A DNA stretch of 35,366 nt, taken from IMG/VR virus record IMGVR_UViG_3300047169_000101, positions 1-35,366 of that record. One strand, 5' to 3'. Below, in pieces: positions 1 through 35,366 of the stretch; the first letter of the stretch is position 1, and the number at the start of each line of letters is the position of its first letter. The notes beneath the pieces were generated by a model. It ran no database searches and was not told the DNA's origin. It saw nothing but the letters and a program-made list of their open reading frames with translations. The DNA comes from a virus. The translations under genes were made by a program, and so were the position numbers.

Positions 1-591
1 TTACGTTGGTCCGTGGGGCCGGATCGGGGTTGAGGGGCTTTTCTCGCAATTTGGGCCGCTGGAAGCCGCTTGCGCACGTAGTTTAGCAATTCTACCGGCG
101 TCGGCAGCGCCGAATAAATCCGCCTGCACCCCGGCTGCAGCCGCTTTGCGGCGGGGCTTCCGGCGGCCTGCGGAGACGGCGTCGTGGACCTGGGCGAGCG
201 TGGGCACAGTGGAGTCAGCACCGACCCGGGCGCGGTCGACCTGGCTCATGACGAGCTGCACGCGATTCCTGATCCCCTTGCCCTCGGCGTAATACTCTTC
301 GCCGTGATGGCGCAGGTGGCTCTCCACGCAGGACCAAAGGTAGGCGCAAGGGAAGTCGCCTACGTCGCGGCGGCCCTTGGCGAGGATGGTGTCGAGGATC
401 GCGCGCAGGATGGCCTCGTAGCGCGCCGCAGGCAGCTCCACCCCGCGCTCGTGCAGCCACTTGGCGGGCAACGTCAGAGCCGCCTTCACGCGCTCCTGCT
501 GGGTGAACCACGACCGGGCCGGAAGCCGGGCGTAAAGCGTCTTGCGCACCTGCCTCATCAGGTCCTCCAACACGGTGGCGGGCGTCTTCAC
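1..591 (-). CDS. Hypothetical protein, last gene of the early operon in this window
   Basis: This complete 196-aa reading frame starts at ATG 591 and ends with TAA at the first base of the window. I do not recognise the family. The N-terminal 110 residues look helical and globular, with an aromatic/cysteine patch (DFPCAYLWSCVESHL) near residues 78-92. The last 50 residues are Ala/Arg/Pro-rich and probably disordered. The start overlaps the stop of the DUF2786 gene by 4 nt, so it belongs to the leftward early operon and is probably translated by coupling. Its place at the far end of the transposition operon fits an accessory or semi-essential early function. No catalytic motif is visible. Confidence 0.75.
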   Translation of the reverse strand: MKTPATVLEDLMRQVRKTLYARLPARSWFTQQERVKAALTLPAKWLHERGVELPAARYEAILRAILDTILAKGRRDVGDFPCAYLWSCVESHLRHHGEEYYAEGKGIRNRVQLVMSQVDRARVGADSTVPTLAQVHDAVSAGRRKPRRKAAAAGVQADLFGAADAGRIAKLRAQAASSGPNCEKSPSTPIRPHGPT

Positions 592-1337
592 TTGAGCGCC
601 AGACTTTGTTCCCCGGACCGGAGCGCCGGGTTAATCTTCGTCTTCTTGCCCTCGACAAAGCCACTCATCAAAGCACTGTGGTTCTTCCGGTGCTTGCGGT
701 CGGGGATCGAGACCGTCTCACCGATGACGTCGTGCAAGGCCTCCTCACGCTCTAGCTGCTGACCAGCCAGCACGATCGCGAACTTCTGGTCCTCCATAAA
801 AAGGACCTGCCTTTGCTGGTGAAGCTGTGATCCCACGCCGTAGAAAAAGCCCGCGATGAAATTGGCGTTCTTGGTTCCAGTCACCTTGCGCCCGCTCGCC
901 CGCTCGCTCGTCTGCCAACCTTTGAGGCAAAGGCGGCACTGCCGACACAGGAACTCGAATACGTACTCGGCCACCAAGACGTCAGCTTCCTTGCCCACAA
1001 AAACCACAGCCTGGCGCGCGCGACTGAGACACGGTTCCACGTGGAAATACGAGCGAAGAAGCCCGAGCGCGAGCTGCCTCTCGCGAGAAAGTCGGATCCC
1101 GATGGGAAACCAGCGATGAATGATCTCCGCAACCTCCTCGTCCAGCTCCAGGCTGGCCAGATCGAGGTTGTGCCGGTCCGCCATGTCCATCGCCCGGCGC
1201 ATCGCCAGCGCCGCCTCGTGGGGATTGGCCGACTGGGACAAGCGCAGCAACTTCTTGATTTTCTCCAAGTGCTCGCGCGGCAGCTCCTCGGCCGATTTCC
1301 TCGGAGGAGCGTTAAAGTCGAACTCGGACTGGTTCAC
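588..1337 (-). CDS. DUF2786-domain protein
   Basis: The protein has 249 aa from a GTG start at 1337, chosen because it makes a GTGA overlap with the upstream stop. Residues about 22-65 read HLEKIKKLLRLSQSANPHEA followed by a helical 'AMDMADRHNLDL' segment. That is the DUF2786 signature as I recall it (K-LL-L-S/A-N-HEA, then A-x-L-M-x-K-x-L). The remainder, with a V-x-x-V-F-V-G-K strand and a CRQCRLCLKGW cysteine cluster, resembles the long C-terminal half usual in phage-borne DUF2786 proteins. The biochemical function of the family is unknown to me. It is common in temperate phages near early DNA-metabolism genes, which matches its place here. Confidence 0.8.
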   Translation of the reverse strand: MNQSEFDFNAPPRKSAEELPREHLEKIKKLLRLSQSANPHEAALAMRRAMDMADRHNLDLASLELDEEVAEIIHRWFPIGIRLSRERQLALGLLRSYFHVEPCLSRARQAVVFVGKEADVLVAEYVFEFLCRQCRLCLKGWQTSERASGRKVTGTKNANFIAGFFYGVGSQLHQQRQVLFMEDQKFAIVLAGQQLEREEALHDVIGETVSIPDRKHRKNHSALMSGFVEGKKTKINPALRSGEQSLALK

Positions 1338-1645
1338 AGTAAAATCCCCTGGCGCTCGTCGCAGCGGCGCGACTGCATCCGCGAGATGCGGCGGAACTCG
1401 CGAATGCCGTGGTTGCGGCGACTGTGCTTGAATTGAAGCCACTCCTTGGTCGTCGCCTTCAGGTAATGGCGATAGCCCTTGCGCGTGTGGCTGATCGCGA
1501 ACTCGCTCACCAAGCCGGGCACATCGCCCAAGGTGCGCAGCTCGCGCTGCCGCTGGATGCCCAAGGCCGCGCAGAGATCGGCGGCGCTGACCCAGCCAGG
1601 CTGGGCCAGCAACCACTGCTCGATCTGCACGGCCTCCGGGTTCAT
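1334..1645 (-). CDS. Winged-helix DNA-binding-like protein
   Basis: The protein has 103 aa. ATG 1645 was preferred over the upstream in-frame start because it gives the same ATGA overlap seen through the operon. Residues 8-30 (IEQWLLAQPGWVSAADLCAA) followed by LGI and RELRTLG look like helix 1, helix 2 and the recognition helix of a winged HTH. The segment around FAISHTRKGYRHYL would be the wing. The C-terminal 35 residues are strongly basic. It is probably a small DNA-binding accessory or regulatory protein. The function is inferred from the predicted fold only. Confidence 0.65.
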   Translation of the reverse strand: MNPEAVQIEQWLLAQPGWVSAADLCAALGIQRQRELRTLGDVPGLVSEFAISHTRKGYRHYLKATTKEWLQFKHSRRNHGIREFRRISRMQSRRCDERQGILL

Positions 1646-1863
1646 GGCACCTTCGGGAACTCGTTCCACTGGCGGCCGTCCAGCTCACGAAAACCGCTTT
1701 TACTGCGGATCGTGAAGTAGTGGTCGTTGTCGGCCACATCCTCATTCTGAATGCCCTCGAAGGTGATCTGGTCGCGCTGGAGGTGGCGCCAGCCCAGGCG
1801 GCGCGTCACGTCCTTAGTGCGCGCGCGCATCTGGGGTTTGGTGAGGGAGAAGGCCATGTTCAT
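1642..1863 (-). CDS. Small protein with ASCH-type phage motif at the N-terminus
   Basis: The protein has 73 aa from ATG 1863; GTG 1866 and ATG 1857 are alternatives with equally weak ribosome sites. Residues 5-22, LTKPQMRARTKDVTRRLG, closely match the opening of a phage family I know by its L-T-x-P-Q-x-R-x-R-x-K-x-V-T-R-R-x-G-W motif (ASCH/PUA-like). After the GW the usual continuation, a 'PGD' turn and a long beta domain, is replaced by only about 48 residues. It may be a shortened or diverged member. It sits between the Ala/Val-rich protein gene (4 nt or more away) and a winged-helix gene (4-nt overlap). Confidence 0.65.
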   Translation of the reverse strand: MNMAFSLTKPQMRARTKDVTRRLGWRHLQRDQITFEGIQNEDVADNDHYFTIRSKSGFRELDGRQWNEFPKVP

Positions 1864-1869
1864 CACCGG

Positions 1870-2634
<765 letters not shown>

Positions 2635-2656
2635 TTTGGTTTTTCCTTTCGGGGGG

Positions 2657-3169
2657 TTAGAACGGTCCGGCTGCGGCCGGCCGTGGGGTTTTGGGACTGG
2701 GACGAAGGTGATAAATGAAGGGCGCGTCGGGCTTCGGCTGAAACTGCTTCCAGCGCATCATCTCGATCAGCACGCCGCTCGGCAGCCGCTGCCATGAACC
2801 GACGCGATGCCGACGGCATAGCGGCGCGGCAATCCGCGCGATCTCGTCGAGCGTCAGGCCCTTGTTGCTGAGCGCGAAGACCGCGCGCCGCTGAGCATCC
2901 GCCTCGGCTTCCTCCTCGGGATTCGCCACTGGCATGGCCGTGGTCAGGTCGTTCGGCTGGGCCTTGAATTCCAGCCGCCGAAAGAGCGCGGTCACCTCGC
3001 GGTTGTCGTGCACGTCCTTGTGCGAGGAGGTCCGGCCCTTCGTCGCGTCGAGCGTGATCCCGTGGCGCTCCTCATCGAGCTGGTCCTTGGGCAACGCCTT
3101 GAGCTGCGGATGCGCGCGCAGCACGGCCGCCCACCGCCGCCAGTACCCTTTGTCCTGTTTCGGCGTCAT
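2657..3169 (-). CDS. GemA/DUF1018-like early regulatory protein
   Basis: The protein has 170 aa from ATG 3169, overlapping the upstream stop by 4 nt. The N-terminus (KQDKGYWRRWAAVLRAH), the middle (SSHKDVHDNREVTALFRRLE, about 48-67) and the C-terminal block 'LTLDEIARIA...VGSWQRLPSGVLIEMM' follow the layout of Mu gp16 (GemA)/DUF1018 proteins. That layout is a W/Y-rich start, an SSK-D-x-x-x-x-x-V-L-x-x-x-GF core, and a terminal 'I-x-x-I-A ... L-x-x-L-x-x-x-L' pair of helices. In Mu, GemA modulates host gene expression and DNA supercoiling. The match is by pattern, so the assignment is moderate. Confidence 0.55.
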   Translation of the reverse strand: MTPKQDKGYWRRWAAVLRAHPQLKALPKDQLDEERHGITLDATKGRTSSHKDVHDNREVTALFRRLEFKAQPNDLTTAMPVANPEEEAEADAQRRAVFALSNKGLTLDEIARIAAPLCRRHRVGSWQRLPSGVLIEMMRWKQFQPKPDAPFIYHLRPSPKTPRPAAAGPF

Positions 3170-3504
3170 AACTTTTTTCCCCGGTAGTATTGGACCGTCC
3201 TGCGGTTGCGATTCAGGAAGCCGCCGATCTCCACGTCCGTGAACCCTGCCTTGATCAGCCGCTGCATGACTTCAAAGCGGATGCGGACGCGATCCGACCG
3301 ACGGTTCTTTTTGCGCAGCGTCATCAGCGGAACCACCTCCAGCAGGTCGCGCACATGCGCCTCCATCAGTGGAGCGGTCGCGGGAAGGCGCGGGTTCCCA
3401 CGCAAGCTCAACGATGGCCTGGAGTTTGCAGGAACCGCTTCACGCGGCACCCGCGCCAGGTACGCCCGCACCGCCGGGTCATTCGCCAGGGCCGCGAGGT
3501 TCAC
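3166..3504 (-). CDS. Helix-turn-helix protein, possible phage activator
   Basis: The protein has 112 aa from GTG 3504, which makes a GTGA overlap with the preceding stop. The C-terminal third contains a clear HTH, about residues 80-107: VMQRLIKAGFTDVEIGGFLN followed by RNRRTVQYYRGKK. It is preceded by a very basic stretch (LRKKNRRSDRVRIR). The single C-terminal HTH and small size recall Mor/C-type middle and late gene activators of Mu-like phages, but I do not see the complete family signature. It is adjacent to the GemA-like gene, the usual Mu neighbourhood for such a regulator. The DNA-binding role is well supported; the exact role is inferred. Confidence 0.65.
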   Translation of the reverse strand: MNLAALANDPAVRAYLARVPREAVPANSRPSLSLRGNPRLPATAPLMEAHVRDLLEVVPLMTLRKKNRRSDRVRIRFEVMQRLIKAGFTDVEIGGFLNRNRRTVQYYRGKKL

Positions 3505-3782
3505 AGCGACATCGCCTCCCCGACGAGGTTGTACTTCGACAGCTCGTACGGCGGGATCGCGCCAAGAATGAGGTCCGCCATCAGCGGCGCGCATGGAAAG
3601 GAAAACCCAATGAAGGCACGGCCCACCGGATGCCGGTCCGACGCGCGGTCGAAAAGCACGATCCACGCGTCCTTGTAACGATGCACGGTGCTCTTCGGCA
3701 GGTGCGGCTCGCGCAGGACAAAGCTCTCACCCACGGGCATCCTCGCCACCGTGCGCACCACGGAAAGAAGGCTCACAGCCAT
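3501..3782 (-). CDS. Hypothetical small protein
   Basis: The protein has 93 aa from ATG 3782; an in-frame GTG at 3791 would add three residues. It overlaps the stop of the 27-aa membrane protein gene by 10 nt and the following HTH gene by 4 nt. I do not recognise it. A segment of alternating basic and hydrophobic residues (HLPKSTVHRYKDAWIVLFDR) is followed by a hydrophobic C-terminal half without a clear transmembrane helix. The codon pattern and tight packing support it as a real gene. Confidence 0.6.
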   Translation of the reverse strand: MAVSLLSVVRTVARMPVGESFVLREPHLPKSTVHRYKDAWIVLFDRASDRHPVGRAFIGFSFPCAPLMADLILGAIPPYELSKYNLVGEAMSL

Positions 3783-3856
3783 CCTTTCCACCCCGCCAGC
3801 ACCAGCCAGCAGAGCACCAGCCCCAGCAGCGCGGCGTTGCCGATCCGCTCGATCAT
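3773..3856 (-). CDS. 27-residue single-span membrane peptide
   Basis: This very short frame (ATG 3856 to TGA 3773) encodes a peptide that is almost entirely one hydrophobic helix (NAALLGLVLCWLVLAGWKGW) with MIER in front. The ATGA overlap with the preceding gene and the 10-nt overlap with the following one leave it no alternative role as spacer. Similar single-span peptides often occur as accessory lysis or superinfection proteins, but nothing here decides that. Confidence 0.5.
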   Translation of the reverse strand: MIERIGNAALLGLVLCWLVLAGWKGWL

Positions 3857-4020
3857 TTGCGCCTCCAGACGATCAGAAGTCCCACGCCCAGCATCACCAA
3901 TCCCGCGCCCGCGAAATCCCACAGGTAGATGCAGTAGCCCTGGGATTGGAACGTACAGTAGGCCGCGCCGAAATATCCCGTGGCCGCGCCGCAGCAAAAG
4001 GTGCCGTGCTCTTTGTTCAC
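3853..4020 (-). CDS. Cysteine-rich small membrane protein
   Basis: The protein has 55 aa from a GTG start at 4020 that overlaps the upstream stop (GTGA). The N-terminal half holds four cysteines (C9, C10, C22, C30) with several glycines and aromatics. Residues 36-52 (AGAGLVMLGVGLLIVW) form one transmembrane helix followed by a positive RRK end. This suggests the N-terminus lies on the outer side and could be disulphide-bonded. The family is unknown. It lies in a cluster of three consecutive single-span proteins. Confidence 0.6.
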   Translation of the reverse strand: MNKEHGTFCCGAATGYFGAAYCTFQSQGYCIYLWDFAGAGLVMLGVGLLIVWRRK

Positions 4021-4277
4021 TTGCCCTCCTTCGCGATCGCGTGGGTATGCGTGGCCGCGTACTCGCCGGGCGATTCAAGGTCGCCCAGGTTGAAATCGTT
4101 AATCTCCATCCGCGCCGATGGAGCGAGATGCGCGACAGCATGGATGTGCAGCCGGTCGGGCGCCGGTGTCGCGGGCGACGGGGACGGATCGTTGCGCCAG
4201 ACCGCGACAAAAACCGCGACCACCCAGCCGATCAGGCAAAGCGGCGCAAGCCAGTTGTCGTACAATTGCCGGATCAC
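4017..4277 (-). CDS. Small membrane-anchored protein
   Basis: The protein has 86 aa from ATG 4277, with 4-nt overlaps on both sides. Residues 9-27 (WLAPLCLIGWVVAVFVAVW) form a transmembrane helix. It is followed by a Pro/Ala linker (SPSPATPAPD) and a soluble domain rich in His and acidic residues. The arrangement is an N-terminal anchor with a free C-terminal domain. I do not recognise the family. Confidence 0.65.
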   Translation of the reverse strand: MIRQLYDNWLAPLCLIGWVVAVFVAVWRNDPSPSPATPAPDRLHIHAVAHLAPSARMEINDFNLGDLESPGEYAATHTHAIAKEGK

Positions 4278-4492
4278 GCGCCCTTCACTTTCTGCTCCCC
4301 AAGCGCCTTTTCCCCGATGCGTACGAGTTGCCGCAGCGCCCCGGCCAACGCCGCCGCCTCGCCGATCAACTGCAGTGCCTCCAGCTTCTCCGTCTCGTTG
4401 CCCTCCGCGTCCTCATCGCGCACCACGCGAAACCGCGCCGTCACCCGCTGCACATCGTTCTCGACGACCGTGATCCAGATGTCGCGCTTCAT
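4274..4492 (-). CDS. Hypothetical small protein of the early operon
   Basis: The protein has 72 aa from ATG 4492 with ATGA overlaps at both ends. It starts with a beta-strand-like region (DIWITVVENDVQRVTARFRV) and ends in an amphipathic helix of about 30 residues rich in Ala, Leu and Glu. No known motif was seen. The gene directly follows the possible Gam-like gene, so a role in DNA metabolism is possible but only by position. Confidence 0.65.
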   Translation of the reverse strand: MKRDIWITVVENDVQRVTARFRVVRDEDAEGNETEKLEALQLIGEAAALAGALRQLVRIGEKALGEQKVKGA

Positions 4493-4938
4493 GTGTCCTC
4501 CGGCTTCAAGGTGGTGAACGTCACCTGCATCGGCGCTTCGCTGCTCACGAGCTTGATGAGCTTCTGCGCGTCCCGGCCCAGGTGCGCCACCGCGAGGTCA
4601 CGGAACCCATCCAGCGGCTTGTAGGTGGGTACCTGCGCAAACAGGAGCGACCACGCGCGACCTGCCGCCGCCTTGATCTTGTCAAAGCCCTTCGCCTCGG
4701 GGTCGATCTTCGCCTTCAGCTTGCGGCCCGGCCGCGTCACGATCGCCACGTGGCCCGAGTTGTCCTCGTGCCTCCAGCTCCAGCCGTCGCCCTCGGTGGG
4801 CACGTGCTCAGGTTCGCGGCTTTCGGCCTCAGCCTTAAGGTCGGCCTTGATGCCTTTGAGCTCGTCATCGAGCGTGGCGGTGATCGCCTCGATCTCAATA
4901 GCGCGGGCGATCTTCGTTTTAATCTGAGTGGTTGTCAT
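4489..4938 (-). CDS. Coiled-coil early protein, possibly Gam-like
   Basis: The protein has 149 aa. ATG 4938 was chosen because GGAG lies about 8 nt upstream; the frame extends further but without a ribosome site. Residues 12-45 form an amphipathic coiled coil (EAITATLDDELKGIKADLKA). A central beta region follows (GWSWRHEDNSGHVAIV, then RPGRKLKAKI), and then a helical C-terminus. A coiled coil followed by a small domain with strand pairs, located shortly after the ATPase gene, is the layout of Mu Gam, the host-nuclease inhibitor that binds DNA ends. I see no decisive sequence identity with Gam, so this is a suggestion from layout and position. Confidence 0.6.
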   Translation of the reverse strand: MTTTQIKTKIARAIEIEAITATLDDELKGIKADLKAEAESREPEHVPTEGDGWSWRHEDNSGHVAIVTRPGRKLKAKIDPEAKGFDKIKAAAGRAWSLLFAQVPTYKPLDGFRDLAVAHLGRDAQKLIKLVSSEAPMQVTFTTLKPEDT

Positions 4939-5107
4939 TCGGTGTCTCCGGTGATGCGGCGCGAGTCGCATCGGGTTGGATGTTGGACTGCTGGCTCGCC
5001 GCAGCAGTTAAAGCGGGCTCATGCTCGTCGCAAAAGCGGTGACCGGGAGTGACCATCTCGTGGCACTCCGGCGCCTGGCAGAAGTGGTAGGGCAGCGGGG
5101 CTTTCAT
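4919..5107 (-). CDS. Small zinc-finger-like protein
   Basis: The protein has 62 aa from ATG 5107, which shares one base with the upstream stop (TGATG). Residues 10-28 contain C-x4-C-x8-C-x2-H (FCQAPECHEMV then HRFCDEH), typical of short zinc-binding phage proteins. The other half is a Ser/Ala/Asn-rich disordered tail. It overlaps the following coiled-coil gene by 20 nt. It probably binds DNA, RNA or a protein partner; no more can be said. Confidence 0.65.
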   Translation of the reverse strand: MKAPLPYHFCQAPECHEMVTPGHRFCDEHEPALTAAASQQSNIQPDATRAASPETPNDNHSD

Positions 5108-5259
5108 CAGCAGTCCCTCCCCCCTGCGAGAGTCACGCAAACGAGCGCGCCGATGAAACAGCCCAAGCCCCAATGCGGATCGTCCAGCGCGCTGTAGAGA
5201 ACCGTGCCCACGATCGTGAGCACGAGGGCGGCGACCGTGAGTGCGCGATTGAGCTTCAT
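5107..5259 (-). CDS. 50-residue two-span membrane protein
   Basis: ATG 5259 overlaps the stop of the ATPase gene by 4 nt, and the gene ends one base into the next start. The protein has two hydrophobic stretches, residues 6-22 (ALTVAALVLTIVGTVLY) and 32-45 (LGCFIGALVCVTLA), separated by a short loop (SALDDPHWG). It is small enough to be overlooked by length cut-offs, but position, overlap and composition all support it. Small holin-like or membrane-modifying proteins are possible roles. The function is unknown. Confidence 0.65.
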   Translation of the reverse strand: MKLNRALTVAALVLTIVGTVLYSALDDPHWGLGCFIGALVCVTLAGGRDC

Positions 5260-6464
5260 TCCCAGCCTCCCTTGTCGTCGTTCGCCTGATTGGCGATCAT
5301 GTGGTGCGCCAGGAGGAAGTGGGTCCAGTTCAGGTCGGCCTTGGCCTTTTTCGCGATCTTGCGGGCATAGCGCAGCCGCTCGGTGATGGCCTTGAGGCGC
5401 ACCGTCGTGGCCAGCTGACGCAGGACCTCGTAGGGCGCGTCCTTGACCTCCTCGTCGTGCTCGGTCTTATCGACCACCGTCAGCACGAGCTTCTTATCCG
5501 GAACCTCCAGTCCCCAGTGCTTCAGGATCGCCGTCAGGTCCGCCACCGTCGGCGCGCTCATCAAGTTCAATCGGTGGGTGCCGCGATTGAAGAGCTGCTC
5601 GAGCTCGGCGTGCCGGGCCCCGCGGATTTGGTCCATCATCAGCGAAGTGCCGCACAGCACCATGCCGCACTGCGTCTCGTCGTAGATCTCGCGGATCACC
5701 TCGAGCGCCGCGAAGAAGCTGGCCTTGCGGTAGGTGTACGCGAGCTGGTGGACCTCGTCCAAAAAGAGGAGCATGTCGGAGGTGACCGCCTTCTTGATGT
5801 AGCCCGTCAGGTTCGCGGTGTTGCCCTTGTCCGAAACGCCCACGCTGGTGGCGATCGCGCGCACCAGGCCGCCAAGGCCGCTGGCCGACGGCACGCGGCA
5901 GTAGACGGAGCGGCCGTGATTGTTTTGCGCGACGTAGTTCCGTCCCGCCCACGTCTTGCCGCAATGGCTGTGGCCCCAGACGAACGCTGGCGTCTGCGAC
6001 TCGCGCGCCAGGTCGCAGATGGTGAAGATGCGCTTCGAGGTCGGCGTCTCGACGAACTCGGTCTTGCCGCCGCCGTAGCGCTCCCGCTCGAGCTTGAGGA
6101 AATCGCGGATGCCCTTAATGAGCGGCTTCGGCACGTCGAGCAGCGTGTTGCCGTCGGGCGAGCGGTATTTCCCCTGGAAGATCTTCCAGATCGTGTTCTC
6201 GTTGTAGTCGACCCGTCGCGAGAATTCCTTCCGGTGCACCGGATGCATGGGATCGATGCACCAGAGGAATGCCGCCACCAGAGCCTCTTTGCCCTCGGGG
6301 GAGCAGTGGGCGATGTTCGCGCGCAACTGGTGCAGCGAGAAGTTCCAGGAGGCGCGCACGTTGTCGCCGGTGTTGGCCTCCGGCACGACGGCCGTGTCCG
6401 CCGGCGGATCGATGACTTCCAGGTGGAGCGCGGGTTTTTCTTCGAGGAGGGTGGGGCGGATCAT
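5256..6464 (-). CDS. B: MuB-like AAA+ ATPase, DNA transposition target selector
   Basis: The protein has 402 aa from ATG 6464, overlapping the transposase stop by 4 nt. Residues 164-171 (GHSHCGKT) are a Walker A motif. LLFLDEVHQL around D236-E237 is Walker B, and MVLCGTS at 268-274 fits sensor 1. The N-terminal 130 residues contain an HTH-like segment (SRRVDYNENTIWKIFQGKY, 82-100), as MuB has an N-terminal DNA-binding appendage; the C-terminal helices could contact the transposase. Mu B has 312 residues, so this one is about 90 longer, mostly at the N-terminus. In Mu-type phages the ATPase coats target DNA, activates the transposase and gives target immunity. Order A then B is conserved. Confidence 0.92.
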   Translation of the reverse strand: MIRPTLLEEKPALHLEVIDPPADTAVVPEANTGDNVRASWNFSLHQLRANIAHCSPEGKEALVAAFLWCIDPMHPVHRKEFSRRVDYNENTIWKIFQGKYRSPDGNTLLDVPKPLIKGIRDFLKLERERYGGGKTEFVETPTSKRIFTICDLARESQTPAFVWGHSHCGKTWAGRNYVAQNNHGRSVYCRVPSASGLGGLVRAIATSVGVSDKGNTANLTGYIKKAVTSDMLLFLDEVHQLAYTYRKASFFAALEVIREIYDETQCGMVLCGTSLMMDQIRGARHAELEQLFNRGTHRLNLMSAPTVADLTAILKHWGLEVPDKKLVLTVVDKTEHDEEVKDAPYEVLRQLATTVRLKAITERLRYARKIAKKAKADLNWTHFLLAHHMIANQANDDKGGWE

Positions 6465-8506
6465 AGGAGGTTGGAGGGGTCGAGTGGGTTGAAACCGTCG
6501 TGGGGAAAGCTCTGCACCGGCGCTGCATCGTCCGTGCAATCCTCGATCTGCGGCGCGGCCTCATGCCGGGCGAACCGGGCCTCGGCCTCGGTGGCATGAC
6601 CGGAGGCGACCACGTCGTTGTTGTGTTTGAGACGGCTGGTCTCCTCGCGCGCCATGTCCGCATGCCGCCTCTTCAGCGGCGCGGCGATGTCGCGCAGGCG
6701 CTGCTGCTCGAAGGCCAGCGCCTCCTTGCTCTGCTCCTGGTCGAGGCGGCTCGATTTCTCCGCGCGCGGCGCCGTGCCGAGGAACGCACCCTTCGCGCTG
6801 TAGATCCAGAGGAGCTGGGGCTGGAACGGATTGACGACCACATCGTACTTGTCGCCGGTCAATTCCTCGTGCCGCCCGTCGGGCGTGCAGACGCGCGAGT
6901 GATAGCGCAACCGCTCCGGCGAAATCTCCTGGTCGTCAAACTCGAAGTAGCCGGCCTTCGCCTTCCGCTCGCAGGCGAGATCGATGTACAGGATCTCCGC
7001 GATCATGGCCGTCGATGCCCGGCACACCCCGCCGCGCCGCCTCGCGAAGACCTCCGCGGGGCTCAGCTTCCGCGGGCGGTGCAGCGCATGGTCCTGCTTG
7101 ATTGCGTCGGCCAGGTAGGCGCGCGTGGCATCGGGCAGCTCAAGGAACTGCTCCTGCGTGAGCCATTCCTCGCTCCCGCGATGGAAGCGGTATTGATCGG
7201 TGAGGAAGCCGAGCTCGTACCAGCCCTCAAGTTGGTGGTTGCGACGCTCATTGATCAGCTTGATCGTCTCGCTCAGCGTCGGCAGGAACTGCGTCCAATA
7301 CTCCAGCAGCGGAAACTTGAGCTGCTGCGCCGCCCAGGGCGAAAGCTGCTTGGCGATCAGCATCAACTGGTCGGCATCGCGCAGCAGCCCGGCGAGTTGC
7401 TCCGGCCGGCGCTCGACGTCCGGGCCGGTTTGCCCGGGCAGCGCGCCCAGGCAATTATGCAAAAGGTTGTGCCACGATTCGAGCGGTGCCTTGTGTCGCG
7501 GGTTGCCGCCGCCATCGCCGAGGAACATGCCCTCGACCACCTGCTTCTTGCCGGTCCAGCCGCCGAGGTCGACCTTGATCAGCGCATCGCCATGAATGGC
7601 CTTGGTCCGGTCGTGCAGGATTCGCGCGACATCCTCGCGGATCGTCGCCGTCGCGCGCTCCACCGGGTAGGTCGTCCCAAGGGGCGAGTAGCCGAACTCG
7701 TAGAGCTGGTGCGCCAGCAGGAAGCGCATGTTCGCCTCCTTCAATTTGTCGGTGACGAACTTGCCCTGCTTGGCGTCCCACCGCTTCAGCTGCGGATGGG
7801 TGCCGTAGACGAAGTAGTTGCCCGAGAACACGTCGATCATCCCGAGCTGCGACACGCGGCACGCCTGGCTCTTCGTGCCGACGTAGACGAAATTGTCGTG
7901 GTCGACGTCGTCCGGCATGATGTGCGACAGGTGATGCAAATCGCGCCGCGTGGTAAAGTGCGTCACGCCATGCCGGGCATTGGCCCGAGCGCTGCCGACA
8001 CGCATCGCGGCCTTTTCCCAGGAGCTGCTCTTGCACGCCCGCTCGAGGTTTTTGAGAGACCAGCCGCGCGGGTGCGCGTGGTGCGGCGAGGCCTTCGGCT
8101 GCTGCGCGTAGCCGGGGAGCGGCTTGCCCGCGCGCCAGTCGCGCATCAGGTCCTCGTGCGCCTTGGCCATGGAGCGGCCGTGCCGCTCGAACCGCCGCTT
8201 GACCTCCTCCTTGAACGCGGCGGGCAGCGCGTTGTCCTCGTGCTCGATCTTGCGCTCGTCGATCAGCGCACGCCATCCCTCGCGGCGAAAGTGGGGCACG
8301 AGACCCCGGATCGCATGCCGCGTCATCGGGAAGCCAGCAGCCGTCATCTGCCGTGCGGCGTTTTCCTGGGCCGCCCGCTTCGTTCCGTGGCCCGCATTCA
8401 GCACGGCGGTCATCAGCGGCGCGAGCAGGTCGACCTCGCGGCGCACCTCGGCGGACAGCGCGGCGACCGTTAGCGTGTCCGCCAAAGCGAGAGGCATCCC
8501 ACTCAT
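6461..8506 (-). CDS. A: MuA-like DDE transposase
   Basis: The protein has 681 aa (Mu A has 663) from ATG 8506, which gives an ATGA overlap with the zinc-ribbon gene. Residues about 40-85 (AAQENAARQMTAAGFPMTR then HAIRGLVPHFRREGW) look like the N-terminal HTH end-binding domains. The RNase H-like core starts near 'MPDDVDHDNFVYV' (197-209), where an Asp of the 199-204 cluster is the likely first acid, with IDVFSG at 224-229 on the next strand. VDLGGW (D313) and PLESWHNLL (E343) give the other two acids. VVVNPFQPQLLWIYSAKGAF (556-575) fits the beta-barrel after the core. The helical tail 585-681 would bind the ATPase. It catalyses strand transfer at phage ends during integration and replication. 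The exact first Asp needs alignment. Confidence 0.93.
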   Translation of the reverse strand: MSGMPLALADTLTVAALSAEVRREVDLLAPLMTAVLNAGHGTKRAAQENAARQMTAAGFPMTRHAIRGLVPHFRREGWRALIDERKIEHEDNALPAAFKEEVKRRFERHGRSMAKAHEDLMRDWRAGKPLPGYAQQPKASPHHAHPRGWSLKNLERACKSSSWEKAAMRVGSARANARHGVTHFTTRRDLHHLSHIMPDDVDHDNFVYVGTKSQACRVSQLGMIDVFSGNYFVYGTHPQLKRWDAKQGKFVTDKLKEANMRFLLAHQLYEFGYSPLGTTYPVERATATIREDVARILHDRTKAIHGDALIKVDLGGWTGKKQVVEGMFLGDGGGNPRHKAPLESWHNLLHNCLGALPGQTGPDVERRPEQLAGLLRDADQLMLIAKQLSPWAAQQLKFPLLEYWTQFLPTLSETIKLINERRNHQLEGWYELGFLTDQYRFHRGSEEWLTQEQFLELPDATRAYLADAIKQDHALHRPRKLSPAEVFARRRGGVCRASTAMIAEILYIDLACERKAKAGYFEFDDQEISPERLRYHSRVCTPDGRHEELTGDKYDVVVNPFQPQLLWIYSAKGAFLGTAPRAEKSSRLDQEQSKEALAFEQQRLRDIAAPLKRRHADMAREETSRLKHNNDVVASGHATEAEARFARHEAAPQIEDCTDDAAPVQSFPHDGFNPLDPSNLL

Positions 8507-8763
8507 TGATCTTCCCCCGGCGTGGGTGGTTCGACCGAGAAGGGCGTGGCAAGGGATTTGAGGTGCTGCCGCTCCATGTCGCGCCACATTCTCATGGCCA
8601 GGCTGACGCAATTGACGCCGGGGACGTTGTGGTCGAGGCGCACGACCACGGTGGTTTCCGCCCCCGCGTCGTAGCAGGCCTCGCAGAAGAGCGTCGCGCG
8701 ACCCGGCAAGTTAACCAGCGCTGCGACGGTGCCGTGAATGGGACAGGTGCAGGGCTGATTCAT
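8503..8763 (-). CDS. Zinc-ribbon-like small protein
   Basis: The protein has 86 aa from ATG 8763, with ATGA overlaps to the genes on both sides; longer in-frame extensions have no such support. C5, C7, C27 and C30 (PCTCPIHG and LFCEACYD) form a plausible zinc ribbon. The rest contains a beta-strand segment (ETTVVVRLDHN) and a helix. The gene sits immediately before the transposase, so it may be an accessory factor for transposition or regulation. The family was not identified. Confidence 0.7.
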   Translation of the reverse strand: MNQPCTCPIHGTVAALVNLPGRATLFCEACYDAGAETTVVVRLDHNVPGVNCVSLAMRMWRDMERQHLKSLATPFSVEPPTPGEDQ

Positions 8764-9488
8764 TTGCGCGACTCCCGGACCTTGACCAGCGTCTTGAGCG
8801 TGCGCTTTGCCACCTCGATGGCCTCGTCGAGCCGGGGCAACGGCCACTCAGCGATCACATGCACCTTCTGCCCGTTGCGGTCGACCACCTCGTCAATGGC
8901 CAGCGCGAATTGACCGAAGAGCTCGAGCTGCATCTGCACCCGCTCCTCCAGCGTCAGCGACGGCGGTGCGTCGCCCGCCCCAGGCGCGCGGTCCTTAAGC
9001 GACGCGCCGTGGCGCTGCTTGATGAACTTGCACTCCTCCAGGGCGGCGATTTCTTCCTCCAGCGTGGTGATCTTGTGCGTCACCTTCTCCAAGGCCCTCA
9101 CCTCAACGGGCGTGAGGTGCAGCATCGGGCGATGCATGAAGTCGGCGATGCGCTGCCGGTCAGCGGCGGGGAGCTTGTCCATCAGCGGTGCCACCGCCTT
9201 CCAGCGATTCATCAGGCGGCGCGCTTTCTCGTCGGAGAAGCCAAATTTTCCCTCAACGAAGGCTTCCCAACTAGCAAACCCACACGTTGTGGGTTTGGTC
9301 CGATCTCCGCCGCGCGTGAACCCATGCTCCTGCTGGAGCGCCACCAGGCACGCGCCCTGGGCGGCCTGGAAGAGCAGCTTCAGCCGCTGGTGGACTTCCT
9401 CCATCGTGCCATAGGCCATGAGGATCTTTTCTAACGCGTCCGGCTTCTGGTCCGGGAGGATGAAGGCTAAGGCTGTCGATTTACTCAT
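8760..9488 (-). CDS. DUF3102-like early phage protein
   Basis: The protein has 242 aa from ATG 9488. Residues about 66-100 carry GFASWEAFVEGKFGFSDEKA and RRLMNRW, a motif of many phage and plasmid proteins (F-x-S-W-E-x-[FY]-x-x-x-x-x-G-[FL]-S-x-x-x-A-x-R-L) resembling DUF3102 and ParB-like helical proteins. A long helical, coiled-coil-prone middle (LEKVTHKITTLEEEIAALEE) follows. It is the first large gene of the operon before the transposase. It may bind DNA. The codons at the motif start (KPTTCGF) are unusually AT-rich and encode a perfect hairpin in the DNA. Confidence 0.7.
   Translation of the reverse strand: MSKSTALAFILPDQKPDALEKILMAYGTMEEVHQRLKLLFQAAQGACLVALQQEHGFTRGGDRTKPTTCGFASWEAFVEGKFGFSDEKARRLMNRWKAVAPLMDKLPAADRQRIADFMHRPMLHLTPVEVRALEKVTHKITTLEEEIAALEECKFIKQRHGASLKDRAPGAGDAPPSLTLEERVQMQLELFGQFALAIDEVVDRNGQKVHVIAEWPLPRLDEAIEVAKRTLKTLVKVRESRK
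9275..9297. repeat. Perfect 10-bp inverted repeat inside an early gene
   Basis: CAAACCCACA (9275-9284) and TGTGGGTTTG (9288-9297) are exact reverse complements separated by 3 nt. In minus-strand RNA this folds into a stable hairpin about 190 nt into the coding sequence. It is more AT-rich than the flanking coding DNA. No T-tract follows on either strand, so an intrinsic terminator is unlikely. Confidence 0.8.
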
Positions 9489-9531
9489 AAAGGGGTGGTC
9501 TCGCTCGAATACGACTCGCTACGCTCAGCTC

Positions 9532-9711
9532 ATGGAGCTGGAGGAAGAGCTGCGATCTCGGGTGCAGGAAGGCCTGCAATGGTGCTATTGCTTGCTCGAC
9601 GGAACCGATTTCCGCGGGATTCCGGAAGTTCCCGAGCGTCATCTCCGCCGAGCGGTGCGGTTGTGGATGGGCAATCCGAATTACCGGCACCCGAAGTCGA
9701 AGCTCGATTGA
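9532..9711 (+). CDS. Small rightward ORF inside the leftward early operon
   Basis: The reading frame has 59 aa from ATG 9532 and ends at TGA 9711, 5 nt before the convergent stop of the leftward gene at 9717. Its composition is protein-like: an acidic helix start (MELEEELRSRVQEGLQWCYC), then DGTDFRGIPEVPERHLRR and a Trp-containing helix ending in a basic tail. The leftward frames here read much less naturally. The frame is open further upstream, with ATG 9460 as an alternative, but that would run antisense to the gene starting at 9488. No strong ribosome site is visible. It is a candidate antisense-oriented gene, not a certain one. Confidence 0.5.
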   Translation: MELEEELRSRVQEGLQWCYCLLDGTDFRGIPEVPERHLRRAVRLWMGNPNYRHPKSKLD

Positions 9712-9716
9712 ATTGA

Positions 9717-9920
9717 TCATTTCCGCCCTCCCTCCGGTGGTTGTTCCTCGCGCCACTGGGCGATGAGCTCCTTCGCCAGTTGGAACTCCACATCGAGGAG
9801 ATGGTGGTTGCCGTCGTGGTCGGGGAAAACCCGGAGCGCGAAGCTGATTCCGTCCGCCTCCTTCTCCGTGCAGGTGAAGTAGGGCCCTTCCTCGGCGTTG
9901 ATGATCATGGCGCGGCTCAT
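9717..9920 (-). CDS. Small acidic early protein
   Basis: The protein has 67 aa from ATG 9920, placed only 2 nt after the preceding stop; a longer in-frame version would overlap the winged-helix gene completely. The sequence alternates strands and short loops (GPYFTCTEKEADGISFALRV, then FPDHDGNHHLLDVEFQLAK). It resembles a small alpha/beta fold with one C-terminal helix (ELIAQWREEQ). The family was not recognised. Its location directly after two regulators suggests an early regulatory or accessory role. Confidence 0.65.
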   Translation of the reverse strand: MSRAMIINAEEGPYFTCTEKEADGISFALRVFPDHDGNHHLLDVEFQLAKELIAQWREEQPPEGGRK

Positions 9921-9922
9921 CG

Positions 9923-10162
9923 TTAGCGCTTCCTCTTCTTCAGCCAAGCGACGAGCCCGGCGCGGGTGATGACCATCGACGACTTCGAAGCGCGCGGGTG
10001 CCGCGCATCGACCATGGGGCCGAACTCGCCGGCGGAGGCCAGCGCCTCGACGTGCTTCCGGCTGTGGCGGATGATCGTGGCGACTTCCCACACCCGGAAC
10101 TGCTCCCGGCCCGCGGGCAGGTAGAAGTCGAAGTCGAGCTCGGGTTGCGCTTGGGTTCCCAT
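9923..10162 (-). CDS. Winged-helix/excisionase-like DNA-binding protein
   Basis: The protein has 79 aa from ATG 10162. Residues 22-50 (FRVWEVATIIRHSRKHVEAL and ASAGEF) match a MerR/excisionase-type first and second helix. MVDARHPRASKSSMVITRAG would be the wing, followed by a last helix (LVAWLKKRKR). Proteins of this size and layout (Xis, AlpA, helix_turn_helix_17) bend DNA or act as small regulators. It follows the RHH gene by 9 nt and is probably the second component of the switch, perhaps playing the role Ner plays in Mu. The fold is well supported; the role is inferred. Confidence 0.75.
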   Translation of the reverse strand: MGTQAQPELDFDFYLPAGREQFRVWEVATIIRHSRKHVEALASAGEFGPMVDARHPRASKSSMVITRAGLVAWLKKRKR

Positions 10163-10171
10163 GGCGTGAGG

Positions 10172-10336
10172 TTAAATGAGGACAGAAAGCTCTTTGCGGA
10201 GAGCGCGGCGCATCAGCTGGGAGAACGTGATGTCTTCGCTCTTGGCCTTCTCTTTCGCAGCGGCCCGAAGCTTTTTGGGTAGCCGCACGGCGGCTAACTC
10301 AGTCGGACTCGGCGGCAAAATGGGTTTCTTGCTCAT
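10172..10336 (-). CDS. Ribbon-helix-helix repressor-like protein, first early gene
   Basis: The protein has 54 aa from ATG 10336 to TAA 10172, below usual length limits. The sequence shows the CopG/Arc pattern: strand ELAAVRLP, helix KKLRAAAKEKAKSED, then ITFSQLMRRALRKEL. Such proteins dimerise and insert a two-stranded ribbon into the major groove of a palindromic operator. A perfect 11-bp inverted repeat lies 5 bp upstream of its start codon, over the predicted -10 box of its own promoter, so autorepression is likely. No Shine-Dalgarno is present and the expected transcript starts about 3 nt before the ATG. Confidence 0.8.
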   Translation of the reverse strand: MSKKPILPPSPTELAAVRLPKKLRAAAKEKAKSEDITFSQLMRRALRKELSVLI

Positions 10337-10341
10337 ATCAC

Positions 10342-10366
10342 GGGCGTTATACCGCGTATAACGCCC
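10342..10366. promoter_or_regulatory. Perfect 25-bp operator (11-bp arms, 3-nt spacer)
   Basis: GGGCGTTATAC at 10342-10352 and GTATAACGCCC at 10356-10366 are exact reverse complements around CGC. The element covers the -10 box and most of the spacer of the leftward promoter. It lies between two divergent RHH genes, and the size and symmetry fit binding of an RHH tetramer. The half-site TTATAC recurs further right at 10392-10397, with a variant TAATAC at 10402-10407. Confidence 0.85.
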
Positions 10367-10373
10367 CGGTCAA
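10346..10373 (-). promoter_or_regulatory. Leftward early promoter, sigma70-type
   Basis: Read on the minus strand, TTGACC (10373-10368, five of six consensus bases) is followed after 16 nt by TATAAC (10351-10346, five of six). Transcription would start near 10339, about 3 nt before the ATG of the RHH gene at 10336. The perfect inverted repeat sits on the -10 box and spacer, so a bound repressor would block polymerase directly. This promoter would drive the whole transposition operon. Confidence 0.75.
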
Positions 10374-10379
10374 AACAAT

Positions 10380-10407
10380 TTGTAATTATTTTTATACGGA
10401 GTAATAC
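10380..10407 (+). promoter_or_regulatory. Candidate rightward promoter
   Basis: TTGTAA (10380-10385) and TAATAC (10402-10407) are separated by 16 nt in the only AT-rich stretch of the region. The match to sigma70 boxes is moderate (four and three of six). The expected start, about 10414, coincides with the GTG of the rightward RHH gene at 10415. The -10 box is one of two TTATAC-like half-sites spaced 10 bp apart, so it may be under control of the same regulator as the leftward promoter. Confidence 0.45.
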
Positions 10408-10414
10408 GAAAGTT

Positions 10415-10744
10415 GTGCCCAGCCACTCTCGAAAAGCGGATCAGGACGTCGATGCTTTTTCAGCGCCAAGGTCCCTGCTTACTGCCGCCAAGAGGGAAGC
10501 AGCGAAGCGGGGTATGACCAAATCTGGTTTTTATCGATACTGCCTGGCGCGCGAATGCGGCTTCAGCCAAGCCGAGGCTCTTGAGTTTTCGGTGCATCGC
10601 GCCGTAGTTAACTTTTCTTCCAAGACACAATCACAGTTTCCCCCGCACGATGGACTTTCTGCCAGGCTCTCGGCCATGGCAGAACGACGGAAGGACGCCA
10701 ACATCTTAAACGAACAGCCCCAGGTCTACGAAGGAGAGAAATGA
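10415..10744 (+). CDS. Second ribbon-helix-helix regulator, divergent from the first
   Basis: The protein has 109 aa from GTG 10415. Residues 13-55 read as an RHH unit: strand VDAFSAPRS, helix LLTAAKREAAKRGM, then TKSGFYRYCLARECGFS. The C-terminal half (SVHRAVVNFSSKTQSQFPPH and a final helix) is not recognised and may serve oligomerisation or partner binding. The gene is the first of the rightward transcription unit and overlaps the next gene by 4 nt. Together with the leftward RHH gene and the shared operator region it looks like a two-repressor switch. Which protein maintains lysogeny cannot be told from sequence. Confidence 0.7.
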   Translation: MPSHSRKADQDVDAFSAPRSLLTAAKREAAKRGMTKSGFYRYCLARECGFSQAEALEFSVHRAVVNFSSKTQSQFPPHDGLSARLSAMAERRKDANILNEQPQVYEGEK

Positions 10745-11214
10745 CTTACCTGATCCGAGTGAACGGCGAAGAGCAGGGGCCCTATAGCTTCGACGACCTT
10801 GAAATGTACGAGCGGATGGGCGAGATCGGCGCCAGCACCGAGGTCCGTGCCCAGGACGATTCGGCTTGGAGCGCATGGGCCGCCGCAAAGCAGCTCGAGC
10901 TCAAGAAGCGCGAGCGCATCCGGTGGGACAATCAGTTTGCACTTCCCGCCCGCATCGACACCACGGCCGCCTCTCGGTCGGACAAATCTCGCGGGCTTTT
11001 CATCATTCTCGCGCTCCTCTTTGGCACGCTCGGCCTGCACAATTTCTATGCCGGGCGGTATGCAGTCGGCTTTGCGCAATTCTTCCTCACGATCACCCTA
11101 GCGCCCGTCGGCCTGATCATCCATCTTCCTCTGCTCATTCTCGTTACCGCCGTCTGGGCGATTATGGATGCGCTGATTCAAGACGCCGACGGAACCGGCG
11201 CGCGCATGGCCTGA
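10741..11214 (+). CDS. GYF_2-TM2 domain membrane protein (cargo gene)
   Basis: The protein has 157 aa from ATG 10741, overlapping the RHH gene by 4 nt. Residues 1-50 form a GYF_2 (DUF4339) domain with YLIRVNGEEQGPYSFDDLEM and a W-containing end (AWSAWAAAKQL). Residues about 80-135 are a TM2 domain: a basic KSRG, then GLFIILALLFGTLGLHNFYA with the typical G-x-H-x-F-Y, and a second membrane helix. GYF_2-TM2 fusions are frequent in Verrucomicrobia and Planctomycetes membrane proteins as I recall. It is probably a cargo (moron) gene acquired from such a host. The function in the cell is unknown. Confidence 0.85.
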   Translation: MTYLIRVNGEEQGPYSFDDLEMYERMGEIGASTEVRAQDDSAWSAWAAAKQLELKKRERIRWDNQFALPARIDTTAASRSDKSRGLFIILALLFGTLGLHNFYAGRYAVGFAQFFLTITLAPVGLIIHLPLLILVTAVWAIMDALIQDADGTGARMA

Positions 11215-11219
11215 TTCCC

Positions 11220-11906
11220 ATGAGTATCCTGTTTTTTTTGCTTCTTGCTTCAGGCGTGGCGTTGGCCCAGACGCCCCCGATCGGGAGCACGGCGACGATC
11301 ACGATGGTTGGGGGCGAGAAGATGGTCGGCAAGGTCGTTCGCATCGACCCGGACAGCGTCAGTCTTCTGACCCACGACGGCGGCTCGCGGATTAACTTCT
11401 TCAGCATGACGCCCGAAGAGCGAAAGCGCTGGGGCTACGATCCGGACAAGGCCGCCGAGTTTCTGGCCGAGCAGGAGACGCAAAAAGAAGCGGAGAAGCA
11501 AAAGCGGGCCTCCGTCCTTGGGGCAGGTTCCGCGGATGCCGAATCGGGCTCGTCAGCTTCCGACGATGGATGGGCGAAGGTCGCCAGCTTCTCCGGCAGC
11601 ACGACCAAGAACACCGAGCCGTTCACCGTCTCGGGCGAACGGTGGCGGGTGCGCTGGACCTGCAAGGCCTCGGCGGCGGCCAATGAGCTGATGGGCTCCG
11701 CGGGTCAGGGATCGGCCGAGAAATACGCCGGTCTCATGGTGACGGCCATCCGCGAAAACGGGAACCGCGACACCCTCGATGTCGTCTCTCAGCTGCTGGG
11801 AGGCGGCTCAGATTCCACCGAGCTGCGAGGCGCGGGCACCTATCATTTCGAGGTCCACTCCGCTAACTCCGATTGGACGCTGATCGTCGAGCAATACGAA
11901 AAATAG
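11220..11906 (+). CDS. Secreted protein with verrucomicrobial-type small beta domain
   Basis: The protein has 228 aa. ATG 11220 begins a clean signal peptide (MSILFFLLLASGVALAQ) with a cleavage site after residue 17. Residues 22-80 form a small beta domain with GEKMVGKVVRIDPDSVSLL and end in EERKRWGYDPDKAAEF, a sequence style common in secreted verrucomicrobial and planctomycetal proteins. A Ser/Ala-rich linker follows, and then a beta-rich C-terminal domain (ERWRVRWTCKAS, GTYHFEVHSANSDWTLIVEQ). It would act in the periplasm. With the preceding GYF_2-TM2 gene it forms a two-gene cargo unit. The role is not known; envelope change or superinfection exclusion is speculation. Confidence 0.75.
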   Translation: MSILFFLLLASGVALAQTPPIGSTATITMVGGEKMVGKVVRIDPDSVSLLTHDGGSRINFFSMTPEERKRWGYDPDKAAEFLAEQETQKEAEKQKRASVLGAGSADAESGSSASDDGWAKVASFSGSTTKNTEPFTVSGERWRVRWTCKASAAANELMGSAGQGSAEKYAGLMVTAIRENGNRDTLDVVSQLLGGGSDSTELRGAGTYHFEVHSANSDWTLIVEQYEK

Positions 11907-11907
11907 T

Positions 11908-11934
11908 GGAATAGAAGGCATAGACGGCATAGGT
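11908..11934. repeat. Three imperfect 9-bp direct repeats
   Basis: GGAATAGAA, GGCATAGAC and GGCATAGGT follow each other directly between the secreted cargo gene and the lysis cassette. The repeat period of 9 bp is close to one DNA turn, as for tandem regulator sites. No coding frame uses this stretch. The next gene starts about 40 bp downstream. Confidence 0.6.
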
Positions 11935-11955
11935 GGGTACCGGGTTTTAGCTCTT

Positions 11956-11972
11956 CCGTGATTTGATCACGG
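11956..11972. promoter_or_regulatory. 7-bp inverted repeat immediately before a start codon
   Basis: CCGTGAT and ATCACGG, separated by TTG, end 2 nt before ATG 11975. In RNA the hairpin would cover the ribosome-binding region of the holin-like gene. In DNA it could be an operator. The in-frame TTG in the loop (11963) is an alternative start for the same gene. Confidence 0.55.
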
Positions 11973-11974
11973 GC

Positions 11975-12721
11975 ATGATCTCCACCTTAAAAATTCTCGC
12001 GACGCTGGCGAGGGTTTTCGGCGTTGTTGCCGCGTTCAATTCCATCCCGGGCGTCGATCTCAAGACCTCGGTTCTCATCTTTGGCATCGCCCAGGTTTTG
12101 CACGACCTGGTCGATCATATCGGCGATTTTTTGGACAACGGCAAGTCGGATTGGCGATCTCCTCTGGTCACGGCTGCGGCCCTCACCTGCGCCCTTTCCC
12201 TTGCCGGGCTGACGGCGTGCTCCTCTTCCGGGGGCACTGCTGGGGGCAGTGCTTCCGGCACGCCGTCAGCCATGTCCACGGGCACCGTGACTACGGGAAC
12301 GATCCAGCCGATCTCGGCGACCGACCTCGCGCTGATCCAGACGGGCGCGAGCGTGGCGACGAGCGCGTCGCTCGACTTCGCAATCAAGCAGGTGAGCACG
12401 CGCACCCGCGTGGCCAATGAGGTCTATGCCAGCGCGGTCGATCTCGCCGTGCTGACCGGCCCGAACGGCACGACGCCGACGCCCGCGCAGCTCACGACGA
12501 CGCTCAATGTTTACGACCAGGGCGGCGACGCGCAATACACGCACTACGTCACCGCACTCTCCGGCCTCTACAGCGCCTACTACGCGAAGTTCACGACCGG
12601 CTCGATCACGGCGTCGAACCTCAGCGCCGTGCTGCATGCCATCGCGCTCGGCGCCCAGGCCGCCAGCTCGGCCTACGCCACGGTCCAGCCCGCGCCCGTC
12701 ACCGGAACGATCAGCCTCTAA
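11975..12721 (+). CDS. Holin-like protein joined to a lipoprotein-like domain
   Basis: The protein has 248 aa from ATG 11975; TTG 11963 would add four residues. Residues 1-52 have two hydrophobic stretches (TLARVFGVVAAFN; SVLIFGIAQVLHDLV) and resemble small phage holins. Residues 64-82 then form a second, internal hydrophobic segment ending in LSLAGLTAC, a good lipobox with Cys82, followed by Ser/Gly. The rest is an Ala/Thr/Ser-rich extracytoplasmic domain (GTVTTGTIQPISATDL onward, helical). No standard start codon separates the two parts, although a CTG lies just before the internal signal. It may be a fusion, or the lipoprotein may be started internally. It is the first gene of the lysis/membrane cassette. 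Confidence 0.65.
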   Translation: MISTLKILATLARVFGVVAAFNSIPGVDLKTSVLIFGIAQVLHDLVDHIGDFLDNGKSDWRSPLVTAAALTCALSLAGLTACSSSGGTAGGSASGTPSAMSTGTVTTGTIQPISATDLALIQTGASVATSASLDFAIKQVSTRTRVANEVYASAVDLAVLTGPNGTTPTPAQLTTTLNVYDQGGDAQYTHYVTALSGLYSAYYAKFTTGSITASNLSAVLHAIALGAQAASSAYATVQPAPVTGTISL

Positions 12722-12726
12722 CCGCC

Positions 12727-13080
12727 ATGGCTGTCTCGACCATCGGAGCCGGGCTGGAGCTCGCCACCACGCTCCTCAACCTCGTCGCCCCGAGCGTCAG
12801 CCAGGAACAAAAGGAAATTCTCCTCGATGAATACAAGAAGCGTGTCGCCGAATTGCAGGCCGCCTGCAACGCCATTGCGGCCAAGCCCGATGATCGCGCT
12901 GCTCAGCTTGATCTGGGTCGGCTCACTGACCGGCTGCTCAACGCCGCCGGATTCACGGCCCCTGGACTGGCAAGTCTCGACCTCGAGGTTCCCCTGGACG
13001 ACTACCTCCAGCTCCTCACCGTCTGCTCCACCCTCATCCTCGTCCTCGAGCAGCAGCAGCTCGGGAAAGGCGAAGCGTAA
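12727..13080 (+). CDS. Lysis-cassette protein, possible spanin-like partner
   Basis: The protein has 117 aa from ATG 12727, starting 5 nt after the previous stop. It has a mildly hydrophobic N-terminus (STIGAGLELATTLLNLVAP), an amphipathic helix (SQEQKEILLDEYKKRVAELQ) that could form a coiled coil, and a hydrophobic C-terminal region (LQLLTVCSTLILVLEQQQL). It contains, in the +1 frame, a complete small lipoprotein ORF. An outer-membrane spanin gene nested +1 inside an inner-membrane spanin gene is the lambda Rz/Rz1 arrangement. This protein lacks a clear N-terminal transmembrane helix, so the spanin call is tentative. Confidence 0.6.
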   Translation: MAVSTIGAGLELATTLLNLVAPSVSQEQKEILLDEYKKRVAELQAACNAIAAKPDDRAAQLDLGRLTDRLLNAAGFTAPGLASLDLEVPLDDYLQLLTVCSTLILVLEQQQLGKGEA

Positions 13081-13084
13081 GTAA
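12890..13084 (+). CDS. Embedded small lipoprotein, candidate o-spanin
   Basis: The frame has 64 aa from ATG 12890 in the +1 frame of the surrounding 117-aa gene, ending 4 nt after it. The first 16 residues, MIALLSLIWVGSLTGC, are a compact lipoprotein signal with lipobox LTGC at Cys16. The remaining 48 residues after Cys16 are rich in Ser and Pro, including a run of serines, and end in a basic GKAKRK. A short Pro/Ser-rich lipoprotein nested in another lysis gene is what o-spanins such as lambda Rz1 look like. The weak ribosome site and the chance of a fortuitous frame limit certainty. Confidence 0.5.
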   Translation: MIALLSLIWVGSLTGCSTPPDSRPLDWQVSTSRFPWTTTSSSSPSAPPSSSSSSSSSSGKAKRK

Positions 13085-13173
13085 GCCCAAGCCGAATCGG
13101 CCCTTCATCGACCGGATCCCGAAGCGCGACGCCGAGCATGTCGAGGCCCTGGCCGAGCGCGGTTGCAATTGCC

Positions 13174-14190
13174 GTGAATCCTTCCCTCCATCCCGCGCAC
13201 GCGCCCTACAGCGTGGTGCCCATCAAGCCTCACCCCACGCCGCTCTTTGCGGTGACAGTCATCTTCAATCCGCAGCGCTATCTCTCGCGCTACCGTCTCT
13301 ACAAGGCCTTTGCCAAGCACATGGCCGACGGCGGCACGCAGCTTCTCACGGTCGAGATCGCGTTCGGCGATCGCGAGTTCGAGGTGACGGAGTTGGGCAA
13401 TCCCTGGCATCTCCAGCTCCGGACGAAATCGAACCTCTGGCACAAGGAGCGGGCGCTCAACCTCGGCTTCGCGCGACTGACGCAGCTCGTGCCCGACTGG
13501 AAGTTCGGTGCCTGGATCGATGCCGACATCACGTTCTACCGGCCCGATTGGGCGCAGGAGACGATCCACATGCTCGAGCATCATCCGGTGGTCCAGATGT
13601 TCGGCGTCGCCGCCAACATGGATCCGCAGGGGTATCGGCAGTGGTGCTGCGAAAGCGCGTTCCGCCAGTTTGTGGAAAAGCGGATCGGCTCCGGCACCGA
13701 TTTCTACGGGAAGGGCGTGGGCGGCCATCCGGGTCTCGCCTGGGCGTGTACGCGCTCGGCCTTCGAGACGATGGGCGGCTTGATCGACTTCTGTCCCGCG
13801 GGCGGAGGCGACACCTACATGGCCAACGCGCTGCGCGGCTACTGGCAGAAAGGCGACAGCAACCACAAGACGATTACCGAGTTCTCGCCCGAGTTTGTCC
13901 GCGAGGTCAACACCTGGGCGGACCGCGTCGCCGCCTTCAAGCAGAACGTCGGCTACGTGCACGGGACGGTGGCGCACCACTGGCATGGCAACTCCTTTCA
14001 GCGCGGCCACAAGATTCGCTGGGACGCTCTGATGAAGCACCAGTTCAACCCGCGTCGCGACTTGGAGCCCGATGCGCAGGGGCTCTACCGCTGGACCGGC
14101 AACAAGCCCGAGCTCGAGGGCATCATCCAGGGCAGCTTCATCCATCGCAACGAGGACTCGGTCGACGTCATCCGGGGGCAGCAGACGTGA
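13174..14190 (+). CDS. Glycosyltransferase-like protein (GT-A type)
   Basis: The protein has 338 aa from GTG 13174; the upstream ATG at 13138 is less likely because residues there read as a shadow. FAVTVIFNP (25-33) starts a Rossmann-like fold. LWHKERALNLGFARL (89-103) and WIDADITF (114-121, with D116-x-D118) match family-2-like GT-A enzymes, in which DxD binds the metal and nucleotide sugar. GGGDTYMA (D213) is the usual acceptor/catalytic-base region. YVHGTVAHHWHGN carries conserved histidines near the end of the fold. It would add a sugar to phage, cell-surface or protein targets. Phage glycosyltransferases often modify host surface polymers. The substrate cannot be predicted. It overlaps the next gene by 4 nt. 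Confidence 0.75.
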   Translation: MNPSLHPAHAPYSVVPIKPHPTPLFAVTVIFNPQRYLSRYRLYKAFAKHMADGGTQLLTVEIAFGDREFEVTELGNPWHLQLRTKSNLWHKERALNLGFARLTQLVPDWKFGAWIDADITFYRPDWAQETIHMLEHHPVVQMFGVAANMDPQGYRQWCCESAFRQFVEKRIGSGTDFYGKGVGGHPGLAWACTRSAFETMGGLIDFCPAGGGDTYMANALRGYWQKGDSNHKTITEFSPEFVREVNTWADRVAAFKQNVGYVHGTVAHHWHGNSFQRGHKIRWDALMKHQFNPRRDLEPDAQGLYRWTGNKPELEGIIQGSFIHRNEDSVDVIRGQQT

Positions 14191-14384
14191 ACATCGATGT
14201 CCACATCGGAAGGACGAAAGACGGGACCATCGCGGTCAGCGTCTACGGGCCGGAGAATGCGCCTCGGGACGATGGCGTGCAGGTCATGTGGGAGTTGATC
14301 GAGCAGGCCGTCCGTGGCCGCTACGAAAAGGTCGTCACCCACTTTGTGCCCGTGAAGGCTGCTCGGAAAGTGAGGCGTTCATGA
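14187..14384 (+). CDS. Hypothetical 65-residue protein
   Basis: GTG 14187 overlaps the glycosyltransferase stop (GTGA), and the end overlaps the next ATG by 4 nt. The sequence begins with a beta hairpin (NIDVHIGRTKDGTIAVSVYG) and continues as a helix with a basic end (KAARKVRRS). No family was recognised. A longer open frame extends upstream but runs through the glycosyltransferase coding region and is a shadow. Confidence 0.6.
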   Translation: MNIDVHIGRTKDGTIAVSVYGPENAPRDDGVQVMWELIEQAVRGRYEKVVTHFVPVKAARKVRRS

Positions 14385-14503
14385 CCGTCCTGCTCGTTTT
14401 CATTGGGTTGGCCGTGCTCATCGCGCTGGCGGTCTACATCGCCGTCGTGCACCTCAACGGCTCGGACTACGACGATTGGGACGACGGGGAGGATTTGCCT
14501 TGA
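14381..14503 (+). CDS. 40-residue single-span membrane protein
   Basis: ATG 14381 to TGA 14503, with 4-nt overlaps on both sides. Residues 3-25 (VLLVFIGLAVLIALAVYIAV) form one transmembrane helix, followed by a strongly acidic tail (DYDDWDDGEDLP). The size and layout resemble small phage membrane proteins of lysis or head-gene leaders. It is too short for most gene finders. Confidence 0.6.
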   Translation: MTVLLVFIGLAVLIALAVYIAVVHLNGSDYDDWDDGEDLP

Positions 14504-14748
14504 GCTCGAGGATTGTTCCCCTCGGCACGGGCAAGTGCTCCGACTTCGGTGGCCCCGATGACCAGGGCGTCGGCCCGCTCGAGGGACTGGCGCTGGTCAG
14601 CTTGCAGGACCTGACCGGCGTGCCTGCGTCCGTGATTCGACGCGCGCTTTTCGTGATCGATCTTTCGCCTGGCGCGCTCGCCGCGCTTGGCTGCGAGACC
14701 GATGACCTGGTCACGGTGGAAGCCATCCTGCCCGGAGGTCTCTCGTGA
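14500..14748 (+). CDS. Hypothetical protein with TTG start
   Basis: The protein has 82 aa from TTG 14500, which makes a TTGA overlap with the preceding stop, exactly the spacing used at the neighbouring junctions. The sequence has a Gly/Asp-rich first third, then two helices (ASVIRRALFVIDLSPGALAA) and a strand pair (DDLVTVEAIL). The family is unknown. An upstream in-frame ATG (14476) would overlap the previous gene by 28 nt and is less likely. Confidence 0.55.
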   Translation: MSSRIVPLGTGKCSDFGGPDDQGVGPLEGLALVSLQDLTGVPASVIRRALFVIDLSPGALAALGCETDDLVTVEAILPGGLS

Positions 14749-15137
14749 TGTTCGCGGCAACGACCGAGTACATGCCGCCGCCCGGCATGAACGGTTTCCT
14801 CGCCAACGTCATGTACGTCTGCTGCATCATCGCCGCGATTGCCGTGGCCTGGCGCTCGATCTTCCCGCGGGAAGGCAAGTCGATGCCGCAGCCGGTCCTG
14901 GTCAAGGGCTCGACCCGGATGGCGACGCACGAGGAGCTGGTCCAGCTCCGAACCGAGTTCGAGAACTTCAAGATCGAGCAGCGCACGGCCAACACCGACC
15001 TGAAGAAAGCCATCGAGCACGCCGTGCAGGCGATCAACGAGGCCGGGGAACGGCGCATCGCCGCCATCCACGAGCGGATCAATAACGTCGCGGTCGGCGT
15101 GGCCGAAATGAAGGGCGAACTGAAAAACCTCAAATGA
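14745..15137 (+). CDS. Mu gp25/DUF2730-like protein
   Basis: The protein has 130 aa from GTG 14745; ATG 14748 is equally possible. A transmembrane helix lies at about residues 20-40 (LANVMYVCCIIAAIAVAWR), followed by a long amphipathic coiled coil from residue 60 to the end (EELVQLRTEFENFKIEQRTA; ERRIAAIHERINNVAVGVAE). One N-terminal anchor plus a coiled coil, lying directly before gp26-, gp27- and gp28-like genes, is the layout of Mu gp25 (DUF2730). Inner-membrane spanins share this layout, so a lysis role remains possible. The assignment rests on order and architecture. Confidence 0.65.
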   Translation: MMFAATTEYMPPPGMNGFLANVMYVCCIIAAIAVAWRSIFPREGKSMPQPVLVKGSTRMATHEELVQLRTEFENFKIEQRTANTDLKKAIEHAVQAINEAGERRIAAIHERINNVAVGVAEMKGELKNLK

Positions 15138-15376
15138 GCAACGAGCGCGCCATCCTTCATGTCCTCGACTTGCAGCATCCGCTGCCGGTGCGGCTCGACG
15201 TGCTCCACGTCGAGGTCCAGAGCTTCGCGAAGGAAGCCATGACCGAACGCGAGCTGCGCGCTCATCTCGATGCGCTCGAGCGCAAGCGCCAGGTCGTCCA
15301 AGTCCGCACCGAGGAAGGCCGGCTCAAGGCCAAGATCACCGACGCCGGGAAAGCGCGATTGCTGGAGGGCGAATGA
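15134..15376 (+). CDS. Mu gp26-like winged-helix protein
   Basis: The protein has 80 aa from ATG 15134 (ATGA overlap). The pattern is a first helix ERAILHVLDLQ, a middle helix AMTERELRAHLDALERKRQV, then a wing VVQVRTEEGRLKAKITDAGK and a short end. This follows the small winged-helix family found upstream of the terminase in Mu-like phages (gp26; VpaChn25_0724 family). The T/I-T-x-x-G-x-x-x-L ending is typical. It may take part in packaging initiation or terminase gene regulation; the role in Mu is not well known. Confidence 0.65.
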   Translation: MSNERAILHVLDLQHPLPVRLDVLHVEVQSFAKEAMTERELRAHLDALERKRQVVQVRTEEGRLKAKITDAGKARLLEGE

Positions 15377-15940
15377 ATGGACGAGGACCGCAAGCCCAGC
15401 GCCCTGGCCAAGCTGCGCAACTTGAAACCGAAGCAAAAGCTCCGGCTCATGGCATGGCTGGAGAGCGGCATGGCCTACCACAAAGCCGTTCCCCTGGTCG
15501 AAAAGGAATTTGGCATCTCCACCTCGGTTGGTGCCTTGTCGCACTTCTGGGAATCGGAGGTTGTGCCCCTGCGCCTGGCGCGACGCCAGCACACGGCCAA
15601 GTTGGCGGCGCGGCTGGGCGAGGAACAGCAGGCGAAGCCCGTGAAGTGGGATGCCATCCTGGACGACTCGCTCAAGGAGCTCGCGGCGGACTTGATGAAT
15701 ACGCCGGGCGCGGACACCGAGAAGATTTTCTTCCTGATGCAGCTCGTGCTCAAGACGCGGGACCAGGGAACGAAGCGGGTCGAGCTCCAGTTGAAGCGGG
15801 ACAAGTTCGAGTTCGACGCAGCCAAGGCGGCGCTCAAGCACCTGGATGCGCTGCGGGCGATCAAGGCCAACAAGTCGATCGACCAGGGCGAGCGGCTGAA
15901 GCAGGCGCGCTTGCAACTCTTCGGGGTGACGCCGGAATGA
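15377..15940 (+). CDS. Small terminase-like protein (Mu gp27/DUF3486-like)
   Basis: The protein has 187 aa. ATG 15377 directly follows the previous stop, and GGAGGG lies 6 nt upstream. The overlapping ATG at 15373 is in another frame. The N-terminal region has an HTH-like part (QKLRLMAWLESGMAYHKAVP, FGISTSVGALSHFWESE). A long helical region follows (TEKIFFLMQLVLKTRDQGTK, LKRDKFEFDAAKAALKHLD). The position immediately upstream of the large terminase and the layout fit DUF3486 proteins, thought to be the DNA-recognition small terminase subunits of Mu-like phages. It ends in an ATGA overlap with the large terminase. Confidence 0.75.
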   Translation: MDEDRKPSALAKLRNLKPKQKLRLMAWLESGMAYHKAVPLVEKEFGISTSVGALSHFWESEVVPLRLARRQHTAKLAARLGEEQQAKPVKWDAILDDSLKELAADLMNTPGADTEKIFFLMQLVLKTRDQGTKRVELQLKRDKFEFDAAKAALKHLDALRAIKANKSIDQGERLKQARLQLFGVTPE

Positions 15941-17430
15941 AGCGGGCTCTCAAAAAACTGCCCAAGTCGATCATTGTTTTCCGGGACTACCAGAAAACGA
16001 TTTTCCTCGATCGCTCGACCGGCTTGGTGGTCATCCACTGGTCGCGCCAGATCGGCAAGAGCTTCACGCTCGCGGCGTGGGCGGTGGACCGACTACTCAC
16101 GCGGCCGGGACGTTTGGTAACCGTGTTGTCGAACTCGAAGGACAACGGTGCCGAGTTCGCCATCAAGGCGGCGGAGATCTGCCGCAAGCTCGACCAGGCC
16201 TTCGAGATGGTCGATGGCGACGAGACGGTATCCAACGAAACGCGGTTCCGTGAATCGAGCGTCGAATACGAGGCCATGCGCTTCGAGATCCGCATCACCG
16301 TCGATGGCCAGGTCGGCCGCATCAAGATTCTCGCGGCCAACCCGCGCACGGCCCGCGGCTTCAGCGGCGACCTGATCCTGGATGAATTCGCGTTCCACGA
16401 GGACAGCCGCGCGATCTGGGAGGCGGCGGAGCCGATCCTCAGCGCGAATCCTGATTTCCTCTGCCGCGTGGCCAGCACGGGCAACGGCAAACACAACATG
16501 TTCTATGACATGGCGACGAGCGGCGACTACGTCGTGTCGCGCGTGACGCGGAGCAACGCCTATCGCATGGGCGTGAAGATTTACGACATCCGGACGCGCG
16601 AGCCGATCACACCGGAGGAGGCGCGAAAGCGAGCCCGCGACAAGCGCGCCTACGACCAGAACTACGAGTGCAAGTTCACCGATGAGAACACGACGCTGCT
16701 CACGCACGAGCTGATCAGCCAGGCCGAGCGCGACAACGTCGGGTTCATCTGCGAGCAGGACTGGTCGCGCGAGGCGCTCAAGGCGATGCGCGAGGCCCGG
16801 GGCGATCATTACCTCGGCGTCGACGTGGGACGCCATCGCGACATCACGGTCATGGCGGCCATCGAGAAGATCTCCGGCATGTTCCTGGTGCGGGGCGTCC
16901 TCCGGATCGAGGGCATGCGGCTGCCGCAGCAGCAGGAGCGGATGCAGCAGTTCATCGCGCTGCCGAACGCGCGCCGGATCGCGATCGACATGACCGGTCT
17001 CGGCCTGGGGTTGTTCGAGTATGCCGAGGACAAGATCGGAGCGTCGCGCATCCAGGGCGTCAATTTTTCGACGAGTGTCCCGGCCACCGAGCGGATCCGC
17101 GAGTCGGGCCGCAAGCAGGAGACCGTGCGCGTCACCGAGGCGATGGCGACGGAGCTGCTTGGCGTCTACGAGGACCGGCGGATCCAGCACCCGATCGACG
17201 GCGACCTGCGCGATGACCTGCGCAAGCCGGAGAAGGTCGTCTCCCCGGGCGGCCGCGTCTCCATCGCCGCGACGCGCGATTCCAAGGACCACGCCGATCA
17301 CTTCTGGGCGTTCGCCCTCGCCATCGAGGCGGGCAGCGGCGGCGGTCCGTTCCACTACCAGTCGCTGAGCAAAAAGATGACGCGCCAGGGAGTCATGGAG
17401 AAACGGATGAATCGGAGGGTGCTGTCATGA
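15937..17430 (+). CDS. Large terminase subunit, Mu gp28-like
   Basis: The protein has 497 aa from ATG 15937. HWSRQIGKSFTL contains the Walker A variant S-R-Q-x-G-K-S (36-42) and GDLILDEFAF the Walker B (D149, E150). STGNG (180-184) fits the coupling motif. The nuclease half has YLGVDVGRHRD (D296), AIDMTGLG (D351) and KDHADHFWAFAL (D454), the expected RNase H-like acids. Terminases pump the genome into the prohead and cut it; in Mu-like phages cutting is headful, starting from host sequence beyond the phage end. It lies between the small subunit and portal genes with ATGA overlaps. Confidence 0.93.
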   Translation: MKRALKKLPKSIIVFRDYQKTIFLDRSTGLVVIHWSRQIGKSFTLAAWAVDRLLTRPGRLVTVLSNSKDNGAEFAIKAAEICRKLDQAFEMVDGDETVSNETRFRESSVEYEAMRFEIRITVDGQVGRIKILAANPRTARGFSGDLILDEFAFHEDSRAIWEAAEPILSANPDFLCRVASTGNGKHNMFYDMATSGDYVVSRVTRSNAYRMGVKIYDIRTREPITPEEARKRARDKRAYDQNYECKFTDENTTLLTHELISQAERDNVGFICEQDWSREALKAMREARGDHYLGVDVGRHRDITVMAAIEKISGMFLVRGVLRIEGMRLPQQQERMQQFIALPNARRIAIDMTGLGLGLFEYAEDKIGASRIQGVNFSTSVPATERIRESGRKQETVRVTEAMATELLGVYEDRRIQHPIDGDLRDDLRKPEKVVSPGGRVSIAATRDSKDHADHFWAFALAIEAGSGGGPFHYQSLSKKMTRQGVMEKRMNRRVLS

Positions 17431-19076
17431 GTTCGCGCACATCTTCCTCGAAGCGGGTGCAGCGCCTTGCCAATACCAAGGTCAAGCCACCGCCGCAAAA
17501 GCACGAGTCGGAGGTGCCAGCGGACCGGGTGGCGCTCTACCTGCGATCGCGGTTCAACCCGATCCGGCGCCTCACGCCCGAGCTACTTGCCGTCTACCTC
17601 GACCGGTCGAAGATCGGGTTCCTGCGCGAGATCGCCCTGGTCTGGGATTCGATCGAGGACCGGGACGACAAGATCAAGCTGGCGATGGGCCTGCGAAAGA
17701 AGTCGGTCGCACGCTTCGACTACCAGGTCGAGCTGCTGCCCGATCTCGAGGACAAGGACAAGGCGCAGGCCGCGCTGCACAAGCAGGCGCTCGAATATTT
17801 TTACGGCAATCTCACCTGCACCCGCGCCATCGATGAAAACGAAGTGGGCGGCGTGAAGCTCCTCGTGCGCCAGATGATGGATGCGGTCGGCGCGAAATAT
17901 AGCGTGCACGAAATCGTCTGGCAGCCGCAGCCCGATGGCAACCTCACGGCCCAGTTTCGTTGGACCCCGCTCTGGTTCTTCGAAAATCTCACCGGTCGCC
18001 TGCGCTACCTCACGCGCGAGGGCGAGACCTACGGCATCGACCTCGAGGAGGGCGGTTGGATGATCACAACCGGCGAGGGGCTGATGTATGCGATGTGCAT
18101 CGCTTACATGTTCAAGACGCTCCCGCTGCGCGACTGGATCACCTTCAGCGAAGTGTTCGGTCAGCCAGCACGCATCGGCAAGACGCCGTCGCAGCCGGGA
18201 TCGGCTCAGTGGGACGCGCTGGCGCAGGCGGTGCAGGACCTCGGTACCGACTTTGCAGCGGTCATGAACACGACCGACAGCATCGAATTGCTCGAGGCCA
18301 AGGTGGGAGCGGCTGCGCTGCCGTTCGAGGCGCTCGTCGAGCGAATGGATCGCGCGATCGTGGCGCTGGCTCGAGGAGGCGACCTCTCGACCATGTCGAG
18401 CGGCAAGGGGTCGCAGGGCCATGGCAGCCAGCGCCAGGACGAGGAGGCCGACGCCATCCTCGATGACGACGTCGAGATGATCAACGAGACGCTCCACCAG
18501 CGCGTCAGCAAATACGTCATCGAGTATCAGTTAGGCGACGACCGTTGCCTTGCGCGGTTCAAGCTGATCGTCCCTCCGGACAATGCAACGGCGCAGGACT
18601 TGGCGATTTACCAGTTCCTGGTGAGCTCGGCTCCGGATGGTCAAGGCCTCGCCTGGGACGAGGCGTGCCGCCGCTTCGGCGTCGTGCCGGCAAACGTCGG
18701 TCCGAACGGTCAAGTCATTGAGCCGGTGCTCAAGGCTCCCCAACAGGACGAGCAGATCCCGAACAACCTGGGGAACTCTCGCCTGGTCAACAGCCGGGCG
18801 TCCCGTCGCGCAAAGAGCGACCCGGTCTACCAAAAAGCGCTCTTCAGCCTCTCGGCCACGCAAGCCGTCCTCCTGCGACCGCTCGTCTCGGACCTGAAGG
18901 CCGCATCGGAGGGCGACGAGGATGGCCTCCGTGACCGTGTAGCCAACGTGGCGGCGAAAATTCCTGCTCTCCTCAAGGACATCAACGTCGATCCGGCCAC
19001 GGCCCAGATCATCGCGAATGGCTTGGTCGCCGACTTCTTCAACGGCCATTTGGCCAAACCAGGATCCCCATCATGA
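17427..19076 (+). CDS. Portal protein, Mu gp29/DUF935-like
   Basis: The protein has 549 aa from ATG 17427 (ATGA overlap with terminase). After a basic disordered start, LYLRSRFNPIRRLTPELLAV begins the portal fold; FLREIALVWDSIEDRDDKIK and AMGLRKKSVARFDYQVEL are typical DUF935 segments. The central FEALVERMDRAIVALARGGD corresponds to the region before the stem and crown helices. The C-terminal 150 residues are helical. The portal forms the dodecameric ring for DNA entry and tail attachment. Size and gene order agree with Mu gp29 (512 residues). Confidence 0.9.
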   Translation: MSSRTSSSKRVQRLANTKVKPPPQKHESEVPADRVALYLRSRFNPIRRLTPELLAVYLDRSKIGFLREIALVWDSIEDRDDKIKLAMGLRKKSVARFDYQVELLPDLEDKDKAQAALHKQALEYFYGNLTCTRAIDENEVGGVKLLVRQMMDAVGAKYSVHEIVWQPQPDGNLTAQFRWTPLWFFENLTGRLRYLTREGETYGIDLEEGGWMITTGEGLMYAMCIAYMFKTLPLRDWITFSEVFGQPARIGKTPSQPGSAQWDALAQAVQDLGTDFAAVMNTTDSIELLEAKVGAAALPFEALVERMDRAIVALARGGDLSTMSSGKGSQGHGSQRQDEEADAILDDDVEMINETLHQRVSKYVIEYQLGDDRCLARFKLIVPPDNATAQDLAIYQFLVSSAPDGQGLAWDEACRRFGVVPANVGPNGQVIEPVLKAPQQDEQIPNNLGNSRLVNSRASRRAKSDPVYQKALFSLSATQAVLLRPLVSDLKAASEGDEDGLRDRVANVAAKIPALLKDINVDPATAQIIANGLVADFFNGHLAKPGSPS

Positions 19077-20221
19077 AAACGACCCCTTTTAAAATGCCCC
19101 AGGACGCGCCGGAAGCTGCCGGGCGCTGTGTCCATACCATCCGTCGCCTGATCGCTGGTTTGCAATGGTGTTGCAAGCGCCGTTTTGCAGGGCTGCTGGG
19201 TTTCAGCACACCCATTTTGGCCAATAATCGGCAGAATGGCGACGCGGCGGTGGCGCTGACCAACAGTTTCACGGTCCTTCAGGACAACTGGGTTCAGTTG
19301 TCGCCCTTGGGCGATTTCATCAACGTCGGCCCGCGGGACAAGAACGGGCGGCCAAAGTTCCCGCAGGGCGTGATCCAGCGCGTCGATCCGGCCTCTGTCG
19401 ACGCGATGGTGAGTGCCTTCAATGAGGCCAAGGCGAGCAAGGGCGCGGACTTTGGCGGCTTGCCTTGGTTCGTCGGGCACCCCGACGTCGACCCGGACAA
19501 CAATCCGGACAAAGGCGCTTACGGCTGGATCATGGCGCTGCGCAACGGCGGAGATCAGGGCCTGCTCGGCCAGGTCAAGTGGACCGCCGAAGGCCAGGAG
19601 CTCAAAGATGGCGGCAAGTACAAATATTTTTCGCCCTGCTGGTTTTTCGAGGACGCGGCGACCATAGCCAACGGCAAGCCCGTAATGAAGCCGGACGAGC
19701 TGGTGAGCGTGGGCTTTACCAACACGCCGCAGATTCCGGTGAAGCCGCTGAGCAATGAGCGTCAGGCATTGCCGAACTACGGGACCAGCGCGGGTGCGAA
19801 GAAGGGCTGGGAGACGCGCCGTGCTAATGCCACGAACAAAGAGAAGGCGGCAGCCAAGGCCGGAGCCAAAGGCGGATCGCCGAAGGGAAAGCTCAAATGG
19901 GAGAAACGGGAGACGAGCGCACAGAACGGAACTCCCATTGCCGCCACTTCGGGAAAATACGAAATCCACAAAGGCAGCGGTGGTCGATACGCGGCTCAGC
20001 TCGCTGATCGCCCAGGTCAACCGCTCGGCCCTTATGTGAAGTCCATAACCGATGCAAAGGGGCAGGCGGAGGCTCATCTTGCCGCGAGCGAGGCGGGCAA
20101 GGATGCAGTGCGTGCCGCATCAGCCGCGCTGGCGCCCTCGAAGCCGAAGGGCTTCCTATCCTCGCTGATTCACGCTTTCAAAAATCCGAGCGCTCACAGC
20201 GGTGACGCGTTAGGAAATTAA
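19073..20221 (+). CDS. Head maturation protease, Mu I-like N-terminal half
   Basis: The protein has 382 aa from ATG 19073 (ATGA overlap). Residues 74-190 match Mu-I-type proteases: VQLSPLGDFINVGPRDKNGR, then PWFVGHPDVD (H136) with AYGWIMALR, LLGQVKWTAEGQEL and YKYFSPCWFF (S187). They cleave scaffold and capsid proteins during head assembly. The usual C-terminal scaffold half is absent; instead there is a basic AKKGWETRRAN-type stretch after residue 240 and a further 120-residue Ala/Lys/Gly-rich extension. The scaffold half is the next gene. The capsid gene follows after two small genes. Confidence 0.85.
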   Translation: MKTTPFKMPQDAPEAAGRCVHTIRRLIAGLQWCCKRRFAGLLGFSTPILANNRQNGDAAVALTNSFTVLQDNWVQLSPLGDFINVGPRDKNGRPKFPQGVIQRVDPASVDAMVSAFNEAKASKGADFGGLPWFVGHPDVDPDNNPDKGAYGWIMALRNGGDQGLLGQVKWTAEGQELKDGGKYKYFSPCWFFEDAATIANGKPVMKPDELVSVGFTNTPQIPVKPLSNERQALPNYGTSAGAKKGWETRRANATNKEKAAAKAGAKGGSPKGKLKWEKRETSAQNGTPIAATSGKYEIHKGSGGRYAAQLADRPGQPLGPYVKSITDAKGQAEAHLAASEAGKDAVRAASAALAPSKPKGFLSSLIHAFKNPSAHSGDALGN

Positions 20222-20243
20222 CAGCAACCCCAAAGGAACCAAC

Positions 20244-21071
20244 ATGATGAAAAAGAAAACAATGGTCCTCGCCTTGGCGTCCCTCTTGGGATGCTCGCGG
20301 GGAATCACGCGCGACGTGCTCTTTAACGATGCAAAGAAGAGCAAAATGTCGGCCGAGTTTTGGAAGGCCAAGACGGCGCAGGCAATCAACAAGCCGGAGT
20401 TGGCCAACTCTGAGGACGAGGAGCTGATCGGCGCGCACGACAAGCACATGGCGTTGATGAACGACATGGATGGCGAGAACTTCGACGCGCCCTCTGGCCC
20501 CGAGGAGGCGATGGCGTCGGCCAACGCCAAGATCGCCGAGACAGAGACCGCGTTGACCAATGAGCGGGCGCGCGTCGCCGAGCTTCAGACCAATCTCGCC
20601 CGCGCGCAGGAGCAGGTGACGACCGCCCTGGCGAACGAGACGGCCCGCGCCAACGCCGCCGAGCTGGCGTTGAAGAATGAGCGCACCGCGTTTGCCGCCG
20701 ACCTGATCGCCAATGCGATCGTCGCCGGTCGGATCAAGCCCGCGGACAAGCCGACGTGGGAGGGCGAGTTCGTCACGGACTTCGGTGCCGCCCGCGCGAA
20801 GCTGGCCAATGCCGCGGGTACGGTCATCAAGACGGCGCCTCGGACGTCCAACCTCGGCGAACGGCAGCACGAACTGACCGACGACGCTGCGCTGAGCAAC
20901 GACAAGGAGCGGACGGAGCGGGTCCGCACTCTGGTGAACGAGCGCAAGCTCTCGCTGCTCGCGAAGTCGCCGACGCTGAGCAACACGGCGGCCTATGAGC
21001 AGGCCCACCGCGAAATCAAGCGCGAACGCCCGGCGCTTTTCCAATCGATGACGCAGCCAAAGGGCAAATAA
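20244..21071 (+). CDS. Capsid scaffold-like protein (Mu Z-like) with signal-like N-terminus
   Basis: The protein has 275 aa from ATG 20244; AAAGGA lies about 6 nt upstream. Residues 90-150 form a coiled coil (AKIAETETALTNERARVAEL; ARANAAELALKNERTAF). DLIANAIVAGRIKPADKPTW (153-172) matches the 'A-I-x-x-G-[RK]-I-x-P-A' segment of the C-terminal half of Mu I, the part also made separately as the scaffold Z. The first 17 residues (KKKTMVLALASLLGC) resemble a lipoprotein signal, unexpected for a scaffold and perhaps fortuitous. It lies next to the protease gene, as expected for a scaffold. Confidence 0.7.
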   Translation: MMKKKTMVLALASLLGCSRGITRDVLFNDAKKSKMSAEFWKAKTAQAINKPELANSEDEELIGAHDKHMALMNDMDGENFDAPSGPEEAMASANAKIAETETALTNERARVAELQTNLARAQEQVTTALANETARANAAELALKNERTAFAADLIANAIVAGRIKPADKPTWEGEFVTDFGAARAKLANAAGTVIKTAPRTSNLGERQHELTDDAALSNDKERTERVRTLVNERKLSLLAKSPTLSNTAAYEQAHREIKRERPALFQSMTQPKGK

Positions 21072-21110
21072 CCCGTCCATTCCATCAACTAACCAACACC
21101 AAAAATCTAT

Positions 21111-21338
21111 ATGGCATCGAAAACCAAGACGGCGCCGGTGAAGAACCGGAGCTTCGACGAACTCGTGAAACAAAAACGCGCCGCCGGGCTGACGAAAGAG
21201 CAGGCCGAGCGCGTGGCCAAGGCGCAGATCGATCGGGATGCGAATCCGCTGGATTACGAGGAACTCAAGGCCCGGCAGGCCGCCCAAGACTCTGCCGCCT
21301 CGGACGAGGCGGACGAAACCACAACCGCCCAGGCCTAA
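21111..21338 (+). CDS. Small head-region protein, Mu gp35-like position
   Basis: The protein has 75 aa from ATG 21111; no Shine-Dalgarno is visible. The sequence NRSFDELVKQKRAAGLTKEQ followed by AERVAKAQIDRD is a pattern I know from many small phage head-region proteins (A-G-L-T-x-x-Q-A-x-x-V-x-x-x-Q). The last 25 residues are acidic and disordered. The gene sits between scaffold and decoration-like genes, so a minor head or assembly role is likely. Confidence 0.65.
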   Translation: MASKTKTAPVKNRSFDELVKQKRAAGLTKEQAERVAKAQIDRDANPLDYEELKARQAAQDSAASDEADETTTAQA

Positions 21339-21370
21339 AGCCGAGGCATCAACAAAAGGAAAACGACACG

Positions 21371-21955
21371 ATGCATCTGATCCATTCAATGCTCGGGGCA
21401 CTCTTCGCAGTGCTGTCACTCCTGGCGCTGGGCTTTTGCCTGGCGTTGGGCGTCGTCCGCTACGCAAGCGGCCAACCTTATCGCCGGCAGGCGCTGTGGA
21501 ACTCGGCTCCCGCGTTCTCGGTGACGCCCTACGATCCAAACGCGGAAACCCATAAAGGCGGAAGGATTACCCGACTCGCCGACGCGGCCATCGCGCAACG
21601 TTGGTCGTTGGTGACGAACGGTGCGACGTTGGGCAAGACCATCAAGGTCAACCCGACGGCTGGCGCGAACCCGATCGGAGTCATCGACGACACGACGGAC
21701 ACGCTTAATGGCGACCTGACGATCCCGGTCAACATCAACCTTCTTGGCGGCGCGGACCGGACCTTGAAGGTCTACATCAATAGCGCGGTCACGGCGGGCG
21801 ATTACCTGATCCAAGACACGGCCACGGCGGGCGCTGCGATGACCGATCCGCTGACGGCGGGCACGAAGGTCTTTCAGATCGGGCAGGCCCTGCAAAGCGG
21901 CGTGGCTGGCCAGGTCATCGAATTCATGCCGATGCCGAACTTCGCGAGCCACTAA
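21371..21955 (+). CDS. Capsid decoration-like protein with N-terminal membrane helix
   Basis: The protein has 194 aa from ATG 21371; AAAAGGAAAA lies about 9 nt upstream. Residues 52-190 form a beta-rich domain (GRITRLADAAIAQRWSLVTN, IGVIDDTTD, AGDYLIQDTATAGAAMTDPL, KVFQIGQALQS) in the style of DUF2190-like capsid decoration proteins that precede or follow the major capsid gene. Residues 3-31 (LIHSMLGALFAVLSLLALGF, CLALGVV) form a strong hydrophobic helix with no alternative start after it. A membrane anchor on a capsid decoration protein is unusual. It might be cleaved, or serve to hold assembly at the membrane. Confidence 0.65.
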   Translation: MHLIHSMLGALFAVLSLLALGFCLALGVVRYASGQPYRRQALWNSAPAFSVTPYDPNAETHKGGRITRLADAAIAQRWSLVTNGATLGKTIKVNPTAGANPIGVIDDTTDTLNGDLTIPVNINLLGGADRTLKVYINSAVTAGDYLIQDTATAGAAMTDPLTAGTKVFQIGQALQSGVAGQVIEFMPMPNFASH

Positions 21956-21994
21956 CGCGGCCGCTTAACCAAGAAACAACGTCATCCCAACACT

Positions 21995-23056
21995 ATGAAA
22001 TCTGTTCAAATCAAGACCGCCAGCAAGACGCGGGTGAAGCCCAACCAGGGCGAGCGCCTGGGGTTGGTCAACACCATGCTGGCGAACATGGGCCTCGGCG
22101 CCGCCGATCTGGCCCGGCCGGCTCTTTACCAGGGCGCGGCCTCACCGCAAGGCGAGGTGTGCCTCGCGAACGAAAGCCTGTTCACGCAGGACCACTACAG
22201 CGAGCCGCTGACCACGCTGATTACCGACTGGCCTGATCCGGTCGGCCTCGACGTGCTGATGGATTACATCATGCCACCGGTCGAAGTCTCGCGCCGGTTC
22301 GAGTTCAAGCAGGCGGAGAATGCCGAGGCCTTCATCATGGACAGCGATGACATCCGCGCGATTGGCGCTTCCTTCAAGGAAGTGACCTACACGGAAAATA
22401 CCGTGCAGGCCAAGACGCTAAACAAGGGTCTGACGGTCCGCTTGGACAACGACCAGTACACCGACCTGGCGATGACGCAGGAACGCCTCGTCAAGAAGCT
22501 GCGCCAGCGCTTGCTGCGGAGCGAGTACGCCCGCGGCCTCGCCGTGATGGCGGCCGCCGCGACGAACAACCCCTACACGTGGAGCTCGGGCGCACGCAAT
22601 CCGATGGCCGACATGCGCACGGTGCTCCTCGCTGGTGAGTTGCTCTCCGGTCTCTATGCGAATCGCATTCTCTGGGCGAAGGACGCCTGGGCGACGCAGC
22701 AGGGTGCCTTCGAGGCGCTCAACACGCCCTCCGGCTACAACAACGCCAAGTCGACGCCGCAGCAGATCGCGGAGACGTTGCTTTGCGACAAGGGCATGGT
22801 CACCGGCGCGGTCTACCAAAGCGGCGCGGCCAGCAAGGCGCGTCTCGCCGCGGGATTGATCTTTTTCTTCTACGCCCTCGATGGCGTGGATCAATTCGAT
22901 CCGTCGCATCTCAAGCGGTTCTGGTCCCCGACCGAATCGGGCCCGATGCGGGTCTACACGCAGGTCTACGCCAAGTTCGTCGAGGTCACGCTTGAGCATT
23001 ACTCGCTCCCCGTGGCCACCACCACTCTCGGCGTGGAGGCGATCACCGTCGGCTAA
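21995..23056 (+). CDS. Major capsid protein
   Basis: The protein has 353 aa from ATG 21995, following a 39-nt gap without a clear ribosome site. Segments such as YSEPLTTLITDWPDPVGLDV, LMDYIMPPVEVSRRFEFKQA, then the beta-rich TENTVQAKTLNKGLTVRLDN and the helical QERLVKKLRQRLLRSEYARG fit an HK97-fold capsid protein of about this size (Mu T is 305 aa). The location after protease, scaffold and decoration genes and before gp36-like and tail genes is the standard place. A strong hairpin follows the gene, as often after highly expressed capsid genes. Confidence 0.85.
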   Translation: MKSVQIKTASKTRVKPNQGERLGLVNTMLANMGLGAADLARPALYQGAASPQGEVCLANESLFTQDHYSEPLTTLITDWPDPVGLDVLMDYIMPPVEVSRRFEFKQAENAEAFIMDSDDIRAIGASFKEVTYTENTVQAKTLNKGLTVRLDNDQYTDLAMTQERLVKKLRQRLLRSEYARGLAVMAAAATNNPYTWSSGARNPMADMRTVLLAGELLSGLYANRILWAKDAWATQQGAFEALNTPSGYNNAKSTPQQIAETLLCDKGMVTGAVYQSGAASKARLAAGLIFFFYALDGVDQFDPSHLKRFWSPTESGPMRVYTQVYAKFVEVTLEHYSLPVATTTLGVEAITVG

Positions 23057-23079
23057 CGAATCACCAGCTGGTTCCTACA

Positions 23080-23107
23080 CTGCACGTCCGGGATGCCGGG
23101 CGTGCAG
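23080..23107 (+). terminator. Hairpin after the capsid gene (terminator-like, no U-tract)
   Basis: CTGCACGTCCGG (23080-23091) pairs with CCGGGCGTGCAG (23096-23107) over 12 base pairs, one of them G-U, around a 4-nt loop. It lies in the 67-bp gap between the capsid gene and the next start. No run of T follows, so classical termination is doubtful. It may be a partial terminator, RNA-processing site or mRNA-stabilising hairpin that lets capsid mRNA exceed downstream mRNA. Confidence 0.55.
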
Positions 23108-23123
23108 CCTTGAATCAACTGTC

Positions 23124-23624
23124 ATGAGCAACAACGGCAATCAACCCTGGATCTTGATCGTGGCGACGGACGTCGACACGTATCTCGCCGGTCCCTACGC
23201 GGCCGCGTTGAGCAACGCTGCGCTCGCCGCGGGACAGCCCGACCCGTTCACGGCCGTGATGACCGACGTGGTCACGGAGATCCGCTCCGCCATCCGGGGC
23301 GGCTGCCTGAAAAACCAAACGCCGATCGTCGTCAGCCAGACGCCTCTCTCGATCCCTCCCGACCTGAAGCGTCACGCCATGGCGCTCATCATCGAGGCGC
23401 TTGCGGGCCGGTTGGCGAAGGCGGGTGTGAAGCTGGGCAAGGAGGCGATCAAGGAGGCGGGCGACAACGCGCGCCGCTACATTGAACGCATCCAGGAAGG
23501 CAAAGCCACGGTGACGGCTCCGCCTGATCCAATGGCACCAGACGACCAGGAAAAGGGCGGTCCGACACAGGTGGTCCGGGGGGATCGCCGACTCTTCAGC
23601 CGGAGGACGCTGCGCGGCCTATGA
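23124..23624 (+). CDS. Head-tail joining protein, Mu gp36/DUF1320-like
   Basis: The protein has 166 aa from ATG 23124. A first helical region ATDVDTYLAGPYAAALSNAA is followed by DVVTEIRSAIRGG. A central hydrophobic helix block (DLKRHAMALIIEALAGRLAK) comes next, then a helix DNARRYIERIQEGKATVTAP with the Y-x-x-x-I-x-x-G-x-x-x-V-x-x-P ending typical of DUF1320 proteins (Mu gp36). These form part of the neck between portal and tail. The order after the capsid gene agrees with Mu. It overlaps the next gene by 4 nt. Confidence 0.7.
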   Translation: MSNNGNQPWILIVATDVDTYLAGPYAAALSNAALAAGQPDPFTAVMTDVVTEIRSAIRGGCLKNQTPIVVSQTPLSIPPDLKRHAMALIIEALAGRLAKAGVKLGKEAIKEAGDNARRYIERIQEGKATVTAPPDPMAPDDQEKGGPTQVVRGDRRLFSRRTLRGL

Positions 23625-24523
23625 TCTTCTCCGAGCCCATCGACTTTGACGCGGCGATCGCGGTCCTGAAGCAGAAGAAGCTGCTGCCGACGAATCTCTC
23701 GTCCGCGCAGATCGCGAAGCTGCGTGAGGAGTTCAACCTGCGCGGCCTGTTCTCGTCGCGGACGCTGAATGCGCAGCTGCTCCAGGGCTACAAGGACCAG
23801 CTCGAGAGCGCGGGCAGCCAGGCGAACCTCGCCACCATGCGCGCGGAGATCAAGAAGCTGATCGCCTCGCTGGAGATCGCGCCGCCGTCCGGGGAGGAAG
23901 CAGGCACGATCACCGACCTTGGCAGCAATGCGCGGATCGGCCTGGTCCTGCGCACCAACCTCGACATGGCACGCGGGTACGGTCAATGGATGGAGGGCAT
24001 CAGCGAGGGAGCGCTCCAGGCGTTCCCGGCGCTCGAGCTGCTGCGCGTGGAGGACCGCGTCGTGCCGCGCGACTGGATCGAGATTTGGGACGATGCGACC
24101 GACGAGCTCGGCGACGAGACGACCGCGACCGACGCGGAGGAGAGCGGTCGCATGGTCGCGTTGAAGGGCGATCCGATCTGGCTGGCGATCTCCGACTTCG
24201 GCCAGCCCTGGCCTCCGTTTAAGTACAACTCCGGCATGGGCGTCGAGGACGTCGACTGGCAGGACGCGGTCGACCTCGGCGTGGTCGACGCAGAGGATCC
24301 CGCGCCGGAAGTCGCGCCGATCGATTTCAATCAGGGCGTCGAGTCGTCGATCGCGGAGCTGGCGCCGGAGATGGTCAGCGTGCTGGAAGAGGGCCTGCAA
24401 GGCCTCGCCATGCGCATTGGCGACGTGCTGCAACTCAAGCCCGCGGCAACGAGCAAGCCGATCGGGAACTCAGCCTGGCGCGCGCGCCTCGATGAAACCC
24501 TCGATCTTTTGGAGGCCGCATGA
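23621..24523 (+). CDS. Minor head protein, possibly F-like
   Basis: The protein has 300 aa from ATG 23621. After a helical N-terminal third, LRTNLDMARGYGQWMEGISE is followed by AFPALELLRVEDRV, RMVALKGDPIWLAISDFGQP and PPFKYNSGMGVEDVD. This pattern (N-x-x-x-A-x-G-x-G, F-P-A-x-E-L, D-x-I-W-x-x-x-S-x-F-G-x-P-x-P-P-F-x-[FY]-x-S-G-M) I associate with head-morphogenesis proteins of Mu-like elements, the role of Mu F (gp30). In Mu, F lies between portal and protease; here it lies after capsid and gp36-like genes. The assignment is by remembered pattern only. Confidence 0.5.
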   Translation: MIFSEPIDFDAAIAVLKQKKLLPTNLSSAQIAKLREEFNLRGLFSSRTLNAQLLQGYKDQLESAGSQANLATMRAEIKKLIASLEIAPPSGEEAGTITDLGSNARIGLVLRTNLDMARGYGQWMEGISEGALQAFPALELLRVEDRVVPRDWIEIWDDATDELGDETTATDAEESGRMVALKGDPIWLAISDFGQPWPPFKYNSGMGVEDVDWQDAVDLGVVDAEDPAPEVAPIDFNQGVESSIAELAPEMVSVLEEGLQGLAMRIGDVLQLKPAATSKPIGNSAWRARLDETLDLLEAA

Positions 24524-25224
24524 GCACGCCGCTGACGTTTCAGGAGAATGCCACGCCGGTCGTGCGGGCGATCCAGCGCGACGTGCAGAGCCGCGCGGCG
24601 GCGCAGGCCGTCGGCATCGGCGTGCGCCGCGTGGTGCGCCAGTGGCTGCGCGATCTCGACTCCAATCGCCCGAGCAAGCATGCCGAGGAACTGCCCGGCT
24701 CGCAGTCGACCCACTACTTCGCCCAGGCGGCACAATCGGTGACGGCACCAGAGGTCGCGGGCAACAAGGTGACGATCTCGATCACTCAGGTGGGCATGCG
24801 CCAGCGGTTGCTCGGCGGGCCCATCCAGCCGGTCAAGGGCAAGTATCTGACGATTCCGGCCAGCGGCCTGAGCTACGGCACGCGTGCGAGTGAGTTCACC
24901 GACCTCCGATTCGCCTTTGTGCGCGACGAGGACGGCTTCCTGCGGCCCGCGCTCGTCGCAAAGCAGGACGCACAGTACACCGGCACGGTCACCGAGCGCG
25001 GCGACGCGGTGCGCGGGTCGACCGGCAAGAAGCTGCGCCCGAAAAAGAAGAACCCGATCACGATCGGCGATGTGATTTTCTGGTTGGTGCGCTCGGTTAA
25101 CCAAGCGCCCGATCCGGGCGTCATCCCGGGCCCCGACTACATCCAGGCTGGCGCGATCGAGGGGCTGCGCGCGTATCTCCACCAGGCGCGACCGACCTAC
25201 CCGCAAAGCGGAGGTGCCCAGTGA
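24520..25224 (+). CDS. Mu G-like virion morphogenesis protein
   Basis: The protein has 234 aa from ATG 24520 (ATGA overlap). STHYFAQAAQSVTAPEV, then VTISITQVGMRQRLLGGPIQ, KYLTIPASGLSYGTRASEFT and LRFAFV match the phage virion-morphogenesis family of Mu gpG and relatives (H-Y-F-x-x-A, I-x-x-x-G-x-x-x-R-x-x-G-G-x-I-x-P, L-x-I-P). This family functions in head completion or the head-tail joint. It follows the F-like gene, so the F-G pair of Mu is preserved, although moved downstream of the capsid gene. Confidence 0.7.
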   Translation: MSTPLTFQENATPVVRAIQRDVQSRAAAQAVGIGVRRVVRQWLRDLDSNRPSKHAEELPGSQSTHYFAQAAQSVTAPEVAGNKVTISITQVGMRQRLLGGPIQPVKGKYLTIPASGLSYGTRASEFTDLRFAFVRDEDGFLRPALVAKQDAQYTGTVTERGDAVRGSTGKKLRPKKKNPITIGDVIFWLVRSVNQAPDPGVIPGPDYIQAGAIEGLRAYLHQARPTYPQSGGAQ

Positions 25225-26021
25225 GCGTGCTCTTCAGCCCCAAGGTCATCGCGGACCAGGTGCGCGACGAGCTGCTCGCCACCGATGGTTGGCTGGCGCG
25301 GACGAGCATCCTCTCGGCGGATCCCGGCGACATCGACACGACGATTAACTCGGCGTTGCAGCAGCTCTCGATCGGCATCGTGATCACGCCGGTGTCGTTC
25401 CGCAGCAGCAAGCCGAACCTGCCCGGGCCCTACTTCGACAAGTGCAAGTTCAGCGCCTTCATCGTCGAGCAGAACACGCTCAACCGTCAAGGCATCGAGG
25501 ATGTCGATTATATAACGGCGCAGAGCCTGGGCGTGCTGATTTCCGGCGCCCTGCATCAATGGGCGCCCCCGGGCGTCAACGAGCGCACGATCGTATCCGA
25601 TCTGCTGCCGGTCCCTTTCCCGAAGCCGGACGCGGAGGAGCAGCCTTCGCTGAACATGTGGTATGTGGAAATGACCGTCGGCGGCGGCCTTGGCTACGAC
25701 AAGGGCCGCATCGCGCCGGTGACGTTCGCTTACAATCCAAACGCCGTGCTGGGCGATGGGGGCGGCGGAGGCCTGGGCGATGGATCGGGCAACTCCCAGG
25801 GCACGGGCACGGTGACGCTGAGCTGCGCCACGCCCGGTGCGGCGATCTTTTATGTCATCGGCGCCAATAAAGGCTACCCCTCCCCGGCCAACGACAACGC
25901 CGCCCTGGCGCTCGGGCCGATTGCGATTTCTTCCGGCCAACCCCTTTTCGCGCGCGCCTGGTTGTCGGGCCGCAATCCGATTCCCGCGCCGAACGATCAA
26001 CAGAGCTTCACCGCTCCCTAA
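25221..26021 (+). CDS. Tail terminator-like protein with C-terminal chitobiase/Ig-like domain
   Basis: The protein has 266 aa from ATG 25221. Residues 1-170 are a mixed alpha/beta fold with KFSAFIVEQNTLNRQGIEDV, as expected for the gp37-like tail terminator that follows G. Residues 177-196 are a Gly/Asp/Ser linker. Residues 197-255 (TVTLSCATPGAAIFYVIGA, then LALGPIAISSGQPLFARAWL) match the chitobiase/beta-hexosaminidase C-terminal (CHB_HEX, FN3_7-like) domain, known as a surface-display and carbohydrate-associated domain. The join at the linker looks like domain acquisition. The domain would be exposed at the head-tail junction. Confidence 0.6.
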   Translation: MSVLFSPKVIADQVRDELLATDGWLARTSILSADPGDIDTTINSALQQLSIGIVITPVSFRSSKPNLPGPYFDKCKFSAFIVEQNTLNRQGIEDVDYITAQSLGVLISGALHQWAPPGVNERTIVSDLLPVPFPKPDAEEQPSLNMWYVEMTVGGGLGYDKGRIAPVTFAYNPNAVLGDGGGGGLGDGSGNSQGTGTVTLSCATPGAAIFYVIGANKGYPSPANDNAALALGPIAISSGQPLFARAWLSGRNPIPAPNDQQSFTAP

Positions 26022-26036
26022 ACGAAGGAAAATACT

Positions 26037-27512
26037 ATGTCCGTCAACCTCGCTATCGACCGCACGACCATCGTCCACGGTCCGTGCTTTCTCACCTACA
26101 ACACGCAGACGATCTACTCGAAGGACGACGTCAAGATCACGCCGAAGAAAGCCACGTGGGACGTGCCGACGTCGGTCGGGGGCAAGAAGAGCGGAAAAAA
26201 CCTCAAGGACATGATGTTCGTCGTTGAGCTCACCCCGGACGGCGAAGTAACCGCGGGACTGCTGGCGGTGATGTGCCTCTACGCCTCGCAGCAGATCGGC
26301 TCGTCGATCTTCAACAGCGGACTGCCGCTCTCGATCGCGTCGCTCAATGACGCGACGGACAACTTCGTCGTCATGCGGAACGCCTCGATCACGAAGCTAC
26401 CCGACCTCCACTTGGCGACGGACAAGACGCTTTTTGGGCCGATGGAATTCACCTGCGTCGGCGCGAACGGCGTGGCGGTGAATGATCCGAACCGGTTCTG
26501 CTACATCAACACGAAGCCGCTGAGCGGGACTATCACCGGCACGACCAACGCCAACCCCGACGTCATCACCACGGCGACCGCGCACGGCCTGGCGGTGGGC
26601 GATCCGATCAACCTTGCCGGAGTGCTCGGCGACACGGCGGTCAATGGCAACTTCTATGCGCTTGCCACGCCGAGCCCGACGACGTTCACGATCAGCGCCA
26701 CGACCGGCAACGGCGCGGTGGCGATCGCGGGCAACGGAGCCTATACCGGCGGCGGCACGTGGGGCTATGGATGGCCGCTCAACCTGGCCAATGTGATTGC
26801 GACGCCGTTCGTCGGCCAGTGGGCGACCTCGGTGCCGTCGGGCAACATCACGGCCACCAACGACGGAACGCCGGACATCGTCACCACGGCGACCGCGCAC
26901 AACTTGGCGGTGACCGATCGCGTGGTCATCGCCGGCGACACGGGTGACACGGCGATCAATGGAACGTGGTTTGTGGTGAGTGTGCCTTCCCCGACGACGT
27001 TTGAGGTCAGCGCCACCCGGGGCGGGGCGGCCATCGCGGGCGCGGGTACGGCCGGGGCCGGTGGCACCTACGCGCGGGCCAACGCGCTGGATTCCTTCGA
27101 CACCGAGTCGGGAATGCAGATCACGTTCAACATCGAGCTGACGCCGAAGAAGACGAACAACCTCGGGACCTACGACATGCTCTTCAGCGCGATCGAGGTG
27201 AAGGCGAAGGGCCTGCCGGTCAGCGCCAACGGCGGTCCATCCACGCGCGACATCATCAATTCGCTCAACGTGCAGAACACCACGGTGCAGATGGGCCAGT
27301 CGCTCCTGCCTGAGGCCCAGGACCTCTATCTCGCCGGCAACGGCATCTACTTCCGGCTGTACGCGGCGGCGGTGGAGATCAACGAGGTGCTCTACAGCTC
27401 GGAAAAACTGCGCCCGAGCGACTTCGGCTGGACGGCGATCCGGCGGTTCGGTTCCGGCGCCAACCTGCTCCGGCCGATGTACGCGATCAGCACGACGCCG
27501 ATCAACTCCTAA
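26037..27512 (+). CDS. Tail tube protein carrying two inserted beta repeats
   Basis: The protein has 491 aa from ATG 26037; GAAGGAAA lies about 8 nt upstream. Residues 1-160 and 350-491 together read as a tail tube protein (NLAIDRTTIVHGPCFLTYNT; TPDGEVTAGLLAVM; MQITFNIELTPKKTNNLGTY; FGWTAIRRFGSGA). Between them lie two homologous units of about 80 residues, 163-243 and 269-346. Both have 'NPD/TPD-[IV]-[IV]TTATAH-x-LAV' and 'PSPTTF' and resemble the repeated FCCH-type beta domains seen in phage tails. They would project from the tube surface. No sheath gene follows, so the tail is probably non-contractile. Confidence 0.75.
   Translation: MSVNLAIDRTTIVHGPCFLTYNTQTIYSKDDVKITPKKATWDVPTSVGGKKSGKNLKDMMFVVELTPDGEVTAGLLAVMCLYASQQIGSSIFNSGLPLSIASLNDATDNFVVMRNASITKLPDLHLATDKTLFGPMEFTCVGANGVAVNDPNRFCYINTKPLSGTITGTTNANPDVITTATAHGLAVGDPINLAGVLGDTAVNGNFYALATPSPTTFTISATTGNGAVAIAGNGAYTGGGTWGYGWPLNLANVIATPFVGQWATSVPSGNITATNDGTPDIVTTATAHNLAVTDRVVIAGDTGDTAINGTWFVVSVPSPTTFEVSATRGGAAIAGAGTAGAGGTYARANALDSFDTESGMQITFNIELTPKKTNNLGTYDMLFSAIEVKAKGLPVSANGGPSTRDIINSLNVQNTTVQMGQSLLPEAQDLYLAGNGIYFRLYAAAVEINEVLYSSEKLRPSDFGWTAIRRFGSGANLLRPMYAISTTPINS
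26523..26765 (+). repeat. First copy of tandem beta-domain repeat in the tail tube gene
   Basis: This copy encodes residues 163-243, including DVITTATAHGLAVGDPINLA and TPSPTTFTISAT. It shares a 20-nt identical stretch (TCACCACGGCGACCGCGCAC, 26566-26585) with the second copy at 26881-26900, 315 bp away, and much similar sequence around it. It arose by duplication within the gene. Confidence 0.8.
26841..27074 (+). repeat. Second copy of tandem beta-domain repeat in the tail tube gene
   Basis: This copy encodes residues 269-346, including DIVTTATAHNLAVTDRVVIA and VPSPTTFEVSAT. It aligns with the first copy throughout, with diverged loops. Recombination between copies could add or remove a domain. 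Confidence 0.8.
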
Positions 27513-27530
27513 GCCGCACGGACCACGTGA

Positions 27531-28013
27531 ATGCAAATCACCTACGGAGGCGTTCCGATCGCCAACGAGCCGCCCGGCGGGACGGACGGCACGTCGGGCT
27601 TTCTCGTGCCCAAGGCGACGCAGAACGTCGAATGGATCGAGGGCTTGCGATCGCCGGATGCCTATCCGCGCGCGCTCTACAACCGCAAGAGGACGGTGAC
27701 CGGAGGCGTCTTCCCGGCGGCGCTGACAACCTACGCGGCCGCGTTGCTGGCCCGGACGAGGTTCTACGAGCAGCTGCCCGCCTACGGCGCGCTGGTGATC
27801 ATCCAGGACGCGCAGGTGGTGACCTTCGCGCAGGCCGTGCTTCAGGACATCGACGTGGTCGAGGAAATGACTTTCGGCGTGAGTTTCGGGCTGAACTTCA
27901 CGTTCCAGTGCGGACCGCCGGTCTTCACCACCTTGAACAATGCCCTGGGGACCGGCGTGGCGGGGCAGATCCTCGGAACGGGTAACGGCGGCGAGTTGGG
28001 AACCGGACTTTAA
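27531..28013 (+). CDS. Tail-associated structural protein
   Basis: The protein has 160 aa from ATG 27531. It begins MQITYGGVPIANEPPGGTDG and has a beta-rich middle (YNRKRTVTGGVFPAALTTYA) and a strand-rich end (FGVSFGLNFTFQCGPP), then a Gly-rich tail. The family was not identified. The opening ITYGGV recalls the start of the large hub gene (FTYGGV at 32976), suggesting related jelly-like or ring-forming tail proteins. The position after the tube gene fits a tail assembly or tube-tip role. Confidence 0.6.
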   Translation: MQITYGGVPIANEPPGGTDGTSGFLVPKATQNVEWIEGLRSPDAYPRALYNRKRTVTGGVFPAALTTYAAALLARTRFYEQLPAYGALVIIQDAQVVTFAQAVLQDIDVVEEMTFGVSFGLNFTFQCGPPVFTTLNNALGTGVAGQILGTGNGGELGTGL

Positions 28014-28023
28014 TCTTTAATCT

Positions 28024-29064
28024 ATGAAACGCATCCTTTTCATCCTCCTTGCAACGGCCCTGCACGCGGCTGGCCAGACCGGTACAACCACGGGAACGAT
28101 CACGCCGCCGACCACGCTGCCGTCGGTCACGGGCACGCTGACCAGCGGCATCGACTATATCGTCCTGGGCACGGATGGTCTGCTGCATCTGGCGACGGCC
28201 GCCCAAGTGCAGGCCCAGGCCTCGAGCGGTGCGCAACCGCTGAGCAGCGCGCTGACCACGCTCGCCGCCGGCAATCCGTTCTCGGCCAGCGGCGCGGTGG
28301 TGGTCGGGGGCACGTGGCCCAACCTGACGCTCGGCCTCGCGTCGACGGCGACGTTCACCAACGTGACGACGAACACGGTGACGCTCGGCTCGGGGACGTT
28401 GACGGTTTCGGGCGGCACACTGCTGCTCAATGGCTCGGCCATCGCGGGCGGCGGCGGCAACCTGGCATTGGGCGGCAACACGACCAACGTGCTGACGTTG
28501 TCGAGCAACATCCTGAACCTGGCCTACGCCACCAACGCGGCCAACGGCCTGGTGAAGCTCGATGGCACGGGCAACATCCCGGCTGGGCTGATGGGCAACT
28601 ACAGCACGCTCTATCAGCCCTTCAATGCGGCGACGACGCTCCTGGGCAACGCGACGACCGGCACCGGCACGGTGCAGGTGCTGGCCAACGGGCCCACGCT
28701 GACCAACCCGGTCCTCAACGGCGGCACAGGCACGATCAACGTGACCAACCAGGGAAGCAGCGCGACCAGCGGCACGGCGAGCTTCGCCTCGAGCGCGCCG
28801 TGGAGCGGCGTGGTCAATGGACCCGTGGAAGGCACCGTGGAGATCAGCTCGGGCAGTGACGCGGTGACCGTCGCGGGCCTGTCGCTGCCCTACACGCCGT
28901 CGTACGTGTTCTGTATCGTACGGAAGTCGAATGCGGCCGCCGCCAATTACTGGGCGACCGTGCGCGGGGGCACGGTGTCGTCGACCGGCTTCACCGCCGA
29001 CCTCTCCGGCATCGTGACCGCCGACTCGTACACCTACAACCTCGACTACTGGATCGTGCCATGA
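28024..29064 (+). CDS. Fibre/adhesin-like protein with a signal peptide
   Basis: The protein has 346 aa from ATG 28024. MKRILFILLATALHAAGQ is a clean Sec signal. The body is rich in Thr, Gly, Ser and Asn (GTLTVSGGTLLLNGSAIAGG; NGLVKLDGTGNIPAGLMGN). The LVKLD-x-x-G-x-I-P-A element is characteristic of phage fibre shafts. The last 90 residues (VTVAGLSLPYTPSYVFCIV; GFTADLSGI; YTYNLDYWIVP) look like a fibre C-terminal binding domain. It is probably a receptor-binding or neck/tail fibre. A Sec signal is unexpected on a virion fibre made in the cytoplasm. It overlaps the next gene by 4 nt. Confidence 0.7.
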   Translation: MKRILFILLATALHAAGQTGTTTGTITPPTTLPSVTGTLTSGIDYIVLGTDGLLHLATAAQVQAQASSGAQPLSSALTTLAAGNPFSASGAVVVGGTWPNLTLGLASTATFTNVTTNTVTLGSGTLTVSGGTLLLNGSAIAGGGGNLALGGNTTNVLTLSSNILNLAYATNAANGLVKLDGTGNIPAGLMGNYSTLYQPFNAATTLLGNATTGTGTVQVLANGPTLTNPVLNGGTGTINVTNQGSSATSGTASFASSAPWSGVVNGPVEGTVEISSGSDAVTVAGLSLPYTPSYVFCIVRKSNAAAANYWATVRGGTVSSTGFTADLSGIVTADSYTYNLDYWIVP

Positions 29065-29603
29065 TCTTGCTGACGCCGATCGAGAAGCTGCCGGATCGCC
29101 CGAGCGCGCTGATCCGGATCGGGCTCAATGACCTGGCCGAGTGCGAGCGCGATCCGCGCTACCGTACGGGCAACGAGTGGAACCGCTGGAACCCGCGGGT
29201 GAAGCCGACTCACGGCCGCACCGGTGGCCACTGGGAGGACGACGGGTTCGTGCTCAACATCATGTGGAACGACGACGACATGCCGTGGGATTATCTGTGG
29301 CACCGGCGTTGCGGCGACATCTGCCTGGTCTGCCTGGCGGGCGCGATGATGGCGAAGAGCTGCCTGGCGCCCTGGGGCGAGAACTACACGCCGGATGACT
29401 TCGACGAGGATTGCCGGCGCAAGCTGATGACGGTCGACGCGCTTCGCCAGGGTCACATTCATCGCGCGCTGATCGACATCCTCGGCCTGCCGCGCAACCC
29501 GCTCGACGTCGAGCGCCGGATCACGCCCTACGCGAAGGACCGGCGCGTTTTCTTCCGCCAGATGACGCGGCTGGCCGACGACCTGGAGGCGCACGATCTA
29601 TGA
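29061..29603 (+). CDS. Conserved phage protein with CxVCLAGAMMA motif
   Basis: The protein has 180 aa from ATG 29061. It starts LIRIGLNDLAECERDPRYRT and has a W-rich middle (WNRWNPRV; WEDDGFVLNIMWNDDD). It then has CGDICLVCLAGAMMAKSCLA, followed by the helical FDEDCRRKLMTVDALRQGHI. The layout (ALxDL-x-x-x-E-x-x-P-x-Y, C-x-V-CLAGA-x-MA, K-L-x-x-x-D-x-L-R-x-G) is one I know from uncharacterised proteins of phages and cyanobacteria. The function is not known. Three cysteines (CGDICLVC) could bind a metal. It is coupled to the genes on both sides. Confidence 0.65.
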   Translation: MILLTPIEKLPDRPSALIRIGLNDLAECERDPRYRTGNEWNRWNPRVKPTHGRTGGHWEDDGFVLNIMWNDDDMPWDYLWHRRCGDICLVCLAGAMMAKSCLAPWGENYTPDDFDEDCRRKLMTVDALRQGHIHRALIDILGLPRNPLDVERRITPYAKDRRVFFRQMTRLADDLEAHDL

Positions 29604-30337
29604 TCCACGACGCGCGCCGGCTGATGGATGAGGAGGAGTTGTTCGGCGACGGCCGCAACGGCCGCGCGGGCTGGACCTTTCTCGATCGGCGGAAGACGGT
29701 CTGCTTCTTCGGATCCAAATCCACCGGCAAGGTGAAGTTCGAGCTGGGCATCCGCTCGATGAACTTCGAGAAGTTGAAGCGGACCGGCGAGCTGATCGCC
29801 GAGTGCCTTTCCGACTATGACGTGGCCCAGCGGATCTGCGCGGAGCATCCCGGTCGGGAGCCCGGCTGGCGGCACATCGCCAAGCTGCGCGCGGTGATCG
29901 AGGCGGAGCGCGGGCCGTTCAAGTGCCGCTGCGGCCGCCTGATCAATCACCGCGAGAATTGCGAGTTCAAGACGCCGCGCAAGGGCCAGAACCAACCGGC
30001 CAGCGTCGAGGCGGTGCGCGACATCCGGCAGCACTACAAGGTCGACATGACCGGGCTTCAGCTCGCGCAGAAGTGGAACCTGTCCAAGTGCACGGTCCTG
30101 CGGATCGCCCGGGGCGTGTCGCACCGCGCGCCCGGGTTGAAGCTGGCGCAGTACAAGGTGCGGATGTACGTGACGCAGGCCGAGAAGATCAAGCGGCCGC
30201 TCGAGACGTTGAACGAGAACCGCGCGTTCGCCCCGGACGAAGCGCGCGAGCAGCTCTTCAACGCGACGCTCTCCCGGGCGCGGCAGCTCCTCGAGGAGTC
30301 GATCGCCGCGCTGCGCGAGGCCGCCCAGGTGAAATGA
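29600..30337 (+). CDS. Zinc-knuckle and HTH DNA-binding protein in the tail operon
   Basis: The protein has 245 aa from ATG 29600, with ATGA overlaps at both ends. FKCRCGRLINHRENC (C109, C111, H117, C121) is a likely zinc-binding knuckle. Residues 137-173, with TGLQLAQKWNLSKCTVLRIA, form an HTH similar to resolvase or sigma-like recognition helices. An N-terminal beta part (KVKFELGIRSMNFEKLKRTG) and a helical C-terminus complete it. It is probably a sequence-specific DNA-binding protein, perhaps a late regulator. A regulator between tail genes is unusual. The specific role is unknown. Confidence 0.65.
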   Translation: MIHDARRLMDEEELFGDGRNGRAGWTFLDRRKTVCFFGSKSTGKVKFELGIRSMNFEKLKRTGELIAECLSDYDVAQRICAEHPGREPGWRHIAKLRAVIEAERGPFKCRCGRLINHRENCEFKTPRKGQNQPASVEAVRDIRQHYKVDMTGLQLAQKWNLSKCTVLRIARGVSHRAPGLKLAQYKVRMYVTQAEKIKRPLETLNENRAFAPDEAREQLFNATLSRARQLLEESIAALREAAQVK

Positions 30338-30693
30338 AAATCGAGATGCGCTTCCTCTTCACCATCGCCCTTCTCGTCTTGCTGCCCGCCGCCGGCGCGC
30401 GCGCCGGCGTGAGCGTGTCGGCGCTCTATGACCCGGGCTCGGGCATCACCCTCATCTCGACCTCGCCGGAGATCCCGCCGGGCCTTTTCTGGCAATGGGT
30501 GGGCAACGACGACGGCTCGGCCACCTTCCACGAAATGCCGTGGATGCCGGGCGTGATCGTGGCGCGGGATGGCACGCCCTACGAGAGCCGCTTCGACGTC
30601 TGCTCGATAACGGTCGGCGGCCGGACCTACCGGAACGTCAACCGTCTCACCGCCTTTCGACTGCTCAGTAACCTCTACGAAATCAACCAGTGA
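30334..30693 (+). CDS. Small exported protein
   Basis: The protein has 119 aa from ATG 30334 (ATGA overlap). MKIEMRFLFTIALLVLLPAA followed by GARA gives a standard Sec signal with cleavage after residue 24. The mature part is beta-rich with aromatic residues (PPGLFWQWVGNDDGSATFHE; VGGRTYRNVNRLTAFRLLSN). No family was recognised. It lies in a group of exported or anchored proteins within the tail genes. The DNA for the signal contains a 20-bp perfect palindrome. Confidence 0.6.
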   Translation: MKIEMRFLFTIALLVLLPAAGARAGVSVSALYDPGSGITLISTSPEIPPGLFWQWVGNDDGSATFHEMPWMPGVIVARDGTPYESRFDVCSITVGGRTYRNVNRLTAFRLLSNLYEINQ

Positions 30694-31025
30694 AAACCAA
30701 CATACCCATCTACACACTCCTTGGCATCGTCGTCATTCTCGCGCTTTCCAGCGTCGCGATCGTTGGCGCGCAAACCACCGGCACCACCACGTCGACCGGC
30801 ACGTCGACGCCGATCAGCACCTACCAAAGCGCGGTGAAGGTCCTGACCGCGTTCTTCGCCCAATTCCAGCAGCTCCAGGCCCAGAACGCCGCGCAGGCGC
30901 AGACCATCACGACGTTGCAAGCGCAGAACGGATCGCTCAGCGCCCAGGTGCAGTCCGGCGCGGCGATTTACCCGGTGATCAACCAGATGAACACCAACCT
31001 GGCCAACCCGGTCCAGGGACCCTGA
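30690..31025 (+). CDS. Exported or anchored coiled-coil protein
   Basis: The protein has 111 aa from GTG 30690 (GTGA overlap). Residues 8-27 (YTLLGIVVILALSSVAIVG) are a signal anchor or signal peptide ending in AQ. A Thr/Gly-rich stretch (TTGTTTSTGTSTPIST) is followed by a Gln/Ala-rich coiled coil (FAQFQQLQAQNAAQAQTITT). The Thr/Gly stretch resembles that after the signal of the fibre-like protein. It precedes the tape measure gene, where chaperone-like coiled-coil proteins are common; an exported one would be atypical. Confidence 0.6.
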   Translation: MKTNIPIYTLLGIVVILALSSVAIVGAQTTGTTTSTGTSTPISTYQSAVKVLTAFFAQFQQLQAQNAAQAQTITTLQAQNGSLSAQVQSGAAIYPVINQMNTNLANPVQGP

Positions 31026-31055
31026 TCGGCGCAGCGCGCAACCCGGAGAACGACC

Positions 31056-32972
31056 ATGGCGGCTGACGATTCCAAGATCAAAATCACAACCGAGATCGAT
31101 CCGACCGGCGCGCAGGTCGGCGGCGATCAGGTCATCGACAAGGTCAGGCAGGTTGAGAAGGAGACGCACGAAAGCGCGGAGAAGTTAAACGTCGACGTGC
31201 TGGGCAATCTTCGCTCGGTGCATCACCTCGTCGGCGGGTTGATCGAATTGGGTGAGGGCGGCACGGCCGCGATCGGCGGCCTGGCAGCGGAAGGACGAGT
31301 CGCGACCGAGGTGTTTGAGGGAATGCTCGGCCCCCTCGCACCCATTTTGCTGGTGCTGACGACGATCACGCAGATCGCCATTCCGATGGTTACCCACGCC
31401 ATCGAGGAGCACCGCAAAAAAGAGGAGGAGGCGGTTGGTTCTTCAAAGAAGGACCTCGACGACTACGCCGGAAGTTGGAGGAAGGTCGCAGACACCATTA
31501 CCGAAAGTCTCGGTCAAATTCTCCAAGCCCAGCAGGCCGTAACCAAGGAGGACGAGAAGGACCTGTCGCTGATCAAACAGAAGGCCTCCGTCCAAAAAGC
31601 CCAGGCTACGCTCGATGAGAAAGCAGCCATCGAGAGGTTGCGCGCCAAATACATCGCGGACCAGTCCGATCCCAACCTTACCGAGGAGCAGCGGAAAAAC
31701 CTTAAAAAGAGGTTCGAGGCCGAAGAGGCCGACATCAAAGACAAGACGACGGTCAACACGGCCGAGATCGATCGCCAGGAAAAGGAGCAAACGGTCGGCG
31801 GCCTACAGAAGGAAAAAGACGATCAGCAGGCGGCAATCGACCGCGTTCAGAAGACAGCCGATAGCCTCTTCGCCCTTCAGCAGTTGGCGACTGCCCAGTT
31901 GGCCGGGCTGGGACTAATTAAGGACGACGGCAGCGTCGACCAGGAAAAGTTCAACAAGGAAGCCGAGCGCAGGAAAAAGGAGAGCGACGAGGCGCAGGCT
32001 CGGTATCAGCAGCAGCTCAAGAACGAGGACCTCAATAGCCCCACGCCTCAAGATCGCGAGAGGTACCTTGGTTTCCACACGATCTACAAGGGCCAAAACA
32101 TCAGCCTCGAGGCTTACCGGGAACAGTTAAAAAAGGAAGCGGAGGAGGCGGAGAAAAATTATCGTGACCTGTCGTCGTACGGCAAGAACGCGAACCTCGA
32201 CTCGGCCATCAAAAAAGCCAACGAGGAACTCGATAAGGCGAGGGAAGAGCTGGCGGCGACGGTCGCAAAGATACCAGAGGCGTTGACCGCGCTTCATCAG
32301 GCCACGCAGGCAGCCGACCAGGCTCGCGTTGAAGCGAAGGAGAACGCGCAGCAGCGCGGCATTGATCAGGGCGTCGACCAACGTGCACAGGAAAAGGCGG
32401 ACGCCCTGAAGAAAGCCAAGGAGGACTACGACCTGCGAGAGGCCCAGCGCTACGCCCAGGAGAAATCTCAGCAGGCGATCATCGATAACCCGAATGCTTC
32501 CGCCGATGCAAAGGCAGCAGCCAAGGCGGCGCAGGATCGTATCGCGGCCGCCGGTAAACAGGACCAGCTGGACCACGCCGGGGCTTTGGGTCTCACGCCT
32601 GCTGAGGTCACGAAGCTGCGCGCCGACCTTGGTCTCGACAAAGCGAGGGCGGCCGATGCCATCGCAGGACAGCAAAAGAAGGATCAGGTGGCCGAGCAAA
32701 AGCAGGATGCAAACGCCGCCTCCGAGGACATCAAAAGGTCGAAGGCGCAGATCGACGCGCTGGGCAATAAGGATGCGTCGAAGGAAGCGGCGGAGATTCT
32801 GAGGAGTGTGGCCGACCGGCTCGTTACCGCTCAAGTCGCCCAGGCGGAGCTGCACGCCCTCTATATGCAGGTGGCCAACGGGAAGTTTCAGGAGCACGAC
32901 GCCGCGCTGCAACAGCAGCAGCGCGCCATCGACCAGCTCAAGCAGAGCCGCAAGAACAATCACCAGTCGTAG
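31056..32972 (+). CDS. Tail tape measure protein
   Basis: The protein has 638 aa from ATG 31056; GGAGAA lies about 6 nt upstream. The N-terminus (KIKITTEIDPTGAQVGGDQV) is typical of tape measure proteins. Residues 90-116 (MLGPLAPILLVLTTITQIAI) form a hydrophobic segment, and almost all the rest is charged coiled coil rich in Ala, Glu, Gln and Lys. These proteins set tail length inside the tube; 638 residues imply a tail of roughly 95 nm by the usual 0.15 nm per residue rule. The following gene is the hub/tip, as expected. Confidence 0.8.
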   Translation: MAADDSKIKITTEIDPTGAQVGGDQVIDKVRQVEKETHESAEKLNVDVLGNLRSVHHLVGGLIELGEGGTAAIGGLAAEGRVATEVFEGMLGPLAPILLVLTTITQIAIPMVTHAIEEHRKKEEEAVGSSKKDLDDYAGSWRKVADTITESLGQILQAQQAVTKEDEKDLSLIKQKASVQKAQATLDEKAAIERLRAKYIADQSDPNLTEEQRKNLKKRFEAEEADIKDKTTVNTAEIDRQEKEQTVGGLQKEKDDQQAAIDRVQKTADSLFALQQLATAQLAGLGLIKDDGSVDQEKFNKEAERRKKESDEAQARYQQQLKNEDLNSPTPQDRERYLGFHTIYKGQNISLEAYREQLKKEAEEAEKNYRDLSSYGKNANLDSAIKKANEELDKAREELAATVAKIPEALTALHQATQAADQARVEAKENAQQRGIDQGVDQRAQEKADALKKAKEDYDLREAQRYAQEKSQQAIIDNPNASADAKAAAKAAQDRIAAAGKQDQLDHAGALGLTPAEVTKLRADLGLDKARAADAIAGQQKKDQVAEQKQDANAASEDIKRSKAQIDALGNKDASKEAAEILRSVADRLVTAQVAQAELHALYMQVANGKFQEHDAALQQQQRAIDQLKQSRKNNHQS

Positions 32973-32975
32973 CGC

Positions 32976-35366
32976 ATGGGAGTCTGGCAATTCACCTACG
33001 GCGGAGTGACGCAGGACGCGGCCGCGTGGGGCATCGTGGGCCAAAAGCGCAAGCGCAAGAGCGTGGCGACGGACACGGTGACGTTTTCGATGCCGGGCGT
33101 GGCGCTCGATGCGGCGCTACCCTTCGCCTACCGGCAGCCGCTCACCATCACGCGCAACGGCAAGCCGTGGTTCAGCGGCATCGTGACGACGCCGAAGGGT
33201 GTCGGTAGGACGTCGACTGAAAGCCTGGATTACGAGATCTCCGGCCCGTGGATCTACGCGGAGAAGACGCCGTTTCAGCAACAGTGGGTGACGACCGGCC
33301 TGGCCGAAGGAGCGTTCCAGCAGGTCACCACGACGCGCAGCAACACGATCCTCGGTCAGTCGTTGGACGCGGTGAAAATGAATAGCGGTCAGGTGTTGAT
33401 GGAGGTGCTGATTTACTTGCAGTACGCGGCCCAGCTCATCCCGTTTCCGACCACGGTCGACGTCCACCATCTGCCGCCGGCGCCAGCGACGCCGGGCCCC
33501 TTCCGAACTGGCCTGGTCACGCCGAACGTGACGGTGCCCTACACGCAGCTCAGGGACAAGAGCTGCGCCGACATCATTCGCTTGATGCTGAAGTACAGCC
33601 CGGATTGCATCACCGCGTTCGACTACTCGACGACTCCGCCCACGCTCAACATCGCCTCGAGGGCGGCGCTGGCGTCCAGCCTGGGCCCGGGCGGATCGGC
33701 GCGAACAATCCAGGTCTTTGGCACGTCGATCCCGACCAACGGCTACATGTGTAGTGGCTTTAACCCCGAGCCGCGCAACGATCTGGTGCCCCCGGTGGTC
33801 GTGCTGAAGTTCGAGCAGAATAACACCGTCGACGGGACAACCTACGACTCGACGACGGTGCAGAGCTATCCGCCGGCGCCTCCGGACGTCGACCAGGGCG
33901 CATGGGAAAGTCAGCCGTTCGCGGTGGTGCAGACCATCGACCTGATCGGCGGAAATACCACGCAGCAAAAGGTGGAGGTGACCACGGTCGCGCGGCCCGT
34001 GAACGAGGGCGACAACGTGGCGTTGAACTGGTTCTTCAGCAAGGAGCCGTGGTTGAAATCGATGGGGAGCGGCGACGGCTACAGGGGTGGCTCTCCCAAC
34101 TGGGACACCGCCAACATCCGGATTGCCTACCTGCGCGGTGCGATCGACCCGAACGACCCGCTCAATAGCGACAACCCGAACGAGGTGCCGCTGCCGGATT
34201 GCCACACGCTGGTGAACGAGCTGGTGAGCGGCGACTTTCCGCAGTGGCTGCAAACCGACCAGCAGCTCGACGCTGCGAGGGTCCTGATCACCGTCTATGC
34301 AAACTACGTCGGGACCCACGCCGCCACGAAGTTGTTGTTCTGGTTCGATCCGGCCAATCCCTCGGTGCCAAAGACGGATGGGACCGGGTACTTGGTGCGC
34401 TACTATCCGGTGCGGGTCACCAACGCCGACACGGAGACCTATTCGGAACTGACGTCGTGGAGCGCGCGCGAGCCGATTCCGGTGGGCATGGCGCAGTCGA
34501 TCTACGAGGCGTTGGCGCAGATGCACTACCAGGGCACCCTGCTGATCAGCGAGCTGGAGTGCAGCGACCTTTTGCCGCTGGGCTCGATCTTCAACACCAT
34601 CGACGGCAACCCGGCCTGGCACTCGATGAACGCGCTGGTCCTGAGCGTTGAGGAGGACATCGACAAGGGGCAGACGACGGTCAACTTCGGGCCGCCGCTG
34701 ATCCTCGATGCCGAGGAGCTCGAGGAACTGTTCCGGTCCAATCTTGGGCGCCTGCCGAGCTATAAGTTGGACCAGCGCACGACGGGGATGCTGACGGCCG
34801 GATCGAACGTGATCGGCGCCAAGCATGCGCCGGAGAGTTCCACGGCGCACCCGGCGCCGACGCTGACGGCCGTGCCCGGGCCCAACAAGCCGTTTCAGCT
34901 TATCGATGCCTCCGACAACAGCGGGCTGAAGGTGAAGGTGAACGTTAACTCGTACCTCCAAAAAAGCTTCAGCTTGAACGATCTGTTGGCCATTACCGGC
35001 CTCAACGCCGCGATCAGCGTCAACGTGGGCACCTACGTGTGGTTGGAGATCGATCTCGATAACGCCTATAATCCCACGACGGCGACGATCAACAGCGGTA
35101 GCGGCGGTTGGAGCGGTTTCCCGTACCCCTTTACGTTCACCGGCATCGGTCCGAATGAGCTATGCACTACCCACTTTGTGCTGATTGGCTACATCGTTGC
35201 CACCAGCTCAGCGCTCGATGGCGTGACCATCACCGGCGGTTCGCCGTCGTCCCCGGTCACCGCCAAGATCGTCCAATGTCAGACGATGAACTTGCTGATG
35301 CAGAACTGCGTCTCAGACGGCCTGCCCGTCGTCGCCGCGTTCCCGATCGGCGCGCCGTCTGTCTAG
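32976..35366 (+). CDS. Large tail hub/tip protein
   Basis: The protein has 796 aa from ATG 32976 to TAG at the last base. It begins MGVWQFTYGGVTQDAAAWGI and KRKSVATDTVTFSMPGVALD, then LTITRNGKPWFSGIVTTPKG, the style of gpD/hub or tail-tip proteins that start with a beta ring domain. The middle is mixed; the last 200 residues (KPFQLIDASDNSGLKVKVNV; GTYVWLEIDLDNAYNPTTAT) form a beta-rich domain of the kind that joins fibres. It probably plugs the tail end and carries the cell-contact proteins. Exact family and cell-wall activity are not evident. Confidence 0.7.
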   Translation: MGVWQFTYGGVTQDAAAWGIVGQKRKRKSVATDTVTFSMPGVALDAALPFAYRQPLTITRNGKPWFSGIVTTPKGVGRTSTESLDYEISGPWIYAEKTPFQQQWVTTGLAEGAFQQVTTTRSNTILGQSLDAVKMNSGQVLMEVLIYLQYAAQLIPFPTTVDVHHLPPAPATPGPFRTGLVTPNVTVPYTQLRDKSCADIIRLMLKYSPDCITAFDYSTTPPTLNIASRAALASSLGPGGSARTIQVFGTSIPTNGYMCSGFNPEPRNDLVPPVVVLKFEQNNTVDGTTYDSTTVQSYPPAPPDVDQGAWESQPFAVVQTIDLIGGNTTQQKVEVTTVARPVNEGDNVALNWFFSKEPWLKSMGSGDGYRGGSPNWDTANIRIAYLRGAIDPNDPLNSDNPNEVPLPDCHTLVNELVSGDFPQWLQTDQQLDAARVLITVYANYVGTHAATKLLFWFDPANPSVPKTDGTGYLVRYYPVRVTNADTETYSELTSWSAREPIPVGMAQSIYEALAQMHYQGTLLISELECSDLLPLGSIFNTIDGNPAWHSMNALVLSVEEDIDKGQTTVNFGPPLILDAEELEELFRSNLGRLPSYKLDQRTTGMLTAGSNVIGAKHAPESSTAHPAPTLTAVPGPNKPFQLIDASDNSGLKVKVNVNSYLQKSFSLNDLLAITGLNAAISVNVGTYVWLEIDLDNAYNPTTATINSGSGGWSGFPYPFTFTGIGPNELCTTHFVLIGYIVATSSALDGVTITGGSPSSPVTAKIVQCQTMNLLMQNCVSDGLPVVAAFPIGAPSV

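Follow-up and report, generated by a model that had tools for sequence, protein, structure and literature searches.

The regulatory region described here lies in a window of 35,366 bases, the whole of the IMG/VR virus record IMGVR_UViG_3300047169_000101. Two small genes are oriented in opposite directions and separated by 78 bp (10337-10414): a leftward ORF of 54 codons with an ATG start (10172-10336, minus strand) and a rightward ORF of 109 codons with a GTG start (10415-10744, plus strand). Both products appear to be ribbon-helix-helix (RHH) proteins, and the short stretch between their genes contains predicted promoters overlapped by predicted operators. The features of the region and of its surroundings are as follows:

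10172-10336, minus strand: gene of the 54-aa probable RHH protein, with which the leftward early (transposition) operon begins; regulator in the Arc/Ner position
10415-10744, plus strand: gene of the 109-aa probable RHH protein, divergent from the first; its product, in the c/Mnt position, is proposed to repress in lysogeny
9923-10162, minus strand: 79-aa HTH_17-like protein (match below cut-off), encoded second in the leftward operon and with a homologue in the related phage L004
6461-8611, minus strand, putative start: Mu-type transposase (A-like) of the leftward operon; phrog_310
5256-6539, minus strand, putative start: MuB-like AAA+ transposition protein of the leftward operon; AAA_22, TniB, phrog_296
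10741-11214, plus strand: membrane protein with GYF_2 and TM2; homologue in L004
10346-10373, minus strand: predicted leftward early promoter PL, with TTGACC (10373-10368), a 16-bp spacer and TATAAC (10351-10346)
10342-10366, no strand: predicted operator 1, GGGCGTTATAC-cgc-GTATAACGCCC, a perfect palindrome with 11-bp arms
10391-10407, no strand: predicted operator 2, TTTATAC-gga-GTAATAC, a pair of half-sites with one mismatch each and a 10-bp spacing
10402-10407, plus strand: presumed -10 box of the rightward promoter PR, TAATAC, 7 nt before the GTG and with a poor -35

The genes that have family support point away from the 78 bp, leftward on the side before 10336 and rightward on the side after 10415, so that the region can be seen as the hinge of the genome. 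The right arm carries the terminase, portal and head-protease genes. The 109-aa gene and the GYF_2 + TM2 gene share an ATGA, in which the stop of the former and the start of the latter overlap; the 109-aa gene is followed by no conspicuous terminator, and the membrane protein is possibly expressed in lysogeny. A repressor of the S24 or XRE type is absent among the scanned proteins of the 35,366-bp record. At the far end of the leftward arm, a gene at 588-1745 (minus strand) encodes a 385-aa protein with DUF2786/DUF7168 domains (phrog_421). Positions 1 and 35366 of the record both fall exactly at stop codons, which gives it the look of a provirus that was trimmed at gene boundaries.

The best Pfam match of the 54-aa protein was CopG_antitoxin (E = 0.0004), followed by RHH_1 (E = 0.004), both under the curated cut-off of Pfam, and the search of PHROG returned an Arc-like repressor (PHROG 6506, E = 0.0014). 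RHH_1 was matched, again below the cut-off, by five of the six members of the 54-aa family, in which a TFSQL-x-RRA block is invariant. The AlphaFold model is of moderate quality (pLDDT 72) and contains two helices, at residues 21-34 and 36-53. From these matches, we consider the 54-aa protein to be most likely of the RHH type.

For the 109-aa protein, Pfam and PDB sequence searches with its family gave no RHH match, and the protein itself had no Pfam match at all. In the model, helices 19-32 and 36-47 have a pLDDT above 90, a third helix (52-60) is predicted with high confidence, and a low-confidence tail begins at about residue 65; the RHH core would comprise approximately residues 11-51. Foldseek alone gave no significant match for this model. 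A second structural comparison placed CopG at the top (Z 4.2, rmsd 2.0 Å over 37 residues) of a list of 14 entries dominated by RHH chains, KacA, TacA2, CdbA, MazE6 and single-chain Arc among them. The core was thereby matched to the fold of CopG (2cpg and 1ea4) and of single-chain Arc (1u9p), with Z values that are low, as expected for a domain of 40 residues. In addition, the profiles of the 109-aa and 54-aa families aligned without gaps over 46 columns (hhalign probability 86.5, E = 4.6e-6). Fold comparison and profile match together indicate that the 109-aa protein, too, is most likely an RHH protein. Structure prediction covered monomers, and in the monomer models of both proteins the two helices are present and the RHH strand is unformed. 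In the presumed DNA-facing strand, two residues before the Pro that ends it, the 54-aa family has R or K and the 109-aa family S or T. A tblastn search of 50,697 phage records found no sequence match for either protein.

In the 78-bp region, predicted operator 1 contains the half-sites GTTATAC (10346-10352) and GTATAAC (10356-10362), 10 bp apart, and covers the spacer and the -10 box of PL. The half-sites of predicted operator 2, a weaker pair located to the right, are 45 bp from those of operator 1 and cover the presumed -10 box of PR. The half-site type, the 7-bp GTATAAC/GTTATAC, is the same at both. In dinucleotide shuffles, the palindrome with 11-bp arms at 10342-10366 had a P of about 0.001, and the four half-sites in the 78 bp compare with 0.8 expected (P 0.003, shuffles); at the threshold used, these two are the only half-site pairs with a 10-bp spacing in the 35-kb record. 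PL is missed by the automatic promoter scan because the scan demands a final T in the -10 box, and that of PL ends in C. The start codon of the 54-aa gene is 9 nt past the -10 box of PL, and the transcripts from PL and PR would be leaderless or nearly so, judging from the distances between -10 boxes and start codons.

The original prediction had proposed two divergent RHH genes sharing one operator region. The two ORFs do flank the 78 bp, predicted operator-like sites lie over both likely promoters, and the RHH assignment is supported for the 54-aa protein by the RHH_1, CopG and Arc-like matches and for the 109-aa protein by fold and profile. Structure prediction, suggested as a check on both proteins, was favorable for the CopG-like 109-aa protein and less so for the 54-aa protein, whose moderate model had no structural match in Foldseek.

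Searches with either protein led to five phages (L002, L003, L004, L005 and L011) in which both genes are present and divergent, and in all five a MuB-like gene is located downstream of the 54-aa homologue on the same strand. The transposases are much less similar, with 27-37% in L003 and L004, and transposase-based searches yielded no relatives beyond those already found. In L002 to L005 the half-sites have the 10-bp spacing, with 44-46 bp between the two groups, and L011 keeps the gene pair with a single half-site at each promoter. Across seven regions, half-sites spaced by less than 20 bp were always 10 bp apart, 11 times. PL is conserved as a consensus match in L002, L004, L005 and L021 (a phage of a second lineage, described below), where, as in the record studied, the -35 and -10 boxes are 16 bp apart and an operator half-site lies within the -10. 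The rightward gene of the relatives is preceded, 6-10 nt before its start codon, by TATAAA or a similar sequence. Most start codons in the relatives are about 7-10 nt past the presumed -10 box, the exceptions being the leftward gene of L005 (18 nt) and L003 (up to 13 nt). Since the half-sites coincide with -10 boxes, they could be conserved in part as promoter elements, which leaves the partner half-sites at 10 bp unexplained. We conclude that the conserved regulatory feature is real.

In the position coupled to the 109-aa gene, the relatives carry membrane or lipoprotein-like genes (L002, 7210-7605; L003, 6773-7606; L004, 7094-7546). These are not all of one family, as if the position were occupied by an exchangeable membrane protein expressed in lysogeny. 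Two further candidates were dropped: the match in L007 was a chance one inside a 628-aa ORF, and that in L006 was an unrelated RHH-like match without the pair.

Two records have a 109-aa-type gene in other company. In L009 its neighbor encodes a 69-aa protein (1997-2206, minus strand) that is not of the RHH type and possibly of the HTH type; the paired half-sites are absent, and a one-mismatch half-site remains in the -10 box. In L018, a contig of a Verrucomicrobiota MAG, the 109-aa-type gene (9713-9988, plus strand) stands alone, with no partner and no operator motif. This lone homologue points to the host phylum. In 388 genomes of Verrucomicrobiota no second 109-aa homologue was found, and the 54-aa profile gave weak generic RHH matches only; one match of the operator pattern in the survey of these genomes had no RHH gene beside it and was rejected.

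From L009, the predicted operator may follow the 54-aa protein. It could then be that this protein alone binds the operators, as a self-standing early autoregulator, and that the 109-aa protein acts elsewhere or reads another sequence at PR. The missing paired half-sites next to the non-RHH neighbor in L009, the lone gene without motif in L018 and the different residues presumed to face the DNA (R/K versus S/T) all lean toward this explanation. However, L009 and L018 are single cases, the -10 box of L009 retains its one-mismatch half-site, the two families align gaplessly, and the phages with both genes have half-sites of fixed spacing at both promoters, so that we regard binding by the 54-aa protein alone as rather improbable and prefer a switch in which both proteins use the common half-sites.

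The leftward promoter and half-site pair were also used as a DNA pattern (TTGACM N3-4 CGTWWWAC NNN GTWWWAC) in a scan of viral contigs by DNA only. The scan recovered the phages already known plus L021 and L038, which represent one lineage, unrelated in sequence, with a divergent pair, the 10-bp spacing and the overall geometry of our phage (pair regions at 1710-2306 in L021 and 1494-2090 in L038). A 60-aa RHH gene (RHH_1, E = 0.0023) begins 12 nt past the site, and a divergent gene encodes a 110-aa RHH-like protein, weak by profile (RHH_1, E = 0.21). The half-sites read GTTAAAC/GTTTAAC, and a third (GTTAAAA) is found 46 bp away at the rightward start. On the expected side, the L021 record has genes for a transposase and a MuB-like protein. 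As aligned by eye, the middle position of the presumed DNA-facing strand is G in both L021 proteins and A in those of our phage; this change parallels that of the half-sites between the two lineages and is suggestive only. The pattern gave 18 new stretches in all, most of which were in or beside unrelated genes or copies of one repeated site, and were set down to chance. An operator-like site was also seen in L040 (6858-6884), just before a 57-aa RHH-like ORF, on a virus contig with a weak MuB match.

Arc and Mnt of phage P22, the closest counterpart known for the pair described here, are RHH proteins, and Mu-type phages are the model for switches with helix-turn-helix repressors. In the P22 immI record, the divergent genes mnt (minus strand) and arc (plus strand) are separated by 90 bp, which contain one operator each for Arc and Mnt as well as divergent promoters. 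The likeness extends from the two divergent small RHH repressors and two operators in a shared promoter region (predicted from the sequence in our case) to the gene sizes, arc having 53 codons and mnt 83, near the 54 and 109 aa found here. In P22, however, the operators of Arc and Mnt are annotated separately, and here one half-site type occurs at both; ant is located behind arc, and here the 54-aa gene is followed by the HTH_17-like gene and then by the transposase/MuB operon, such that the pair heads a transposition operon, with start codons 7-9 nt past the -10 boxes. Moreover, immI serves as a secondary immunity region, which lies inside the late operon and governs the antirepressor ant (PMC8022706). 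P22 immI nonetheless indicates that a region so arranged can function as a switch. CopG and Arc likewise have short operator subsites in pairs, at a distance of about one helical turn, and our system differs from them in its own GTWWWAC half-site with 10-bp spacing and in the additional helix (52-60) and low-confidence tail of the 109-aa protein.

An HTH domain is present in the repressors of Mu, D108 and B3, and an HTH combined with an S24 peptidase in others (PMC8541194). As in the c/Ner regions of Mu and B3, a repressor gene is here divergent from an early operon with a small first regulator and transposition genes (Fc02: PMC9936078), and an operon of Mu-type transposase A and B facing the repressor gene is present by gene order and strand. 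Mu c and Ner are helix-turn-helix proteins, whereas both proteins here are best read as RHH. The original prediction knew of no described example of a two-RHH lysis-lysogeny switch in a Mu-like phage. To take this as meaning that nothing of the kind has been described is too strong, as the two RHH repressor genes of P22 immI form a divergent switch whose two operators lie in 90 bp; what stood of the proposal for a Mu-like phage is that the layout, the predicted sites and the leftward operon with transposase and MuB-like genes (the latter in the relatives as well) fit a lysis-lysogeny switch. The open-access papers searched described no Mu-type phage with an RHH pair as its main switch, which is no proof of absence. 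The layout is known already from P22 immI; the apparent novelty would be the two-RHH pair as a primary Mu-type switch and the single half-site type at both operators.

The roles of the two proteins might be reversed: the 54-aa protein would then be the one that represses in lysogeny, and the 109-aa protein, whose gene opens the rightward arm, would be a lytic or late regulator. The 109-aa gene does face the late genes with no clear terminator in between, and for this reason it may also belong to the early genes of the rightward arm. We find the reversal of roles quite unlikely, because the 54-aa gene heads the operon leading to the transposase, like ner in Mu-type phages, and because Fc02 has its repressor gene on the forward strand, opposite to a reverse operon that starts with ner, and its exclusion genes on the repressor transcript (PMC9936078), in parallel to the membrane-protein gene coupled to the 109-aa gene. 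That one or both genes encode RHH antitoxins of type II toxin-antitoxin modules rather than phage regulators, as the CopG_antitoxin match of the 54-aa protein (best in Pfam, below cut-off) and the antitoxins in the structure list of the 109-aa model might suggest, is very improbable and was set aside for want of an adjacent toxin, the neighbors being the HTH_17-like and GYF/TM2 proteins, and the pairing with transposition operons being conserved.

We therefore return to the switch with common half-sites. From the sequence data, it is probable that a transposable (Mu-type) phage with a link to Verrucomicrobiota uses the region as its early/lysogeny switch, formed by two small repressors of the same RHH fold, the 54-aa protein in the Ner position and the 109-aa protein in the c position; most likely, it would be the primary lysis-lysogeny switch of this phage group. 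Two RHH dimers would bind side by side at each pair of half-sites. In the lysogen, the 109-aa protein on operator 1 would cover the -10 box and spacer of PL and keep the transposition operon silent, and at operator 2 it would limit its own transcription. Upon escape of PL, the 54-aa protein, product of the first early gene and in the position of Ner, Cro and Arc, would accumulate, shut PR and later damp PL, such that the phage is committed to replicative transposition. Because the 109-aa protein lacks a LexA/S24 self-cleavage domain, derepression would be expected to occur by dilution, proteolysis or an anti-repressor, and its low-confidence tail is a candidate proteolysis signal.

A wider proposal, which we make tentatively and hold to be somewhat doubtful, is that this type of switch is general in transposable phages with Verrucomicrobiota-like hosts. 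Two paralogous RHH repressors would there compete for common half-sites placed in the -10 boxes of two leaderless promoters, and on each side the operator, the promoter and the start codon would be merged within a few tens of bases. Immunity specificity would then shift through changes in the two proteins that are matched by changes in all half-sites, as may have occurred between the lineages of our phage and L021. If true, a primary two-RHH switch would mean that the decision logic of Mu-type phages has been rebuilt from the Arc/Mnt fold, and the conserved half-sites would provide a very small, directly testable operator system. As the half-site is kept among phages with transposases 27-37% alike, yet changed in a second lineage of like geometry, the group would lend itself well to studies of how immunity specificity is retained or switched.
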